The notes under the pieces are model-generated. The model was not told the origin of the DNA. It saw only the letters and a list, made by a program, of their open reading frames with translations, and made no database searches. From Sphingomonas sp. AP4-R1 (GTDB taxonomy: Bacteria; Pseudomonadota; Alphaproteobacteria; Sphingomonadales; Sphingomonadaceae): DNA of 64,000 nt. Position numbers and translations under genes: made by a program. Of the stretch, positions 1-64,000 are shown piece after piece. The first letter of the stretch is position 1. The number at the start of each line of letters is the position of its first letter. Location: assembly GCF_013113735.1 (NCBI RefSeq), contig NZ_CP053346.1:2122001-2186000 (forward strand). Direction: 5' to 3'.

Positions 1-1046
1 GCGCGCTCCTCGGTCAGGTCGCGCAGCGCCAGCACCAGGCAGTCGCGTCCGCGATATTCGATATGATGGGTCATCGCCTCGAAGATGCGCTGGTCGCCCG
101 CCACGGTTTCGCGGCTCGGCATGAGCGCGACTTCCACCGGCATGGCGCGCTGGGTCAGCAGGGGCATGCCATCGGCCGCGACGAGATAGGCGTCGGGCGA
201 CATGCCGAGAAGCTGGCGCTGCTCCACGCCGGTCAGCGTCACGAAGCGCGCATTCGCCTCGATGATGGTGGTGCCGTGGATGATGGCCAGCCCTTCGAGC
301 GTGGCATCCGCCAGACCCTTGAGATCGGAGAGATAGCGATCGATCATGAAGGCGGTGCCGGTGGCGGCGAGGACGCCGGCCACGGCGACGACGATCGCGG
401 TGACCAGCCACAGCCGGTCGCCTTCGCCATGCACGTCATGGCCGGGAATCATCGTCATGGTGGTGGCGGCCATGGCCGAGAAATGCACCGCGCACACCGC
501 GACGATCGCGAGCAATGCCGGTATCGCCACCTGCTTCCAGCCGCGAAGGCGGCCGAATGCGACGAAGGCGCCGATGAAGGCGAGGCTGGACACGATCGTC
601 GCGCCCACGATCGGGCCGGGCCGATACGTCAAGGACACGTCGGTCACGGCGGCCATGCCGATGAAGTGCATCAGCCCGACGCCGGCGGTCGAGATCAGGC
701 CCGCCTGCACCGCCGTCAGCGTGTCGCGGCGCTCGCCGAGCGGACGCAGCGCGATCCAGAACAGGGCGATGATGATCGCGACCGAAATGGCGGTCAGGCC
801 GATGTCGTAATGCATCGGCATGCCGTCGCGGTGGCCGAGCATGGCCACGAAATGCGTGGCCCATACGCCGATGCCGCCGGTGCACGCGCTGATCGCCGAC
901 CATTGGTGGCGGCGATGCTTCGTGAATTCCAGCGAGCGTTGCAGGATCAGGAAGAGGCAGAGGCTCCCGACGGTCCAGATCGCGGCGGCAAGCAGCAGCA
1001 ACATGTGATCATGCTGTTGCCAGGTGTAACGCAAGATACTCAACAT
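1..1046 (-). CDS. MHYT-domain membrane sensor with PAS domain (5' part; runs off the window)
   Basis: The frame is open from an ATG at 1046 to the left edge, so the C-terminus is missing. The N-terminal part has about seven hydrophobic segments. They carry repeated His-Phe/Met-containing motifs, including MHFIGM and HFSAMAATTM, which are typical of the MHYT integral-membrane sensor domain thought to bind copper and sense a diatomic gas. A PAS-like stretch follows at about residue 240 (ATLEGLAIIHG, then a conserved asparagine). In this family the missing part is usually GGDEF and/or EAL, so a cyclic-di-GMP enzyme is likely, but that is inference. No gene lies within 300 bases upstream on the same strand. 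Confidence 0.85.
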   Translation of the reverse strand, partial: MLSILRYTWQQHDHMLLLLAAAIWTVGSLCLFLILQRSLEFTKHRRHQWSAISACTGGIGVWATHFVAMLGHRDGMPMHYDIGLTAISVAIIIALFWIALRPLGERRDTLTAVQAGLISTAGVGLMHFIGMAAVTDVSLTYRPGPIVGATIVSSLAFIGAFVAFGRLRGWKQVAIPALLAIVAVCAVHFSAMAATTMTMIPGHDVHGEGDRLWLVTAIVVAVAGVLAATGTAFMIDRYLSDLKGLADATLEGLAIIHGTTIIEANARFVTLTGVEQRQLLGMSPDAYLVAADGMPLLTQRAMPVEVALMPSRETVAGDQRIFEAMTHHIEYRGRDCLVLALRDLTEER

Positions 1047-1348
1047 CGGTTTTGGCCCCGGCGGACAATCGAAAGCGATGATCGCGCTGGTTAATTCTGC
1101 GCTCGACTCCCTTAAAAAACTGTTTGAAATCAGATTATTGTCGCGGATTTGAGATTTACCGGACTTTGTTCCGATCCTTGGCGGATTACCGGGAATTTTC
1201 TGCTTGGAATGATGGCGGGGCGGCCTGGAAACTTGTTCGGAAATCGATCGATCCACCGATTTTATTGTGACGGATGCGAAAGGCTTGCGAGATTCGCGGC
1301 GCATGCCAAGCAGGCCGGCGAAGGCTGGTTCGGTGAGGTTCGGGTGCG
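1047..1348. other. Intergenic stretch without a recognised gene
   Basis: About 300 bases separate the divergent MHYT sensor and the small membrane protein. The part nearest the sensor is relatively AT-rich (a run of A around 1112-1120) and could hold its promoter. I see no convincing coding frame, repeat or strong hairpin here. Confidence 0.5.
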
Positions 1349-1630
1349 ATGGCGAATGGTTATGATGGCGGCGGCGCGATCGGCGGCAAATGGGGCTGCG
1401 CGCTCTCGGCCGCGCTGGGCGTGCCGCTGATTGCGGGCGCGGTCGTGCTGAGCGCCTATGGCGAGTGTGCCGAGGGCGTCGCCTGCCATCAGGGGCTCAA
1501 CTGGCGGTTGCTGGCCGGCGGGGCGCTGGCGGCGATCGGTCTCGGCTTCGGCACGCTCCTCCTCGTCAACGTCACCTTCCGCCGCCTGCGCATGCTGGCC
1601 GCACAGGAGAAGCGGGACGGAGAAAACTAA
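1349..1630 (+). CDS. Small two-helix membrane protein, function unknown
   Basis: The 93-residue frame starts at ATG 1349. It has two hydrophobic segments, at about residues 15-37 and 53-76, separated by a short loop with two cysteines (ECAEGVACHQ), which might form a disulfide outside the membrane. The tail is basic and charged. A palindromic repeat follows immediately. I do not recognise a family. The reading frame has third-position GC bias like its neighbours, which favours a real gene. Confidence 0.6.
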   Translation: MANGYDGGGAIGGKWGCALSAALGVPLIAGAVVLSAYGECAEGVACHQGLNWRLLAGGALAAIGLGFGTLLLVNVTFRRLRMLAAQEKRDGEN

Positions 1631-1631
1631 A

Positions 1632-1717
1632 ACCGCTCGTGCCGAGCCTGTCGAAGCACAGTCCTTACTTTCGTCAAAGAGAAGAACCGCACTTCGACGG
1701 GCTCAGTGCAAACGGGA
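1632..1717. repeat. Intergenic imperfect palindrome, 'gagcctgtcgaag' family
   Basis: The left arm contains gccgagcctgtcgaagcac. The right arm contains cttcgacgggctcag, its imperfect reverse complement. The element sits between convergent genes and matches the one at 19246-19330. Confidence 0.8.
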
Positions 1718-1725
1718 AAGGGACT

Positions 1726-3132
1726 TCAGCCCCGCAGACGCGCCAGCGCTTCGCCCATCCGCCGGATCGCCGCCACCTTGGCGTTGAGCTGACCCCAATC
1801 GTCGTCGCGATCGATGTGCGACCAGATCTCCTCCACCTCCTCGATATGCATCGAGCACGGATTGGCGTCGGTCCAATGGGGATGGTCCAGCGGGCCGGAC
1901 GGCGTGCGGCCTTCCAGCAGGCCGGCCAGTTCCACGAACGCCGGCGCATCATAGGCCGCATCCGCCGGGGAGGCGCCGCGCCGCCGTCCGCCCGCCCAGT
2001 CGAAAAAGAAGCGATCGATCGTCACTTCGCCGGGGGTGAGCGCCGCCTCGATCGCCTGCACCAGCGCGAGATCGGCCTGCTCGTCCGCTGTCGTCACGCC
2101 CAGCCGCGCGAGCATCGCGTCGCTGATCGCGCGCTCATAGAGAGCGGGGAAGGTGTCGAGGATCGGCGCCAGCGCCTCCACCGGCTGCACCTTCGACAAG
2201 GCGATGGCCAGCTGCACCACGTTCCAGTGGATCGCATGCGCCTGCCGCCCGAAGGCGTAGAGCCCCTGATGATCGAAGTAGGCGGCGGTGAAGCCCATGT
2301 CCCAGTGGGGCGTGAAGCGCCACGGGCCATAGTCGAAGCTCTCGGCGGTGACGTTGATATTGTCCGTGTTCAGCACGCCGTGCACGAAGCCCGCCGCCAT
2401 GTAGCTGGCCGCCAGCCGCGCGGTGCCCGCCACCACAAGTTCCAGCAGGCGCAACTCGGGCGTGTCGCCCGGCTTTTCCCCGAACAGATGGCGCAGCGCA
2501 TAGCGCGCGAGCCGTGTGATCTCGTCGGTCAGGCCCAGGGTCGCCAGCCGCTGGACGCTGCCGATGCGGACATGGCTGTGGCTCATCCGCACGAGGACGG
2601 AGGAGCGGGTGGGGGAGGGTTCGTCGCCCCGGTGCAGCGCCTCGCCCGTCTCGATCAGCGAGAAGGTGCGCGAGGTCCGTACGCCCAGAGCCTCCAGCAT
2701 CTCGGTCGCGAGTATCTCGCGCATGCCGCCCTTCAGCGTCAGCCGCCCGTCGCCGAAGCGGCTATAGGGCGTCTGGCCCGATCCCTTGGTGCCGAGATCG
2801 AGCAGGCGATCCCGATCGTCGATCATCTGCGCGAACAGGAAACCGCGCCCGTCGCCGATATCGGGATTGTACGCGCGGAACTGGTGGCCGTGATAGCGCA
2901 GCGCCAGCGGCCGGTGCAGGCTGCCCTCCAGCGGGAGGAAGCGCCCGAAATGCGCTGTCCACGCCGCGTCCGTCAGGTCCGCCAGCCCCACCTGCGTCGC
3001 CGCTCTGTCGTTGCGGAAGCGCAGGATCGTGCGCGGGAAATCGGCCGCCTCCACCGGATCGGCGAGGAAATCCGCCACTTCGTCGATGGCGGTGGAGGGG
3101 CGGAACGGGGTGGGTTGCGGATCGCCGGTCAT
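1726..3132 (-). CDS. selO: SelO-family protein adenylyltransferase (YdiU/UPF0061)
   Basis: This 468-residue protein belongs to the SelO pseudokinase family, whose characterised members transfer AMP from ATP to protein hydroxyl groups. Family landmarks are LALRYHGHQF, GTKGSGQTPYSR, a glycine-rich stretch ending in KGGMREILATEML, and the metal/ATP site HGVLNTDNINVT followed by FDYGPW. ATG 3132 is chosen because homology begins there; the frame stays open upstream but reads through the divergent hydrolase. Unlike E. coli SelO, whose C-terminal cysteine takes part in a regulatory disulfide, this protein has one cysteine (in PCSMH) and none near its end. The C-terminal quarter also diverges from the E. 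coli form. Confidence 0.9.
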   Translation of the reverse strand: MTGDPQPTPFRPSTAIDEVADFLADPVEAADFPRTILRFRNDRAATQVGLADLTDAAWTAHFGRFLPLEGSLHRPLALRYHGHQFRAYNPDIGDGRGFLFAQMIDDRDRLLDLGTKGSGQTPYSRFGDGRLTLKGGMREILATEMLEALGVRTSRTFSLIETGEALHRGDEPSPTRSSVLVRMSHSHVRIGSVQRLATLGLTDEITRLARYALRHLFGEKPGDTPELRLLELVVAGTARLAASYMAAGFVHGVLNTDNINVTAESFDYGPWRFTPHWDMGFTAAYFDHQGLYAFGRQAHAIHWNVVQLAIALSKVQPVEALAPILDTFPALYERAISDAMLARLGVTTADEQADLALVQAIEAALTPGEVTIDRFFFDWAGGRRRGASPADAAYDAPAFVELAGLLEGRTPSGPLDHPHWTDANPCSMHIEEVEEIWSHIDRDDDWGQLNAKVAAIRRMGEALARLRG

Positions 3133-3204
3133 CCCGACGATATGGTGCTGCCCTGCCGTCGGGCGCAACCGTGCCGTCAGGCGCAACCGGAGTGTCGCGT
3201 GTCT

Positions 3205-4068
3205 ATGTCGTTCGAGGATCGCACCTGGCTCTCGCCCGACGGGCTGGCGCTCCATTATCGCGATTATCCCGGTAGCGCCGCCGCCACGCCCGTTCTCTGC
3301 ATTCCCGGCCTCACCCGCAATGCGCGCGATTTCGAGGGCGTGGCGGAGCGGCTTTCGGGCGCGCGCCGCGTGATCGTGGTGGAACTGCGCGGGCGCGGGC
3401 AGAGCCACTATGCGCCCGATCCGATGACCTATGTGCCGCCCGTCTATGTGGGCGACATCCTCGCCCTGATCCAGCAGGCGGGGCTCGGCCCGGTCGCATT
3501 GTTCGGCACGTCGCTGGGCGGGATCGTCGCGATGCTGCTCTCCGCGATGCAGCCCGATGCGCTGGCGGGCGTCCTGCTCAACGATGTCGGCCCGGTGATC
3601 GATCCGGCCGGCCTCGCGCGCATCGCCGCTTATACCGGCAGGGATGTGGGCTGGCCCGATTGGGACACCGCCGCCGCCGCGCAGGCCGCCACGCACGCGC
3701 ATGCCTTCCCCGATTACGGGCCGGCCGAATGGCTGGCGATGGCGCATCGCGTCGCGCGGGACCGCGATGGCCTGATCGTCACCGATTATGATCCGGCGAT
3801 CGCGGTGCCTTTCTCGGCGCCGCCGCCCGATCCGGCGCCCGATCCCTGGCCGTTCCTGAACGGGCTGGTCGGCAAACCGGCGCTGCTGGTGCGCGGTGCG
3901 CTCTCCGATATCCTGAGCGCGGAGACGGCCGCGCGCATGATCGATCGCCTGCCGCAGATGGAACTGCTCACGCTGCCGCGCATCGGTCACGCGCCCATGC
4001 TGGACGAGCCCGAATGCGTGGCGGCGATCGATCGTCTGCTTGCGCGGATCGATGCCGCGCGGGAGTGA
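3205..4068 (+). CDS. Alpha/beta-hydrolase fold protein
   Basis: The protein has 287 residues from ATG 3205. It shows the hydrolase fold in order: an oxyanion-loop region CIPGLTRNARDF, a GRGQS turn, the nucleophile elbow GTSLGG, and a late IGHAPMLDEPE carrying the catalytic histidine. The acid is probably an aspartate in the region GALSDILS. The substrate is unknown; esterase or C-C bond hydrolase activity is possible. The gene is divergent from selO across 72 bases, so the two share a promoter region. A longer open frame upstream is an artefact of reading across the antisense selO. Confidence 0.88.
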   Translation: MSFEDRTWLSPDGLALHYRDYPGSAAATPVLCIPGLTRNARDFEGVAERLSGARRVIVVELRGRGQSHYAPDPMTYVPPVYVGDILALIQQAGLGPVALFGTSLGGIVAMLLSAMQPDALAGVLLNDVGPVIDPAGLARIAAYTGRDVGWPDWDTAAAAQAATHAHAFPDYGPAEWLAMAHRVARDRDGLIVTDYDPAIAVPFSAPPPDPAPDPWPFLNGLVGKPALLVRGALSDILSAETAARMIDRLPQMELLTLPRIGHAPMLDEPECVAAIDRLLARIDAARE

Positions 4069-4215
4069 CGGGGCCCTCGCGAACGCCGCGTGCGCGGGCA
4101 TGGAATGCGCCCGTCCGCGCATTGCCGAACGCGCACCGGGCGGAAACAACTTTCACCGCGCAATCGCCGGGCCTTTCCCTTATAGGCCAGCACTTCGAAA
4201 CACCGGAGAGACATT

Positions 4216-5619
4216 TTGTTCAAGGGTCTGCGTCCTATCCTGTATGGCGGTCGAGAAGTCTGGCCGATCATCGAGGGCGGAAAGGGCGTCGCTGTCTCGA
4301 ACCATGCCAGTGCGGGCGCGTGGGCAGCCGCCGGTGGCATCGGTACGATCTCGGCGGTCAATGCCGACAGCTATGATGCGGATGGCAAGATCATCCCGCA
4401 AATCTATCGCGCGCTCACGCGCCGCGACCGGCACGAAGAGCTGATCCAATATGCGATCGACGGCGCCGTCGAGCAGGTGAAGCGCGCGTTCGAGATCGCT
4501 GGCGGCAAGGGCGCGATCAACATCAACGTGCTGTGGGAAATGGGCGGCGCGCAGCGCGTGCTGCACGGCGTGCTGGAGCGGACGCGCGGCATGGTCGCGG
4601 GTGTCACCTGCGGCGCCGGCATGCCCTACAAGCTGTCCGAGATCGCCGCCTCCTACGGCGTGAACTATCTGCCGATCGTCAGCTCCGGCCGCGCGTTCAA
4701 CGCGCTGTGGAAGCGCGCTTATTCCAAGGCGTCGGAATGGCTGGCGGGCGTGGTCTATGAGGATCCGTGGCTCGCGGGCGGGCATAACGGCTTGTCCAAT
4801 GCGGAAGATCCGCGCGCGCCGCAGGATCCCTATCCGCGCGTGAAGGCGCTGCGCGAGACGATGCGCGCCGGCGGCGTGTCCGAAGACGTGCCGATCATCA
4901 TGGCGGGCGGCGTCTGGTTCCTGCGCGACTGGAACGACTGGATCGACAATCCCGAGCTGGGCAGCATCGCCTTCCAGTTCGGCACGCGGCCTCTGCTGAC
5001 GCAGGAGAGCCCGATCAGCCAGGAGTGGAAGGATCGGCTGACGACGCTCGACGAGGGCGACATCCTGCTCCACCGCTTCAGCCCCACCGGCTTCTATTCC
5101 TCGGCCGTCCGCAACGATTTCCTGCGCAATCTGGAAGCGCGGTCGGAGCGCCAGATCGCGTTCTCGATGGAAGCGGCGGGCGACCACCAGTTCCAGCTGG
5201 ACGTGGGCGTGAAGGGCAAGAGCTTCTGGGTCACGCTCGGCGATCTGCACCGTGCGCGCGAATGGGACGGGCGCGGCTTCACCACCGCGCTGAAGACGCC
5301 GGACAATACGCTCGTCTTCGTCACGCCGGAGGAGATGAAGATCATCCGCAAGGATCAGGCGGATTGCATGGGCTGCCTCAGCCAGTGCAGCTTCTCCGCC
5401 TGGGCCGATACGGAAGGCAATTCCACCGGGCGCCTCGCCGATCCGCGCAGCTTCTGCATCCAGAAGACGCTGCAGGAGATCGGCCATGGCGGGCCGGTGG
5501 ATCAAAACCTGATGTTCGCGGGCCACGCGGCCTACAAGTTCAAGCAGGATCCCTTCTATTCGAACGGCTTCGTGCCGTCGGTGAAGCAGCTCGTCGATCG
5601 CATCCTGACCGGCGATTGA
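4216..5619 (+). CDS. Nitronate monooxygenase-like FMN oxidoreductase with C-terminal Cys cluster
   Basis: This 467-residue protein has the TIM-barrel layout of the NMO/2-nitropropane dioxygenase/FabK superfamily: an N-terminal SNHASAGAWAAAGGIG loop, GAININVLWEMGG, GVTCGAGMPYK and IIMAGGVWFL with FQFGTRPL, which build the FMN phosphate site. The start is TTG at 4216, preceded by GGAGAG at 4205-4210; no in-frame ATG fits better. A long C-terminal extension carries C384, C387, C391 and C414 (C-x2-C-x3-C-x22-C), which could bind a metal or Fe-S centre. The substrate is unknown; the family oxidises nitronates or reduces enoyl thioesters. Confidence 0.83.
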   Translation: MFKGLRPILYGGREVWPIIEGGKGVAVSNHASAGAWAAAGGIGTISAVNADSYDADGKIIPQIYRALTRRDRHEELIQYAIDGAVEQVKRAFEIAGGKGAININVLWEMGGAQRVLHGVLERTRGMVAGVTCGAGMPYKLSEIAASYGVNYLPIVSSGRAFNALWKRAYSKASEWLAGVVYEDPWLAGGHNGLSNAEDPRAPQDPYPRVKALRETMRAGGVSEDVPIIMAGGVWFLRDWNDWIDNPELGSIAFQFGTRPLLTQESPISQEWKDRLTTLDEGDILLHRFSPTGFYSSAVRNDFLRNLEARSERQIAFSMEAAGDHQFQLDVGVKGKSFWVTLGDLHRAREWDGRGFTTALKTPDNTLVFVTPEEMKIIRKDQADCMGCLSQCSFSAWADTEGNSTGRLADPRSFCIQKTLQEIGHGGPVDQNLMFAGHAAYKFKQDPFYSNGFVPSVKQLVDRILTGD

Positions 5620-5630
5620 TCGCGGGTAAC

Positions 5631-5711
5631 GTCATGCCGGCGCAGGCCGGCATCGCGTGACGCGGGGGATCGCTCCTTCATCGGGCGATCCCGGCCTGCT
5701 CCGGGATGACG
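5631..5711. repeat. Intergenic imperfect palindrome, 'gtcatgccggc/ccgggatgac' type
   Basis: The element opens with gtcatgccggcgcaggccgg and closes with ccggcctgctccgggatgac, imperfect reverse complements around a short centre. It lies between two co-directional genes and resembles the 33798-33883 element. Confidence 0.7.
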
Positions 5712-5805
5712 CGGAAGGATGAGCGGGCGTGCGCCGCTCTCCCTTTCCCCCGCCCAAGATAAATTCGTGACACTTTCGCGATCGCGCCTCTAAGCTCGTT
5801 CGTCC

Positions 5806-6498
5806 ATGAAGCGCGCGTTGATCATCCGTCATGTCCCGCACGAAGGCGTCGCGGGTTATCGCCTGCCGATCGAGCGGGCCGGCTACGACCTCTCCCGCGT
5901 CGATGTCGGCGATCCCGCTTTCTCCTCGGTCGATCTGGTCGAGCCCGATCTGGTCATCATGATGGGCGGCCCGATGGGCGTGTACGAGCGCGAGCAATAT
6001 CCCTGGATCGGCTGCCAGCTGCGCCGGCTCGCGAGGCGGCTGGAAGCGGACCGGCCGACGCTCGGCGTCTGCTTCGGCAGCCAGATGATGGCGGCGGCAC
6101 TCGGCGCGCCCGTCTTCGCCGGGCCGGTGAAGGAAGTGGGTTTCGCGCCGATCGCGCTAACGGACGTGGGCGCTGCCTCGCCGCTGCGCCATCTCGAGGG
6201 CACGTCGGTGCTGCACTGGCATGGCGACACGTTCGATCTGCCGGACAATGTCGAGCGGCTCGCCGAGACGCCGGCTTATGCCAATCAGGCGTTCCGGCGC
6301 GGCCCGCGCCTGCTCGCGCTGCAATTCCATGCCGAGATGGGCGAGGATCCGCGCATCGACGCCTGGCTGCAGGATACGCCCTATATCGCCTCCGCCGGCA
6401 CCGATCCCGCCACCGTCCGCGCCGATCATGACGCGCTCGGTCCGCAGGCCGTGTCCGCCGGCCGCGCGATGATCGCGGAGTGGCTGGCAGGGCTGTAA
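5806..6498 (+). CDS. Class I glutamine amidotransferase domain protein
   Basis: The protein has 230 residues and a complete class I amidotransferase triad: nucleophile C89 in TLGVCFGSQ, and H175 and E177 in LQFHAEMGE. The MMGGPMGVYE motif near residue 52 forms the oxyanion side. Stand-alone proteins of this type resemble the glutaminase part of GMP synthase but act on other, often amine or gamma-glutamyl, substrates. No synthetase partner lies beside it. The substrate is therefore unknown. Confidence 0.87.
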   Translation: MKRALIIRHVPHEGVAGYRLPIERAGYDLSRVDVGDPAFSSVDLVEPDLVIMMGGPMGVYEREQYPWIGCQLRRLARRLEADRPTLGVCFGSQMMAAALGAPVFAGPVKEVGFAPIALTDVGAASPLRHLEGTSVLHWHGDTFDLPDNVERLAETPAYANQAFRRGPRLLALQFHAEMGEDPRIDAWLQDTPYIASAGTDPATVRADHDALGPQAVSAGRAMIAEWLAGL

Positions 6499-6542
6499 GC
6501 TTCATCTCGTCATGGCTTGGCTGCGCTCGCCATGACGAAGGC

Positions 6543-6573
6543 AAAAAAAGAGCCCCGGCATCGCTGCCGGGGC
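6543..6573 (-). terminator. Rho-independent terminator on the minus strand
   Basis: A nine-base-pair GC stem (gccccggca / tgccggggc, 6552-6573) is followed on the minus strand by TCTTTTTTTG. The T-run orientation means it ends a leftward transcript. The nearest recognised leftward gene ends about 390 bases upstream at 6966. The A-run is on the wrong side for strong termination of the rightward amidotransferase transcript. Confidence 0.8.
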
Positions 6574-6818
6574 CCATCTTTCTCGATCGGGGGATGACGA
6601 GAAAAGCTTATCTGCAAATGCGATGGCCGTTCCGGGTCACGGCGAACGGCCGTTCCTTGAATTCGCGGCAACCGAACGGTGCAGAGGGGGAACGGTTCCG
6701 CCTCGTCCGGCATCGATCAGGCCCGTGCGGCAACGCCGATCGACGACCCCTCTTTCGGGCAGCGAACCGGAATCGCATCTGAACGCCTTGTTGTCGGCCG
6801 TTCAGGTGAAAAGCCCCC

Positions 6819-6919
6819 GTCATTCCCGCGAAGGCGGAAATCCATGGAAGCGATGCCGATGTGGAGTGTGCCCGCCTCTCTTGGGGGAGGCCATGGATTC
6901 CCGCCTTCGCGGGAATGAC
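6819..6919. repeat. Intergenic imperfect palindrome, 'cattcccgcgaaggcgg' family
   Basis: The left arm is gtcattcccgcgaaggcgg and the right arm ccgccttcgcgggaatgac, a nearly perfect reverse complement. Inner sub-arms (aatccatgg / ccatggatt) add to the cruciform. It matches the 10451-10525 element. Confidence 0.88.
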
Positions 6920-6965
6920 GTATGATTTGTCCGGGTGATTACGTGGTGCCTTAAGAAAGGCCCCC

Positions 6966-7976
6966 TCACACCCAGCCTTCCAGCACCTGATCGGGCGGGC
7001 GGTGGCCGTCGGCCCAGGTCTTGATGTTGGCGATCACCTTGGCGCCCTGCGCCGCGCGCGCCTCGTGCGTGGCGGAGGCGATGTGCGGCAGCAGCAGCAC
7101 ATTCTCCATCGCGATCAGGCGCGGATCGATCACCGGCGCATGATCGAACACGTCGAGCCCCGCGCCCGCGATCACCTTGTCCTCCAGCGCGCGGATCACG
7201 GCCTCGCCGTCCACGATCTCGCCCCGCGCGATATTCACCAGATAGCCGTCGGCGCCCAGCAGCCCCAGCCGCCGCGCATCGATCATCCCGTGCGTCTGCG
7301 CGGTGAGCGGACAGTGGATCGAGACGATATCGGCCGCCTCCATCAGCGCGTCGGCGCTCGGCAGATAGGTCGCGCCCAGCTCCGCCTCGATCGCCTCGGG
7401 CAGGCGGCGGCGATTGTGATAGACGATCTCCACGCCGAAGCCCTTCGCGCGCGCCGCCACCGCGCGGCCGATCCGCCCCATGCCGAGGATGCCGAGCGTG
7501 CGCCCGCCGATCCGATGCCCCAGCATCGCGGTCGGGCTCCAGCCCGCCCAGGTTCCCGATCGCGCTACGCGCTCGCCCTCCACGATCCGGCGTGGCAGCG
7601 CGAGGATCAGCGACATGGCGAGGTCGGCCGTATCCTCGGTCAGCGCGCCCGGCGTGTTGGTCACGACGATCCGGCGCGCGCGCGCCGCCTTCAGATCGAT
7701 ATGATCCACGCCGTTGCCGAAATTGGCGATCAGCGTCAGGCGCGGCCCCGCCGCCGCGATCAGGTCCGCATCGATCCGGTCGGTGATCGTCGGCACCAGC
7801 ACGTCGATGTCGCGCACCGCCTCGGCCAGCGCGGCCGCGTCCAGCGGCGCGTCATCAGCGCGCAGCACCACGTCGAACAATTCGCCCATCCTTCGCTCCA
7901 CGGCCTCCGGCAGCCGGCGCGTGACGAACACGCGCGGTCGCGATGGCCGGGCCGATGAGAAGGGCGCTTCGGACAT
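6966..7976 (-). CDS. D-2-hydroxyacid dehydrogenase (glyoxylate/hydroxypyruvate reductase type)
   Basis: The protein has 336 residues and the two-domain D-isomer-specific dehydrogenase layout. The NAD(P)-binding motif is LGILGMGRIGRAVA. The substrate-domain signature is IANFGNGVDHIDL. The catalytic arginine is in NIARGEIVD and the histidine in LLPHIASAT. The usual glutamate region reads GLDVFDHAP. It probably reduces glyoxylate or hydroxypyruvate. ATG 7976 is used; the start region contains a dispensable Ser/Pro-rich leader. The MFS gene lies 32 bases further down on the same strand (it ends at 8009), so the MFS gene and this one may be cotranscribed. Confidence 0.9.
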   Translation of the reverse strand: MSEAPFSSARPSRPRVFVTRRLPEAVERRMGELFDVVLRADDAPLDAAALAEAVRDIDVLVPTITDRIDADLIAAAGPRLTLIANFGNGVDHIDLKAARARRIVVTNTPGALTEDTADLAMSLILALPRRIVEGERVARSGTWAGWSPTAMLGHRIGGRTLGILGMGRIGRAVAARAKGFGVEIVYHNRRRLPEAIEAELGATYLPSADALMEAADIVSIHCPLTAQTHGMIDARRLGLLGADGYLVNIARGEIVDGEAVIRALEDKVIAGAGLDVFDHAPVIDPRLIAMENVLLLPHIASATHEARAAQGAKVIANIKTWADGHRPPDQVLEGWV

Positions 7977-8008
7977 GCTCCGTCGCTAGGCGCGCCGGGC
8001 GCGGATGG

Positions 8009-9265
8009 TCAAGCCATGGCTCGGGCGCGGGCGCGGGAAAGCGCGCGCGCCGCCAGCAGGAAATGGATCGCCGCCCACACATAGACGATCAGGTCGATCC
8101 GCAGCGCTTGCGTCAGCGCCGCGCCGGACGAGGCGCCCGCAGCCACGAAATGGTCGCTCAGCACGCCCACCGCGAGGGGCCCGAGGCCCAGCCCGATCGC
8201 GTTCATCGCCATCAGCAGGATCGCCACCGCCGTCGCCCTCTCGCGCGGTCCCACGCTGTTGGCGGTCACGCCATAGGTCGGCCCGAAATAGAGATGCGCG
8301 CCCAGCAGCGGGATCAGCCCCGTCGCCGCCAGCGCGAGCGGATCGGGCTGGGACAAGGCGAGCTGGAACAGGATCGCCGCCGCGATCGCGCCCGCCGCCG
8401 CGACCAGACCGGGCGCGCCGGGGCGGAGCCGCGCGAGCCGATCGGACAGCCAGCCGCCGCCGCCGATGCCCAGGCCGATGCCCACGCCCGCGATCAGCCC
8501 GAAGCCTGACGCCGCCACGCCCAGCGGCAGATCGAACCGGCGCAGCACCAGCGGGACCGCGAAGCTCGTCACGCCATAGCCCGCGAACGAGGCCAGGCTG
8601 GCGCCCGCCGCCATGTGCAGGAAGGCCGGGCGCTTCAGCAGGGTGGCGGCCACCGCCATCAATGGCGGCGCGTCGGCGGCCGGGCTCGTCCGTACCGGCT
8701 CGCGCAGCACCAGCGCCACGATCCCCGCCAGCGCCACGCCCGGCAGCCCCAGCGCGAGGAAGGCCGAGCGCCAGCCGAGCGATTGCGCGAGCCACCCGCC
8801 CGCCACCGCGCCGATCAGCATCCCCGCCGGAATGCCGAGCGACAGAACGGAGAGCGCGGTCGCGCGCCGCTCGGGCGGAAAGAGATCGGCGACAAGGCTT
8901 TGCGAGGGCGGAGCGCACCCCGCCTCGCCCACGCCCACGCCGATCCGCGCGGTCAGCAAAGCGGCAAAGCTGCCCGCCATCCCGCACAGCGCCGTCATCG
9001 CCGACCAGAGCGCGAGGCTGATCGCGATGATCGTCACGCGTGATCCCCGATCCGCCGCGCGCGCGATCGGCAGGCCCAGCACGGTGTAGAACAGGGCGAA
9101 GGCCACGCCCCCGAGCAGGCCGAGCTGGGTGTCGCTCAGCCCCAGCTCCAGCTTCATCGGCTGGCCGACGATGCCGATCAGCTGCCGGTCGATGAAATTG
9201 ACCACATAGATCAGGGTCAGCAGCGCCAGCGTCAGGCGGGGGCGGGCGGGGGAGGCGGCGGTCAT
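8009..9265 (-). CDS. MFS transporter (spinster-like)
   Basis: This 418-residue protein has about 12 predicted transmembrane segments. It shows major-facilitator hallmarks: the early LIYVVNFIDRQLIGIVGQP segment, an A-like loop after helix 2 and GVGVGEAGCAPPSQSLVADLF in helix 4-5, which is typical of the spinster-type group common in sphingomonads. ATG 9265 has AGGGG about six bases upstream and starts just before the first helix; the frame also allows a TTG 36 bases further up. The substrate is unknown. The gene probably forms a transcription unit with the hydroxyacid dehydrogenase downstream, which suggests transport of a hydroxy- or keto-acid (inference). Confidence 0.85.
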   Translation of the reverse strand: MTAASPARPRLTLALLTLIYVVNFIDRQLIGIVGQPMKLELGLSDTQLGLLGGVAFALFYTVLGLPIARAADRGSRVTIIAISLALWSAMTALCGMAGSFAALLTARIGVGVGEAGCAPPSQSLVADLFPPERRATALSVLSLGIPAGMLIGAVAGGWLAQSLGWRSAFLALGLPGVALAGIVALVLREPVRTSPAADAPPLMAVAATLLKRPAFLHMAAGASLASFAGYGVTSFAVPLVLRRFDLPLGVAASGFGLIAGVGIGLGIGGGGWLSDRLARLRPGAPGLVAAAGAIAAAILFQLALSQPDPLALAATGLIPLLGAHLYFGPTYGVTANSVGPRERATAVAILLMAMNAIGLGLGPLAVGVLSDHFVAAGASSGAALTQALRIDLIVYVWAAIHFLLAARALSRARARAMA

Positions 9266-9602
9266 GCGCGGCCCCTTGGCGGGAGGAGAGGGTGGGGGCA
9301 AGAGGCTGTGATCCTGCTCACCTCACTCCGTTTGGTTCGAGCTTGTCGAGAACTCCCAGGGATCGAGCGTAGTCGAGAGCCCGTGCTCCGCCTCCCGGCT
9401 TCTCGACTTCGCTCGAAGCCTGACCCGGTTCTCGACAAGCTCGAACCAAACGGAAGGGAAGGGTTCGGCAAAACCCCCTCCGTCCGCCTCACCTATCCCT
9501 CCACCAAGCAATTCTTGGCCGCCCATATGCCATTGCGAGTTGCGATCCGCTCGCAGCCTGCCGTAGAGGCAACAGCTTCCCAATCTCTTCCAAGGCCTTT
9601 GA
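9266..9602. other. Divergent intergenic region with one repeat
   Basis: This 337-base region separates the leftward MFS gene and the rightward fpr gene. Most of its first half is the palindromic repeat at 9327-9454. The rest must carry the fpr promoter and leader; I see no clear sigma-70 boxes and no coding frame. Confidence 0.5.
9327..9454. repeat. Intergenic imperfect palindrome, 'ccgtttggttcgagc' family
   Basis: The outer arms are ccgtttggttcgagcttgtc and gacaagctcgaaccaaacgg, an essentially perfect 20-base reverse complement. Inner arms of the gatcgagcgtagtcgag / cttctcgacttcgctcg type add secondary structure. Related copies lie at 13150, 14746, 27403 and 59507. Confidence 0.9.
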
Positions 9603-10418
9603 ATGTCCGCCCACGCCATGCTCCAGCCCCTCGAGCCCACCGCCAGCCTCACCGTCGAGAAGGTGTTGTCGGTGCGCCATTGGAACGAGCATCTGTTCAG
9701 CTTCACGATCACGCGTCCGGCCAGCTTCCGCTTCCGCTCGGGCGAGTTCGTGATGATCGGGCTGATGGGCGATAACGGCAAGCCGCTGCTGCGCGCCTAT
9801 TCGGTCGCCTCGCCGTCCTGGGCGGAGGAGCTGGAATTCCTCTCGATCAAGGTGGAGGATGGGCCGCTCACCTCGAAGCTGCAGCAGGTGAAGGAAGGCG
9901 ACGACATCTATCTCGGCCGCAAGCCCACCGGCACGCTCGTCGCCGATGCTTTGCTGCCGGGCCGCCGCCTGTTCCTGTTCGGCACCGGCACGGGCCTCGC
10001 CCCGTGGATGTCGATCATCCGCGATCCGGACATCTATGATCGCTACGAGCAGGTCGTGGTCGTCCATTCCGTCCGCAAGGTGAGCGATCTCGCGTACCGC
10101 GACGATCTGGACAACAAGCTGGCGGGTGATCCGCTGGTCGAGGATTTCGCCCGCACCCAGCTGCATTACATCCCCACCGTCACGCGGGAGCCGTTCCACA
10201 CGTCGGGCCGCATCGACAAGCTCATCGCGGACGGCACGATCTTCGCCGGCGATCCGTCGCGCCCGCAGGCGTTCGATCCCGATCATGATCGCGTGATGCT
10301 GTGCGGCTCGATGGCGATGATCAAGGAAACCGCCGAGCTGCTCGACGCGGCGGGCTTCACCGAGGGCTCGAACGCCAAGCCCGGCGAATATGTGATCGAA
10401 CGCGCCTTCGTCGGCTGA
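9603..10418 (+). CDS. fpr: Ferredoxin--NADP reductase
   Basis: The protein has 271 residues and is a bacterial (subclass I) ferredoxin/flavodoxin-NADP+ reductase. The FAD-binding motif is RAYSVAS. The NADP-binding motif is FGTGTGLAPWMSI, with the nicotinamide-side cysteine in VMLCGSMAMI. The protein ends in the short aromatic-containing tail IERAFVG, where family members place a residue over the flavin. It transfers electrons between NADPH and ferredoxin or flavodoxin in the cytoplasm. ATG 9603 is preceded by CCAAGG at a fitting distance; an internal ATG at 9618 is possible. Confidence 0.93.
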   Translation: MSAHAMLQPLEPTASLTVEKVLSVRHWNEHLFSFTITRPASFRFRSGEFVMIGLMGDNGKPLLRAYSVASPSWAEELEFLSIKVEDGPLTSKLQQVKEGDDIYLGRKPTGTLVADALLPGRRLFLFGTGTGLAPWMSIIRDPDIYDRYEQVVVVHSVRKVSDLAYRDDLDNKLAGDPLVEDFARTQLHYIPTVTREPFHTSGRIDKLIADGTIFAGDPSRPQAFDPDHDRVMLCGSMAMIKETAELLDAAGFTEGSNAKPGEYVIERAFVG

Positions 10419-10450
10419 CGCGGCGCCGCCGTCCGCGTCCTCCCTTTTTT

Positions 10451-10525
10451 GTCATTCCCGCGAAAGCGGGAACCCAGCTTTTTCCTTAATCCGGGAAACC
10501 GGGTTCCCGCGTTCGCGGGAATGAC
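10451..10525. repeat. Intergenic imperfect palindrome, 'cattcccgcgaaagcggg' family
   Basis: The left arm is gtcattcccgcgaaagcggg. The right arm is cccgcgttcgcgggaatgac. It sits between fpr and the SGNH gene and is the same type as 6819-6919. Confidence 0.9.
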
Positions 10526-10629
10526 GACAGGACGGCGGGCGATGCAATCCATCGCCCCGCCGACTCCATCCACAGCTTTCCGCCGCATCCTGCCTTGCCA
10601 AGCGGCCGCGCGCGCGGCAGTCGGATGCG

Positions 10630-11682
10630 GTGTCGCCCGTGCGCTTGCTTCTCGATCGAACCGCCGTCCTGTTCCTTGGCGTCGCCGCCGGGGCGGCGAT
10701 CGGCTATGCGTTCGGTACGGGCAATGAAAGTCATCAGGCGGTGGAGTTGGCGCCCGATGCCGCGCCCGCACCGCCGCCGCCCTCCACGGTAGCGCCGCCT
10801 CCGCCCACCGGGCCCGAGCAGGCGCCTCCCGCGACCGACGAGCCCAAGCCCGAAAAGCCCACGCCGGCGCTCCCCGAGGCGCCCGTCGCGCTGACCGACG
10901 ATCAGCCCCAGCCCGGCCTGGAAGATAGCGTGCGGCAGGGCCGCTCCGTCCGCATCGGCGTGTTCGGCGACAGTTTCGGCGACGGCGTCTGGTCGGGCCT
11001 CTACAAATTGCTGCCGGCGGGGCAGGGCTATCGCGTCGAGAAATACAGCCAGCAGTCGACCGGCTTCACCCGCTACAAGCGTCTGAATCTCGAGCAGCAT
11101 GACGATGGCCGCATCGGCGATCAGCCGATGGACATCGCCGTCATCTCCTTCGGCGCGAACGACGCGCAGGGCGTGTGCGGCGACGACGGCAAGTGCGGCG
11201 CGCTGATGAGCAGTCGCTGGCAATCGATCATCGGCGCGCGCGTCGAATCCTATGTCGGAATGCTCCGCCGGCATGGCGCGTCGATCTACTGGGTCGGCCT
11301 GCCGGTGATGCGCGATCGCGGCTTCGATGCCGACGCGACCGCGATGAACGCTTTCTACCGCTCGCTGATGGGGCGGCTGGGCGTGCCCTTCGTCGATGTC
11401 CGCCCGCTCACCGTCGATGCCCAGGGCCAGTATGAAGCTTATTATCCCGACGATACGGGCGCGCCGAAGCTGCTGCGCGCGAATGACGGCGTCCACATGT
11501 CGATGAACGGCTATCTGCGGATCACGCGCCCGCTCGCCGCCCGCATCCGTGAGGCGAGCGACAGTGCGCGGCGCCAGCAAGGCGGGCAGCGCAGCGCGGC
11601 CCAGCAGGGCGACAGCCCGCCGGTCGCGGTGGCGCCGGCCGCCCCGCCGCTCACCCTGTCGCCGGATCGGCCGCAGCTGTGA
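10630..11682 (+). CDS. Membrane-anchored SGNH/GDSL-family protein (DUF459-like)
   Basis: This 350-residue protein starts at GTG 10630. An N-terminal hydrophobic anchor (residues about 11-29) precedes a Pro/Ala/Glu-rich linker to about residue 100, then an SGNH fold in the periplasm. Catalytic motifs are GDSFGDG (S115), SFGANDAQ (N177) and NDGVH (D286, H289), so the triad is intact. A Gln/Ala/Pro-rich tail follows. Such proteins act as esterases or acetyl-transfer partners of MBOAT proteins on cell-surface polysaccharides. The stop overlaps the next start by four bases (GTGA), so the two SGNH proteins are translationally coupled. Confidence 0.82.
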   Translation: MSPVRLLLDRTAVLFLGVAAGAAIGYAFGTGNESHQAVELAPDAAPAPPPPSTVAPPPPTGPEQAPPATDEPKPEKPTPALPEAPVALTDDQPQPGLEDSVRQGRSVRIGVFGDSFGDGVWSGLYKLLPAGQGYRVEKYSQQSTGFTRYKRLNLEQHDDGRIGDQPMDIAVISFGANDAQGVCGDDGKCGALMSSRWQSIIGARVESYVGMLRRHGASIYWVGLPVMRDRGFDADATAMNAFYRSLMGRLGVPFVDVRPLTVDAQGQYEAYYPDDTGAPKLLRANDGVHMSMNGYLRITRPLAARIREASDSARRQQGGQRSAAQQGDSPPVAVAPAAPPLTLSPDRPQL

Positions 11683-13136
11683 TCGGGATGTTGATGGCGG
11701 CCGCCGCCGCGCTGGGCGCGGGCGAGGGGCTGAGCAACGGGCAGGTGCTCAATCCCTTCTTCGCGAAGCTCGCGCGCTCGGGCTCGGCGACGCCCAACAA
11801 GGTCCGCCCGCTCCATATCCTCCAGATCGGCGACAGCCATACGGCCGGCGACATGATCTCGGGCGCCTGGCGCGAGGCGCTGCAGGCGCGCTACGGCAGC
11901 GGCGGACGCGGCGTGATGGCGCCCGGCCGCCCCTATGACGGCTATCTCACGCGCGGCATCACCGCCGCGATGTCGCCCGAGTGGAGCATCGCCGCCGATT
12001 TCGGCAAGGGCTGGAGCGAGGGACATCCGCCGCTCGGTATCTCCGCTTACACGCTCACCAGCCGCGCCGCGGGCGCGACGATGGCGCTGGATGCGGAGCC
12101 GACCGAGCGCTTCGATCGCCTCGTCCTGTGCGGCATGACCGGGCCGGGCGCGGGCGCCGTCACCGTCCGCATGGGCGACGTGAGCGATCGGCTGAGCTTT
12201 TCCTCCGCCTCGGCGCGCCCCGAATGCCGCACCGTCACCGCGCCCGCCGCGCAGACGCATGTCGATATCACCACCGATGGCGGCCCCGTCACCCTGACGA
12301 GCTGGGCCACCTTCTACGATCATGGCGGCGTGGTCGTCTCCAATCTCGGCGTGGTCGGCTCGCAGCTCGTCCATTTCAGCCGCACGGACGACAGCGTCGT
12401 CGCCGAAGAGCTGCAGACCTATGATCCCGATCTGATCGTGATCGCCTTCGGCACCAACGAGGGGTTCGCGCCGCGCGTCTCGTCGTTCGAATATGAGGCG
12501 ATCCTGCGCAGCCAGATCGGCCGCATCCGCCGCATCGCGGGCAACGTGCCGATCCTGCTGCTCGGCGCGCCCGATGCGCTGACGCGGCGGAGCGAGCTGC
12601 TGGCCAACGGCCCCGGCGGGGACAGCAGCGCCTGCCGCGAAGAAAACGCGCCCTCCATTTCGCCGCCACCTCCGCCACCCACGCCGATCGGCGGCGGCAA
12701 TCTCGCCGCCGCGATGGCGCGGCTCGGCACCTTCCTCGGCGTCATGCCGGGGGCGGATCCGTCGCTGCCCGCGCAGGCGGGCACCGCCCAGCCCGCCCAG
12801 CCTGCGGCGGCTCCGCAGCCACAGGCGCTCTATCCGCCCGGTGCGGTCGTCCAGAAGCTGCCCGCACGCGCGCCCGAGGGAGCGCGCACCCCGCTCTTCC
12901 CGCCGTCCGGCCTGTCGGTGGTGCGCGATGTCCAGCGGCGCGTCGCCGCCTCGCTCCATGTCGCCTTCTGGGATTGGGAGGGGCGCATGGGCGGCCGCTG
13001 CACCGCGCTGCGCTGGACCCGCGCCAATCCCCCGCTGATGCGGAGCGATTACGTCCACTACACGAAGGCCGGCGGCAAGGAGATCGCCGACCGGCTGGAA
13101 GCCGATCTGGATCGCCTGACCGGGGCGGGGCGGTGA
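11679..13136 (+). CDS. Second SGNH/GDSL-family protein with Pro/Ala-rich insert
   Basis: The frame begins at GTG 11679, overlapping the previous stop; an ATG lies at 11688. The 485-residue product has a short Ala-rich start, then LQIGDSHTAGD (S53), IAFGTNEGF (Gly-Asn block) and, near the C-terminus, RSDYVHYTKAGG, which supplies the Asp-His pair. Between about residues 315 and 400 lies a low-complexity Pro/Gln/Ala insert. This arrangement resembles the larger SGNH proteins found beside MBOAT acyltransferases. It is probably periplasmic, acting with the preceding SGNH protein and the MBOAT downstream. I infer polysaccharide acetylation or deacetylation; the acceptor is unknown. Confidence 0.8.
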   Translation: MIGMLMAAAAALGAGEGLSNGQVLNPFFAKLARSGSATPNKVRPLHILQIGDSHTAGDMISGAWREALQARYGSGGRGVMAPGRPYDGYLTRGITAAMSPEWSIAADFGKGWSEGHPPLGISAYTLTSRAAGATMALDAEPTERFDRLVLCGMTGPGAGAVTVRMGDVSDRLSFSSASARPECRTVTAPAAQTHVDITTDGGPVTLTSWATFYDHGGVVVSNLGVVGSQLVHFSRTDDSVVAEELQTYDPDLIVIAFGTNEGFAPRVSSFEYEAILRSQIGRIRRIAGNVPILLLGAPDALTRRSELLANGPGGDSSACREENAPSISPPPPPPTPIGGGNLAAAMARLGTFLGVMPGADPSLPAQAGTAQPAQPAAAPQPQALYPPGAVVQKLPARAPEGARTPLFPPSGLSVVRDVQRRVAASLHVAFWDWEGRMGGRCTALRWTRANPPLMRSDYVHYTKAGGKEIADRLEADLDRLTGAGR

Positions 13137-13149
13137 TGCCTCTTTTCCC

Positions 13150-13250
13150 CCGTTTGGTTCGAGCAGATTCGAGCGAAGCCGAGAAGCGACCGTCGAGAAC
13201 CCTTCTCGACTGCGATCTCGACACGCTCGATCTTCGCTCGAAGCCAACGG
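13150..13250. repeat. Intergenic imperfect palindrome, 'cgtttggttcgagc' family
   Basis: The left arm is ccgtttggttcgagcagatt. The right arm ends gcttcgctcg-like and aagccaacgg. It lies between the second SGNH gene and the MBOAT gene, so it could form a structure within a shared mRNA. Confidence 0.8.
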
Positions 13251-13282
13251 ATGGAGATCAGCCGGCGGGACAGCGTTAGCCA

Positions 13283-14722
13283 ATGCTGTTCCCGACGCTC
13301 ACCTTCGGGCTGTTCTTCCTCCTCGTCTTCTCGGTCACGTGGAGCGCCTCCGCCTCGAACGAGTGGCGCAAGATCCTGCTGCTGCTCGCCAGCTGGGTCT
13401 TCTATGGCGCGTGGGACTGGCGCTTCGTCGCTTTGCTGATCGCGTCCGCCTTCCTCAACTGGGGCATGGCGCGGCTGATCGAGCGGACCGATCCGGATAC
13501 GGAAGAGCAGCCGAGCCGTACCGCCAAGACTTTGCTCCTGCTGGGCGTCGCCGCCAATCTCTCGATCCTCGGCGTCTTCAAATATTACGATTTCTTCCTG
13601 GAGCAGCTCGGCGCGATCCTCGCCGGGTTCGGCTTCGCGCGCGATATGCCGCTGATGCAGATCGTGCTGCCGGTGGGGGTGAGCTTCTTCACCTTCCAGG
13701 GCATGTCGTATCTGATCGACGTCTATAAGCGCCGGATCGCGGCCGAGAGCCTGCTGGACATCACCCTGCTGATGTCCTTCTTCCCGCATCTGGTGGCGGG
13801 GCCGATCGTGCGCGGTTCGGACCTGCTGCCCCAGTTCCGGCGGACGCCCGTGCTGACGCGCGACATGGCGGCGATGGGCCTCGTCCTGATCGTGTGGGGC
13901 CTGTTCAAGAAAGCGGTGGTCGCCTCGGAGATTTCGACCGGCCTCGTCGATCCGGTCTTCTTCGATCCCGCCTCGCATGGCAGCCTCGATCTGGTGGCGG
14001 CGGCCTATGGCTATGCGGTCCAGATCTACTGCGATTTCTCCGCCTATAGCGATATGGCGATCGGCATCGCGGCGTTGCTCGGCTACCGCTTCCCGCTCAA
14101 TTTCGATCAGCCCTATCGCGCCGCCTCGCTCCAGGAATTCTGGCGCCGCTGGCATATCAGCCTGTCGAGCTGGCTGCGCGACTATCTCTATATCGATGCG
14201 CTGGGCGGCAACCGGAAGGGCTTCGCGCGCCAGTGCGTGAACCTGCTGGCGACGATGCTGCTCGGCGGGCTCTGGCACGGCGCGAAATGGACGTTCGTGA
14301 TCTGGGGCGGGCTGCATGGCGGCGTGCTGGCGCTGGAGCGGATCTGGGATCGGTATCGGTATCGGCCGGAAGGCTTTCCGCGCCTGCCGCGCCTGCTGGG
14401 CATCCTGATCACCTTCCACATCGTCGTGCTCGGCTGGATCTTCTTCCGCGCCGAGAGCTTCGCGCAGGCGATCGCCTTCCTGGGCGGGCTTGTCGGCGGC
14501 GGCATGGCGGGGGCGGAGCTGGTGGTGACGCCGCTCGCGGTCGCGCTGATCCTGCTCGGCATGAGCTTCCATTTCGCGCCCGGCGATCTCGGCCAGCGCC
14601 TCGCCTTGCGCCTGCGCTGGCTGCCCGTGCCCGCGCTGGGCGCGCTGACGGCGCTGGCGATCATGATCATCGATGCGATGCGCTTCGAAGGCGTCGCCCC
14701 CTTCATCTATTACCAATTCTGA
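13283..14722 (+). CDS. MBOAT-family membrane O-acyltransferase (AlgI-like)
   Basis: The 479-residue polytopic protein matches the AlgI/PatA branch of the MBOAT family. These proteins move acyl groups, usually acetyl, across the inner membrane for transfer to extracytoplasmic polysaccharides. Visible motifs are FKYYDFF near residue 100, the conserved FFPHLVAGPIVR segment, FWRRWHISLSSWLRDYLY (H291) and LLGGLWHGAKWTFVIWG (H332, the catalytic histidine). The ATG at 13283 begins directly at the first helix. It lies in a set with two SGNH proteins and a small membrane protein; a repeat separates it from each neighbour. Confidence 0.92.
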   Translation: MLFPTLTFGLFFLLVFSVTWSASASNEWRKILLLLASWVFYGAWDWRFVALLIASAFLNWGMARLIERTDPDTEEQPSRTAKTLLLLGVAANLSILGVFKYYDFFLEQLGAILAGFGFARDMPLMQIVLPVGVSFFTFQGMSYLIDVYKRRIAAESLLDITLLMSFFPHLVAGPIVRGSDLLPQFRRTPVLTRDMAAMGLVLIVWGLFKKAVVASEISTGLVDPVFFDPASHGSLDLVAAAYGYAVQIYCDFSAYSDMAIGIAALLGYRFPLNFDQPYRAASLQEFWRRWHISLSSWLRDYLYIDALGGNRKGFARQCVNLLATMLLGGLWHGAKWTFVIWGGLHGGVLALERIWDRYRYRPEGFPRLPRLLGILITFHIVVLGWIFFRAESFAQAIAFLGGLVGGGMAGAELVVTPLAVALILLGMSFHFAPGDLGQRLALRLRWLPVPALGALTALAIMIIDAMRFEGVAPFIYYQF

Positions 14723-14745
14723 TGATGGCTCGTCTCTCGTCCCAC

Positions 14746-14848
14746 CCGTTGGCTTCGAGCGAAGGTTCGAGCCTGTCGAGAACCGAAGTCGAGAAGAGTT
14801 CTCGACGGTCGCTTCTCGGCTTCGCTCGAAGCTGCTCGAACCAAACGG
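14746..14848. repeat. Intergenic imperfect palindrome, 'gcttcgagc/ccaaacgg' family
   Basis: The element begins ccgttggcttcgagcgaagg and ends gctgctcgaaccaaacgg. Internal arms gagaagagttctcg and gcttctcggcttcg also pair. It lies between the MBOAT gene and the small membrane-protein gene. Confidence 0.83.
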
Positions 14849-14860
14849 TAAGGAGCTGAC

Positions 14861-15184
14861 ATGCCCCGCGAAACGCCGTCTCCAATCGATCTTCCCGACG
14901 ATCCCGTCGAAGCCCCCGGCCTCGGCTGGACGGCGGGCGTGATCGCGATCGCCAGCCTGCTGCTGCTCGCGATCAATGCGGTTGCCCTGCGCGACTGGGC
15001 CAACGATCTCACGCCCAGTCCCGTGCAGGCGCAGCTGGCGGACGCGACGCAAGGCTGGCTGGATGTCACCGAGGCGGTCGGCATCGGCAAGCCCCGCGCC
15101 TGGCTCCACGATCAATGGAAGAAGGCCGAAAATGCGCGCTTCGGCGGCGCCGCGCCGGACGAGGGCGCCCCGCCCGCGCCCTGA
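14861..15184 (+). CDS. Small single-pass membrane protein of the O-acylation set
   Basis: This 107-residue protein has one hydrophobic segment at about residues 24-44, preceded by an acidic, Pro-rich cytoplasmic stretch. A soluble part follows that contains ADATQGWLDVTEAVG and then a Lys/Trp-containing helix. I do not recognise a named family. The position 12 bases after the repeat and three codons before the convergent LysE gene ends suggests it closes the SGNH-SGNH-MBOAT unit. It may be an accessory subunit of the acyltransferase; this is inference from position only. Confidence 0.72.
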   Translation: MPRETPSPIDLPDDPVEAPGLGWTAGVIAIASLLLLAINAVALRDWANDLTPSPVQAQLADATQGWLDVTEAVGIGKPRAWLHDQWKKAENARFGGAAPDEGAPPAP

Positions 15185-15186
15185 GG

Positions 15187-15810
15187 CTAGCGGCTCGCCG
15201 CCAGATGCGCGCCGAGCCCGAGCAGCAGGGTTCCGCACAGGCCGTCGATCGCCCGGCGCAGGCGGAGATAGCGGCGCTGCACCGCGTCCGTCGCGAAGAA
15301 GTAGGCCAGCATCACATACCAGCCGCCCGAAATGCAGACGACCATCCCCAGCGTCACCGGCCCGAACCAGGACGGCGCGTGGGCGGGGTACATCGAACTG
15401 AACACGCTGGTCCAGAAGGCGCCGGCCTTGGGATTGGTGAGATTGGTGACGAGCCCCGCGCGATAGGCGCGCAGAGGCGTCGCCGGGATCGCCACCTGCC
15501 GCGCCACGCCGTCGCTTTTGCTCCGCGCGCTCCACAGCAATTTCAGGCCGAACCAGATCAGATAGGCGGCCCCGCAGAGCCGGATCAGGTCATACAGATG
15601 GCCCGCCCGCGCCAGCAGCGCCGCGACACCCGCCATCGCCAGCATCGCCCAGACGAGCGAACCGCTCGCGATGCCCGCCGCCACCGTCAGGCCCAGCCGG
15701 GTCCGTCCGGTCAGCGCCAGCTGGCTGATCAGCAGGAAATTCGGCCCCGGACTCGCGACCGCGATGAAATAGACGCCCGCGATCGCGGCGAGGGTGGGAA
15801 GGTGGGACAT
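15187..15810 (-). CDS. LysE/RhtB-family amino-acid or metabolite exporter
   Basis: The 207-residue inner-membrane protein has six predicted helices and the LysE family signature at its start (AVASPGPNFLLISQLAL). The conserved NLTNPKAGAFWTSVFSS segment lies in the middle. Family members export basic amino acids, threonine, homoserine lactones or similar small molecules by proton antiport. The substrate cannot be told. It is convergent with the small membrane protein gene, with two bases between stop codons. Confidence 0.9.
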   Translation of the reverse strand: MSHLPTLAAIAGVYFIAVASPGPNFLLISQLALTGRTRLGLTVAAGIASGSLVWAMLAMAGVAALLARAGHLYDLIRLCGAAYLIWFGLKLLWSARSKSDGVARQVAIPATPLRAYRAGLVTNLTNPKAGAFWTSVFSSMYPAHAPSWFGPVTLGMVVCISGGWYVMLAYFFATDAVQRRYLRLRRAIDGLCGTLLLGLGAHLAASR

Positions 15811-15834
15811 CCCCGCTGCTTACATGCCCCACCT

Positions 15835-15930
15835 GTCATGCTGAACCTGTTTCGGCGTCCATCGCCCATCCTTGCTGTCGCGCCCAGCGGAGAGGCCCGG
15901 CCATGGATCCTGAAACAAGTTCAGGATGAC
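15835..15930. repeat. Intergenic imperfect palindrome, 'gtcatgctgaacctgtttc' type
   Basis: The left arm is gtcatgctgaacctgtttc. The right arm is gatcctgaaacaagttcagg followed by atgac. It is a third sequence type of palindrome, upstream of nadA. Confidence 0.82.
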
Positions 15931-16013
15931 GGCGGCGCTGCGTGGCGTTTCCCACCAAGAATCTTCGACAAATGCCCGCGCCGCTCCTATCTGGCGCGGC
16001 GAGGAGATTGCCC

Positions 16014-17018
16014 GTGAACGCGCCCGTGACGAACCTTGCCGGCCTGGACCTTCGCGCCGAGATCGATCGGCTCCGCAAGGAGCGCAACGCCGTGATCCTC
16101 GCCCATTATTATCAGGTGCCGGAGATCCAGGATCTCGCCGATTTCGTGGGCGACAGCCTCGATCTGTCGAAGAAGGCAGCCGAGACGGATGCGGAGGTGA
16201 TCGCCTTCTGCGGCGTGCGCTTCATGGCCGAGGTCGCCAAGATCCTCTCGCCGCAGAAGACGGTGGTGCTGCCGGACATGGCCGCCGGCTGCTCGCTGGA
16301 AGACAGCTGCCCGCCCGAGCAGTTCGCCGCGTTCCGCGCCGCGCACCTGGATCATCTTGCGCTCACCTACATCAATTGCTCGGCCGCGGTGAAGGCGCAC
16401 AGCGACATCATCGTCACCTCGTCGTCGGTCGAGAAGATCCTGGCCCAGATCCCGCAGGACCAGAAGATCCTGTTCGCGCCGGACAAGAATATGGGCGCCT
16501 ATTTCAACCGGAAGACCGGGCGGGACATGCTGCTGTGGCAGGGCGCCTGCATCGTCCACGAGGCCTTCTCGGAAACCGAGCTGCTGAAGCTCAAGATGCA
16601 ATATCCCGATGCGCCGATCGCCGCGCATCCGGAATGCCCGGCCTATATCCTCGATTATGCCGATCAGGTGGGTTCGACGCGCGCCATCCTCGAATTCGCG
16701 CTGACGTCGCCCGCCGACACGATCATCGTCGCGACCGAGCCGCACATCATCCACCAGATGCAGAAGGCCGCACCCCACAAGACCTTCATCGGCGCGCCGG
16801 GCGCGGACGGGAACTGCAACTGCAACATGTGCCCGTATATGGCGATGAACAGCCTCGAAAAGCTGTACCTCGCGCTGCGCGATCTCAATCCGCGCATCGA
16901 GATGGACGAGGAAACCCGCCTCGCCGCCAAGCGCCCGCTCGACAAGATGCTGGAAATGGCGGCCGCCACGGTCGGGCAGGGGGATGTCGGCCGCCCGGCG
17001 ATGGCGAAGGCGGACTGA
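16014..17018 (+). CDS. nadA: Quinolinate synthase
   Basis: The 334-residue enzyme condenses iminoaspartate with dihydroxyacetone phosphate to quinolinate in NAD synthesis. It has the family motifs [52 protein letters not shown] and [10 protein letters not shown]. The cysteines of the AGCS, HPEC and NMC blocks are positioned to hold the 4Fe-4S cluster. The start is GTG 16014, seven bases after GAGGAG; an ATG 72 bases upstream in frame has no such site. It heads the nadA-hydrolase-nadC operon. No nadB is present in the window. Confidence 0.94.
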
Positions 17019-17025
17019 TCGGGCG

Positions 17026-18384
17026 ATGATCCTGCTGATGCCGGCACCGGCGGCGCAGACCGCCGAGGCCGCGCCGCTGCCCTCGCTGAACGGCGAGTGG
17101 GACGGTGCGCTGCGGATCGCCGCCGGCATGGATCTCCAGCTCATCCTGCATCTGGCGGAGGCGGGGTCGACGCTCGAAAGCCCGGAGCAGTCGTCCCGCC
17201 GCATGCCGCTCACGGTCACGCGGGACGGGCCGAAGGTCGTCATCGATGTGCCGTCCATCGGCAGCCGGCTGGACGCGATGCTGTCCGCCGACGGACGTAC
17301 GCTTGCCGGCGCCTTCACCCAGCGCGGCGTATCGAGCCCCGCGACCTTCACGCGCCGCGCACCCGGTGCGGCCGCGCCCGTCGCCGCGCGCCCGCAGGAG
17401 CCGAAGCCGCCTTTCCCCTATCGGGTCGAGGAGGTGAGCGTACCGGGCACGGGCGGCCTCATGCTGGGCTGCACGCTGACGAGTCCGCAAGGGCCGGGGC
17501 CGCATCCGGCCGTTCTGTTGATCGCGGGCTCCGGCCCGCAGACGCGCGACGAAACCGTCCTCGGCCATAAACCTTTCCTGCTGCTCGCCGATCGGCTCAC
17601 GCGCGCGGGTGTCGCCGTGCTCCGCTGCGACAAAAGGGGCGTGGGCCAGTCGCAGGGCAGCTTTCCGAACGCTTCGATCGACGATTTCGCGGCCGATGCT
17701 GCCGCCGCCTTCGCGTGGCTGCGCGGCCAGCCGGGTATCGATCCCGCGCACACGGGACTGCTCGGGCATAGCGAGGGCGGCGAGGTCGCGCCGATGGTCG
17801 CCGCCACCGCGCATTCCTCCTTCCTTGTCCTGATCGCGCCGCCGGGGATCACCGGGGCCGAGACGCTGCTCGCACAGAAGCGCGTGATCGAGCTGGCGGA
17901 CGGCGTGCCCCCCGCCACCGTGGATCAAAGCATCGCCCGTCAGCGCGGGCTGTTCGCGCTCGCCCTCTCGCAGGACGACGGCGCCACCGTCCGCACGAAG
18001 GCGCTCGCGCAAATGGCCGCGCGCGGCGCGACGGGCGCGCAGGCGCAGATGCTGGCCGATGGGCTGGCGCTCCCGTCCTTCCGCCGTTTCCTGTCCTATG
18101 ATCCGATCCCGGCGCTCAGGGCGCTCCGCCAGCCGGTGCTGGTGGTGCAGGGGCTGCGCGATCTTCAGGTGACACCGGCCGATAATCTGCCGCCGATCAG
18201 GGCGGCGCTCGCCGGCAACGCAGGCGCCACCTTCGCCGAGCTGCCGGGCCTCAACCACATGCTCCAGCCCGCCACCACCGGCGCGCCCTCCGAATATCGC
18301 GGCATCGCCACCACGATCGACGAAGGCGCGCTGAAACTGATCGTGGACTGGGTAGGGCGGCAGACCAAACGGAGTGACGGGTGA
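17026..18384 (+). CDS. Alpha/beta hydrolase with N-terminal beta domain, inside the nad operon
   Basis: The 452-residue protein has an N-terminal beta-rich domain (to about residue 115) that begins LNGEWDGALRI, the pattern seen in periplasmic hydrolases. An alpha/beta-hydrolase domain follows, with LIAGSGPQTRDE, DKRGVGQSQG and the nucleophile elbow GHSEGG; a late GLNHMLQ supplies histidine. The N-terminus may be a poor signal peptide. An upstream in-frame GTG/ATG extension with a twin-arginine-like stretch overlaps nadA and is an alternative start. The stop overlaps nadC's start by four bases. The physiological substrate is unknown and a role in NAD synthesis is not implied by the family. Confidence 0.8.
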   Translation: MILLMPAPAAQTAEAAPLPSLNGEWDGALRIAAGMDLQLILHLAEAGSTLESPEQSSRRMPLTVTRDGPKVVIDVPSIGSRLDAMLSADGRTLAGAFTQRGVSSPATFTRRAPGAAAPVAARPQEPKPPFPYRVEEVSVPGTGGLMLGCTLTSPQGPGPHPAVLLIAGSGPQTRDETVLGHKPFLLLADRLTRAGVAVLRCDKRGVGQSQGSFPNASIDDFAADAAAAFAWLRGQPGIDPAHTGLLGHSEGGEVAPMVAATAHSSFLVLIAPPGITGAETLLAQKRVIELADGVPPATVDQSIARQRGLFALALSQDDGATVRTKALAQMAARGATGAQAQMLADGLALPSFRRFLSYDPIPALRALRQPVLVVQGLRDLQVTPADNLPPIRAALAGNAGATFAELPGLNHMLQPATTGAPSEYRGIATTIDEGALKLIVDWVGRQTKRSDG

Positions 18385-19217
18385 TCGAGAATTTTGATGT
18401 GGGTGCGTTCGTTCGCGCCACCCTGGCCGAGGATATGGGCCCCTCCGGGGATATCACCGCCGCCGCCGTGATCCCGGCCGGAGCGCGCTTTTCGGGCGTG
18501 ATGGCCAGCCGTGAGGCGATTGCCGTGGCGGGTCTGCCGCTGGCCGAGGCGTTCTTCCGCGCGCTCGATCCCGATGTCGTGATCGACACGCCGATCCCGG
18601 AGGGCGATCGCGTCGCGGCAGGCACGGTGCTGATGCGGATCGAGGGCAAGGCGCGCGCGCTGCTCACGGCCGAACGCTCGGCGCTGAACACCGTCCAGCA
18701 TCTCTCGGGCGTCGCCACGCTCACCGCCACCTATGTCGATGCGATCGCGGGTACGGGTGCCACCCTGCTCGATACGCGCAAGACGATCCCCGGCCTGCGC
18801 CTGATCGAGAAATATGCGGTCCGCATGGGCGGCGGGCGCAATCACCGCATGGGCCTGTGGGATGCGGCGATGATCAAGGACAATCATGTCGCGGTGGCGG
18901 GCGATATCGGCGCGGCGACCGCGCGGGCGCGCGACGCGGGCATCGCCAGCATCATCGTCGAGTGCGACCGGATCGACCAGATCGATCCCGCCATCGCCAA
19001 CGGCGCCACCCATCTGCTGCTCGACAATATGGCGCCGCCGACGTTGCGGGAGGCGGTCGTGCTGGTGGCGGGACGCGTGCCGACAGAGGCCTCCGGCGGC
19101 GTGCGGCTGGATACGATCCGCGCGATCGCGGAAACGGGCGTCACCTATATCTCGGTCGGCCGGCTCACCCAGTCCGCGCCGGCGGTCGATATCGGGCTCG
19201 ATTTCGAGGCCATCTGA
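18381..19217 (+). CDS. nadC: Nicotinate-nucleotide pyrophosphorylase (carboxylating)
   Basis: The 278-residue protein converts quinolinate and PRPP to nicotinate mononucleotide. Visible motifs are LAEDMGPSGDIT, the PRPP/substrate helix AERSALNTVQHLSGVAT, DTRKTIPGLR, KYAVRMGGGRNHRMGL and MIKDNHV, with ASGGV and SVGRLTQS towards the end. GTG 18381 overlaps the previous stop (GTGA), so its translation is coupled to the hydrolase. It completes the pair with nadA. Confidence 0.94.
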   Translation: MIENFDVGAFVRATLAEDMGPSGDITAAAVIPAGARFSGVMASREAIAVAGLPLAEAFFRALDPDVVIDTPIPEGDRVAAGTVLMRIEGKARALLTAERSALNTVQHLSGVATLTATYVDAIAGTGATLLDTRKTIPGLRLIEKYAVRMGGGRNHRMGLWDAAMIKDNHVAVAGDIGAATARARDAGIASIIVECDRIDQIDPAIANGATHLLLDNMAPPTLREAVVLVAGRVPTEASGGVRLDTIRAIAETGVTYISVGRLTQSAPAVDIGLDFEAI

Positions 19218-19245
19218 GGGGGCGACCTCAGGTACCACTTCAAAT

Positions 19246-19330
19246 CCGTTCGTGCTGAGCCTGTCGAAGCACCGTCCTTCTTTTTCGGCCGCCAAAGAAG
19301 AACGGCCCTTCGACAGGCTCAGGGCGAACG
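19246..19330. repeat. Intergenic imperfect palindrome, 'gctgagcctgtcgaagcac' family
   Basis: The left arm is cgttcgtgctgagcctgtcg followed by aagcaccg. The right arm is cccttcgacaggctcagggc followed by gaacg. It lies downstream of nadC and is the clearest copy of the type also seen at 1632-1717. Confidence 0.92.
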
Positions 19331-19429
19331 AGGTTTTGCCCGATCTTACTTCTCAAAATCGCTCCCTAGGGCAGCCTCCAAGGTTTTCCCGCGCGGCCGG
19401 CGGCGCTATCGTCGGCGCTTCGGGGGATT

Positions 19430-19852
19430 ATGTCGCGGCCGGTTTCCATCGTGTTGTTCGAGCGTCTGTGGATCGCCGCGCTGATTCTCGGCGCGGTCAA
19501 CATGGTCGTCGCGTGGCCGATGACGCTCGCTTTCTATCGGCAGACCGGCCTGTTCGCGGACCTCGGCGTGGCCCCGCGCTTCGGCTTGGCCTTGATCGAC
19601 GCGATCAGCCTGCTGATCCCGCTCGCGGTGCTGGTCCTCGTATCGCGCGCCGCCAGCCGGATCGCGCGCTGGGTGGCGCTGCTGCTGGCGGCGTGGGCTC
19701 TGGTGGTGATCGGGCGGATGCTGGGTGAGCGCGATGTCGTGCCCGGATCGCGCGGAATGCTGGCGGTGATCTGCGTGTTTCTGCAGGTGGCGGGCGGGGC
19801 GATGCTGCTGCGCCCCGATGCCCGCGCGTGGATGAAGGGCAAGCGGGGATGA
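19430..19852 (+). CDS. Four-helix membrane protein, function unknown
   Basis: The 140-residue protein has four hydrophobic segments with short loops, starting within residues 12-32 and ending with MLLRPDARAWMKG and a basic tail. I do not recognise a named family. ATG 19430 fits the first helix well. The stop lies 13 bases before the RNase T2 gene, so the two are very probably cotranscribed. Confidence 0.7.
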   Translation: MSRPVSIVLFERLWIAALILGAVNMVVAWPMTLAFYRQTGLFADLGVAPRFGLALIDAISLLIPLAVLVLVSRAASRIARWVALLLAAWALVVIGRMLGERDVVPGSRGMLAVICVFLQVAGGAMLLRPDARAWMKGKRG

Positions 19853-19865
19853 AGGGGAAACGGGA

Positions 19866-20576
19866 ATGAAGATGCTCACCGCAGCGGCGCTCGCCGCCGC
19901 TATTCTGCCGCTGGCCCCGGCCGTCGCGGCGCCGATGTGCAACCTGCCGCAGCGTCTGTCCGCGCCCGAGGAGGAAGGCCCCAGCGCGCGCGAGCCACAG
20001 CGCGTGATGCCGATCGGCGGCTACACGCTTGCGATGATCTGGCTCGCGGAGAATTGCCGCAAGGGCGGTAGCAGCGGGGCGGGCTCGCTCGATTGCCGGG
20101 CGGGCGCGGGCAAGGGCGGCTTCGTCCTTCACGGCCTTTGGCCGGACGGCGTGGGCAAGGATTGGCCGCAATGGTGCGCGCCCGCCAGGCCGCTCGCTCC
20201 CGCCACCTTGCGCGCCCATTATTGCACCACGCCCTCCACTCAACTCGCCCAGCATGAATGGACCAAGCACGGCACCTGCATGCCCGGTTATGATGCGGAG
20301 CGTTATTTCGCCGAGGCGCGCAGCCTGTTCGCGGGCGTGCGCATGCCGAATCTGCGCGCGCTTTCCTATCGCGCGCCCAGCCGGCAGGACGTGCAGACCG
20401 CCTTCGCCGCCGCCAATCGCGGGATGACGGCCGACATGGTCCGCCTCAACGTGAACAAGCAGGGCTGGCTCGAGGAAATCTGGGTCTGCCTCGATCGCAA
20501 TCGCCGCTGGACGGCCTGCCACATGCCCGCCCCGAAGCCGGACGAGCGCGTGAAGATCTGGCGCGGACGCGCCTGA
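19866..20576 (+). CDS. Secreted ribonuclease T2
   Basis: The 236-residue protein has a signal peptide ending near AVAA (residue 22). It carries both catalytic blocks of the T2 family: FVLHGLWPD (H89) and HEWTKHGTC (H130, E131, H135). Six or more cysteines in the mature part can form the usual disulfides, consistent with a periplasmic location. The enzyme cleaves RNA with little base preference through 2',3'-cyclic phosphates and may salvage phosphate and nucleosides from external RNA. It follows the small membrane protein gene by 13 bases. Confidence 0.93.
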   Translation: MKMLTAAALAAAILPLAPAVAAPMCNLPQRLSAPEEEGPSAREPQRVMPIGGYTLAMIWLAENCRKGGSSGAGSLDCRAGAGKGGFVLHGLWPDGVGKDWPQWCAPARPLAPATLRAHYCTTPSTQLAQHEWTKHGTCMPGYDAERYFAEARSLFAGVRMPNLRALSYRAPSRQDVQTAFAAANRGMTADMVRLNVNKQGWLEEIWVCLDRNRRWTACHMPAPKPDERVKIWRGRA

Positions 20577-20646
20577 TCCTGCGGCCTGAGGGGGGAGGGC
20601 AGGGGGCCTGCCTTCGCGCCCGATTTGCGCTAAGAGTCTCGCCCGC

Positions 20647-21660
20647 ATGACCCAGCCGATGGACCTTGCGGCGAGCGCCGACCACGCGATCGTTCCGGTC
20701 GCGCTCATCCAGCCCGGTATCATCTGGAGCTGCTGGAACGAGGGCGATGCGCTTGTCTTCGATCATGTCGAGCCGCCACAGGACGCGCCCTTCCGCTGGA
20801 TCCACCTCGATCTGTGCGATCGGCGCAGCCAGCGTTGGGTGACGCACGAGGCGGGCCTGCCGGCGGAGGTCTCGGCGCCGTTCATCGACATCGATATTCG
20901 CGCGCAGGGCCATTGGCATCGCAATGCCCTGGTCCTGATCCTGCCCGATCTGGAGCGCGACTTCGATGAGGTGGAGACGGGACGCGTCGGCGCTCTGCGT
21001 GTCGCCTATCGCGATGGCCTGCTGCTGACGGGGCGTCACCGCCCGCTCAAGACGCCAGACACGCTGCGCGGCCGGCTCGCCGGGGCCGGGCCGATGGACG
21101 GGGTGAAGGCGCTGGAGCTGGTGTTCGCCGCGCTCGGCGATCTGGTGAGCGAGCGGACCCAGACGATCCTCAGCGAACTGCTCTCGCTGGAGGACCAGAT
21201 CCTCGCCGACGAGGCGGCGCCCGACACGCGCCTGCTGGTGGCGATGCGGCGCCTGTCCGCGCGCCTTCACCGGATGACGGTGGGGATGCGATCGGCGCTG
21301 CACCGGCTGGAGGACGATCCCGGCCTGCCCGCCGATCTCGCCACCTTGGTATCGCGACAGGGCTCGCGGCTGAGCGCGCTGGATCGCGAGATCATCGCCG
21401 CGCAGGGGCAATTGCGCCTGCTGCGCGACGAGCTGGATCTGCAGGCGAACCAGCGCACGAACGAAAATGTCTATCTGCTCTCGGTGGTCACGGCGCTGTT
21501 CGTGCCCGCCACCCTCGTCACCGGCTTCTTCGGGATGAATACGGGCGGCCTGCCCGGCGAGCATGTCGCCGGCGGCACGACGATCGCCGCGATCGCCTGC
21601 GCGGCCTGCTCGGGCGCGACGTGGCTGGCACTCAGGCGGATGGGGCTGATCCGGCGGTGA
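20647..21660 (+). CDS. CorA-family divalent cation transporter (ZntB-like)
   Basis: The 337-residue protein has a large soluble N-terminal part with a long helical stretch (about 150-270). Two C-terminal transmembrane helices follow, with the family signature FFGMNTGGLPG in the loop between them. The GMNTGG form and the short tail IRR fit the ZntB/CorA group, which moves zinc or magnesium in a pentamer. The ion cannot be deduced by eye. ATG 20647 lies 70 bases after the RNase gene. Confidence 0.88.
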   Translation: MTQPMDLAASADHAIVPVALIQPGIIWSCWNEGDALVFDHVEPPQDAPFRWIHLDLCDRRSQRWVTHEAGLPAEVSAPFIDIDIRAQGHWHRNALVLILPDLERDFDEVETGRVGALRVAYRDGLLLTGRHRPLKTPDTLRGRLAGAGPMDGVKALELVFAALGDLVSERTQTILSELLSLEDQILADEAAPDTRLLVAMRRLSARLHRMTVGMRSALHRLEDDPGLPADLATLVSRQGSRLSALDREIIAAQGQLRLLRDELDLQANQRTNENVYLLSVVTALFVPATLVTGFFGMNTGGLPGEHVAGGTTIAAIACAACSGATWLALRRMGLIRR

Positions 21661-21693
21661 GGGAGGGGGCTTCCCGGCCCGCGCTTTCTTATT

Positions 21694-21827
21694 CCCGTTC
21701 GTCCCGAGCGAAGTCGGGGGATCACAGCATCGAGCGTAGTCGAGATGCGTCGAACCAGGCGCCCCGATCCCGCATCTCGGCTCCGCTCGATGCTGACGGT
21801 GTCTCGACTGCGCTCGACACAAACGGG
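21694..21827. repeat. Intergenic imperfect palindrome, 'cccgttcgtcccgagcgaag' type
   Basis: The outer arms are cccgttcgtcccgagcgaag and gcgctcgacacaaacggg. The inner arms are gcatcgagcgtagtcgagatgcg and cgcatctcggctccgctcgatgc, of which the second is an imperfect reverse complement of the first. It separates the CorA gene from the convergent minus-strand gene. Confidence 0.82.
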
Positions 21828-21846
21828 GTGGGAGCGGGCTAAGCCC

Positions 21847-22224
21847 TCAGACCGAATCGGCGCTCGGCACCAGCACGCACACCACGCCGCCGTCGCGCGA
21901 CGGCAGCACGATCGGCTCGCCCGGCGGCAGCGCGTCGATCTCGGCCTTTTCCTTGGGCGGGAGCGGGATGTTCAGCGTGCCGCGGCCGCGATCGAACACA
22001 TAGCCCTTTTTGGTCAGGATCGTCGCGACCTTGTTCAGATCGTGGACCGGCTCCAGCTCCTTCATCGTCGCGGGGTCCAGCGTCCCGCGATAGGAGATGG
22101 CGTCGCAATTGAGGTTGACCGGTTCGGGCCGGCTCTCCTCTGCGGCTTTGGGGGCGGCCTGCAACGCGCCGGCCGAAGCCAGCATCATCACCGTTGCGAT
22201 CAAGAGGCCGCCTGCCCGCATCAT
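21847..22224 (-). CDS. Small secreted protein downstream of purC, function unknown
   Basis: The 125-residue protein has a signal peptide ([17 protein letters not shown]) and a mature domain. That domain starts [16 protein letters not shown] and contains a conserved-looking [19 protein letters not shown] stretch and a second cysteine near the end. ATG 22224 overlaps the purC stop (ATGA), so it is translated with purC. A longer open frame runs into purC antisense phase and is not used. I do not recognise a named family. Confidence 0.72.
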
Positions 22225-22997
22225 TCGCCCCGCTTCTTGCGATGCTCCGCCATGTCCAGCACCGTATTCTCGCCTTCCGGCATGAGACCGAGGCGGCGCG
22301 CAATCTCCTGATACGCCTCCACTTCGCCGCCCAGATCCTGGCGGAACCGGTCCTTGTCCAGCTTCTCGCCCGTGGTCATGTCCCACAGGCGGCAGCCGTC
22401 CGGGCTGATCTCGTCGGCCAGGATGATCCGGCTGAAATCATTCTCCCAGATCCGGCCGAATTCCAGCTTGAAGTCGACCAGACGGATGCCGACGCCCGCG
22501 AACAGGCCGGTCATGAAATCGTTCACGCGGATCGCCATGTCGGCGATGTCGTGCATCTCGTCCTGGCTGGCCCAGCCGAAGCAGGCGATATGCTCTTCGG
22601 AGACGAGCGGATCGCCCAGCGCGTCGTCCTTGTAATAATATTCGATGATCGTGCGGGGGAGCTGATAGCCCTCCTCCAGCCCGAGGCGCTTCGAGAGCGA
22701 GCCGGCGGCCACGTTGCGGATCACCACCTCGATCGGCACGATCTCGCACTGGCGGATCAGCTGCTCGCGCATATTCAGGCGGCGGATGAAGTGCGTCGGA
22801 ACGCCGATATTGCCGAGCAGGGTGAACACATGCTCGGAAATCCGGTTGTTCAGCACGCCCTTGCCGCTGATCGTGCCCTTCTTCTGGGCGTTGAACGCGG
22901 TCGCATCATCCTTGAAATACTGGATCAGCGTGCCGGGCTCGGGACCCTCATAGAGGATCTTGGCCTTGCCTTCGTAAATCTGCCGGCGGCGGGACAT
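22221..22997 (-). CDS. purC: Phosphoribosylaminoimidazole-succinocarboxamide synthase
   Basis: The 258-residue enzyme makes SAICAR from CAIR, aspartate and ATP in purine synthesis. Landmarks are [11 protein letters not shown] at the start, the [12 protein letters not shown] region, [24 protein letters not shown] and [13 protein letters not shown]. The length is normal for the family. It starts at ATG 22997 and is followed with a four-base overlap by a small secreted-protein gene. Confidence 0.95.
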
Positions 22998-23160
22998 TCA
23001 TTTCCCCAAGGTGCGTCGAAACGAAACGCCCCGCTCGCGACGTACAACGGCGCGTGCGGGGCGAGAGGCCACCATATAGTCGAGCCCGCCGATCATCGCA
23101 ACGAAAGGCTGGCATGGCCGCACGGCTCGGCGCATGACGATCGCGAAACGGAGATCATGA

Positions 23161-24831
23161 ATGCGGCGAATGGCGATCGGAACGGCTTTGGCGGGCATGA
23201 TGGCGACGATGACGGCCATCGGGGCCGCCACGGCGTCAGGTGCGCAAGGCCCGCAGGTGAGCGCCGCGCGCATGACGGCGATCGTCCGCGAGATCACCAC
23301 CTCGCCCTATCAGGGCCGCGCGCCGGGCACGCCGGGCGAGGAGCGCACGATCGGCTATCTCGCCCGCGAATATCGCGCGGCCGGGCTGCAGCCGGTGGGT
23401 GCGGACGGCGGCTTCACCCAGAACGTCCCCCTGATCCGTACGAAGCTGGCGCCGACCACGCAGGTCACGATCGAGACCGCCGCCGGCCCGGTCGCGCTCA
23501 CCGAGGGGCAGGGCATCTATGTCAGCACGGTGCGCGATACGGATCGCGTCGCGATCGACAAGGCGCCGCTGGTGTTCGTCGGCTACGGCGTCACCGCGCC
23601 CGAACGCGGCTGGGATGATTTCAAGGGCGTCGATCTGAAGGGCAAGATCGCCGTCTTCCTCGTCAACGATCCCGATTTCCACGCGGCGGAGGGCGAGGCG
23701 GTCGCGGGCAAGTTCGGCGGCCAGCGCATGACCTATTATGGCCGCTGGACCTACAAGTTCGACGAAGCCTCCCGCCATGGGGCGATCGGCGCGCTGATCG
23801 TGCACGAGACGCCGGGCGCGGGCTATGGCTGGGAGACGGTGAAGGCCCCCGGCGGCGAGAATTACGATATCGTCCGCTCGGACTATCGCGTGGCGATGCA
23901 GGGCTGGCTGGAGGGCGCCGCCGCCACCGATCTGTTCCGCCGCTCCGGTCTCGATCTGGCGGCTTTGTCCGTCGCCGCCCGGCGCGCCGATTTCCGCCCC
24001 GTGCCGCTTACCGGCGCCACGCTCAGCATGGATGCGCCGGTCGAGATCGCGCATGTCGAGAGCCACAATGTGATCGGCATGATCAAGGGCAAGACGCATC
24101 CCGAGGAAACGATCGTCTATGGCGCGCACTGGGACGCTTATGGCGTCGGTGCGCCGGATGCGCAGGGCAAGACGATCCGGCAGGGCGCCGCCGATGACGG
24201 CACGGGCGTGGCCGGCGTGCTGGAGCTGGCGCGCCTATTCAAGGCGGCGCCCCAGCCCGATCGCACGATCGTCTTCGCTTTGTGGACGGGCGAGGAGCGG
24301 GGCCTGCTCGGCTCCGAATATTATGCGGCCCACCCGCTCTTCCCGATCGCGCAGACCGTCGCGACGCTGACGATGGACGTGCTGCAGACGGCGGGCCCTG
24401 CGAAGGACGTGGTTCTCGTCGGGGACGGCCAGAGCGAACTGGAGGACATGCTCGCCTCGGCCGCCGCCGTGCAGAAGCGCACGATCACGCCCGAGGCCCT
24501 GCCCGAGCGCGGGCTCTTCTTCCGCGCCGACCATTTTTCGCTCGCCCGGCGCGGCGTGCCCGCTCTGCTGCTGATGGGGATGAGCGGCGGCCACGATCTG
24601 GTGAAGGGCGGCCGCAAGGCGGGCGACAAGTGGCTGGCCGATTACATGAAATGCTATCACCAGCCCTGCGACGAGGTGACGCCCGGCTGGAACCTCGCCG
24701 GCGCCGCGCAGGACGTGCAGCTCTTCTACGACATCGGCGCGAGCCTCGCGAACAGCCGGACGTGGCCGGATTGGCGCGCGGGCAGCGAGTTCAAGGCGCT
24801 GAGGGCTCAGACGGCGGAAGCGCGGAAGTGA
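23161..24831 (+). CDS. Secreted M28-family metallopeptidase with PA domain
   Basis: The 556-residue protein has a signal peptide (to about residue 28). It is built as an M28 aminopeptidase: an N-terminal part with SPYQGRAPGTPGEERT, a protease-associated domain around residues 130-240 (PLVFVGYGVTAPE) and the catalytic domain. Zinc ligands and catalytic residues are in GAHWDAYG (His), GAADDGTGVA (Asp), WTGEERGLLGSEYY (Glu-Glu), LTMDVLQ (Asp) and CYHQPCDEV (His). It probably releases amino acids from peptides in the periplasm or outside the cell. Confidence 0.9.
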   Translation: MRRMAIGTALAGMMATMTAIGAATASGAQGPQVSAARMTAIVREITTSPYQGRAPGTPGEERTIGYLAREYRAAGLQPVGADGGFTQNVPLIRTKLAPTTQVTIETAAGPVALTEGQGIYVSTVRDTDRVAIDKAPLVFVGYGVTAPERGWDDFKGVDLKGKIAVFLVNDPDFHAAEGEAVAGKFGGQRMTYYGRWTYKFDEASRHGAIGALIVHETPGAGYGWETVKAPGGENYDIVRSDYRVAMQGWLEGAAATDLFRRSGLDLAALSVAARRADFRPVPLTGATLSMDAPVEIAHVESHNVIGMIKGKTHPEETIVYGAHWDAYGVGAPDAQGKTIRQGAADDGTGVAGVLELARLFKAAPQPDRTIVFALWTGEERGLLGSEYYAAHPLFPIAQTVATLTMDVLQTAGPAKDVVLVGDGQSELEDMLASAAAVQKRTITPEALPERGLFFRADHFSLARRGVPALLLMGMSGGHDLVKGGRKAGDKWLADYMKCYHQPCDEVTPGWNLAGAAQDVQLFYDIGASLANSRTWPDWRAGSEFKALRAQTAEARK

Positions 24832-24835
24832 GTTC

Positions 24836-24956
24836 ACTCCTCCCCCTGCAAAGGGGGAGGTGGCATCGCGTAGCGATGACGGAGGGGGTGGCGTGGCGCG
24901 TCCATCCCCTCCACCATGCTTTGCATGGTTCCCCTCCGCCCTGCAGGGGGAGGATC
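24836..24956. repeat. Intergenic imperfect palindrome, 'ctccccctgcaaagggggagg' type
   Basis: Two internally palindromic halves (ctccccctgcaaagggggag and cctccgccctgcagggggagg) flank atggcatcgcgtagcgatgacg-like and ccatgctttgcatgg stems. It lies between the convergent M28 and S46 genes and could end transcription both ways. Confidence 0.85.
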
Positions 24957-24961
24957 TGAGG

Positions 24962-27031
24962 TTACTTCCCGTGCAGTTCCGCCAACAGCCTCGGCGCCGG
25001 GTAGATCTTCGTCAGGGCCTCCTCCACCGCCACGGTCGAGACCGAGACGCTGCGGTTCAGCGCGCCGTCGAAGCCGAAATTGCCGCCCAGCGAGTGGATG
25101 TTGCCGTCGAACACCGCGCCGATCACGGCGCCCTTCGCGTCCAGGATCGGCGAGCCCGAATTGCCACCGATAATGTCGTTGTCGCTCACGAAATCGACCA
25201 CCTTGGTCTTGTCGATCTTCGGCTCGGCGGCCAGCACCTTGGGCGGCAGCTTGAACGGATCGGCCCCCGTCGCGCGCTCATACATGCCGGCGAACATCGT
25301 CGTCGGCGTCACCGTCACGCCCTGATAGGTCCAGCCTTTCACCGCGCCGTAGGACAGCCGCAGCGTGAAGGTCGCGTCCGGATAGAGATCGGTGCCGTAG
25401 ACCGCGAAGCGGGCCTGCGCGAGCTTCGACTGGGCGGCGATGGTCGGCGCCTCCACCTCGAAGCGGTAGCGATCCTTGATCGCGCGTGCGTCTGCGTCAT
25501 GCGCCAGCACGTACTTGATCAGCGGATCGTCCGAGGCCTGCACCGCGGCCAGACCGCCCGCGAACAAGGCCGCGCGCACCTTGGGATCGGCCAGCTTCGT
25601 GCCCGTCACCAGCCGCTGCGCCACCTGCTCGGGGCTTTCCTTGCCCAGCAGCGCCTTCACCGGCGGCGCATCGGTCGTCAGCGCCTCGCGCGCCTTGGAG
25701 AGCCAATAGGCGATGCCGATCTCCTCCAGCCACGGATAGACGGGCTTGTCGTCGGTCAGCTGCTTTTCCAGCAGGGGGAGCTTGCTGTCCTGATAGTCGG
25801 GGAGCCGCTCGGCATTGGGCTTGGCGCGCTCCTGCGCGGCGCGGACGATCGTGCGCGCATCGGCATAGAGATCGGAGAAGCCCCCCGCGCGCAGCTCCAG
25901 CCAGTTATAGGGCTTGTAGATGTCGCGATAGACGGCCTGCACCTTGGCGACATCGCCCCATGGATCGCCCACCTTCCGCGCGATCGCGGGATCGGCCGCC
26001 ACCTTCGCGCGCAGTTCCGCCTCGTTCCGCGCCAGCTTGCCCGCGAAATCGGGATCCAGCAGCGCCTGCCACTGGCCGTAACGCGCCTTGTAGCTGTTCT
26101 CGATGCCGAACAGCAGATCCTGCCCGGTGCGCGTCTTCTCGGGGTCGCCCGCCGTCGCGGCGATCAGCCGGCCGCGTATCTCGGCCAGATACAGTTCCAG
26201 CGCGGGCAATGAGACGTCCCGCTGAAATGCCATCTGCGATTGCGTCAGCAGGCGCTGCGTCGAGCCCGGATTGCCCGAGATGAAGACGACCTCGCCTTCC
26301 TTGGGCGGCCGCGCGGCCCAGGTCAGGTGCTGCGGCGTCGCGACCGGCTTGTCGTTCTCGTAAATGCGGAGGAAGGCCGCATCGAGATCGTAGCGCGGGA
26401 AGTTGAAATTGTCGGGATCGCCGCCGAAGAAGGCCGCATCCGCCTCTGGCGCATAGACCAGCCGCACGTCCGAATATTTGCGGTAACGATAGAGCTTGTA
26501 CTGGCCGCCGCCGAACAAAGTGACGACCTGGCAGCGCTCGGTCGCGGGATCCTTGCAGCCTTCCTTTTCGATCGCGGCGACCTCGCCGTCGCGCGCCTTG
26601 GCCAGCGCCGCTCCGGTCAGGGTGCCGATCGCTTTCTGCACGCGCGCGGTCATGTCGGTGATGGCGGTGACGATCTCGGCCTGCTGCCCCGCGCATTTGC
26701 GCTCGTCGGACAGCGTCGCGGCGAGAAAGCCGCCCGCGACATAGTCGACCTTGTCGGTCGAGATCTGCTGCGCGCAATCGCGCACGCAATGATGATTGGT
26801 GAGGACCAGTCCCTGTCCCGACACGAGGCTGGACGAGCATCCGCCGGTGAGGCGGAGCGAGGACATCCGCACGCGATCGAGCCAGGCCTGATCGGGTTCG
26901 AAGCCGTAGGCGGCCTTCACCTTCGCGGAGGGGAAGGCATCGAAGGTCCACATGCCTTCGTCGGCGGAGGCGGCGGTGAGAGGAAGGGCAGCGGCGGCCA
27001 GCAAGGCGGCGGCCGAATGGGCAAGCTTCAT
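24962..27031 (-). CDS. S46-family secreted dipeptidyl peptidase (DPP7/DPP11 type)
   Basis: The 689-residue protein has a signal peptide ending near ASA (residue 23). Its first domain starts DEGMWTFDAFP, the hallmark of S46 peptidases. The chymotrypsin-like triad is visible as TNHHC (His), YDLDAAFLR (Asp) and GGNSGSPIL (Ser, near residue 630). S46 enzymes remove dipeptides from peptide N-termini in the periplasm. It faces the M28 peptidase gene, so two exopeptidases lie together. Confidence 0.92.
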   Translation of the reverse strand: MKLAHSAAALLAAAALPLTAASADEGMWTFDAFPSAKVKAAYGFEPDQAWLDRVRMSSLRLTGGCSSSLVSGQGLVLTNHHCVRDCAQQISTDKVDYVAGGFLAATLSDERKCAGQQAEIVTAITDMTARVQKAIGTLTGAALAKARDGEVAAIEKEGCKDPATERCQVVTLFGGGQYKLYRYRKYSDVRLVYAPEADAAFFGGDPDNFNFPRYDLDAAFLRIYENDKPVATPQHLTWAARPPKEGEVVFISGNPGSTQRLLTQSQMAFQRDVSLPALELYLAEIRGRLIAATAGDPEKTRTGQDLLFGIENSYKARYGQWQALLDPDFAGKLARNEAELRAKVAADPAIARKVGDPWGDVAKVQAVYRDIYKPYNWLELRAGGFSDLYADARTIVRAAQERAKPNAERLPDYQDSKLPLLEKQLTDDKPVYPWLEEIGIAYWLSKAREALTTDAPPVKALLGKESPEQVAQRLVTGTKLADPKVRAALFAGGLAAVQASDDPLIKYVLAHDADARAIKDRYRFEVEAPTIAAQSKLAQARFAVYGTDLYPDATFTLRLSYGAVKGWTYQGVTVTPTTMFAGMYERATGADPFKLPPKVLAAEPKIDKTKVVDFVSDNDIIGGNSGSPILDAKGAVIGAVFDGNIHSLGGNFGFDGALNRSVSVSTVAVEEALTKIYPAPRLLAELHGK

Positions 27032-27099
27032 GAGATGGCGTCCCCTGATCGTAATGGCGCCGAAGCTAGCCAGCGATCAGAGGACTGCCAAGCAGGCGC

Positions 27100-27264
27100 T
27101 CAGCGCTTGCGCGTGAGCTGGACGGGTTCGTTGGCAGGCCAGGCCTGATGCGCGCCCCACCAGCGCACGAAGGCGCGGGCGGCGCCGATCGGGGACGACA
27201 GGAGCGGCACGGGCGCGATGCTGCGATGCGCGGCCAGTCCGTCGAGATCCTTCATGTGATACAT
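27100..27264 (-). CDS. Small 54-residue protein, function unknown
   Basis: This frame was found by eye between the S46 peptidase and LysR genes. The ATG at 27264 follows AAGGAGA at about nine bases. The product begins MYHMKDLDGLAAHR. It has a Trp-Trp pair within a basic amphipathic segment (AFVRWWGAHQAWP) and ends in Lys-Arg residues. The good ribosome site and amino-acid balance support a gene. It is divergent from the LysR regulator, so it may be its target. Confidence 0.55.
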   Translation of the reverse strand: MYHMKDLDGLAAHRSIAPVPLLSSPIGAARAFVRWWGAHQAWPANEPVQLTRKR

Positions 27265-27402
27265 AAGCTAATTCTCCTTTCCGCGCCGCGTTCGATCCGG
27301 GTTGGGCGATCCGCTGGCGCGAGTCTGGAATGCGCCTGTTCGATAAGGAGCGCCAATCAATCGTTGCAGGAGTGGCATAAGTAGGGCTTATGCATCTTTG
27401 CG

Positions 27403-27519
27403 ATCCGTTGGCTTCGAGCAGCCATCGAGCCTGCCGAGATGGCGTGTCGAGAAGAGGACCGTCGGGATGTCTCGATACGGGTTCTCGGCAAGCTCGAACC
27501 CTACTCGACCCCAACGGAT
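27403..27519. repeat. Intergenic imperfect palindrome, 'ccgttggcttcgagc' family
   Basis: The left arm is ccgttggcttcgagcagcc. The right arm is agctcgaaccctactcgacc followed by ccaacgg. It occupies most of the region between the 54-residue gene and the LysR gene and ends about 18 bases before the LysR start. Confidence 0.82.
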
Positions 27520-27536
27520 TGGGAGGAAGTATCAGA

Positions 27537-28466
27537 ATGCGCCAGATCCCGCCGCTCGCCGCCGTCCGCGTGTTCGAGGCGGCCGCGCGCCATCTCAATT
27601 TCACCGCCGCCGCCCACGAACTGGGCATGACGCAGGCGGCCGTCAGCTATCAGATCCGCCTGCTGGAGGAGCGGCTGGGCACCGCGCTGTTCACGCGTGG
27701 GGGGCGGCGCGTGGTGTTGACGGAGGCGGGGCGGCAGGCGGCGCCGCTCGTGTCGGAGGCGTTCGATACGCTGGATCATGCCTTCGGCTTCGCGCGGGCC
27801 GAAACGGATCAGGTCCTGTCGCTCACCGCGATGGTGTCCTTCGCCAGCGCGTGGCTCGCACCGCGCCTTGGCCGCTTCCAGCTCGCGCATCCCGATGTCG
27901 CGTTGCGGCTGGAAACGAGCAATTTCGTGCAGGATTTCGCCAAATCGGGCTTCGACATCGGCATTCGTACCGGGCGCGATCCGGCGGCGTGGCCCGGCAT
28001 GGTCGCCCACTTCCTCCACCGCGTCCATTTCACGCCCATGTGCAGTCCGGATTTCGCGCGGCGCCTGGGCGGCCTCACCGATCCCGCCCAATTGCTCACC
28101 GCGCCGCGCTTGGCCTCGGACGCGGACTGGTGGGATCTGTGGTTCAAGGCGGCGGGCGTGCCCACCGTCGTCTCGATGGCCCCCGCCACCCGCTTCGACG
28201 CGCAGAATCTGGAGGCGCAGCTGGTGATGGCGGGGCAGGGCGTCACCTTGCTCACCCCCACCTTCTGGACCGCCGAGCTGGCCGACGGCCGCCTGATCCG
28301 CCCGTTCGAGACGGTCGCGTTCGACGGCGTCTGCATGTGGCTCGTCTATCCGGAGCCCAAGCGCCGCCTCCGCAAGATCCGCCTGTTCCGCGACTGGCTG
28401 ATGGAAGAATATGCGATCCACGCGCGCACCGACACGACGGGGGCGTTCGTGGCGCCGGGTAGCTAG
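27537..28466 (+). CDS. LysR-family regulator, GcvA-like
   Basis: The 309-residue protein opens with RQIPPLAAVRVFEAAARHLNF, a typical GcvA-type HTH start, then MTQAAVSYQIRLLEERLG as the recognition helix region. The effector-binding domain runs from about residue 92 and contains WLAPRLGRFQLAHPDV and a DIGIRTG block. The start ATG 27537 follows GGGAGGAAG; the open frame extends upstream through the repeat. The target is unknown; the divergent 54-residue gene is one candidate. Its stop overlaps the convergent DUF4349 gene by four bases. Confidence 0.9.
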   Translation: MRQIPPLAAVRVFEAAARHLNFTAAAHELGMTQAAVSYQIRLLEERLGTALFTRGGRRVVLTEAGRQAAPLVSEAFDTLDHAFGFARAETDQVLSLTAMVSFASAWLAPRLGRFQLAHPDVALRLETSNFVQDFAKSGFDIGIRTGRDPAAWPGMVAHFLHRVHFTPMCSPDFARRLGGLTDPAQLLTAPRLASDADWWDLWFKAAGVPTVVSMAPATRFDAQNLEAQLVMAGQGVTLLTPTFWTAELADGRLIRPFETVAFDGVCMWLVYPEPKRRLRKIRLFRDWLMEEYAIHARTDTTGAFVAPGS

Positions 28467-29293
28467 TCCTGAGCGCCCAGCCAGCGTCGCACGAACCGGA
28501 TCCCGAATATCAATATGATCGCCGCCGCCAACCACGGAAGCAAGGTGATCGCGAGCATCACGATCACCGCGCTGCCGCTTACGATATTGGCCCAGCCATC
28601 CTTGATCGCGCCGAGAATGGGCCCGTCACTATAGCCGAGATCGATGACGCCAGAAGCGTAGTGCAGCGTCATCGGCGTGCTGCCCAGCAACAGCGCGGCA
28701 TCCGCCCGGCTGGATGCCGCGGCGCGGCGCGTATCGCGAAGCTGCATCAGTCGCTGTTGAAGCGTGGTGCGCTCGGCTGAAGGCAGGCCGGGTTGGGTCA
28801 GTTGGGCAGTGATCTTGGTTTCTTCGTCGGAGGCGCTTTCGGCCGCGCGATCAGCGGCGGCCACCACGCTGCCCGCATCGGTGCTGTCGATCTCGCTGTC
28901 CGTCAGCATCCCGCCATTGGCGACGGTGGCGGCGATGCTCTGCTTGCCGAACTGCCGGGCGATCTCCGGCGCGAGCTTCACGTTGAGCGTGGCGGAGATC
29001 GTGCGGTTGCGGCCGGCATGATATTCCATGCCCGTGATCCGGCATCGTGGCGCGAGCTTCTCGCACTCGGAGGCGTGCTGCTCTTGCGTCTTGGCGACGG
29101 CCGCCACCGGCAGGCGGAAATAATAGGAATAGGTGAGCGCGACGCCGGGCACGGCGGTTACGCTGACATTCGGCCCCGCCATCTCCTGTGCGGCGGTGGG
29201 CGCGGCAGGCGTGTCCTGCTGCTCTCCGGGTTGCTCCGCCTTGCTGCAGGCCGTCAGCGCGGCCAGCACCATCACTACAACGGATTTCCGCAT
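28463..29293 (-). CDS. DUF4349-type lipoprotein
   Basis: The 276-residue protein has a lipoprotein signal with lipobox LTAC (C16). The middle part contains TYSYYFRLPVAAV, a conserved RCRITGMEYHAG patch, then a helical region with QLTQPGLPSAERTTLQQRLMQLRD. A C-terminal transmembrane helix (about 238-265) precedes a basic tail. This matches DUF4349, a family of anchored envelope proteins of unknown activity. Transcription is convergent with LysR. Confidence 0.78.
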   Translation of the reverse strand: MRKSVVVMVLAALTACSKAEQPGEQQDTPAAPTAAQEMAGPNVSVTAVPGVALTYSYYFRLPVAAVAKTQEQHASECEKLAPRCRITGMEYHAGRNRTISATLNVKLAPEIARQFGKQSIAATVANGGMLTDSEIDSTDAGSVVAAADRAAESASDEETKITAQLTQPGLPSAERTTLQQRLMQLRDTRRAAASSRADAALLLGSTPMTLHYASGVIDLGYSDGPILGAIKDGWANIVSGSAVIVMLAITLLPWLAAAIILIFGIRFVRRWLGAQD

Positions 29294-29343
29294 GAATCTC
29301 CCCCCGACGCCAGCTTAGCGGTCCGTTCGATCCCAGCAAGCGC

Positions 29344-31110
29344 CTAGCCGTCCAGCCCGAACCTCTTCGCCCGTTCGCCCAGCTTCGGATCGATCGCCAG
29401 CGCGGCATCGCGGTCGGCCTTGGCGCCGGCCGCGTCGCCCATCTTCGCCTTCACCAGCCCACGCGCGTAGAGCGACCAGCCCGCCTTCGGATTGGCCTTG
29501 ATCGCCGCGTCATAATCCGAAAGCGCCGCGTCCCAATTGCCCTGCCGCAGTCGGATCATGGCCCGGCTGTCCAGATAAGCGGGGCTGCCCGGTCGCATCC
29601 GCAGCGCCGCGTTGCAATCGTCCAGTGCCCCGTCCAGCTCCCGATCGAGCCGCCCGCGCAGCCAGCAGCGGCCGTTCAGCGCGCCGGGCCGCGCCGCATC
29701 CTCCTTGTGGCTGTCGAGCCAGGCGCCGTAATTCGCCAGCGCCAGATCGGGCAGATCCGCCGCGTCGGCCATCTGGGCCAGCCGCAGCCGGCGTGCGGCG
29801 CCGGGCGGCAGGAGCGCGTCGATCGCCTTGATATCCTCACCCGCACCCGCCGGATCGTGCGCGCCCAGCCGCAATGCGGCGCGGATGCCGTGCGCTTCGG
29901 TGTCCTTGGGGTCGAGCTGGATCGCCATGTCGAGATCGGCGGAGGCCAGCAGCGGCTGCCCCTTGGTCAGCCGCGTGGTGGCGCGCAGGCGATAATAGCG
30001 GGCTTCCTCGGGCGCCAGGCGGATCGCTTCGTTATAATCCGCGATCGCATCGTCCGGCTTCTGGTTGGAAAGCGAAACAGAGCCACGCCGGGCGAAGCCC
30101 TCCGCATCGGTGGGCGCGGCGGACGTGTCCTTCAGGTCCACCGTGGCGCCGTCCGTCGTCACCACACCTTTCGGGTTGAGCCCGAACAGGGGGCCGCCCT
30201 CATAGGTGAGGATCATGCGGTGCAGCCTGTTCGACACGTAGATGCGGTGGGTGAGGAAGAAATCCGCGCCGATCAGCATGTCGGCGGCGCCCAGCGTGAC
30301 GGCGCTGAAGCGGATCTGCGGATCGCGGATCTGCTCGCCGCCAATATCCAGCAGGCCGAACGTCGCGCGCCACGCCCGCGTGACGCCGGTGCCGAGGCCG
30401 GAGGAGGTGCCCGCGTCGCTCACGCCCGGGCTGGTGGCGGTGATCCCGGCCCGTTTCGCGCCCGCCAGCGTCAGGATCGAGGAGGGCGCCCCCGTATCGA
30501 ACACGGCGCGCAGCTTCACGCCGTTCAGCGTGACGGTGCCCATCGTGTGCCGCTGGGTGGGCGTCATCAGCTCCAGATTGACGATCGAGACCGGCCGCCC
30601 CTCCGCCCAGTACGGCAATTGCTCGATCGCGCAGTCGCTCGCCTTGAACAGCCGCACCGCGCCGTGCGGCAGATCATATTCGACGTCGCCGATGCCGAGG
30701 ATATTCTGGCCGAGCAGCCCCGATTGCCCCATGTCGGTGCCGCCGACGATGAAGGACACGCGCGGCAGCTTCACCCCCGCCAGCCCGAAATCGTCGACAT
30801 AGGCCATCGAGGCATGGGCGGTGCCGTTCACGCCGCCCAATCGGAACGTGGGAGGCAGCGCCTGCAGCTTCAGCCCGAACTGATCGGCCGCCGCGCGCGG
30901 GATCGTGCTGTAGAAGGCTCCGCTGTCGAGGATGAACTGCGCATCCTTGCCGTTGATCTGCGTCGCGACGAGCGGCCGCGCCCCCCACATCGATACCGGC
31001 AGCTCGATATACCGGGCGAGCTGGCAGGCGGCGTCCGCCGGCGCGGCGACGGCGAGGGCTGCGAACACGGTCGCGAGAGCGAGGCGCTGCGAGGGTCGGG
31101 GGCTCATCAT
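29344..31110 (-). CDS. Secreted protein with two retropepsin-like aspartyl domains and TPR repeats
   Basis: The 588-residue protein has a signal peptide ending near ADA (residue 27). Two aspartyl-protease halves follow, each with a catalytic-type motif: LDSGAFYST (D62) and FDTGAPSSI (D205). Each has a later LLGQNILG or LIGADFF segment typical of the retropepsin fold. From about residue 330 to the end lie TPR-like repeats (YNEAIRLAPEEARYY, AIKANPKAGWSLYARG). Two domains in one chain could form an internal dimer like pepsin. A periplasmic proteolytic role on TPR-bound substrates is inference. Confidence 0.85.
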   Translation of the reverse strand: MMSPRPSQRLALATVFAALAVAAPADAACQLARYIELPVSMWGARPLVATQINGKDAQFILDSGAFYSTIPRAAADQFGLKLQALPPTFRLGGVNGTAHASMAYVDDFGLAGVKLPRVSFIVGGTDMGQSGLLGQNILGIGDVEYDLPHGAVRLFKASDCAIEQLPYWAEGRPVSIVNLELMTPTQRHTMGTVTLNGVKLRAVFDTGAPSSILTLAGAKRAGITATSPGVSDAGTSSGLGTGVTRAWRATFGLLDIGGEQIRDPQIRFSAVTLGAADMLIGADFFLTHRIYVSNRLHRMILTYEGGPLFGLNPKGVVTTDGATVDLKDTSAAPTDAEGFARRGSVSLSNQKPDDAIADYNEAIRLAPEEARYYRLRATTRLTKGQPLLASADLDMAIQLDPKDTEAHGIRAALRLGAHDPAGAGEDIKAIDALLPPGAARRLRLAQMADAADLPDLALANYGAWLDSHKEDAARPGALNGRCWLRGRLDRELDGALDDCNAALRMRPGSPAYLDSRAMIRLRQGNWDAALSDYDAAIKANPKAGWSLYARGLVKAKMGDAAGAKADRDAALAIDPKLGERAKRFGLDG

Positions 31111-31240
31111 CGCTCCGCAATCGTGATGCCGCAGGTGTGACAGCGGCGTGAGTCCGTTTCAATACGATGGCGGCCGGCGTTCATCTTCTCGTCGATTATC
31201 GACTAACATGCATCATCAACGGGATCTGGAGGATCGATCG

Positions 31241-31938
31241 ATGCGCGCTTCACTCGCTCTGCTGATCGCGTTCTTGCCGGGGGCGGCCATGGCCCAGACA
31301 CCGCCGGAGCTTTCCGATCTGGTCGGGGCGCGGGGCGCGGGCGGCGAAACCCAGCTGGAGGCGCGCGGCTATCGCAACATCCTCACCAATGCGGTGCGGG
31401 ATACCAAATACAGCTTCTGGTGGAACGAGCGCCGTCGCCAGTGCATCTCGGTGGCCACCACCGAGGGGCGCTATGCCGCGATCCAGATCGTGCCGCCGGG
31501 CAATTGCGATGCCGTCGGTGATGAGGGCGCGCCGCCGCCACCTCCACCAGGTCACGCGGATCGCATCGATCTGGTCTGCATCGGATCGGGCAGCGGGCCG
31601 GCCGCACGGAGCGACTCCGGCTATCGCTACAACAGCAAGACCCGCAATCGGAATACGGCACCACGCTCGGCCGCGAGGGCTTCTCGTCCGATCTGGAGAT
31701 ACGGATAGACGGCGGCCTCGGCCGCGTCCGCCCGAGCGGCAAGCTCGTCTCACCGATCCATTCGGGCGGCACCGAAGGCTGGTGGCCGATCGAGAGGCTG
31801 ATGGTGACGCCCGACCGGATCACCGGTTCCTATCGGATGAACGGCCTGAACACGCCGCGCCTCGATTATGACCGCCGCACGCGCATCGTCCGCATCCGCG
31901 CCGCCACCGAATTTACCGGGCGGTGCGAAGAACAATAG
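31241..31938 (+). pseudogene. Secreted protein gene with an apparent frameshift near 31630-31655
   Basis: An ATG at 31241, after GGAGG, opens a signal peptide (ASLALLIAFLPGAAMA) and a mature domain with GYRNILTNAVRDTKYSFWWN and IDLVCIGSG. That frame ends at 31708 with an unlikely Arg/Ser-rich tail. The next frame, from about 31651 to TAG at 31938, continues convincingly: LGREGFSSDLEIRIDGG, KLVSPIHSGGTEGWWPIERL and a Cys-containing end. A single missing base between about 31630 and 31655 would join them. It is either a true mutation or a sequencing error. The joined product would be about 230 residues, function unknown. Confidence 0.75.
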
Positions 31939-31981
31939 CTGGGCGATTGGCAATCCGTCCCGCCCACCCTATCGGCAGGGC

Positions 31982-32581
31982 ATGACGACGCGCAGGCTGT
32001 TCGCGACGCTCTTTTCGGAGAGCGCGCTCGATGATCCCGTCTTGCTGGACGAATTGGAGCATAGCTGCCGCACGCTGGCGGAGGATGACGGCGCGGGCCG
32101 CGCCTGGTCGAAGGCGCACGGCTATCGCGGCTACACCTCCTATGCCTCGCTGAACGATCTGCCCCAGCGCGATCCCGTCTTCGGGGATCTGGTCAAGAAG
32201 CTGAACCGCCATGTCTCCGCCTTCGCCCGGGAATGCGCGTTCGCGCTCGCCCGGCCACCCAAGCTCGACAGCCTCTGGGTCAACGTGATGAAGCGCGGCG
32301 CGGTCCATTCGGGCCATATCCACCCGCACAGCATCATTTCGGGCACGATCTACGTCGCCGTTCCGCCGGGGTCGGGCGCGCTGAAACTCGAGGATCCGCG
32401 CCTCGCGATGCTGATGGCCGCGCCTACGCGCCTGCCTGATGGCGCGCCCGATCTGCAGCCCTTCGTCTATGCCGAGCCGACGCCCGGCGCGATCTTCCTG
32501 TGGGAAAGCTGGCTGCGGCACGAAGTGATGCCGAGCGAGGCGAAGGACGAGCGCATCTCGATCAGTTTCAACTATCGCTGA
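31982..32581 (+). CDS. 2OG-Fe(II) oxygenase-like protein (TIGR02466 type)
   Basis: The 199-residue protein starts at ATG 31982. It has a double-stranded beta-helix pattern with HSGHIHPHSIISGTIYVAVP (metal-ligand region), a SGALKLEDPR block, GAIFLWESWLRHEV (distal histidine) and a final arginine-containing strand RISISFNYR. This matches the putative 2OG-Fe(II) oxygenase family TIGR02466. The HPHS stretch replaces the textbook HxD, so the exact iron ligands are uncertain. The substrate is unknown. The MFS gene starts six bases further on. Confidence 0.8.
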   Translation: MTTRRLFATLFSESALDDPVLLDELEHSCRTLAEDDGAGRAWSKAHGYRGYTSYASLNDLPQRDPVFGDLVKKLNRHVSAFARECAFALARPPKLDSLWVNVMKRGAVHSGHIHPHSIISGTIYVAVPPGSGALKLEDPRLAMLMAAPTRLPDGAPDLQPFVYAEPTPGAIFLWESWLRHEVMPSEAKDERISISFNYR

Positions 32582-32587
32582 TCGGCC

Positions 32588-33733
32588 GTGGCGAGGTCCT
32601 CCTTCCTGCCGCGCCTCGGCCTGCTGCCCGCAACGCGCCTGTCCTTCACCACGTCGGGCTATGCGATCTCGGCCTGGGCGCCGCTGATCCCGCATGTGAA
32701 GGAGCAGATCGGGCTTTCGGCGGGTGAGCTTGGCCTTACCCTGCTGGCGTTCGGCGCGGGATCGATGGTGATGATGCCGCTGGCGGGCGGGCTGATCGGA
32801 CGCTTCGGCTGCCGCCGCCTGATCGAGATCGGTGGCGTCGGGATCGCCGTGATCCTGCCCTGCCTGGGCCTGATGCGCTCGGCGGTTCTGCTGGGGGCGG
32901 CCCTGTTCTGTTTCGGGCTGGCGATGGGGCTGCTCAGCTCCGCGCGCAACATCCACGGCATCGCTACCGAGCGCGCGCTGGGCCGCCGCCTGATGTCGGG
33001 CTTTCACGGCTTCTACAGCGTCGGCTGCGTGCTGGGCGCGGGCACGATGAGCATCCTGATGGGCCTCGGCGTGCCGCCGCCCGCTGCGGCCGCCGTGGTG
33101 GGCGCGATCATCATTCTCGCCATCATCCTGTCGGCGCCGCAGATCACGGACGAGCGCACCGCCTCCGGCCCGGCTTATGCGCCGCCGCGCGGGGTGGTGC
33201 TGGTGATCGGCCTGCTCTGCTTCGTCGTGTTCATGGCCGAGGGATCGGTGCTGGACTGGAGTGCCCTGCTGCTGACGGGACACTTCAGGCTGGACGGCGC
33301 GCGCGCGGGCCTCGGCTATGTCGCGTTCGCCACGATGATGACGATCGGCCGCCTCACCGGCGACCGTCTCGTCCGCCGGCTGGGCGACAGGATGATGCTG
33401 ACGTGGAGCCCTGCGCTGGCGGCGGTGGGCTTCGTCGTCGCGACCTTGCCGGTTCACTGGACGCTGGCGGTGGCGGGCTTCGCGATGGTGGGCGCGGGCG
33501 CGGCCAATATCGTGCCCTTGCTCTACAGCGCGGTCGGCCGCCAGACCGTGATGCCCGCCAATCTCGCGCTCACCGCCGCCGGATCGATCGGCTTTGCCGG
33601 CATCCTGATCGGCCCCGCCGCGATCGGCTTCATCGCGCAGGCGACCAGCCTCGCGGCGGCTTTTCTCGTGCTGGCGGCGATGGTGGCGGTCGTCTCGCGC
33701 ATCGCGCCGACGGTGCTGAAAAGCGCGGGCTGA
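32588..33733 (+). CDS. MFS transporter (YbjJ/fucose-permease-like)
   Basis: The 381-residue inner-membrane protein has about 12 helices. It shows GLIGRFGCRRLIEIGG after helix 2 and the FHGFYSVGCVLGAG signature of the YbjJ/FucP-like branch. It starts with GTG 32588, six bases after the 2OG oxygenase stop, so the two genes form one unit. The substrate is unknown. Confidence 0.85.
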   Translation: MARSSFLPRLGLLPATRLSFTTSGYAISAWAPLIPHVKEQIGLSAGELGLTLLAFGAGSMVMMPLAGGLIGRFGCRRLIEIGGVGIAVILPCLGLMRSAVLLGAALFCFGLAMGLLSSARNIHGIATERALGRRLMSGFHGFYSVGCVLGAGTMSILMGLGVPPPAAAAVVGAIIILAIILSAPQITDERTASGPAYAPPRGVVLVIGLLCFVVFMAEGSVLDWSALLLTGHFRLDGARAGLGYVAFATMMTIGRLTGDRLVRRLGDRMMLTWSPALAAVGFVVATLPVHWTLAVAGFAMVGAGAANIVPLLYSAVGRQTVMPANLALTAAGSIGFAGILIGPAAIGFIAQATSLAAAFLVLAAMVAVVSRIAPTVLKSAG

Positions 33734-33797
33734 GGTCGCGCTTGCCAGGCGAGTGAGCGAATGACTGACGGGGTAGAGAGTGGGCGATATATCCGAT

Positions 33798-33883
33798 CGT
33801 CATCCCGGCCTTGATCCGGGATCCCGCTTTTCTTCTTCGGGGCGATCGAAGAAGCGGGACCCCGGATCAAGTCCGGGGTGACG
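33798..33883. repeat. Intergenic imperfect palindrome, 'cgtcatcccggccttgatccgg' type
   Basis: The left arm is cgtcatcccggccttgatcc followed by gggatcccgctt. The right arm is aagcgggaccccggatcaag followed by tccggggtgacg. It lies in the 283-base gap before parC; the rest of that gap shows no gene. Confidence 0.9.
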
Positions 33884-34016
33884 AGCTTCAGTGTATCTTG
33901 GCAACCGAAGTGGAAGCCGTCGCCTTATCCGGCCGTCATCAGCAACTCCGGAGCCATCGTGCATCGCGCGCGATCCACGCCTCGCTTCCCCCCGAATCGC
34001 CTGCTAGACTCGCCGG

Positions 34017-36323
34017 ATGCAGCCCAAGGATGACCCCCTCGATCAGATCGTCGATGCGCCGTTCGATAGCGCTCTCAGCGAGCGGTATCTCGTCTATGCG
34101 CTTTCCACGATCACGGCGCGGTCGCTGCCGGATGTGCGCGACGGGCTGAAGCCGGTCCATCGCCGCCTGCTCTGGGGCATGCGCCTGCTGCGGCTCGATC
34201 CCGCTTCCGGCTACAAGAAGTGCGCGCGCGTCGTGGGCGACGTGATGGGTAAGTATCACCCGCACGGCGATGCCTCGATCTACGATGCGATGGTCCGCCT
34301 CGCCCAGCCGTTCGCGCTGCGCTATCCGCTCGTCGACGGGCAGGGCAATTTCGGCAATATCGACGGCGATAACGCCGCCGCCATGCGCTATACCGAAGCG
34401 CGGCTGACGGCCGCCGCCATCCGCCTGATGGAGGGCCTCGACGAGCAGACCGTCGATTTCCGCCCGACCTACAATGGCGAGGAGGAGGAACCGGAGGTTC
34501 TTCCCGGCCTGTTCCCCAATCTGCTCGCCAATGGCGCGGCCGGCATCGCCGTCGGCATGGCCACCTCGATCCCCCCGCACAATGCGGCCGAGCTGCTGGA
34601 CGCGGCCATCTTCCTGATCGATCGCCCCGAAAGCGATCCGCACGAGCTGATGCAGTTCGTGAAGGGGCCGGATCTGCCGACCGGGGGCATCATCGCGGAC
34701 AGCCCGACGGCGATCGCCGAGGCCTATGCCACCGGGCGCGGCGGCTTCCGCGTCCGTGCACGCTTCTCCACCGGGCGCGACAAGGATGGCGCGTGGGAAG
34801 GCACGGGCATCGAGAAATTGTCGGGCGGCACCTGGCAGCTCGTCATCTCCGAAATCCCTTACGGCGTGGCGAAATCGAAGCTGATCGAGCAGATCGCCCA
34901 GCTGATCGCGGACAAGAAGCTGCCGATCCTCGCCGACGTGCGCGACGAGAGCGACGAGCAGATCCGCATCGTGATCGAGCCGCGCGCGCGCACCGTCGAT
35001 CCGCAGGTGCTGATCGACAGCCTTTATCGGCTGACCGAGCTGGAGACGCGCGTCTCGCTCAACCTCAACGTGCTGGACAAGGATCGCACGCCGCGCGTGA
35101 TGTCCCTCAAGCAGGCGCTCGCCGCGTGGGTGGATCACCAGTTCGAGGTGCTGGTCCGCCGCTCCCAGCACCGTCTCGCCAAGATCGCCGACCGGATCGA
35201 GCTGCTCGACGGCTATCTGATCACCTATCTCAATCTCGATCGCGTGATCGCCATCATCCGTGAGGAGGACGAGCCCAAGCCCGTGCTGATGGCCGAATTC
35301 GAGCTTTCGGACCGCCAGGCCGAGGCGATCCTCAACATGCGGCTGCGTTCGTTGCGCAAGCTGGAGGAGATGGAGCTGCGCAAGGAGCGCGATGCGCTCG
35401 ACCGCGAGGCGAAGGGGCTGGAGCAACTCGTCGAAAGCCCGGCGCGGCAGCGTACGCGGCTGAAGCAGGATTTCGCCAAGCTGCGCGAGGCCTATGGCCC
35501 GGAGACCGCGATCGGTCGTCGCCGCACGACGATCGAGGAACAGGGGCCCGCGCGCGAAATCCCGCTGGAGGCGATGATCGAGCGCGAGCCGATCACGGTG
35601 ATCCTGTCCCAGCGCGGCTGGATCCGCGCCATGTCCGGCCACCGCGATCTCGCCGCCGCCGATACGCTGAAGTTCAAGGAAGGCGATGGCCCGGCTTATG
35701 CGTTCCACGCGCAGACGACCGACAAATTGCTGCTCTTCGCGGACAATGGCCGCGTCTACACGCTAGGGGCGGACAAGCTGCCCGGCGGGCGCGGCTTCGG
35801 CGAGCCGGTGCGTCTGATGATCGATCTGGAGGGCGACGTCGGCACCACCGCGCTGCTCGTCGCGCGGCCGGCCGACAAGCTCCTGCTCGCCGCCAGCGAC
35901 GGCAAGGGCTTCGTCGCGCAGATGGCGGAGATCGTGGCGGAAACGCGCAAGGGCCGTCAGGTCGTCAATGTGCGCGACGGCGCGAAGCTGAAGGTCGTTC
36001 ATCCGATTGCCGCGACCGACGATTATGTCGCCTCCATCGGCGAGAATCGGAAGCTGGTGGTCTTTCCGCTGGCCGAACTGCCGGAGATGACGCGCGGGCA
36101 GGGCGCCAGCCTCCAGCGCTACCGCGACGGGGGGCTTTCGGATGCGATCAGTTTCCGATTCGCGGACGGGCTCAGCTGGTCGATGGGAGGCGAGACGGGA
36201 CGGACGCGCACGGAGGCCGATCTGGGCCCCTGGCGGGCCGCTCGCGGGGCGGCCGGACGGATGCCGCCGACCGGATTTCCGCGAAATAATCGTTTCGGAC
36301 GCATCATTCCGGATGCACACTGA
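34017..36323 (+). CDS. parC: DNA topoisomerase IV subunit A
   Basis: The 768-residue protein is the breakage-rejoining subunit of topoisomerase IV, which unlinks sister chromosomes. The catalytic tyrosine is Y125 in [10 protein letters not shown]. The N-terminal [15 protein letters not shown] and the C-terminal beta-propeller with weak blades are as in ParC, and no GyrA box is evident, which separates it from GyrA. In the quinolone-resistance region [12 protein letters not shown], the position equivalent to E. coli Ser80 is Ala86 and Glu84 is Asp90. A basic, Gly/Arg-rich tail follows the propeller. ATG 34017 has no clear ribosome site. Confidence 0.95.
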
Positions 36324-36358
36324 GATATTGTTAATGTCTCGATCGTATCGCGATATGG

Positions 36359-38086
36359 ATGGAAATGCGGAAGATCAGTAGCGAGATCGCCGGCGCGCTG
36401 TCCGTGGACAGCGTGACTGCCGAACTGATGGCGCCTTACGCGTCCGCATCCGTGTCCGCATTGCAGCATTATCTCGATGCCCTGCCGATCGCCGCCGGGG
36501 TGGCGGTGATGGGAGAGGCGGGGCCGCGCCTGCTGGCCAGCAACGACCATATCGTCCGGATGCGCAATCGCCTGCCGGAAGAGAATCGGGTGAACTTTGG
36601 CGAGCGTGTTTCGCGTCATCTGCTGAACGATACCGATCCCGAAACCTATTATTGGGAGGAGCCCGGCGTCGGCGGCCGGCACTTTCAGGTCCACCTGACC
36701 CCGCTGGAGCCGCATCCCGTCCTCGGGCGTCGCCTGATGATCAGCCTGATCGATTGCACGGCGGCGGTGGAGACGGAGCGCTCGCTCCGCTTCGGCATGC
36801 TGCATGACAGCCTCACCGGCCTGCCGAATCGCCTCGCTTTCTCCGAAGCGATCGAGGCGATGCTGGAGAAAGACGATGACGAGGTGGGCGGTTTCGCCGT
36901 CCTCGTGCTGGATCTCACCCGCTTCAGCCGCATCAACGAGGGTATCGGCTCGCTCGCCGGCGACGAACTGATCCTCAGCGTCGCCAGCCGTCTGCGCTCG
37001 GTCCTGCGTCCGCAGGATCTGATGGCACGGATGGCGGCGGACGAATTCGCGATCCTGGTGCCGCTCAACGAAGGGCCGGGGGACGCATTGCATGTCGCGC
37101 GCCGCCTGCAGGAATCGCTCGCTTATCCGCTCCGTCTGTCGGAGCTGGAAATCAAGATCGATTGCGCGATCGGCTGTGCGCTCTGGCATGAAAATGCGCT
37201 GGGCGCGGCCGACGTGATCCGCAACGGCCAGTTCGCCCTGAAGCGGGCCAAGCGCTCGGGCCGGATCGAAATCTATCAGCCGGGCGAGGCGGGGCGCGCG
37301 CGTCGCCGCTTCAGCCTGGAAACCGAACTGCGCCGCGCGATCGAGGCGGACAAGCTGGATCTCGCCTTTCAGCCGCTCGTCGATCTGGAAACGCGCACCG
37401 TTTCCGGCTTCGAGACGCTGGCGCGCTGGAACCATCCCGAGCGCGGCGCCATCCCGCCATCGGAATTCATCACCGTCGCGGAGGAATCGGGGCTCATCAT
37501 CCCGCTCGGCCGCTGGGTGATCGATCGCGCCATCGCCACGCTGGCGGACTGGGATCGGCAGGCGGGCTATGAACTGCCCATCTATTTCAGCCTGAACGTC
37601 TCGGCGGTTCAGCTGGCGCGCGACTCGGTCGCCTCCGTCGTCGCCGATGCGCTGCACCGGCACGGGATGAAGGGCAGCCGCATCACGCTGGAGCTGACCG
37701 AAAGCTCGATCGTGGCCGATCCGGATCGTGCGGCCGATATGCTGGATGCGCTGAAGGCGCTGGCGTGCCGCGTGGCGATGGACGATTTCGGCACGGGCTA
37801 TTCCAGCCTCGCTTATCTCCAGCGCCTGCCGATCGACGTGCTGAAGATCGATCGCCAGTTCGTCTCGGCCATGTTCGACGATCGGGACAGCACGGCGATC
37901 ATCCGCGCCATCCTGAGCCTTGCCAACGCGCTCGGCATGACGACGATCGCGGAGGGCATCGAAACCGCGACCGCCGCGCACCTGCTGGCGGCGCTGGGCG
38001 CCTCGACCGGGCAGGGTTATTATTTCGCACGGCCCATGCCCGCCGCCGATGCCTTCGATCACCTGATCGGCAAGCGGGCGGCCTGA
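36359..38086 (+). CDS. PAS-GGDEF-EAL cyclic-di-GMP protein with degenerate GGDEF
   Basis: The 575-residue protein has an N-terminal PAS-like domain (about 35-140), a GGDEF domain with FGMLHDSLTGLPNRLAF, and an EAL domain. The GGDEF signature reads AADEF (226-230), so cyclase activity is probably lost. EAL-domain residues are kept: E352 in ETLARWNHP, N413 in LNVSAVQ, E445 in LELTES, D475-D476 in DDFGTGYSS and K496 in LKIDRQF, with GQGYYFARP at the end. It should therefore hydrolyse cyclic di-GMP, perhaps gated by GTP at the AADEF domain. It starts 35 bases after parC. Confidence 0.92.
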   Translation: MEMRKISSEIAGALSVDSVTAELMAPYASASVSALQHYLDALPIAAGVAVMGEAGPRLLASNDHIVRMRNRLPEENRVNFGERVSRHLLNDTDPETYYWEEPGVGGRHFQVHLTPLEPHPVLGRRLMISLIDCTAAVETERSLRFGMLHDSLTGLPNRLAFSEAIEAMLEKDDDEVGGFAVLVLDLTRFSRINEGIGSLAGDELILSVASRLRSVLRPQDLMARMAADEFAILVPLNEGPGDALHVARRLQESLAYPLRLSELEIKIDCAIGCALWHENALGAADVIRNGQFALKRAKRSGRIEIYQPGEAGRARRRFSLETELRRAIEADKLDLAFQPLVDLETRTVSGFETLARWNHPERGAIPPSEFITVAEESGLIIPLGRWVIDRAIATLADWDRQAGYELPIYFSLNVSAVQLARDSVASVVADALHRHGMKGSRITLELTESSIVADPDRAADMLDALKALACRVAMDDFGTGYSSLAYLQRLPIDVLKIDRQFVSAMFDDRDSTAIIRAILSLANALGMTTIAEGIETATAAHLLAALGASTGQGYYFARPMPAADAFDHLIGKRAA

Positions 38087-38095
38087 CCTCCCCGT

Positions 38096-38166
38096 GCTCC
38101 TGCGAAGGCAGGAGCCCGGGGTTGCAAGCGCTACGGTGAAGCTCTGGACTCCTGCTTTGCAGGAGA
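38096..38166. repeat. Intergenic imperfect palindrome, 'gctcctgcgaaggcaggagc' type
   Basis: The left stem gctcctgcgaaggcaggagc and right stem actcctgctttgcaggagag are each self-complementary and also complementary to one another. The element separates the convergent GGDEF-EAL and cca genes and may act as a bidirectional terminator. Confidence 0.8.
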
Positions 38167-38181
38167 GCGTCAGGGCGTCCC

Positions 38182-39357
38182 TCAGCCGAGCAGGCGCGCC
38201 ACTTCTTCATCCGCCAGCGCCTGCGCGCGCTCCCGATCGGGGAAGCCTTCCTCGATCCAGCGCCGCTCCACCGCCGCCAGCGCCGCCGCCACCTGCGGCC
38301 CGGCCAACAGCCCCATCGCCACCAGCGCGCCGCCGCCGATCGGCAGGCGCGGGGCGTCCCAGCCCTCGATCTCCGCGAGGCCGGCCGCATCTCCGGCCAG
38401 CAGCAGCCGATCGCGCGCGCTGACCGCCCCGATTCGGTAGAGCAGGGCGCGCGCATCGCCCGCCGCCGGCCCGGTCGCCGCGATCAGGCGCTTGCGCTGC
38501 GCATTGGAGAGCTTCAGCCGCGCGCCCACCTTGTCCGCCACGGCGGCGTCCATCGGCAGCAGCGCCGCCAGCCGCCGGATCGGATCGCCCGCGCCCGCTT
38601 CCCGTGAGACGAGAGCCGCAAGCCGCGCGACTCCCTGATCCCCGATCTCGGGCAGGATGGGGGTGAAGATGCCGCGCGCGCGCATGATCGCCACCGTCGG
38701 CGCGGGATCGGCCAGAGCGAGCAGCTTGATCAATTCCTGTGCGATCCGCTCGCGCGAGAGCGCCATCAGATCGTTCGCCCGCGCGGCGCAGGCGTCGAGA
38801 TCGGGCGCGGACGGGGCGCCCTGCCCGAATCGGGCGTGGAAGCGGAAGAAGCGGAGAATCCGCAGATGATCCTCCGCGATCCGGCAGAGGGCGTCGCCGA
38901 TGAAACGCACCCGGCCCGCCAGAAGATCGGTCTCCCCGCCGAAATAATCGTGCACCTGCCCGTCGCGCGGATCGGCGGAGAGCGCGTTGATCGTGAAGTC
39001 GCGCCGGGCGGCATCCGCCTGCCAGTCGTCCGTGAAGGCAACCACGGCGTGGCGCCCGTCCGTCTCCACGTCGCGGCGCAGCGTCGTCACCTCCACCGGA
39101 CCGGACGGCAGCACCGCCGTGACGGTGCCGTGCGCCATGCCGGTGGGCACCACCTTGAAGCCCGCCGCGCGGATCCGCTCGGCCGCGTCTTCCGGGCGGT
39201 GCGTGGTGGCGAGATCGATGTCGCTGGGATGCAAGTCCAGCAACGTATCGCGCACATAGCCGCCGATCGGGCGCACCTCGCCCGCCTCCGCGCCCAGCGC
39301 CGCCAGCAGCGCGGCCATTCCTTCCCGCGCGCGCAATTCATCCAGCGGCATCTTCAT
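38182..39357 (-). CDS. cca: CCA tRNA nucleotidyltransferase/poly(A) polymerase family protein
   Basis: The 391-residue protein has the class II nucleotidyltransferase core: PIGGYVRDTLLDLHPSDIDLAT with the DxD metal-binding pair, RRDFTINALSADP, and the RRD/nucleotide-recognition block EDHLRILRFFRFHARFG. In organisms with one such enzyme it adds or repairs the tRNA 3'-CCA; a poly(A) polymerase role cannot be excluded. ATG 39357 overlaps the NUDIX gene stop (ATGA). It is the last gene of the DUF1285-NUDIX-cca operon. Confidence 0.93.
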   Translation of the reverse strand: MKMPLDELRAREGMAALLAALGAEAGEVRPIGGYVRDTLLDLHPSDIDLATTHRPEDAAERIRAAGFKVVPTGMAHGTVTAVLPSGPVEVTTLRRDVETDGRHAVVAFTDDWQADAARRDFTINALSADPRDGQVHDYFGGETDLLAGRVRFIGDALCRIAEDHLRILRFFRFHARFGQGAPSAPDLDACAARANDLMALSRERIAQELIKLLALADPAPTVAIMRARGIFTPILPEIGDQGVARLAALVSREAGAGDPIRRLAALLPMDAAVADKVGARLKLSNAQRKRLIAATGPAAGDARALLYRIGAVSARDRLLLAGDAAGLAEIEGWDAPRLPIGGGALVAMGLLAGPQVAAALAAVERRWIEEGFPDRERAQALADEEVARLLG

Positions 39358-39935
39358 TCGAAGGTGCCCAGCCGCCTCGCGAGATTGACGATCATCCCCG
39401 CCGTTGCTCCCCAGATACGCCATTCGCCCCACATGATCTCATAATAACGATAGTGTCGTCCCTCGAACTCGCCCGTCCGCACGGCATGATTCGCGCCCTC
39501 GAGCAGGAAGGCCAGGGGCACTTCGAACAGGGCTGCGACTTCCGCTTCGTGGGGCACGAGGGGCAGGTCCGGCGGAACGACGCCGATGATGGGCACGACG
39601 TCGAAGCCGGTGCCCGTCCGATAGCGATCGGAAACCCCCACCAGTTCCACCTGTGCCGGATCGAGGCCGATTTCCTCGTCCGCCTCGCGCAGGGCGGCGG
39701 CGACCGCATCGGCATCCTCGGGATCGATTCGACCGCCGGGGAACGCCACCTGCCCGGCATGCTTGCGGAGATTGGCGTGGCGCAGCGTGAGCAGCACGCC
39801 CGGCTCCGGACGGTCCGTGACGGCCACCAGCACGGCGGCGTTGGTGAGCGTGGCATTCGGCCGGTAGCGCCCGTCCGTGCCGGGCGATCCGGCATTCGCC
39901 TCCAGTGCCGTGCGCAGCCGGTCGGCCAGCCTCAT
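39354..39935 (-). CDS. NUDIX hydrolase (CoA pyrophosphatase type)
   Basis: The 193-residue protein has the NUDIX box GGRIDPEDADAVAAALREAD-EEIGL, beginning near residue 69, where the REAxEEIG block supplies the metal ligands. The preceding LTLRHANLRKHAGQVAFPGG is the CoA-specific signature of the NudL/YeaB branch. It would cleave CoA or its thioesters to 4'-phosphopantetheine and 3',5'-ADP. ATG 39935 overlaps the DUF1285 stop; its own stop overlaps cca's start. Confidence 0.9.
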   Translation of the reverse strand: MRLADRLRTALEANAGSPGTDGRYRPNATLTNAAVLVAVTDRPEPGVLLTLRHANLRKHAGQVAFPGGRIDPEDADAVAAALREADEEIGLDPAQVELVGVSDRYRTGTGFDVVPIIGVVPPDLPLVPHEAEVAALFEVPLAFLLEGANHAVRTGEFEGRHYRYYEIMWGEWRIWGATAGMIVNLARRLGTFE

Positions 39936-40501
39936 GCGGCGCCCAGCGGCAGGAAGGCGCCGTCGCTCCACAGGCCCGGCGGATCGGCCGCCTCGGCGAT
40001 CGCCAGTTCGGCCAGTTCATAATAAACCGGCCGCGCGATCAGCGCCTCCAGCCCGCCACGCACATGGAGATAGGGATGGGGCCCGTCCGCAGCCTCGATC
40101 ACGCGCACTCCATGCGCCTCTCCGGCCACGATCACCTCGCCGGTGTTGAGTCGAAAGGCGAGGCGGCGCGCGCGCGCCTCACCTTCGCTCTTCAGCTCCA
40201 CCGCGACGAAGGGCGCATCCTCCACGTCGATCGTCAGCTTCTCGACCGGGGTGACCAGCACGAAGCTGCCGTCGGGCTCGCGGCGCAGGATCGTGGCGAA
40301 CAGGCGGACCATCTCCGGCCGACGAATGGGCGATCCCTGGTGAAACCAGGTGCCGTCGCGCGCGATTCGCATCTCGCTATGCCCGCAATGCGCGGGATTC
40401 CATCGATCGATCGGGGGCAGGCGCTTCGCCTCGGCCAAAGCGGCGATCTCGGCGAGCGACAGGCTCGCCAGATCTTCGGGCGGGGGCAGGGTTTCCGGCA
40501 T
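39932..40501 (-). CDS. DUF1285-family protein
   Basis: The 189-residue protein has RLPPIDRWNPAHCGHSEMRIARDGTW near its start and TPVEKLTIDVEDAPFVAVEL in the middle, both characteristic of DUF1285. Family members have a two-domain beta-rich fold and unknown activity. It is the first gene of the four-base-overlap operon DUF1285-NUDIX-cca, which suggests it is made in proportion to those two enzymes. Confidence 0.85.
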   Translation of the reverse strand: MPETLPPPEDLASLSLAEIAALAEAKRLPPIDRWNPAHCGHSEMRIARDGTWFHQGSPIRRPEMVRLFATILRREPDGSFVLVTPVEKLTIDVEDAPFVAVELKSEGEARARRLAFRLNTGEVIVAGEAHGVRVIEAADGPHPYLHVRGGLEALIARPVYYELAELAIAEAADPPGLWSDGAFLPLGAA

Positions 40502-40558
40502 CGTCCGCTCAGGTAAGCGCGAGAGACGGGGCAGGGAAGGGGCGTCGGGCGGATGCCT

Positions 40559-41077
40559 TTAGCGACGCGGCCCCAGATGGCCCTCGGCTGGAAGCGTTTG
40601 TCCCTTCGGCACGCGCGCGAGCAGGCGCCGGCGCTCGACCGGGCCGGGTACGGTCCACTCGCGCGTCCAGTGCGCCTCGAAGCCGAAGAAGCGGCCATAA
40701 TATTCGGGATCGCCGATCAGCACGAGCGGATCGCTGCCGATATAGTCGGCGGCGGCGATCATCCGCTCCATCATCGTGCGGCCGACGCCCTCGCGCTGAT
40801 ATTCGGGCTGCACCGCGACCGGGCCGACCAGCACCAGCGGTACCGTGCCGTCCAGCGCCGCGGGCCAGCATTGCAGCGATCCGATCAGCCGGCCCTGCCG
40901 GTCGAGCGCCGCGAAGGAGAGATCGTCGAGCGCCGTCATCCCGTCGCGGATGCGATAGGCGGTACGGCGCCGCCGATCCGCGCCGAACACGCGGTCCAGC
41001 AAGGCATCCACGTCGGCCGGCTTCGCGGCGCGCAAGGGCCCGATCGAAAGGGCGTCGAGGGTGGGGGCGTGATCCAA
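40559..41077 (-). CDS. GNAT-family N-acetyltransferase
   Basis: The 172-residue product begins at a proposed TTG 41077. The GNAT fold shows IGPLRAAKPADVDALLDRVFG at the start, acetyl-CoA motif A as VAVQPEYQREGVGRTMMERMI, and PEYYGRFFGFEAHWTREW, typical of the YhbS-like group. No ATG fits; the frame is open further upstream, so the start is uncertain. The acceptor is unknown. It is divergent from the SDR-folB pair. Confidence 0.8.
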   Translation of the reverse strand: MDHAPTLDALSIGPLRAAKPADVDALLDRVFGADRRRRTAYRIRDGMTALDDLSFAALDRQGRLIGSLQCWPAALDGTVPLVLVGPVAVQPEYQREGVGRTMMERMIAAADYIGSDPLVLIGDPEYYGRFFGFEAHWTREWTVPGPVERRRLLARVPKGQTLPAEGHLGPRR

Positions 41078-41211
41078 GGCGCGTGCGCTTAATTGAAAGC
41101 GCGCGAAACGCAACGACAGGGCGATGACAGCGGGCGGGGTGGACCGCGGACCAGGCGCCGGCCGTCCGCTCCGCTTGCCGCGCGGAGGGCGCATCGCTAC
41201 CGGCGCGAGCC

Positions 41212-41979
41212 ATGACACCCGAGTTCGGCAGTCCGCGCACAGCGATCGTCACCGGGGGCGCCCGCCGGATCGGCGCGGCCTTCGTGCGAGCGCTGGCGGC
41301 GGACGGCTGGGCTTTGCTGATCCACTGTCACGAATCGCTGGAGGAGGGCGAGGCGCTGGCGGCTGCGCTGCCGTCCGCGCGCGCCGTGCAGGCCGATCTG
41401 GCGGCGCCCGATTGCGCCGAGACGATCCTGGGCGCGCTCGATGGAATGCCGCCGCCGGGGCTGCTGGTGAACAACGCCTCGCGCTTCGATCTCGATCAGT
41501 TCAACGATTTCACGATCGAGGGCTGGGATCGCCATTTCCTGCCCAATTTGCGCGGGCCGGCCCTGCTGACGCGCGCCTTCGCGGCGCGCGTGCCGGACGG
41601 ACACGGCGCCCTGATCGTGAACATGCTGGATGCCAAGCTCGCCCAGCCGAATCCCGATTTCTTCACCTATACGCTCTCGAAATATGGGCTCGCCGCGCTC
41701 ACCGAGCTTTCGGCGCGCGCGCTGGCCCCCCAACGGATTCGCGTCTGCGCGATCGCGCCTGCTGTCACCCTCGTCTCCGGTCCGCAGACCCGCGACAATT
41801 TCGATGCGGTCCATACGCTCAACGCGCTGGGACGGGGTGTGACGATTGACGATCTCGTCGCGGCGCTCCGCTTCCTGGTCGCCAGCCCCAACATCACGGG
41901 GGAAACCGTACGGGTCGATGCCGGCCAGCGCTTCCTCGGGCTGCCCCGTGACGTCCAGTTTCTGAACGAAAGATCATGA
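41212..41979 (+). CDS. SDR-family reductase, FolM/pteridine reductase-like
   Basis: The 255-residue protein has the short-chain dehydrogenase fold. The cofactor motif TGGARRIGAA is the TGxxxRxG variant typical of pteridine reductases and FolM rather than the usual TGxxxGxG. LLVNNASRF and the catalytic YTLSKYG (Tyr-x3-Lys) follow, and the ending DAGQRFLG is usual for the family. FolM reduces dihydromonapterin or dihydrofolate. Its stop overlaps the folB start (ATGATGA), which supports a pterin role. Confidence 0.82.
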   Translation: MTPEFGSPRTAIVTGGARRIGAAFVRALAADGWALLIHCHESLEEGEALAAALPSARAVQADLAAPDCAETILGALDGMPPPGLLVNNASRFDLDQFNDFTIEGWDRHFLPNLRGPALLTRAFAARVPDGHGALIVNMLDAKLAQPNPDFFTYTLSKYGLAALTELSARALAPQRIRVCAIAPAVTLVSGPQTRDNFDAVHTLNALGRGVTIDDLVAALRFLVASPNITGETVRVDAGQRFLGLPRDVQFLNERS

Positions 41980-42380
41980 TGACGAACGAATCCGTCGCAG
42001 CATCGGCGCTTCCCGCGCATCTCGCCCCGAATCGCTTCCGAATCTATCTCGAAGATCTCGACATGCCGGTCGACATCGGGTTCCACGATTTCGAGGTCGG
42101 AACGCCGCAGCGCCTGCGCGTCACCGTGGAAATATGGGTCGAGGAACGTTTTTTTCCGTCGAACGATCGCGTGGCCGAGGCATGGAATTATGATCTGCTG
42201 CGCTCGGCCATTCTGAATCTCGCCGAAGGTCGTCGCTACAATCTGCAGGAGACGTTCGCGCGAGAAGTCTATGCGCTCGTCGCCGCGCGCCCGGGCGTCA
42301 CGGCGATCCGCGTCACGACCTCGAAGCCGGATATCTACCCCGATTGTCAGGGCGTCGGCGTCGAGATTGCCTCCTTCTGA
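41976..42380 (+). CDS. folB: Dihydroneopterin aldolase
   Basis: The 134-residue protein fits FolB, which cleaves or epimerises dihydroneopterin in folate synthesis. Landmarks are IYLEDLDMPVDIGFHDFEVGTPQRLRV, with the glutamate/histidine substrate region, the conserved YDLLRSAILNLAEGRRYNLQETFA block and SKPDIYPDCQGVGVEI at the end. ATG 41976 overlaps the reductase stop. A longer N-terminus of about 18 residues precedes the usual start. The 3' end overlaps the convergent hypothetical gene by 34 bases. Confidence 0.9.
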   Translation: MMTNESVAASALPAHLAPNRFRIYLEDLDMPVDIGFHDFEVGTPQRLRVTVEIWVEERFFPSNDRVAEAWNYDLLRSAILNLAEGRRYNLQETFAREVYALVAARPGVTAIRVTTSKPDIYPDCQGVGVEIASF

Positions 42381-43210
42381 CCACCCCGACAAGGGCCCAA
42401 GCCCTTGAGAACGGTCTGATAATCCTCCGCCGCGATCGTGGCGTCGTTCGGCTGCAGGCCGTCCACGGAGCTCTGGGGCAGAGCACGCGGCAGGCCGCAG
42501 GCGAGGCGATACCAAAGCAACGTCTCCGGCGCCGGCGGCTCGGCGCTGGCGTCCGTCAGTTCGGAGAGGGCGACCGCCCAGCGCGGCGTCTCGCCCGGGC
42601 GGCGCAGGATCGAGAGCGAGATCGGGCGATTGTCCGGCGTTTTCAGGAAGATCTGCGTCTCGCCTTCGCCGGGAAGCGAGCCCGCCACGTGGAAAGCGTG
42701 GCCGATTCCGGTGACGGCGGGCGGTGCGTCGGGCGCGATCGCCGCCTTGAGAATCGCCCGCAGGCGCGTCTCGTCGGCGGTGGTGCGCGCGATCTGCGCC
42801 TTGGGGCCGATCAGGCGAATTTCTCCCGGACGCGCGCCCGGCGCGGCGAGCAGAAGCACCTGCTGGCCCTTGAGCTTCGGTGTCTTCTTCGATGTCGGCA
42901 GATCGGCCAGATAGCGAATGATTTCCGGTAGTTCGGCACGCCCGGCGATCAGCGCGTCGGCATGCGCCTCGATGAAATAGCGTGTGCGGCCTGCAGGAAC
43001 GCCTTGCGCGGCATCCCCTTTCAGGGCTGTGGCTTTCTCGATCGTCGCGGCGACCGTGAAGGGGGCGACAAGGGCCATGTCGGCCATGTCAGCATAGGCC
43101 AGATTTGTCTCAAATCCGTCATAAGGGCGTATTGACGCCGCGTTAAGCGCGGGCGCGCTCAGGCCTGCCATCAGAAGGGGGGACAAAAGGGGCAGGAAGC
43201 GGTGCTTCAT
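42347..43210 (-). CDS. Secreted protein, function unknown
   Basis: The 287-residue protein has a signal peptide (PLLSPLLMAGLSAPALNA). The mature part begins SIRPYDGFETNLAYADMADMALVAPFTVAATIEKA and contains a beta-rich middle with VLLLAAPGARPGEIRLIGP. No catalytic motif is recognised. Start ATG 43210; a 34-base tail-to-tail overlap with folB is real on either choice of start. It is divergent from the tonB operon across 268 bases. Confidence 0.75.
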   Translation of the reverse strand: MKHRFLPLLSPLLMAGLSAPALNAASIRPYDGFETNLAYADMADMALVAPFTVAATIEKATALKGDAAQGVPAGRTRYFIEAHADALIAGRAELPEIIRYLADLPTSKKTPKLKGQQVLLLAAPGARPGEIRLIGPKAQIARTTADETRLRAILKAAIAPDAPPAVTGIGHAFHVAGSLPGEGETQIFLKTPDNRPISLSILRRPGETPRWAVALSELTDASAEPPAPETLLWYRLACGLPRALPQSSVDGLQPNDATIAAEDYQTVLKGLGPCRGGQKEAISTPTP

Positions 43211-43478
43211 CACTCTCTCTTTCCGAAGGGTTTGTGCGTCAGGATGGCGTGCTGTTTTGGATATCGTCGTTCCGGCGTTGGAGTGTGCCGGATTCAAGAG
43301 GGTTGGAGCAACCAAGTGTATGATGCCCATAAAGGGCTTGCGCGATGGCGAAACACCGCGATAGGAAGTCTTGCCGCCGCTTCAAGAGCAATTGGCAAGC
43401 GCGACGGTGGCATTCCTGGTGGCTGCATCTGCGCGCTGCGTCACATATCGAATTCAGATTGAGGAGTCTTGTTCCTTA

Positions 43479-44132
43479 ATGGCCTACGCTGATCAAACGA
43501 TGAGCACACGCAAGGCCGTCTCGATCGGTCTTGTCGTCGCGCTCCATGCGGCGCTCGGCTACGCCTTCATCACCGGCCTTGCCTATAATGTTATCAAAAA
43601 GGCCGCGCAGGATCTGAAGGTCGTGGACATCCAAGAGGCGCCTCCTCCCCCGGAGCAGAAGCCGCCGCCCCCGCCGCCCGAACAGAAGTTCGAGCCGCCG
43701 CCCATCGTCGCTCCGCCGCCGGTGGTGCAGACGCCGACGATCGCTCCGCCGATCGTGTCTGTGCCGACTCCGCCGCCGGTCGTCATTACGCCGGCTGCCC
43801 CGCCTGCTCCCCCGCCTCCGCCGGCTCCGGTCGTGTCCAAGGCTGCGGGCGCAAAGGGTGATCCGGCGCAGTGGGTTACCTCGGACGACTATCCCCCGTC
43901 GGCTCTTCGTGAAGAGCGCGAGGGCGTCACCAAGGTCACCTGGCAGATCAATGAGCAGGGCCGAATCGAGAATTGCTCGGTGGTCAGCTCCAGTGGTTCG
44001 CCCGATCTCGACGAGACGGCATGCCGCGTCCTGACGCGCCGTGGCCGTTACTCGCCTGCCCTGGACCAGAGCGGCAAGCCGATGCGGACGACCCAGAGCC
44101 GCACGATCCGCTGGCAGATTCCCAAGAACTAG
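43479..44132 (+). CDS. tonB: TonB-family energy transducer
   Basis: The 217-residue protein has a short cytoplasmic start, one helix (SIGLVVALHAALGYAFITGL) with the family's SxxxH-type polar residues, a Pro-rich periplasmic spacer (about 50-130) and a C-terminal TonB domain with YPPSALREEREGVTKVTWQIN. A cysteine pair in the C-terminal domain (NCSVV and TACRVL) could form a disulfide. It couples the proton-driven ExbB-ExbD motor to outer-membrane receptors. It heads tonB-exbB-exbD-exbD. The GAGGAG site is 12 bases before ATG 43479. Confidence 0.9.
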   Translation: MAYADQTMSTRKAVSIGLVVALHAALGYAFITGLAYNVIKKAAQDLKVVDIQEAPPPPEQKPPPPPPEQKFEPPPIVAPPPVVQTPTIAPPIVSVPTPPPVVITPAAPPAPPPPPAPVVSKAAGAKGDPAQWVTSDDYPPSALREEREGVTKVTWQINEQGRIENCSVVSSSGSPDLDETACRVLTRRGRYSPALDQSGKPMRTTQSRTIRWQIPKN

Positions 44133-44138
44133 GTGACA

Positions 44139-44162
44139 GCGGCCGGCATCCAGGCCGGCCGC
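44139..44162 (+). promoter_or_regulatory. Stem-loop at the tonB-exbB junction
   Basis: A perfect nine-base-pair stem, gcggccggc (44139-44147) and gccggccgc (44154-44162), encloses a six-base loop. It begins seven bases after the tonB stop. No T-run follows, so it is more likely an RNA-stability or processing element than a terminator. Confidence 0.65.
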
Positions 44163-44201
44163 CGATCCTTCCGAACCCCAGACTCAAGGATGTCACCTGT
44201 C

Positions 44202-44936
44202 ATGGAAAAGAATTCTAACCCTTATGGCCTGATGGCCGCGCTCGAGCAGGGCGGACTCATCGCGCAGACCGTGTTCGGTATCCTCGTGATCATGTCGGCC
44301 GCTTCGTGGTACATCATGTTCACCAAGCTGCTCGAGCAGCAGAAGATCCTGAACCAGGCGAAGCGCGTCCGCACCAGCTTCTGGGGCACGCCGACGCTGA
44401 AGGACGCCGCCTCGAAGCTCGACAAGGATTCGGCCTATCGCCAGATCGTCGACGACGGCCTGCTCGCCCAGGACCAGCACACCAAACTGATCGACCCGGT
44501 CGACCAGCATGAGTGGCTCGGCAGCTCGCTCTCGCGCAGCGTCGCCGCGATCAACTCGAAGCTGGGCAACGGTCTGGCCGTTCTCGCGACGGTCGGTTCG
44601 ACCTCGCCGTTCATCGGTCTGTTCGGTACGGTTATCGGTATCTACCGCGCGCTCATCAAGATCGGCGCTGCCGGTCAGGCCTCGATCGACGCCGTCGCCG
44701 GCCCGGTCGGTGAAGCTCTGATCATGACCGCGCTGGGTCTGGCCGTGGCCGTTCCCGCCGTGCTCGGCTACAACTGGCTGATCCGCCGCAACAAGGTCGT
44801 CGCCGAGCAGATCGGTGCGTTCTCGGTCGATCTGCATGGCTACATGGTCTCGAACGGCGCCGTCCGTCCGGCGATCGCTGGCGCCAAGGTCGCTCCGGCT
44901 CCGGCCGCGAAGACCGCGATCCCGCCGAAGGCCTAA
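44202..44936 (+). CDS. exbB: MotA/TolQ/ExbB-type proton channel protein
   Basis: The product of about 244 residues has three transmembrane segments. The first is VFGILVIMSAASWYIMFTKLLE. The second and third helices carry the conserved NGLAVLATVGSTSPFIGLFGTVIGIYRAL and GEALIMTALGLAVAVPAV. ATG 44202 has AAGGA 11 bases upstream; ATG 44190 has none in position. The C-terminus is Ala/Pro/Lys-rich. ExbB forms the ring around ExbD. Confidence 0.9.
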   Translation: MEKNSNPYGLMAALEQGGLIAQTVFGILVIMSAASWYIMFTKLLEQQKILNQAKRVRTSFWGTPTLKDAASKLDKDSAYRQIVDDGLLAQDQHTKLIDPVDQHEWLGSSLSRSVAAINSKLGNGLAVLATVGSTSPFIGLFGTVIGIYRALIKIGAAGQASIDAVAGPVGEALIMTALGLAVAVPAVLGYNWLIRRNKVVAEQIGAFSVDLHGYMVSNGAVRPAIAGAKVAPAPAAKTAIPPKA

Positions 44937-44946
44937 CATCCGGGTT

Positions 44947-44970
44947 TGGCGGAGCCTCCGGGCTCCGCCA
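44947..44970 (+). promoter_or_regulatory. Stem-loop with TCCG tetraloop between exbB and exbD
   Basis: A perfect ten-base-pair stem, tggcggagcc (44947-44956) and ggctccgcca (44961-44970), is closed by a TCCG loop. It lies ten bases after the exbB stop. No T-run follows. Confidence 0.7.
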
Positions 44971-44985
44971 GCTCAAAAGGAGCGA

Positions 44986-45005
44986 GGCCCGCGCCAGTGC
45001 GGGCC
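44986..45005 (+). promoter_or_regulatory. Second stem-loop between exbB and exbD
   Basis: Arms ggcccgc (44986-44992) and gcgggcc (44999-45005) form a seven-base-pair stem with a six-base loop, 31 bases before the exbD start. It follows the 44947-44970 stem-loop. Confidence 0.55.
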
Positions 45006-45036
45006 CGTCGGAAGCTAGAACAGGACACTTCGCCCC

Positions 45037-45519
45037 ATGGCCATGAGTGCCGGCCCCGCCGAAGCCGATGCCCCGATGTCGGACATCAACACGACGCCGC
45101 TCGTGGACGTCATGTTGGTGCTGCTCATCATCTTCCTCATCACGGTTCCGGTCGTGATCCAGACCGTTCCCGTCAAGCTGCCGAAGGTCGTGTACGAACC
45201 GACGACCAGCAAGCCGGAAAACGTCGTTCTTTCCATTCGGGGTGGCCCGGGCGGGTCCTGCGAGGTTTACTGGGGCCAGACCCGGATCAAGCCGCAGGAA
45301 CTGGTCGACAAGTCCGTCGCCAAGCTGAAGGCCGAGATCGACAAGCAGGGTGGCCCCTCGGCACCCGGCCTCGAGCTTCCCGAAGTTCATATCCGTGCCG
45401 ACGTCGACACGCCCTGGCGTTGCGTTGGTGGCGCGATGACGAACGTGGCGCGCGCGGGCTTCGCCCGGGTCGGCTTCATCTCGCAGCCGGAACCCGGCGC
45501 CTATCACGCCGAGCGCTGA
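45037..45519 (+). CDS. exbD: ExbD-type biopolymer transport protein, paralogue 1 (two cysteines)
   Basis: The 160-residue protein has one transmembrane helix with the proton-carrying aspartate D24 in LVDVMLVLLIIFL, preceded by DINTTP. The periplasmic domain is longer than in paralogue 2 and has two cysteines, C75 (GGSCEVYWG) and C129 (PWRCVGG), which could form a disulfide. The ending has LPEVHIRADVDTPWRCVGGAM, in the usual ExbD fold. Confidence 0.92.
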   Translation: MAMSAGPAEADAPMSDINTTPLVDVMLVLLIIFLITVPVVIQTVPVKLPKVVYEPTTSKPENVVLSIRGGPGGSCEVYWGQTRIKPQELVDKSVAKLKAEIDKQGGPSAPGLELPEVHIRADVDTPWRCVGGAMTNVARAGFARVGFISQPEPGAYHAER

Positions 45520-45549
45520 TCCAGCCTGCCTTCGAAGGAGTAATTTCTC

Positions 45550-45981
45550 ATGGCCATGAGCTCAGGCGGCACCGCTGAAGGCGAGCCGATGATGGACATC
45601 AACACGACGCCGCTGATCGACGTCATGCTGGTGCTCCTGATCATGTTCATCATCACCATCCCGGTGCAGACCCACGCGGTGAAGCTGGATCTTCCGCAGA
45701 ACCAGCCGAACACGCCGCCGCCGCCGATCCTCCCGGTCAAGAATCGGGTGACGATCGATCCGACCGGCAAGGTCTTCTGGAACGGTTCGCCGATCGATCT
45801 GACGGTGCTGCGCCAGTATCTGGATCAGACCCAGCAGATGAATCCGATCCCGGAACTTCATCTCGAGCCGGATCCTCAGGCCCGCTATGAAGTCGTCGAC
45901 GAGGTGCTCGCCGTTACTAAGCGCGCGAACGTCACGAAGATGGGCTTCGTGGGCAACGAACGTTACGCCGGATACGAGTGA
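45550..45981 (+). CDS. exbD: ExbD-type biopolymer transport protein, paralogue 2
   Basis: The 143-residue protein has D24 in LIDVMLVLLIMFI, preceded by DINTTP as in paralogue 1, and a periplasmic domain with HLEPDPQARYEVVDEVLA. It has no cysteine. The start is 30 bases after paralogue 1, with AAGGAG upstream and no stem-loop between. Two ExbDs, both with the essential aspartate, suggest mixed or alternative motor subunits. A terminator follows. Confidence 0.92.
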   Translation: MAMSSGGTAEGEPMMDINTTPLIDVMLVLLIMFIITIPVQTHAVKLDLPQNQPNTPPPPILPVKNRVTIDPTGKVFWNGSPIDLTVLRQYLDQTQQMNPIPELHLEPDPQARYEVVDEVLAVTKRANVTKMGFVGNERYAGYE

Positions 45982-46009
45982 TCTGGGGTCACTTTCCGGA
46001 GTAATGATG

Positions 46010-46042
46010 GGGGCGGTCCAATGGACCGCCCCTTTTCTTTTT
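46010..46042 (+). terminator. Rho-independent terminator of the tonB-exb operon
   Basis: The stem ggggcggtcc / ggaccgcccc with loop aat at 46010-46032 is followed by TTTTCTTTTT. It lies about 30 bases after the second exbD stop and ends the operon. Confidence 0.92.
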
Positions 46043-46164
46043 GGGGCGCCGGCGAATCATCGGGCGTGGCCGAACGACGCGATCGCGCCATTTCGCTCGC
46101 CGTTGGGTCATCGTGGTCGACGACGGTGCCAGCCCTCGAATCGAGCGGAGCCGTGAAGCATATC

Positions 46165-46647
46165 ATGCGGATTCGAAACGCCGAGCCGGCGGATGCCGAC
46201 GCGATCCTCGCCATCATCCTGCCGTTGATCCGGGCGGGAGAGACCTATGCGATCGATCCGGACATGAGCGAGCCCGACGTACGGGGGTATTGGCTCGGGG
46301 CGGACAAGGAGACGTTCGTCGCGGAGGAGGCGGGCGAGATCGTCGGCACTTATTATCTCCGGCCGAATCAGGCGGGCGGCGGGCGCCATGTCTGCAATTG
46401 CGGCTATATGACGAGCATCGCTTCGGCCGGCCGGGGCATTGCCGCCGCCATGTGCCGCCATTCGCTCGATCAAGCACGCTCGCGCGGCTATCGCGCGATG
46501 CAGTTCAATTTCGTCGTCAGCACCAATGATCGCGCCGTCCGCCTCTGGCAGCGCATGGGCTTCGAAATTGTGGGCCGATTGCCTGGCGCTTTCCATCATC
46601 CCTCCGCGGGCTTCGTTGACGCGCTGGTGATGTTTCAGACGCTTTGA
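46165..46647 (+). CDS. GNAT-family N-acetyltransferase
   Basis: The 160-residue product starts at ATG 46165 with MRIRNAEPADADAILAII, a standard GNAT opening. Motif A reads VCNCGYMTSIASAGRGIAAAMCRHS and is followed by FNFVVSTNDRAVRLWQRMGF, typical of the family. The upstream frame extends into the terminator and is not used. The acceptor is unknown. A PTP gene follows about 120 bases on. Confidence 0.85.
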   Translation: MRIRNAEPADADAILAIILPLIRAGETYAIDPDMSEPDVRGYWLGADKETFVAEEAGEIVGTYYLRPNQAGGGRHVCNCGYMTSIASAGRGIAAAMCRHSLDQARSRGYRAMQFNFVVSTNDRAVRLWQRMGFEIVGRLPGAFHHPSAGFVDALVMFQTL

Positions 46648-46767
46648 GGCCAAGGCGAGAGGCCCCAGATTGGCGGCTTAGCCCAGCGGCATATGCTCGG
46701 GCGGACATCGTCGATTCCCAACGCCTCTCTCGGCGACAGGCAGCAGGCTCGATGAGCAAGGCATCGT

Positions 46768-47097
46768 ATGAAAAACGTCCTCTTCGTCTGCAGCCAAAAT
46801 CGCCTCCGCAGCCCCACCGCTGAGCAAATCTTCTCGTCCCGGCACGATCTTGAGGTCGCCTCGGCGGGGACGAACAATGATGCCGAAACCCCCCTTACGC
46901 CCGATCTGGTGACATGGGCGGATATCATTGTGGTGATGGAAAGGGCTCACCGCGCGAAGGTCCAGAAACGGTTTCGCTCGTCTCTGAACGGGAAGCGATT
47001 GATTTGTCTGGATATACCGGACGAATATGAATTCATGGATCCAGCCTTGGTCCAGCTGCTGCGAACCAGGCTCGCACGCTATCTACCGTCGGTCTGA
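46768..47097 (+). CDS. Short low-molecular-weight protein tyrosine phosphatase
   Basis: The 109-residue protein begins KNVLFVCSQNRLRSPTAEQ, with the phosphatase P-loop C8-x5-R14. VASAGTNNDAETPL and VTWADIIVVME match the LMW-PTP fold, and DIPDEYEFMDPALV carries the general-acid aspartate. It is shorter than typical LMW-PTPs (about 150 residues). No kinase or polysaccharide genes lie next to it. Base use is less GC-rich than in neighbours, which may indicate transfer. Confidence 0.85.
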   Translation: MKNVLFVCSQNRLRSPTAEQIFSSRHDLEVASAGTNNDAETPLTPDLVTWADIIVVMERAHRAKVQKRFRSSLNGKRLICLDIPDEYEFMDPALVQLLRTRLARYLPSV

Positions 47098-47228
47098 AAC
47101 CAGCGGAGCGCGATGGCCGCGTGTCGGCCAAAGCCGTCATCCTGGCGCACCCGACGCCACAATAATTCCCTCGTCCATTGCGTGAAGGAATGGCCTCACC
47201 GCGTTCGAAACGAAGGTCTTCCGGAATG

Positions 47229-48557
47229 TCAGCGAGGGGTCACGCTGCCTTCGGTCCAGCCGAAGGCGCGTTCCAGGCCGCGCAGCGAAGCCGCTTGTTC
47301 GCGCTCATACAGCGCGAACTCGTCTCGCACTGAATCGCCCAGGGCCTGCTCGAAGGCGGCGCGAGAGCCGGTGGCTGCATAACCTGCCCGCGTTTCGTCG
47401 CCGAGATTGGAGCGGAAGATGCCCGCGGCGCTGACGGGCAGGAAATCCTCGTAGGTGATGGGCGTCGCCACCAATGCGCCGTCCATGATCAGCGCCTCCA
47501 GCGAGGCCGTCGCGCCGGGGACATAGCGTGCGTCGGCCGCGCGATAGCGGAAGAATGCCAGCTCCTCGCGCCGCAGCGCATCGGGATCGTCCGGCAAGCC
47601 GGCTGCGCCCGCCGCATCGCCGCCCGCCAGCATCCGATCATAGCGCGCGCGGCCCTCCCGCGTCAGTGCGGCGCCGCGCTGCTCGATCTCCCCGAACCGC
47701 GCGGTATGGCTGCCCGTGCCGCCGCCCGGAAAGCGCACCGGCTCGCTCAGCGCCTTGAAGCTCGTCTGGCGCAGCAGGATCGGGATGTCTCTGCGGGGCG
47801 GACCCTCGATCTCCACCTTGGGGCCGAAGCCAAGCTCGGCCATTCGCCGGTGGGCGGCGTCGATGTCCAGCGTGCGCGGCGTGAGATGATTGATGTGGGG
47901 CCCGGGAAAGCTGACCACGTCCGCCACCAGCCGGTGGCTGGCCAGCAGGCGATCATAGATCTCCTCTCCGATCGTGGCGCGCTGATGCCAGCGGAAGGTT
48001 TCCAGCAACGCGGGCAGGAAGCGGGCCACCTCCTGCTCGTCCAGTCCGTTCGCGGCTTCGCCCTCGGCCAGCAGCGAGAGCGCCTCCTCGGTCATGATCT
48101 GACGCCGCCCGAGAATCTCGGCGGCTTCGGTGCGCAGGTCCGGATCGTCGATCAGATCCAGCCGGAGCAGAGAGGTGAAGACGCGAAACGGGCTCGCCGC
48201 CAGTTCGTCCGTCTCCACTGGCCGGAACGCGGTCGAGTGGACCGGCACGCCGGCCGTGGCGAGATCGTAATAGCCGACCGGCTCCATCCCCATCAATCGG
48301 AAGGCGCGGGCGATCGAGCGCAATTCGTCGGCCGTGCCGACGCGGATCGCGCCGTGCCGCTCGCCGGCGATCCGGCCGAGTTCGCCGCTGGCGGCCAGGC
48401 TTCGCTCCAGCTTGGGATCGGCCGCCAGCGTGGCGCGGTTCACGTCGTTCACCAGCGTCAGCAGCGCGCCATATTGGGGCACCTCGGCCTGATACATGTC
48501 GGAGAGCGCGGCGGCGAAACGCGCACGCAGCTCGGCGGGGGAGACGAGGCCGCTCAT
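47229..48557 (-). CDS. DUF1338 protein, 2-oxoadipate dioxygenase/decarboxylase (HglS) type
   Basis: The 442-residue protein matches DUF1338. A characterised member, HglS, uses Fe(II) to convert 2-oxoadipate to D-2-hydroxyglutarate in lysine breakdown. The metal-site regions are visible as VPVHSTAFRPV (His), GPHINHLTPRTLD (His) and the Glu-containing ARFGEIEQRGAALT. FKALSEPVRF lies between the latter two. The gene stands alone; no lysine-pathway genes are adjacent, so the substrate assignment is by family only. Confidence 0.85.
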   Translation of the reverse strand: MSGLVSPAELRARFAAALSDMYQAEVPQYGALLTLVNDVNRATLAADPKLERSLAASGELGRIAGERHGAIRVGTADELRSIARAFRLMGMEPVGYYDLATAGVPVHSTAFRPVETDELAASPFRVFTSLLRLDLIDDPDLRTEAAEILGRRQIMTEEALSLLAEGEAANGLDEQEVARFLPALLETFRWHQRATIGEEIYDRLLASHRLVADVVSFPGPHINHLTPRTLDIDAAHRRMAELGFGPKVEIEGPPRRDIPILLRQTSFKALSEPVRFPGGGTGSHTARFGEIEQRGAALTREGRARYDRMLAGGDAAGAAGLPDDPDALRREELAFFRYRAADARYVPGATASLEALIMDGALVATPITYEDFLPVSAAGIFRSNLGDETRAGYAATGSRAAFEQALGDSVRDEFALYEREQAASLRGLERAFGWTEGSVTPR

Positions 48558-48771
48558 CCCGCGATGGTAGAGCGTGCGCGCGGGAGGGGGAAGCGCCGTG
48601 GTCGCGCCTTGCCGCGATCATCCTGCGTGGTCATTAACCAACCGGACATATCACGGTGCGTAGCCTTTTGCTCCGCAGACGAGCATTGCCGCCCGATCCC
48701 GTCTTTCTGCTCGGGATAAAGCGTGCGAATTCCGCCTGCGCTTGGCGGCCCCCGCCCGGCACGATATGGCA

Positions 48772-48800
48772 TTGCACGACATTGAAGTGTGTTGTATCGC
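48772..48800 (+). promoter_or_regulatory. Possible sigma-70-type promoter of the pcm-tolC unit
   Basis: TTGCAC at 48772-48777 and TATCGC at 48795-48800 are 17 bases apart, 25 bases before the pcm start. The -10 box is a weak match. Confidence 0.4.
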
Positions 48801-48824
48801 TAAAACACCTAGAGGACATCAGAC

Positions 48825-49472
48825 GTGGGCCAGCATAATTTCACGGAACTGAGAAAAGCGATGGTGGCGAGCCAGCTTCGCACCACGGCCGTCAACGATC
48901 CCCGCGTGGTCGAGGCGATGGCCGCCGTGCCGCGCGAGCGGTTCGTGGCGGCGGATCGCGCCGGCCTCGCCTATCTCGATATTTCGCAGCCGATCGGCCA
49001 GGGGCGCGCCATGCCCGCGCCGATGGTGCTGGGGCGCCTGCTGACCGAGGCGCGCGTGCGCGCCAGCGATCGCGCGCTCGTGATCGGATCGGGCACCGGC
49101 TATGCGGCCGCCGTGCTGGCGTTGCTGGCGGGGCGCGTGGTCGCGCTGGAAGAGGATGCGTCGCTTCCCGCCATCGGCGGGGCGGCAGTGCCGGCGGGCG
49201 TGCAGCAGGTGACGGGGCCGCTCGCGGCCGGCTGGGCCGCTGCCGGGCCTTATGACGTGATCCTGGTCGACGGCGCGATCGAGAGCGTGCCGCAGGGCAT
49301 CGTCGATCAGCTGGCGGAGGGCGGTCGGATCGCCACGGCTCTGGTGGAAAATGGCGTCACGCGGCTGGCGATCGGCACGAACGTGGGCGGCAGTTTCGGC
49401 GTTTCGACCTTCGTCGAGGCGGAGGCGCCGATCCTTCCGGGCTTCGCCGCGCCGGAAGCATTCCGCTTCTGA
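48825..49472 (+). CDS. Protein-L-isoaspartate O-methyltransferase family protein
   Basis: The 215-residue protein starts at GTG 48825 after AGAGGA. The AdoMet-binding motif reads ALVIGSGTGYAAAVLALLAG and the post-I acidic end is VVALEED. VPRERFV and the early MVASQLRTTAVNDPRV block match PIMT-family proteins. Methylation of isoaspartyl residues is the likely role, but this short branch near tolC may have another substrate. The tolC gene starts 25 bases downstream. Confidence 0.85.
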   Translation: MGQHNFTELRKAMVASQLRTTAVNDPRVVEAMAAVPRERFVAADRAGLAYLDISQPIGQGRAMPAPMVLGRLLTEARVRASDRALVIGSGTGYAAAVLALLAGRVVALEEDASLPAIGGAAVPAGVQQVTGPLAAGWAAAGPYDVILVDGAIESVPQGIVDQLAEGGRIATALVENGVTRLAIGTNVGGSFGVSTFVEAEAPILPGFAAPEAFRF

Positions 49473-49497
49473 TCATTTTAGGGGGCAGGGGGGAGTC

Positions 49498-51054
49498 TTG
49501 ATCGCGCGCAAATGGTTAGGGAGCGCCGTGGGGGCGGCGCTCTGCGCGGCGCCCGCCGCAGCGGAAACGCTTCAGGACGCGCTGGTGCAGGCTTATGGCA
49601 CCAGCCCGGTGCTGGCCAGCGCCCGCGCGCAGCTGCGCGGCATCGACGAGGGCGTGCCGATCGCCAAGTCGAACGCACGCCTGCAGGTCAGCGGCACGCT
49701 CGGCGTCACGCAGAGCACCGATGGCCTCACCACCTTCCAGAATGGTGGCCGCGCGCTGACGGGCGGGGTCAACCTCTCCTATCCCCTGTTTCAGGGTGGC
49801 CGGGTCAAGAATGCGATCAACGCGGCCGAGGCGCGGGTGATCGCGGGCCGCGCCGATCTCCGCACGTCGGAGGGCAATCTCTTCACGCAGGCGGTGAGCG
49901 CCTACATGAACGTGATCCGCGATCAGTCGGTGGTCGCGCTCAACGCGTCCAACGTCCGCGTGCTGGAAACGAATCTGCGTGCCAGCCGCGATCGCTTCCA
50001 GGTGGGCGATCTGACGCGCACGGACGTCGCCCAGTCGGAGGCGCGCCTGGCGATCGCGCGCAGCCAGCTGGCGACCGCGCAGGGCAATCTCACCAGCAGC
50101 CGTGAAACCTATCGGCAGGTGGTGGGCCTATGGCCCGAAAAACTGGAGCAGCCGCCCGAACTGCCGAAATTGCCGGCCACGGCGGACGATGCGGTGAACA
50201 TCGCGCTCTCCAACGCGCCCACCATCGCCTCCGCCACCGCCGCCACGCAGGCGGCGGGCTATGATGTCCGCTCGGCGGGCGCGGCGCGGTTGCCGATCTT
50301 CTCGGTGACGGGGGGCAGCAGCTACAGCGATTATCTGAACACGCGCGCCCAGTCGGCCGGCCAGCCGAAAGACCAGAATTATCTGTACGATCAGACGGTC
50401 GGCCAGAATCGCATCGGTCTGCAGATGACGGTGCCGCTCTATCAGGGCGGCGGTGTGTCCGCGCGGGTGCGGCAGGCGAAGGCGCTGGAAAGCTCGGCGC
50501 TGGAGCAGGGCATCGATGTCGAGCGGCGCGTGATCGCCAATACGCGTGCGGCCTATGCCAATTTCTCCGCGGCGGGTGAAGCGATCCGGGCGTACCAGCA
50601 GGCGGTGTCCGCCAACCGCCTCGCGCTGGAGGGCGCGCGCGCCGAGAATACGGCGGGCACCCGGACCGTCATCGAAGTGCTGAACGCTGAGCAGGAATAT
50701 CTGAACTCGCAGGTTTCGCTCGTTTCGGCGCAGCGCGATCAATATGTCGCGGGTTTCGCGCTGCTGAACGCGATGGGGCAGGCGCAGGCCGATCATCTTA
50801 ATCTGGACGGCGGCGCGCTCTACGATCCGGTTTCCAATTATGGGCAGGTCCGCAACCGCTATGGTGACTGGAGTGACGGCCGCAAGTATCAGTCGACCTC
50901 CACCCACACGACGGGCGAGACGCCAAAGGATGCGGACGTGCAGCCGCTCGCGCCCGATCCGCTGCTGGGCCCGGATACGTCGACCGCGACCATGCCCCCC
51001 GCGCCCGGATCAATGGTTCCCAATCCGGGGAACGTGACACGGCCGCCGCAGTAG
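49498..51054 (+). CDS. tolC: TolC-family outer-membrane efflux/secretion protein
   Basis: The 518-residue protein starts at TTG 49498, right after GGGAG. It has a signal peptide (GSAVGAALCAAPAAA) and two related TolC halves. The start of each is alike: LQDALVQAYGTSPVLASARAQLRG and AVNIALSNAPTIASATAATQ. VNLSYPLFQGGRV and LQMTVPLYQGGGV sit at matching places, and long coiled helices follow. The Pro-rich tail after residue 455 is periplasmic-looking. It forms the outer-membrane channel of type I secretion or RND pumps; no partner gene is in the window. Confidence 0.93.
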   Translation: MIARKWLGSAVGAALCAAPAAAETLQDALVQAYGTSPVLASARAQLRGIDEGVPIAKSNARLQVSGTLGVTQSTDGLTTFQNGGRALTGGVNLSYPLFQGGRVKNAINAAEARVIAGRADLRTSEGNLFTQAVSAYMNVIRDQSVVALNASNVRVLETNLRASRDRFQVGDLTRTDVAQSEARLAIARSQLATAQGNLTSSRETYRQVVGLWPEKLEQPPELPKLPATADDAVNIALSNAPTIASATAATQAAGYDVRSAGAARLPIFSVTGGSSYSDYLNTRAQSAGQPKDQNYLYDQTVGQNRIGLQMTVPLYQGGGVSARVRQAKALESSALEQGIDVERRVIANTRAAYANFSAAGEAIRAYQQAVSANRLALEGARAENTAGTRTVIEVLNAEQEYLNSQVSLVSAQRDQYVAGFALLNAMGQAQADHLNLDGGALYDPVSNYGQVRNRYGDWSDGRKYQSTSTHTTGETPKDADVQPLAPDPLLGPDTSTATMPPAPGSMVPNPGNVTRPPQ

Positions 51055-51068
51055 GCGATACTCGGCCG

Positions 51069-51515
51069 ATGGCCGAAACCGCGAACAGCAACACTCCGCC
51101 GATGGATGAGATCCTCGCCTCGATCCGGCGCATCATCACCGATGAGCCGCCTCCGGGCTCCCTGAATGCGTCGTCCGAGGCTGTCGCCGCGTCTGCCGAG
51201 GATGAGGACGAGGATGTGCTGGAACTGGGCGAGGCGCCCGAGTCCGAAGCGGCGGTGGTGACGGCGCCCCCCGCGCCGGCTTCGCCCGTCACGGCCCACA
51301 AGGCCTTGCTGTCGGAGCAGTCGCAGGCGGCCAGCCAGCGCGCGATGGCGGCTTTGTCAGGCCTTTCGATCGATCCGAATGCGGATGCGAATACGATGGA
51401 CGGTCTGGTCCGCGAGATGCTGCGCCCGATGCTCAAGGACTGGCTCGACACCCATCTGCCGGAGATGGTGGAGCGACTCGTCGCGCGCGAAGTGGCGCGG
51501 ATTTCCGGGCGATAA
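51069..51515 (+). CDS. popZ: PopZ/DUF2497-family polar organising protein
   Basis: The 148-residue protein has the two conserved ends of PopZ: an N-terminal helix with PPMDEILASIRRIITDEPP, and a C-terminal oligomerisation region with GLVREMLRPMLKDWLDTH and VERLVAREVARIS. Between lies an acidic/Pro-rich linker. In Caulobacter PopZ forms pole-anchored networks that bind ParB and other proteins. The start is 15 bases after tolC. Confidence 0.87.
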   Translation: MAETANSNTPPMDEILASIRRIITDEPPPGSLNASSEAVAASAEDEDEDVLELGEAPESEAAVVTAPPAPASPVTAHKALLSEQSQAASQRAMAALSGLSIDPNADANTMDGLVREMLRPMLKDWLDTHLPEMVERLVAREVARISGR

Positions 51516-51626
51516 TCATCCCGCTTACGTAATGGTCACCGGGGTCTCGTTTACGCTCCGTTGATCCTCGCGCGTTAGCACTCTGATTGGGATGGCCGAT
51601 TTCGGCCGATAATCGGGGTTGCTCAG

Positions 51627-52883
51627 GTGCTTCGGCGCATCAAACCGGAACAGGTGCGGATCGGGATGTATATCCAGGGCTTCGAGGGCTCGTGGATCCA
51701 TCATCCGTTCTGGCGCTCCCGCTTTCTGATCGCCACCGAGGCCGATGTGGCGAAGGTCCACGCGGCCGACATCCCCGCCGTCATCATCGACGATGACAAG
51801 GGCCTCGCGCCGGTGGACCCCGAATCTTCGGCGGTTGCCACGCGCGGTACTGTCCCCCAGATGGCGGAGCCCCAGCCCCGCCGTCCGGTTCGCACGCCGG
51901 CCCGGCCCATCCCCCCCGCACCTGGCGGCCCGATCGACGAACGGGCGCTCGCCAACCAGGTCATGAATCGATCGAAGAAGGTGATGAAGACGATATTCGA
52001 TGGCGCGCGCCTGGGGCGTGCCTTCCATTCGGAAGAGGTGAGGGCGGTCGTCGAGGACATTTCCGCCTCCGTCTTTCGCAATGCGCATGCGCTGATCGGC
52101 GTCACGCGGCTCAAGTCGAAGGATGAATATACCTATCTTCATTCGGTCGCGGTCTGTGCGCTGATGATCAATTTCGCGCGCGAACTGGGGCTGGAGGAAA
52201 ATGTGGTCCGCGATCTCGGCATGGCGGGCCTGCTGCACGATATCGGCAAGATGGGCGTGCCGGAGGACGTGCTGAACAAGCCCGGCCCGCTGGACGAGGC
52301 GGAACTCGCGCTCGTGCACACGCATCCCATTGAGGGCTATCGCATTTTGGCGGAAGGCGGCGAGGCGCCGGAACTGGCGCTGGAGGTGTGCCTCCACCAT
52401 CACGAGAAGATGGACGGCACGGGCTATCCGCATGGCCTGTCCGGCGATCAGATCAGTCTCGCCGCGCGCATGGGGGCGATCTGCGACGTTTACGACGCGC
52501 TCACCTCGCACCGCCCCTACAAGCGGGCGTGGACGCCGGTCGCGGCGATCGCCGCCATGGCCAGTTGGCACGGCCATTTCGATCAGGCTCTGCTGTTCCG
52601 CTTCATGCAGAGCATCCTCGTCTTTCCGGTCGGCATGCTGGTGCGGCTGCGCTCGAACCGGCTGGCGGTGGTGCTGGATCCCGGCCGCCGCGCTACCGCG
52701 CCGCGCGTACGCGCTTTCTATTCGACCACCGAGCGGGCGATGCTGAAGCCGCAGGAGGTGACGATTTCGAACAGCTTCGCGGACGATCAGATCGTCTCGG
52801 AAGAGAGGCCGGACGCGTGGGGGCTGCTCGGTTGGGAAGGCCAGCGCGATCAGCTTCTCGGAGGGAGTCGGGCGGCGGCGTAA
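51627..52883 (+). CDS. HD-GYP cyclic-di-GMP phosphodiesterase with DUF3391 domain
   Basis: The 418-residue protein starts at GTG 51627. Residues 1 to about 50 (IKPEQVRIGMYIQGFEGSW) form the DUF3391 domain common upstream of HD-GYP. A Pro-rich linker leads to the HD-GYP domain with HSVAVCALMINFAREL, LLHDIGKMGVPEDVLNKPG, HHHEKMDGTGYPHGL and SYKR-like SHRPYKRAW; the metal-binding HD and the GYP residues are all present. It should hydrolyse cyclic di-GMP. It may share a transcript with popZ. Confidence 0.93.
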   Translation: MLRRIKPEQVRIGMYIQGFEGSWIHHPFWRSRFLIATEADVAKVHAADIPAVIIDDDKGLAPVDPESSAVATRGTVPQMAEPQPRRPVRTPARPIPPAPGGPIDERALANQVMNRSKKVMKTIFDGARLGRAFHSEEVRAVVEDISASVFRNAHALIGVTRLKSKDEYTYLHSVAVCALMINFARELGLEENVVRDLGMAGLLHDIGKMGVPEDVLNKPGPLDEAELALVHTHPIEGYRILAEGGEAPELALEVCLHHHEKMDGTGYPHGLSGDQISLAARMGAICDVYDALTSHRPYKRAWTPVAAIAAMASWHGHFDQALLFRFMQSILVFPVGMLVRLRSNRLAVVLDPGRRATAPRVRAFYSTTERAMLKPQEVTISNSFADDQIVSEERPDAWGLLGWEGQRDQLLGGSRAAA

Positions 52884-52893
52884 TCCCTTCATC

Positions 52894-52920
52894 GCCATCC
52901 CGGATCACGTGCGGGGTGAC
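52894..52920. repeat. Possible half-element of the intergenic palindrome
   Basis: The sequence catcccggatcacgtgcgg followed by ggtgacg looks like the outer part of the 33798-33883 type, joined without its centre. It lies between convergent genes. The match is short. Confidence 0.4.
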
Positions 52921-52936
52921 GTCGTAAAAGGTCTTC

Positions 52937-55222
52937 TCACCCCACCGTCACGAAGCTGTCGAGGACGCGCTTGCGCCCGGCATGTTCGAAATCGATCTCC
53001 AGCTTGTTGCCTTCGATCACCGCGACCGAGCCATAGCCGAACTTGGTGTGGAATACGCGCGCGCCGATCGAAATGTCGCTGCGGCCCTTGGCGGCGAAGC
53101 TCGCCGCGCTGGCCTTCACCTCGGCCAGCTTGACCGGGCTCATGTCGAGCGGGCGGGAGGAGGCACGCTGCCAGCCCGGCCCGCGCGTCGCGGCATGCGC
53201 CGGTCGCTCGCGCGCGACATGGGCGAAGGGATCGCCCTGCTCGCTCCACTGGGCGCGCCACAGCGATTCGCCGCCCGACATGGTCGTCTCGCTCTCGATA
53301 TGCTCGGCCGGCAGTTCGTTCACGAAGCGCGAGGGGATCGATGAGGTCCACTGGCCGTAGATGCGGCGATTGGCGGCGTGGAGGATCGTCGCCCGCCGCC
53401 GCGCGCGTGTGATCGCCACATAGGCCAGGCGGCGTTCCTCCTCGAGGCTCGCCGTGCCGCCTTCGTCCAGCGCGCGCTGCGAGGGGAACACGCCTTCCTC
53501 CCAGCCGGCGAGGAACACATTCTGGAATTCCAGACCCTTGGCGGCGTGGATCGTCATGATCGTCACCTTCGCCTCGTCGGCATTGGCGTCATTGTCCATG
53601 ACGAGGCTGACATGTTCGAGGAAGGCGCCGAGCGTCTCATATTCCTCCATCGCGCGCGCGAGTTCGGTGAGATTCTCCAGCCGGCCGGAGGCCTCGGTCG
53701 ATCGCTCGGCCTGCAGCATCGCGGTATAGCCGCTCTCGTCCAGCATCAGGCGCGTGACCTCGGCATGCGGCAATTCGCCCAGTTTCGATCGCCAGCGGGC
53801 GATGTCGCCGATCAGGTTGCCGAGCGAGCGACGCGCGGCGGGCGTCAGTTCGTCCGTGTCGAGGATGCGCGCCGCCGCGTGCGTCAGCGGCAAGGTCTCG
53901 GCGCGCGCCAACTGGTGGAGCTTGGCCACCGCCTTGTCGCCGATGCCGCGCTTGGGCACGTTCACGATGCGCTCGAACGCGAGATCGTCGGCAGGCTGCG
54001 CGATCACGCGCAGATAGGCGAGCGCATCGCGGATCTCGGCGCGCTCGTAGAAGCGGAAGCCGCCGACGATGCGATAGGGCAGGCCGATCGCGATGAAGCG
54101 GTCCTCGAACTCGCGCGTCTGGAACTGGGCGCGCACGAGGATCGCATTCTGGTCGAGCGTCTCGCCCCGGCGCTGGCCGGATTCGATCTCCTCGCCCACG
54201 CGGCGGGCTTCCTCGGGGCCGTCCCACACGCCGATCACGCGGACCTTCTCGCCCGCGTCCGTCTCGGTCCAGAGCGTCTTGCCGAGGCGTCCGCCATTGT
54301 TGGCGATCACGCCCGATGCGGCGCCGAGAATATGGGGCGTGGAGCGGTAATTCTGCTCCAGCCGGATCACCTTCGCGCCGGGAAAATCCCGTTCGAAGCG
54401 CAGGATATTCGCCACTTCGGCGCCGCGCCAGGAATAGATGCTCTGATCGTCATCGCCGACGCAGCAGATGTTCTTCCGCTCCTGCGCCAGCAGCCGCAGC
54501 CACAGATATTGGCTGGCATTGGTGTCCTGATATTCGTCCACCATGATGTAGCGGAAGCGGTCCTGATACTGCTTCAGCACGTCGCGGTGCGTCTTCAGGA
54601 TCACCAGCATGTGCAGCAGCAGATCGCCGAAATCGCAGGCATTCACCGCGATCAGTCGCGCCTGATAGGCGGCGTACAATTCCTGGCCCCGCCCGTTGGC
54701 GAAGGCCTCGCTCTCGGCCGCGTCGATTTCCTTGGGCGTCCAGCCGCGATTCTTCCAGCGATCGATCAGCCCGGCGAGCGCGCGCGCCGTCCAGCGCTTC
54801 TCATCGATCTCGGCGGCCACGATCAATTGCTTGAGCAGGCGTAGCTGATCGTCCGTATCGAGGATCGTGAAATTGCTCTGCAGGCCGACCAGTTCGGCAT
54901 GGCGACGCAGCATCCGCGCCGCCACCGAATGGAAGGTGCCGAGCCACGGCATGCCCTCCACCGCATCGCCCATCATCCGGCCGACGCGCTCGCGCATCTC
55001 GCGCGCAGCCTTGTTGGTGAAGGTGACGGCCAGGATTTCGGACGGCCATGCGCGCCGCGTGGCGATCAGGTGGGCAAGGCGAGCGGTCAGTGCCGCCGTC
55101 TTGCCCGTGCCCGCGCCCGCCAGCACCAGCACGGGGCCCTCGGCGGTCAGCACGGCCTCGCGCTGGGGTTCGTTCAGGCCGCGCAGATAGGCCGGTTCAG
55201 AGGTGAGGGGGGCAGGCTCCAT
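52937..55222 (-). CDS. UvrD/PcrA-family DNA helicase
   Basis: The 761-residue SF1A helicase has motif I as GAGTGKT (36-42), LAVTFTNKAAREM (Ia), GTFHSVAARML, the Walker B region VDEYQDTN, CCVGDDDQSIYSWRGAE (III), LEQNYRST (IV), TIHAAKGLEFQNVFL (V) and VAITRARRR (VI). A C-terminal basic extension ends with VFHTKFGYGSVAVIEG and matches the Tudor-like PcrA tail that binds RNA polymerase. ATG 55222 precedes the homologous part by 12 residues. It functions in excision repair and replication-conflict removal. Confidence 0.94.
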   Translation of the reverse strand: MEPAPLTSEPAYLRGLNEPQREAVLTAEGPVLVLAGAGTGKTAALTARLAHLIATRRAWPSEILAVTFTNKAAREMRERVGRMMGDAVEGMPWLGTFHSVAARMLRRHAELVGLQSNFTILDTDDQLRLLKQLIVAAEIDEKRWTARALAGLIDRWKNRGWTPKEIDAAESEAFANGRGQELYAAYQARLIAVNACDFGDLLLHMLVILKTHRDVLKQYQDRFRYIMVDEYQDTNASQYLWLRLLAQERKNICCVGDDDQSIYSWRGAEVANILRFERDFPGAKVIRLEQNYRSTPHILGAASGVIANNGGRLGKTLWTETDAGEKVRVIGVWDGPEEARRVGEEIESGQRRGETLDQNAILVRAQFQTREFEDRFIAIGLPYRIVGGFRFYERAEIRDALAYLRVIAQPADDLAFERIVNVPKRGIGDKAVAKLHQLARAETLPLTHAAARILDTDELTPAARRSLGNLIGDIARWRSKLGELPHAEVTRLMLDESGYTAMLQAERSTEASGRLENLTELARAMEEYETLGAFLEHVSLVMDNDANADEAKVTIMTIHAAKGLEFQNVFLAGWEEGVFPSQRALDEGGTASLEEERRLAYVAITRARRRATILHAANRRIYGQWTSSIPSRFVNELPAEHIESETTMSGGESLWRAQWSEQGDPFAHVARERPAHAATRGPGWQRASSRPLDMSPVKLAEVKASAASFAAKGRSDISIGARVFHTKFGYGSVAVIEGNKLEIDFEHAGRKRVLDSFVTVG

Positions 55223-55363
55223 CGTCGAACAGGTAGGGAACGCGGCCGCTCGGGGCAACCGATCGTCGCTCGCTTTGGCGCGTCGATACGCAACCGTAAG
55301 GCCCGATCCGCGTTCGGAACGGCCGGGAGCGGGTGGACCACTGATCTCCTGAGGAGAGCGACC

Positions 55364-55684
55364 GTGAAGAATTCTCTGATCATTCTCGCCGCCACTTTGT
55401 CGTTTGGCAGCGCCGCCGCGATCGCCCAGACGGCGCCTGCGGACCCCGCGGCTCCGGCGGCGCCCGCTGATGCGACCATGCCCGCAGCACCTGCGGATGC
55501 CACGGCCCCCGCCGCACCGGCGGCGACGGATCCGGGCATGAGCAGCCCCGCGCCCTCCGCCATGTCGGCGACGACGGCCACGCCGCCCGATACGTCCTCC
55601 TATCCCACCTGCTCGCGCTCCGTGACGGACAAGTGCGTGCAGAAGGCCGGCGGTGGCGCGAAGAAGTGGAAGAAGAAAAAGTAA
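55364..55684 (+). CDS. Small secreted Ala/Pro-rich protein with basic tail
   Basis: The 106-residue product starts at GTG 55364, eight bases after GAGGAG. A signal peptide (LIILAATLSFGSAAAIA) precedes an Ala/Pro/Asp low-complexity stretch, then YPTCSRSVTDKCVQ with two cysteines and a lysine-rich end. The family appears frequent in sphingomonads but has no assigned function as far as I know. The frame extends far upstream inside the antisense helicase gene; the GTG with its ribosome site is preferred. Confidence 0.7.
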   Translation: MKNSLIILAATLSFGSAAAIAQTAPADPAAPAAPADATMPAAPADATAPAAPAATDPGMSSPAPSAMSATTATPPDTSSYPTCSRSVTDKCVQKAGGGAKKWKKKK

Positions 55685-55711
55685 TCCGTCCGCATCGGAT
55701 GGAATGATGAC

Positions 55712-55739
55712 GGGCGGCGGCCGGATGCGGCCGCCGCCC
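55712..55739. terminator. GC-rich hairpin between convergent genes
   Basis: An 11-base-pair stem (gggcggcggcc / ggccgccgccc) with loop ggatgc is followed by TTCGTTC. It lies downstream of the small secreted protein and before the AEC gene end. The T-run is poor. Confidence 0.5.
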
Positions 55740-55761
55740 TTCGTTCATCGGGCTCGCTCGC

Positions 55762-56727
55762 TCATCGCGGGACCAGCAGGACCGCCAGCCCCATCAAGGA
55801 GACGACGCTCAGGATGGTGGACAGCAGGATCACGCGCGAGGCCAGTGCCGCATCGCGCCCGTAAAGTTCGGCCAGCATGAACGGGCCGGTGCCCGTCGGC
55901 AGCGCGCCCAGCAGCACCGCCGCGATACCCCATTGCGGGGGCAAGACCACGCCCAGGGCCGGCAGCAGCCAGAAGAAGCCCGCCGCCATCGCCACCGGCT
56001 GGGCGACGAGCTTCAGCAGCAGAGTGGGCACCAGCAGCGGCGTCGGCTCTCCGCCGCCTGTCTGGCGCGGCAGCATCAGGAAGGCGCCGATCGTGACGAG
56101 CGCGCACGGGCTCGCGGCGGCGGCCAGCAGATCGACGAAGCGCGCGATCATCTCCGGCAGGGGCTGGCCCGTCGCGGCCCAGAGGCCTCCGGCGATCGGG
56201 CTCACCACCAAGGGATTGCGGGAGAGCGCGCGGATCACCTTGCCGGCCGATTCACGCAGGCTGCCACCCCGTGCCAGCCCGATTTCCACCAGCAGGAGCG
56301 AAAGGGCGAACTGCACCGACACGGTCAGGATCGAGCCGATCACGGCGGCCGCGAGCCCGATCGGCCCCAGCAGGCCCTGCGCCAAGGGAATGCCGATGAA
56401 GCCCGCATTGGGGTAGCTGGCGGTGAGCGCGACCAGCGATCGATCGACCAAAGGCGTCTCCGCGCCCTTCGGCGGCGGCAGCAACAGCCCGGCGACGAAG
56501 ATGATCGCGAGGCCGGCGGAGAAGACCAGCACGAAGGACGGGCGGTTCAGCTCCGCCCAGTCGCCTTCGGCCAGGACGCGAAACAGCAAGGCGGGCAGCG
56601 CCAGCCACACCGTGAAATCGTTCAGCATCGCGATGCCGGCGGGCCCCACGCGGCGCCAGCGGCCGAACAGGCAACCCGCGCCGATCAGCGCGAAAATAGG
56701 CAGGATCGCAGTCAGGATAATCAGCAT
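55762..56727 (-). CDS. AEC-family (auxin efflux carrier type) transporter
   Basis: The 321-residue protein has about ten helices. It begins MLIILTAILPIFALIGAGCLFGRW and has a central TASYPNAGFIGIPLAQ signature, where the conserved Asn-x-Gly-Phe is as in AEC carriers such as MdcF. A repeated half ends PTGTGPFMLAELYG. Substrates in bacteria include dicarboxylates such as malonate. ATG 56727 begins at the first helix. It is divergent from alaS. Confidence 0.88.
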   Translation of the reverse strand: MLIILTAILPIFALIGAGCLFGRWRRVGPAGIAMLNDFTVWLALPALLFRVLAEGDWAELNRPSFVLVFSAGLAIIFVAGLLLPPPKGAETPLVDRSLVALTASYPNAGFIGIPLAQGLLGPIGLAAAVIGSILTVSVQFALSLLLVEIGLARGGSLRESAGKVIRALSRNPLVVSPIAGGLWAATGQPLPEMIARFVDLLAAAASPCALVTIGAFLMLPRQTGGGEPTPLLVPTLLLKLVAQPVAMAAGFFWLLPALGVVLPPQWGIAAVLLGALPTGTGPFMLAELYGRDAALASRVILLSTILSVVSLMGLAVLLVPR

Positions 56728-56834
56728 GACCGGGCGGCCTTCGATGATGCGGACGCGACACGCAAGCACGTCGACCGAACGAGGCATCGCCGCGTCGGCT
56801 TGAGAAGCCTCGGCGCCTCCACTAAGTCGGCCCC

Positions 56835-59498
56835 ATGACATCCACGAACGACATTCGCCGCTCCTTCCTCGATTATTTCGGAGGCGAAGGGCATCGCATC
56901 GTTCCGTCGGCGCCGCTGGTGCCGCAGAACGATCCGACGCTCATGTTCGTGAATGCGGGCATGGTGCCGTTCAAGAACGTGTTCACCGGGCTGGAAACGC
57001 GGCCCTACATCACCGCCACCTCGTCCCAGAAGTGCGTCCGCGCGGGCGGCAAGCACAATGATCTGGACAATGTGGGCTATACGGCGCGGCACCACACCTT
57101 CTTCGAAATGCTCGGCAATTTCTCGTTCGGCGACTATTTTAAGGAGCGGGCGATCGGGCTCGCCTGGAATCTCGTCACGCGCGAATGGGGCATTCCGGCC
57201 GAGAAGCTGACCGTCACCGTCTATCATACGGACGACGAGGCGTTCGATCTGTGGAAGAAGATCGCGGGCCTGCCCGAGAGCCGCATCATCCGCATCCCCA
57301 CGAAGGACAATTTCTGGGCGATGGGCGATAGCGGCCCGTGCGGCCCCTGCTCCGAAATCTTCTACGATCATGGCGACCACATTTACGGTGGCCCGCCCGG
57401 CTCGCCCGAAGAGGATGGCGATCGCTTCACCGAGATCTGGAATCTCGTGTTCATGCAATATCAGCAGGAAGCCAATGAGATCATTGGCGAACTGCCGAAG
57501 AAGTCGATCGACACCGGCATGGGGCTGGAGCGGATCGCGGCCGTGCTGCAGGGCGTCCACGACAATTACGACACGGATACGTTCAAGGCGCTGATCGCGG
57601 CCTCGTGCGATCTGACCAAGACGAAGGCGGAGGGCGATCGCAAGGCATCGCATCGCGTGATCGCGGACCATCTGCGTGCGTCGGGCTTCCTCGTTTCGGA
57701 CGGCGTGCTGCCCGCCAATGAAGGGCGCGGCTATGTGCTGCGCCGGATCATGCGCCGCGCGATGCGCCACGCCCATCTGCTGGGCGCGGCCGAACCCCTG
57801 ATGCACCGGCTGGTGCCGTCGCTGATCGCCGAGATGGGCGCCGCCTATCCCGAACTGGTCCGCGCACAGCCGCTGATCGAGGAGACGCTGAAGCTGGAGG
57901 AAACCCGCTTCCGCCAGACGCTCGCCAACGGCCTGCGCCTGCTGGACGAGGCGACCGGATCGATGGCGGCGGGCGATACGTTGCCCGGCGGCGTCGCGTT
58001 CAAGCTCTACGACACGTTCGGCTTCCCCTACGATCTCACCGAGGATGCACTGCGCGCGCAGGGCTTCGGCGTGGATCGCGCGGGCTTCGATGCGGCGATG
58101 GCCGAGCAGAAGGCCGCCGCGCGCGCCGCCTGGAAGGGCTCCGGCGACAAGGGATCGGACGATGTCTGGTTCGATATCGCCGAGGAACTGGGGGGTACCG
58201 AGTTCATCGGCTATGCCAGCCACGAGGGCGACGCGCAGGTGGTGGCGCTCGTGAAGGACGGCCAGCGCGTCGATCAGGCGGCCGAGGGGGATGAGGTGAC
58301 GATCCTCACCAACCAGACGCCTTTCTATGGCGAAAGCGGCGGCCAGATGGGCGATGCCGGCACGGCGACTAATGATACCGGCTTCGCGGCTGAGATCGTG
58401 GATACGTCCAAGCCGCTCGGTCGTCTGCACGCGCATAAGGCGAAGATTTCGACCGGCGCGATCCGCGTGGGCGATACGATCCATCTTGCGGTCGATGCCG
58501 TCCGCCGCTCGAAGCTGCGCGCCAATCACAGCGCGACGCACCTGCTGCACGCGGCTTTGCGCCACCGCTTGGGCGGCCATGTGACGCAGAAGGGCAGCCT
58601 CGTCGCGGCCGAGCGGCTGCGCTTCGATTTCTCGCATCCCAAGCCGCTGTCGCCCGAGGACGTCGCCGCGATCGAGGCCGAGGTGAACCGCCACATCCGC
58701 GAGAACGACATCGTCTCCACCCGCCTGATGACGCCCGATGCGGCGATCGAGGCGGGTGCGATGGCGCTGTTCGGCGAGAAATATGGCGACGAGGTCCGCG
58801 TCCTTTCCATGGGCAAGGGCGATGAGCAGAGCTGGTCGGTCGAACTGTGCGGCGGCACGCATGTGAATGCATTGGGCGATATCGGTCTGTTCAAGATCGT
58901 GTCCGAAAGCGCCGTTTCCTCGGGCGTGCGCCGGATCGAGGCGCTGACGGGCGAGGCCGCGCGCCTCTGGCTGATCCAGCGCGACGAACGGCTGCGCGAG
59001 GCGGCAAGCCTGCTCAAGGCGACGCCGGACGAGGTGCCCGCGCGTCTCGCCGCTCTGGTCGAGGATCGCCGCCGGCTGGAACGCGAACTGGCCGAGGCGA
59101 AGAAGGCGCTGGCGCTGGGCGGCGGTACCGCCAAGGCGGAGGCCGATGCGCCCGAGACGCTCGCGGGGGGCATCGCCTTCGTCGGCAAGGTGATCGAAGG
59201 CCTCGATCCCAAGAGCCTGCGCGGCCTGATCGACGATCAGAAGAAGGCGCTGGGCTCTGGCATCTTCGCGATCGTCGGCGTCAATGAAGGCCGCGCGGCG
59301 GTCGCCGTGGGCGTGACCGACGATCTGGTCGCGGGCCACAGCGCGGTCGATCTGGTCAAGCTGGCGGTCGCCACGCTCGGCGGGCAGGGCGGCGGCGGTC
59401 GTGCCGATATGGCGCAGGGCGGCGGCCCGGACGGCACCAAGGGCGCCGAGTCCATCGCCGCGATCCGTGCGGCGCTGTCGGAGCCGGTCGCGGCGTAA
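56835..59498 (+). CDS. alaS: Alanyl-tRNA synthetase
   Basis: The 887-residue enzyme charges tRNA-Ala. The class II core has [37 protein letters not shown] and the [15 protein letters not shown] block. The editing domain shows [17 protein letters not shown] and [17 protein letters not shown], with the HxxxH and CxxxH zinc ligands. The C-terminal coiled coil and C-Ala domain follow, ending with [16 protein letters not shown]. The length and order are complete. Confidence 0.96.
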
Positions 59499-59506
59499 GG
59501 TCGATA

Positions 59507-59641
59507 CCGTTCGCTTCGGGCGAAGATCGAGCCCTTCGGCTATGCTCAGGGCAGGCCTGTCGAAATAGCAGTCGGGACGTCTGTTCCGGAGTTCTCGACT
59601 GGCGCTTCTCGACTTCGCTCGAAGCTGCTCGAACCAAACGG
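59507..59641. repeat. Intergenic imperfect palindrome, 'cgttcgcttcgggcg / gctcgaaccaaacgg' family
   Basis: The right arm cttcgctcgaagctgctcg followed by aaccaaacgg matches the copy at 14746-14848. The left part begins ccgttcgcttcgggcgaaga and includes ggcctgtcgaaatagcagtcg. It lies between convergent alaS and regulator genes. Confidence 0.75.
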
Positions 59642-59648
59642 ATCGCGT

Positions 59649-61094
59649 CTATCGAAACGCGTAAGGCACCACCGTGCGCCGATCGGGATCCACCTCGATC
59701 GTGCGGCCGGCGGGCGGGAAGGCGCGTTGCTCGCAATCGCCCCGCGGGCAGATGCGGCAGGACGTGCCGATCGGCGTCGCGCTGTGCGTGCCCGTCAGAT
59801 CCAGTTGATCGGCATAGATATAATCCCCGGCATGGGCGACCTCGCAGCCCAGCACCACCGCATAGCGCCGCGCCGGACGGTGATAGCTGCCGGTCGGCTT
59901 CACCAGCCCCTTGGCCATCAGCACATAGCGGATTCCGTCCGGAGCCTCGGCCAGCTGGATCAGGATGCGATCGGGGATGGCGGCGGCCTCGTGCACGTTC
60001 CAGAGCGGACAGGCGCCGCCGAAGCGCGCGAATTGCAGCCGCGTGGCCGAATGGCGCTTGGTGATGTTGCCCGCCATATCGACGCGCGCGAAGAAGAAGG
60101 GCACGCCGCCCGATCCCGCCCGCTGCAGCGTGGAGAGGCGATGGCAGGCCTGTTCGAAGCTCACGCCGAACTGCTGCCGGATCTGATCGATATCGTGGCG
60201 CAGCGCGCGGGCGGACTGGCGGAAGCGCGCATAGGGCATCAGCAGCGCGCCCGCCGCATAATTGGCGAGGCCGACGGACAGCAATTTCTGCGCCGCATCC
60301 GATTTCAGCGGGGCGGCACCGGCGATGTCCGCGATCGTGTCCGCCATTTCCAGCCGCATCAGCTGATGCGCGAGCAGGAAGCGCACGCTTTCGGGGGGCA
60401 GCGCGCGATCGATCGTCAGGGTGTGATCGGCGGCATCATAAGCGCGCAGCGGCGCGCCGCTGGTGGCCTCGGCCTGCGTGCGGATCGTCACGCCATGATC
60501 GTGCGCCAGCCGTTCGGCGATCGGATCGCCCGCCGCGCCGGCACCGCCGATCTCGCCCGCGATCCGCTCCGCGTCGCGATCGATCGCGTCGACATAATTG
60601 CCCTCGGCCTGAAACCAGTCGCGCACCTCCTCCCAGGGAAGCGCGCCGCCCGCCGCCGATCCGGTCTCGATCCGGTCGTCCAGCACGCGCAACTGGTCCT
60701 GCGCGCGCAGATAGGCCGTGTGGAGCGCGACCATCCGGCGTGCGAGCAAGGGCTGCTGGCGTACGCCGCGGCGCAGTGCTTCCTCGTCCAGGCCGGCCTG
60801 CGGCACGGTCGGATCGGCGGCGGCGTCCATCGCCTCGATCAGCAGCGTCTCTTCGTCGCTCGCGTCCAGATCGCCCCATTGTTGCGGGAAGACGCGCGCG
60901 AGCGAGAGCAGGACCGGACCCGTCAGCGGCCGATCGTCATTCTCGATCTGCGAGAGATAGGAGATGGAGAGATTGAGCCGCTGGGCCATCGCCGCCTGGC
61001 TGAGCGAGAGGCGGCGGCGCAGATCACGTACCTGATGCCCGGCGAAGATGCGTCGGCGGGTCGGCAGAACCGGGGCGCTGGGCGGCGTGGCCAT
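59649..61094 (-). CDS. XRE-family regulator with DUF955 and DUF2083 domains (ScfR/RamB-like)
   Basis: The 481-residue protein has an N-terminal XRE HTH (about 21-75: RRLSLSQAAMAQRLNLSISYLSQIENDDR). A DUF955-type domain lies in the middle; in IrrE and ImmA it carries HExxH. Here the stretch reads FLLAHQLMRLE, so a peptidase site is absent. DUF2083 follows, with CPLWNVHEA and SCRICPRGDCEQRAF, a cysteine cluster of pattern C-x2-C-x4-C. In this family (RamB, ScfR) the C-terminal part senses acyl-CoA or related signals and controls glyoxylate or short-chain fatty-acid genes. ATG 61094 is used. Confidence 0.85.
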   Translation of the reverse strand: MATPPSAPVLPTRRRIFAGHQVRDLRRRLSLSQAAMAQRLNLSISYLSQIENDDRPLTGPVLLSLARVFPQQWGDLDASDEETLLIEAMDAAADPTVPQAGLDEEALRRGVRQQPLLARRMVALHTAYLRAQDQLRVLDDRIETGSAAGGALPWEEVRDWFQAEGNYVDAIDRDAERIAGEIGGAGAAGDPIAERLAHDHGVTIRTQAEATSGAPLRAYDAADHTLTIDRALPPESVRFLLAHQLMRLEMADTIADIAGAAPLKSDAAQKLLSVGLANYAAGALLMPYARFRQSARALRHDIDQIRQQFGVSFEQACHRLSTLQRAGSGGVPFFFARVDMAGNITKRHSATRLQFARFGGACPLWNVHEAAAIPDRILIQLAEAPDGIRYVLMAKGLVKPTGSYHRPARRYAVVLGCEVAHAGDYIYADQLDLTGTHSATPIGTSCRICPRGDCEQRAFPPAGRTIEVDPDRRTVVPYAFR

Positions 61095-61178
61095 GATGCA
61101 TGGCCTATTCTGCAAACCCGCTATCGGCAAGTTCGCAAGGCCGGATCGAAGCGCGCGTCGCCGCGCGCTTCGCCGAAA

Positions 61179-61565
61179 TCAGGCCTGACGGCTATTCTCT
61201 TCTTCCTCGCGGAAGGCGCGCAACACCTCGGCCGCGAGGCGCAACTGCTCCTCGCCCTGCCAGGTCACGCCGTGGCGGCTGAGCAGCTCGGCCACGTCCG
61301 AAAGGCGCCGGCCGCCGGGGAAGGAGACCGGAGGCCGCTCTTCCTGGTCGACATGGCGCCATGTCCGCCGTTCGATGATGCTCAAGATGCTGGGTGCGCT
61401 CACGCCGAAGCGCGCGCCCAGATTACGCAGCGAAGGCTTAGAACCGCACACCGGGCACTGCTCTTCCGCCAGCCGCCGGATTTCCCGGACCTGGCCTTCG
61501 GAAAGCTTGGTGACCGGACCGCGTCGGTCCGTCGCCTTCTTCGCAACGATTTTACCGTCTTCCAT
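61179..61565 (-). CDS. Small HTH-like DNA-binding protein with CxxC motif, function unknown
   Basis: The 128-residue product from ATG 61565 begins MEDGKIVAKKATDRRGPVT. It then has LSEGQVREIRRLAEEQ, a CPVCGS pair and an HTH-like SLRNLGARFGVSAPSILSIIERRTW, resembling the resolvase/sigma-region type helix-turn-helix. The C-terminal half is helical with PPVSFPGGRRLSDVAELLS. An alternative TTG start lies 15 codons upstream. The upstream region carries palindromes at 61604-61631 and 61643-61657. I do not recognise a named family. Confidence 0.7.
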   Translation of the reverse strand: MEDGKIVAKKATDRRGPVTKLSEGQVREIRRLAEEQCPVCGSKPSLRNLGARFGVSAPSILSIIERRTWRHVDQEERPPVSFPGGRRLSDVAELLSRHGVTWQGEEQLRLAAEVLRAFREEEENSRQA

Positions 61566-61603
61566 TCCCACCCCAATTGTTTCGCACGAACGTTCACGCA
61601 AGT

Positions 61604-61631
61604 ACATCCCGGCAAATTTGTTCCGGGATGT
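61604..61631. promoter_or_regulatory. Perfect 9-10-9 inverted repeat upstream of the HTH gene
   Basis: acatcccgg (61604-61612) and ccgggatgt (61623-61631) are exact reverse complements, and the centre contains the palindrome caaatttg. It starts 39 bases upstream of the HTH gene start. It could be an operator or an mRNA leader hairpin. Confidence 0.6.
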
Positions 61632-61642
61632 CCGCTGTGGGC

Positions 61643-61657
61643 CGGAAGATTCTTCCG
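61643..61657. promoter_or_regulatory. Perfect 7-1-7 palindrome upstream of the HTH gene
   Basis: cggaaga and tcttccg flank a single t. It lies 11 bases further upstream than the 61604-61631 repeat, so the two could be a paired binding site. Confidence 0.5.
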
Positions 61658-61927
61658 CCCATTGCGCTCCGCCGATGCGGGAAATCGCCCGAAACTCCGA
61701 AAAGCATCCGGGCAATTGATCGAATCACCTGAGTGATGGCTCTCCCAAGCCGACTCCCAATTTGCAGCCAATCGATTAACAGGCGATTAGAAATCTGCAT
61801 TTTCGGGGAATCTTGGGAAATAGTCGCTCCCGCGCCTCTGGCACGGCGCGAAATCGTCCGAGTCTCTGTCATATTGGTCGGCGAGCAGCAAGGGCGCGGC
61901 CTGGCATCCTGCCGCAAGCGGGCGAGA

Positions 61928-62941
61928 TCAGGCAGGCTTCCTGACCTTGTGCGGGCTGATCGAGGGCTCTTGTCTCGGGACTTGGAAACTCTCGCGATAT
62001 CGCAGCGGGCTGAGCCCCAGCCGGCGCTGGAAAACCGCCCGCATCTGCTCCGGACCGGCGAAGCCGCAGTCGAATGCCACCGCCTTGAGCGGCCGGTCGG
62101 TCGCCTCCAGCAGATTGCGCGCATGATCCAGCCGTACGCTCTGGACGAAGTCGTGCGGCGTCTGCCCCAATTCCTGCACGAACAGCCGCGCGAGCGTGCG
62201 CGTGCTGATGCCGGCGATGTCGGCGAGTCGCTCGACGGGGAAACGCTCGGTCAGATGGGCCATCACGTGCGCCTGAACCCGGCCGATCGGGCTTTCGGCG
62301 TCGCCGTGCGGCAGCAGCAGCGCGCTGAACTGGGATTGTCCGCCCTGCCGCTGCGTGACGACCACCAGGCGCCGCGCACAGGACAAAGCCAGCGCCTCGC
62401 CATGATCCTCGCTCACCAGCGCCAGCGCGAGATCGATTCCGGCGGTGACGCCGGCGGATGTCACCAGCGCGCCGTCGCGGGCGTGGATGCGATCCTGCTC
62501 GATATGCGCGGCGGGGAAGTCGGCCGCCAGCTGCGCCGCATTCTGCCAGTGCGTCGTGGCGGTGCGGCCATCGAGCAGCCCGGCATGGCCGAGCGTGAAG
62601 GCACCCGTGCAGACCGATCCATAGCGATCCGCCTGCGCCGCCCATCGCTGGAGCCAGTAGGACGTCGCCGCACAGGCCGGCGCGTCCGGCAGAGCCGGCC
62701 CGCCCGCGACGAGGACGGTATGAAAGCGCCGCTCGGCCTCGGCGAAGGTCAGGTGCGGCGCGATCGGCATCCCGTTCGAGGCGTGCATCGGCCGCCGGTC
62801 CAGCGCGACCAGGAGGCAATCATAGCCGTGATCCGGCGGCAGGAAGCCGTTCGCCTCCGCGAAGACGTCCAGGGGACCGGCTACGTCGAGCGCCTGCACG
62901 CCATCATGAATGAGGAGCGCAACCTCTCTTCGTCCCGCCAC
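61928..62941 (-). CDS. GlxA-family regulator: DJ-1/PfpI-like domain plus AraC-type HTH
   Basis: The 337-residue protein starts at GTG 62941, preceded by GGAGGAAC. The N-terminal amidotransferase-like domain begins [27 protein letters not shown] and has the nucleophile-elbow cysteine region [18 protein letters not shown] and TTHW. The C-terminal AraC HTH has [22 protein letters not shown] and [24 protein letters not shown], with RYRESF at the end. Family members control glycine-betaine, arginine or other nitrogen catabolism. It is divergent from the catalase gene, so it may control it; this is inference. Confidence 0.88.
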
Positions 62942-62965
62942 CTGGGCCCGTTCCTCCGGCGCTGA

Positions 62966-62995
62966 GGCATCGCGTCGATCACTGTGAACGATGCC
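62966..62995. promoter_or_regulatory. Inverted repeat between the GlxA regulator and catalase genes
   Basis: ggcatcg (62966-62972) and cgatgcc (62989-62995) are exact reverse complements 16 bases apart. The site lies 25 bases upstream of the GlxA gene start. An operator for either divergent gene is possible. Confidence 0.4.
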
Positions 62996-63234
62996 GGATG
63001 CCGCACGGCAGCATATCGCACATGGTTGGCAGATTATCCACGCCCGTAACGATTGCGGCCAAAATCCGGGGATGGGATACGGGCGGTGCCGAACGCGGGA
63101 CCCGCTACCCGGAAAGGGACGGGCTTCCCGGCGGTCACGACCGATCACGCGCCTTTCGCTTTTCGCCTTTCTGCGGCTGGGCAGCCGGATGTGCCGGTGC
63201 ACGGGCGCGTGACCGCCGAACTTGGAGGATCGAC

Positions 63235-64000
63235 ATGGCTGACGACACGCTCTTCACCACGGCCCAGGGCGCCCCGGTCGCGGACAATACCAACATCCTC
63301 ACCGCCGGCCCGCGCGGCCCCGCGCTGCTGCAGGATGTGTGGCTGATCGAGAAGCTCGCCCATTTCGATCGCGAGGTGATCCCCGAGCGGCGGATGCACG
63401 CCAAGGGCTGGGGCGCGTACGGCACCTTCACCGTCACCCACGATATCAGTCGTTATACGCGGGCGAAGATCTTCTCCGAGATCGGCAAGCGGACCGATCT
63501 GTTCATGCGCTTCTCGTCGGTTGCGGGCGAGCGCGGCGCGGCAGATGCCGAGCGGGACATCCGCGGCTTCGCGATCAAATTCTATACGGAAGAAGGCAAT
63601 TGGGATCTGGTCGGCAACAACACGCCAGTCTTCTTCTTCCGCGATCCGCTGCGCTTTCCGGACCTGAACCACGCGATCAAGCGCGATCCGCGCACGGGCC
63701 TGCGCTCGGCCGACAACAATTGGGATTTCTGGACGATGCTGCCCGAGGCGCTGCATCAGGTGACGATCGTCATGTCCGAGCGCGGCATCCCGAAGAGCTT
63801 CCGCCACATGCACGGCTTCGGCAGCCACACCTTCTCGCTGATCAATGCGGCGATGGAGCGCGTGTGGGTGAAGTTCCATTTCCGCTCGAAGCAGGGGATC
63901 GAGAATCTCACGGATGCGGAGGCCGCCGCGATCGTCGCGGGTGACCGCGAAAGCCATGGTCGCGATCTCTTCACCGCGATCGAGACGGGCGATTTCCCGA
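63235..64000 (+). CDS. Heme catalase (5' part; runs off the window)
   Basis: ATG 63235 follows GGAGGA at six bases. The first 255 residues show the monofunctional catalase core: [15 protein letters not shown] with the distal histidine H55, [33 protein letters not shown] and [19 protein letters not shown] with the conserved asparagine. [16 protein letters not shown] follows. The proximal heme tyrosine lies beyond the end, so activity cannot be fully judged. The enzyme turns over hydrogen peroxide. It is transcribed divergently from the GlxA-type regulator. Confidence 0.94.

Follow-up and report, generated by a model that had tools for sequence, protein, structure and literature searches.

A candidate peptidoglycan O-acetylation cluster in Sphingomonas sp. 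AP4-R1 with a separately encoded PatB-type membrane module

Peptidoglycan O-acetylation in Gram-negative bacteria is described, in the available text of PMC12148441, as the work of a two-protein transferase, PatA and PatB. The same source describes an acyl-shuttle mechanism through a PatA motif, which it defines as FXYXXF. The N-terminus of PatB, a membrane helix and two peripheral helices, is docked on PatA in an AlphaFold model, with the CjPatB helix placed at helices 1 and 17, and is dispensable for activity in vitro (PMC12148441). A membrane microprotein, DltX, encoded near an MBOAT and its SGNH partner is likewise found in the Dlt system for D-alanylation of teichoic acid.

In Z. mobilis, which belongs to the same family as AP4-R1, 55.9% of the muropeptides are O-acetylated, and O-acetylated muropeptides are absent from a delta-patA mutant (PMC13101528). 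Its ape2 and ape1b genes lie upstream of pat (PMC1199599). We found no mention of a further small gene in the available text of either source, and a limited literature search gave no separate PatB module in titles or abstract openings. Peptidoglycan O-acetylation (OAP) clusters of the Neisseria type and of related bacteria, as in genomes G774, G943 and G886, have the order patA-patB-ape1 and combine a PatA of the FXYXXF type (FIYANF or FIYYRF), a DUF459 PatB and an adjoining Ape1-type esterase. For the PatB of such clusters, a hydrophobic wall has been described that distinguishes transferases from esterases.

The AP4-R1 locus shares these components, but has the order patB-ape1-patA followed by a small gene, and its PatB carries an anchor and linker of its own in place of the N-terminal helical module. 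All four genes occur in the AP4-R1 order in Z. mobilis ATCC 10988 (genome G030, 100% plasmid match; locus L082).

Genes of the AP4-R1 locus

The features of the locus are given in Table 1 by their position in the window, i.e., the whole stretch of 64,000 nucleotides that was analysed. The ORFs and the positions of their motifs agree with the initial annotation on placing, order, strand and intact catalytic residues, and its MBOAT/SGNH O-acylation system with a conserved additional small gene was also borne out; its interpretation as a whole is supported in part. The patB and ape1-like ORFs overlap by 4 bases, and the genes directly next to the cluster encode a flavin reductase, a LysE-type transporter and NadA. 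Divergence from the nearest relative (locus L085) is greatest at third codon positions in all four genes. Because of this bias, and because the arrangement is kept in relatives, we regard it as beyond chance.

Table 1. Positions of genes, motifs, predicted helices and repeats in the window.
Feature	Position	Strand	Description
patB	10630..11682	+	DUF459 SGNH protein, 350 aa, GTG start
ape1-like	11679..13136	+	SGNH O-acetylesterase-like, 485 aa; PDB 4k3u match
Palindromic repeat of a dispersed family, ape1–patA interval	13146..13262	+	Outside the system
patA	13283..14722	+	MBOAT, 479 aa; PF03062 E 7.4e-26
PatA acyl-shuttle motif FIYYQF (FXYXXF type, Y476)	14702..14719	+	C-terminal motif
Second copy of the repeat, between patA and small gene	14742..14848	-	92% identical
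Small gene	14861..15184	+	107 aa; putative PatB-type N-terminal membrane module, stand-alone
SPIDLP motif, N-terminal tail of small protein	14879..14896	+	Close-family consensus SPVDLP
Membrane helix of small protein, residues 21-38	14921..14974	+	AlphaFold2, block pLDDT 94-95
Helices of small protein, residues 40-49, 54-73, 76-94	14978..15142	+	AlphaFold2; presumed periplasmic

The first SGNH protein looks like a PatB-type (DUF459) protein. It matches both Pfam PF04311 (DUF459; E 4.6e-50) and the PatB of PDB 8tlb (E 1.6e-10), and alignment to PatB gives a complete catalytic set of S115, N177, D286 and H289. A conserved N-terminal anchor (DRTAVLFLGVAAG) is followed by a Pro-rich linker and the SGNH domain (residues 108–303). 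The signature motifs GDSF at 113 and DGVH at 286 fit the GDS(H/F) and D-G-(I/V)-H motifs given for the Ape2 family (PatB) in PMC1199599. With 21.5 bits against a cut-off of 580, the protein falls outside the narrow NCBIfam PatB equivalog model NF045704.

The second SGNH protein also has a complete catalytic set (S53, N260, D457 and H460), with GDSH at 51 and DYVH at 457 where GDSH and Dx(V/T)H are expected for Ape1. It aligns to PDB 4k3u, which we take to be Neisseria Ape1, with an E-value of 1.1e-21 over two stretches (40–303 and 409–481), and a long Pro/Ala-rich insert is found at about residues 310–400. About 200 residues, aligned to 4k3u, separate GDSH from the Asn block, in keeping with the insert of ∼100 residues after motif I that characterises Ape1. 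Neither SGNH protein has a Pfam match to the AlgJ or AlgX domains that mark the AlgIJXF systems of alginate O-acetylation. The pairing of two different SGNH partners had been considered novel, but a transferase together with an esterase is a known combination; the new element is the small protein.

PatA is the sole PF03062 match in the AP4-R1 genome. As expected for a PatA of an OAP cluster, H291, H332 and Y476 are invariant across 18 PatA sequences. It matches the DltB-like PDB entry 6bug (E 4.2e-30), and the top matches in a fold search were DltB-type MBOATs. The DltB model TIGR04091 gave 180.5 bits, below its cut-off of 375. By their sequences, the four genes thus look like an OAP cluster.

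The palindromes between the genes, noted already in the initial annotation, are real, but they belong to a dispersed repeat with 44 matching rows genome-wide (some places counted on both strands), and no evidence was found for the role in setting gene output that had been proposed for them.

Co-occurrence of the small gene with patA

The initial annotation would have been refuted if the small gene and the MBOAT gene showed no conserved co-occurrence; the comparison did not refute it. PatA, PatB and the small protein are found in the identical 24 of 149 sampled family genomes (PatA orthologue at ≥62% identity; DUF459 at ≥159 bits). The small protein gave one further weak match beyond these 24; a match in G164, which has no OAP gene in the 10 kb of sequence inspected and a profile score of at most 12.9 bits, was treated as chance.

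The same association extends to the class. When up to 12 first-look candidates per genome were scored, the small-protein profile matched in at least 14 of 385 class genomes, AP4-R1 excluded, with patA directly upstream in all 13 testable cases. Three small genes missed by this search (G185, G318 and G420) were found downstream of patA. Genomes of the PatA clade number 18 among the 385, and the small gene is directly behind patA in 17/17 that could be tested. In a sample of 196 genomes from the order, the profile matched five including AP4-R1, all within the family. With start codons picked by script, the gap between patA and the small gene is 3–46 bases in 36 of 38 loci and 90 and 152 bases in the others. 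Two exceptions were seen, namely G033, with the small gene ∼187 kb away from patA, and the alphaproteobacterial MAG locus L217, which has patB-ape1-patA and no small gene behind.

The small protein and fused PatB N-termini

The small protein had been described as an unrecognised single-pass protein. A single membrane helix is indeed predicted, and the sequence has nothing above cut-off in Pfam (best E 0.12) and no match in NCBIfam; a PDB fold search with the model of the small protein alone likewise gave no match at E up to 0.001. Its homology to PatB N-termini of other phyla, set out below, means that it is not without recognisable relatives. The helices after the membrane are presumed periplasmic from K/R residues before the helix in distant homologues. 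In the N-terminal tail P8 is invariant and S7 and D10 are ≥90% conserved in an alignment of 28 sequences; the SPIDLP-type motif is not conserved across a wider set of 20. The AP4-R1 protein contains neither a tyrosine nor an FXYXXF motif.

A search of 10,254 ORFs with the small-protein profile gave 58 matches at E up to 0.01. Of these, 18 fall in a PatB ORF (E 2.9e-8 to 8e-3), while the remaining 40 lie in a different ORF that follows PatA, so that no match was away from PatA. In the 18 fused loci, which all come from MAG contigs of other phyla (incl. Acidimicrobiia) and were all picked up by this profile, a single ORF encodes both the module, as the N-terminus of PatB, and the SGNH domain. 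Matches in PatB N-termini and none away from PatA indicate that the small protein is a detached N-terminal membrane module of PatB, lacking the acyl-shuttle tyrosine. Its overall architecture is like that of the PatB N-terminal region described in PMC12148441, but here it is a separate polypeptide. No detectable homology links the small protein to the Neisseria/Xenorhabdus type of PatB N-terminus, which was represented by 114 sequences and is close to the type with the published docking model (hhalign probability 13%; 4/60 tail-permuted controls equal or higher).

Docking, acceptor and proposed mechanism

A structure prediction of the small protein with the MBOAT had been proposed as a check. 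With PatA and the small protein as a single chain, a construct that itself tethers both proteins, AlphaFold gave a pTM of 0.85. A perfect PatA alone could reach no more than 479/633 = 0.76 in that chain, so the model suggests that the small protein docks on PatA. This hint of packing on PatA, together with the position of the small gene close behind patA in most loci, would also fit a protein that helps PatA to assemble or stabilises it, and that makes no contact with PatB. Such a role is partly compatible with our preferred explanation; on its own it is rather unlikely, since the same module is fused to PatB in 18 loci, which indicates a PatB-related role.

The acceptor had been left open in the initial annotation. 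As a DUF459 PatB, an Ape1-like esterase and PatA make up the published OAP cluster, the acceptor in AP4-R1 is most likely peptidoglycan, and glycan-synthesis genes would then not be expected nearby. MBOAT/SGNH pairs act on several glycans (PMC12148441), and the cluster might acetylate another envelope glycan such as a surface polysaccharide, like AlgI/AlgJ/AlgX. The kinds of SGNH partner present, lacking AlgJ/AlgX Pfam matches, and the muropeptides of the Z. mobilis delta-patA mutant (PMC13101528) make this improbable.

The small proteins and fused PatB N-termini could be alike merely in combining a membrane helix with amphipathic helices, as profile scores are inflated by membrane helices and it was the small-protein profile that retrieved the fused set. 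We consider this very improbable given the lack of matches away from PatA and the scores of the controls. Comparison of the small protein with the fused module by hhalign gave a probability of 97.8 over 82 columns and a score of 68.8, far above the reversed profile and the maximum of 30.9 among 100 tail-permuted controls. The fused tail against the whole small-protein profile scored 40.6 (maximum 14.3 among 100 controls). In addition, the fused-module profile recovered another 44 ORFs, and every one of them either overlaps the PatA end or comes after it. Finally, that the small protein is a DltX-like carrier of acetyl from PatA to PatB, as a membrane microprotein gene adjoining an MBOAT gene might suggest (DltX; PMC12148441), is hardly credible and was rejected because the small protein lacks the motif and any tyrosine, the shuttle sitting already on PatA.

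We consider it probable that the locus is an OAP cluster with a three-part transferase, of which the small protein is the third part. PatA would acetylate its own Tyr476 in the C-terminal FIYYQF from acetyl-CoA, the acetyl group would pass to Ser115 of PatB and from there to peptidoglycan (MurNAc), and the Ape1-like esterase would take it off again. The small protein would most likely lie against PatA and hold PatB's SGNH domain at the shuttle site or guide it there. In Alphaproteobacteria the module has a gene of its own, which with few exceptions comes immediately after patA; in other phyla it forms the N-terminus of PatB.

Whether alphaproteobacterial peptidoglycan O-acetyltransferases are three-subunit enzymes, which require a dedicated PatB-derived membrane subunit so that PatB, now free or held by an anchor of its own, can reach the acetylated tyrosine on PatA, seems to us evenly balanced. 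The conserved third gene gives the PatB module, dispensable in vitro, a role that can be tested in vivo, and Z. mobilis, with all four genes and an existing patA mutant, is a ready test bed. The small protein may also be the missing part for reconstituting the alphaproteobacterial system. If the three-subunit reading is true, the small subunit, being a separate protein, could regulate or share the contact between PatA and PatB, e.g., via the SPxDL tail conserved in the sphingomonads.

The four genes and their spacing

All four open reading frames of the initial annotation (two SGNH proteins, an MBOAT and a small protein, in this order) are present in the window as described. The first SGNH protein belongs to DUF459 in Pfam (PF04311, E = 4.6e-50) and matches PatB chains of known structure (8tlb, E = 1.6e-10). 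The top match of the second is 4k3u (E = 1.1e-21), presumably Ape1 of Neisseria meningitidis, and the two aligned stretches take in both halves of the catalytic set. A single genome of 398 in the phylum (G774) has a PatB above the NCBIfam PatB cut-off, and the gene in its ape1 position matches the second SGNH protein too. The MBOAT is DltB-like in both sequence and fold and is the only match to PF03062 in the genome. Its C-terminal end, FIYYQF, fits the acyl-shuttle motif FXYXXF, which serves auto-acetylation of Campylobacter PatA according to PMC12148441. The motifs defined for Ape2 and Ape1 in PMC1199599 were both found in the window proteins, where Ape2 is taken to be PatB.

Features of the patB-ape1-patA-small region (window positions)
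Feature	Position	Strand	Remarks
Upstream reductase gene	9603-10418		
Second kind of inverted repeat	10449-10526		TCATTCCCGCGAAAGCGGGAA type; between reductase gene and patB
patB (first SGNH protein)	10630-11682	+	
Ape1-like gene (second SGNH protein)	11679-13136	+	Long Pro/Ala-rich insert (residues about 310-400) separating Asn block from Asp-His block
Palindromic dispersed repeat, copy 1	13146-13262		In ape1-patA gap
patA (MBOAT)	13283-14722	+	
Palindromic dispersed repeat, copy 2	14742-14848		In patA-small gene gap
Small gene	14861-15184	+	107 aa

The patB and Ape1-like genes overlap by 4 bases, and gaps of 146 and 138 bases lie on either side of patA. In relatives the gap between patA and the small gene is far shorter, 3–46 bases in 36 of 38 loci and 90 and 152 bases in the other two. 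The palindromic repeat present in both gaps has 44 matching rows genome-wide, and the nearest relative read (L085) has similar sequence in both corresponding gaps. The repeat resembles an insertion into an operon that is normally tight.

Conservation of the small gene

Within the family, 24 of 149 sampled genomes have a PatA orthologue at ≥62% identity, other MBOATs reaching at most 46%. A DUF459 protein at ≥159 bits occurs in the identical set of 24, with five others scoring no higher than 29.2 bits. The small protein, too, is present in these 24 genomes, and there is one weak match besides (G164). We read 27 loci around family PatA genes, from the 23 other genomes of this set and four further genomes of the genus. 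The initial annotation had proposed looking for the four-gene set in other sphingomonad genomes; the small gene lies immediately downstream of patA in 26 of the 27 loci. In the exception, G033 (L074 and L075), it lies about 187 kb from patB-ape1-patA, so that it can be retained though unlinked. PatB was upstream of patA in all 24 loci with a long enough contig.

The small-protein profile matched 14 genomes besides our own in a class sample of 385 genomes, assumed to be Alphaproteobacteria, and the gene was directly behind patA in all 13 testable cases. A PatA search of this sample gave 18 genomes above 700 bits (next 504), and 17 of 17 testable ones have the small gene behind patA. A scan of named genomes added loci with this arrangement from Sphingomonas, Brevundimonas and other Caulobacteraceae, Parvibaculum and Woodsholea; in one alphaproteobacterial MAG (L217) nothing recognisable as the small gene follows patB-ape1-patA. 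The order patB-ape1-patA-small also occurs in a MAG that bears the betaproteobacterial genus name Azonexus, where the small-protein match is weak (L259, E = 2.9e-4).

Zymomonas mobilis ATCC 10988 has patB-ape1-patA-small in the same order as the window, with a PatA 63% identical to ours. In a Z. mobilis cluster already described in PMC1199599, ape2 and ape1b precede pat. In another strain of this species, 55.9% of muropeptides were O-acetylated and none in ΔpatA, as reported in PMC13101528.

Relation to fused PatB N-termini

We collected 10,254 six-frame ORFs (≥45 codons) at 80 loci of named genomes, each locus surrounding a PatA relative, and searched them with a profile built from 20 stand-alone small proteins; 58 matched at E up to 0.01. 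Forty of these lie behind PatA in an ORF separate from the one with a recognised PatB domain; they are mostly stand-alone, with stop-to-stop lengths of 97–418, so that a few may be unrecognised fusions. In the remaining 18 the match lies N-terminally within the same ORF as the PatB SGNH domain behind PatA (E from 2.9e-8 to 8e-3), and at this threshold none of the 10,254 ORFs matched in any other position. The fused matches, all on MAG contigs, come from Actinomycetota (mainly Acidimicrobiia), with one each from Ignavibacteriaceae, Spirochaetales and Dehalococcoidia. In 33 loci a PatB domain follows PatA within 1.5 kb, and with this profile 18 of these have the fused match.

In the converse search, a profile built from the 18 fused modules recovered 62 ORFs with an E cut-off of 0.05. 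These are the 18 themselves and 44 others, and each of the 44 overlaps or follows the PatA end (domain positions were inspected for part of them). With hhalign the two families aligned over 82 columns with a probability of 97.8 and a score of 68.8. The highest score among 100 controls in which everything downstream of the membrane helix was permuted was 30.9, and the reversed profile scored 13.5. This comparison is not wholly independent, because the small-protein profile found the fused set; gene position is independent. In three PVC/Kiritimatiellae loci (L245, L249, L266) the module is apparently a separate unit, with PatA on one side and PatB on the other, and may represent an intermediate linking the fused and split forms.

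Among the alphaproteobacterial loci, those examined visually have a PatB with an anchor or an apparent cleavable signal peptide instead of the module, followed by a linker. PatB of the Neisseria/Xenorhabdus type also has an N-terminal membrane helix and about 60 more residues, but profile comparison did not support homology of these N-termini to the small protein. Some Neisseria-type PatB proteins (P0198, P0231, P0242) carry a long Lys/Arg-rich tail ahead of the membrane helix.

Predicted structure and proposed acetyl transfer

AlphaFold2 predicts a membrane helix at residues 21–38 of the small protein, followed by helices at 40–49, 54–73 and 76–94; a fold search with this model found nothing in the PDB at an E cut-off of 0.001. 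PatA and the small protein were also modelled as a single chain with a 47-residue read-through linker and 62 alignment rows, giving a pTM of 0.85 and block pLDDT values of 93–98 across the small-protein core. As a perfectly modelled PatA alone would add no more than 479/633 = 0.76, the model places the small protein against PatA with some confidence. Distant homologues have Arg/Lys immediately ahead of the membrane helix, and an N-in, C-out topology is suggested; this call rests on homology, since the N-tails of sphingomonad small proteins are mostly acidic.

PatA would acetylate its own Y476, and S115 of PatB would accept the acetyl group and transfer it to peptidoglycan, from which Ape1 may take it off again. 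The first steps of such a route are established for PatAB in other bacteria (PMC12148441). The small protein would act in trans as a substitute for the N-terminal docking module of PatB. Among the papers listed in literature searches, no title or opening of an abstract dealt with this module as a separate alphaproteobacterial microprotein. The system is most likely one of peptidoglycan O-acetylation, a kind already known, and the variant here is the PatB module as a separate microprotein, widely conserved in Alphaproteobacteria.
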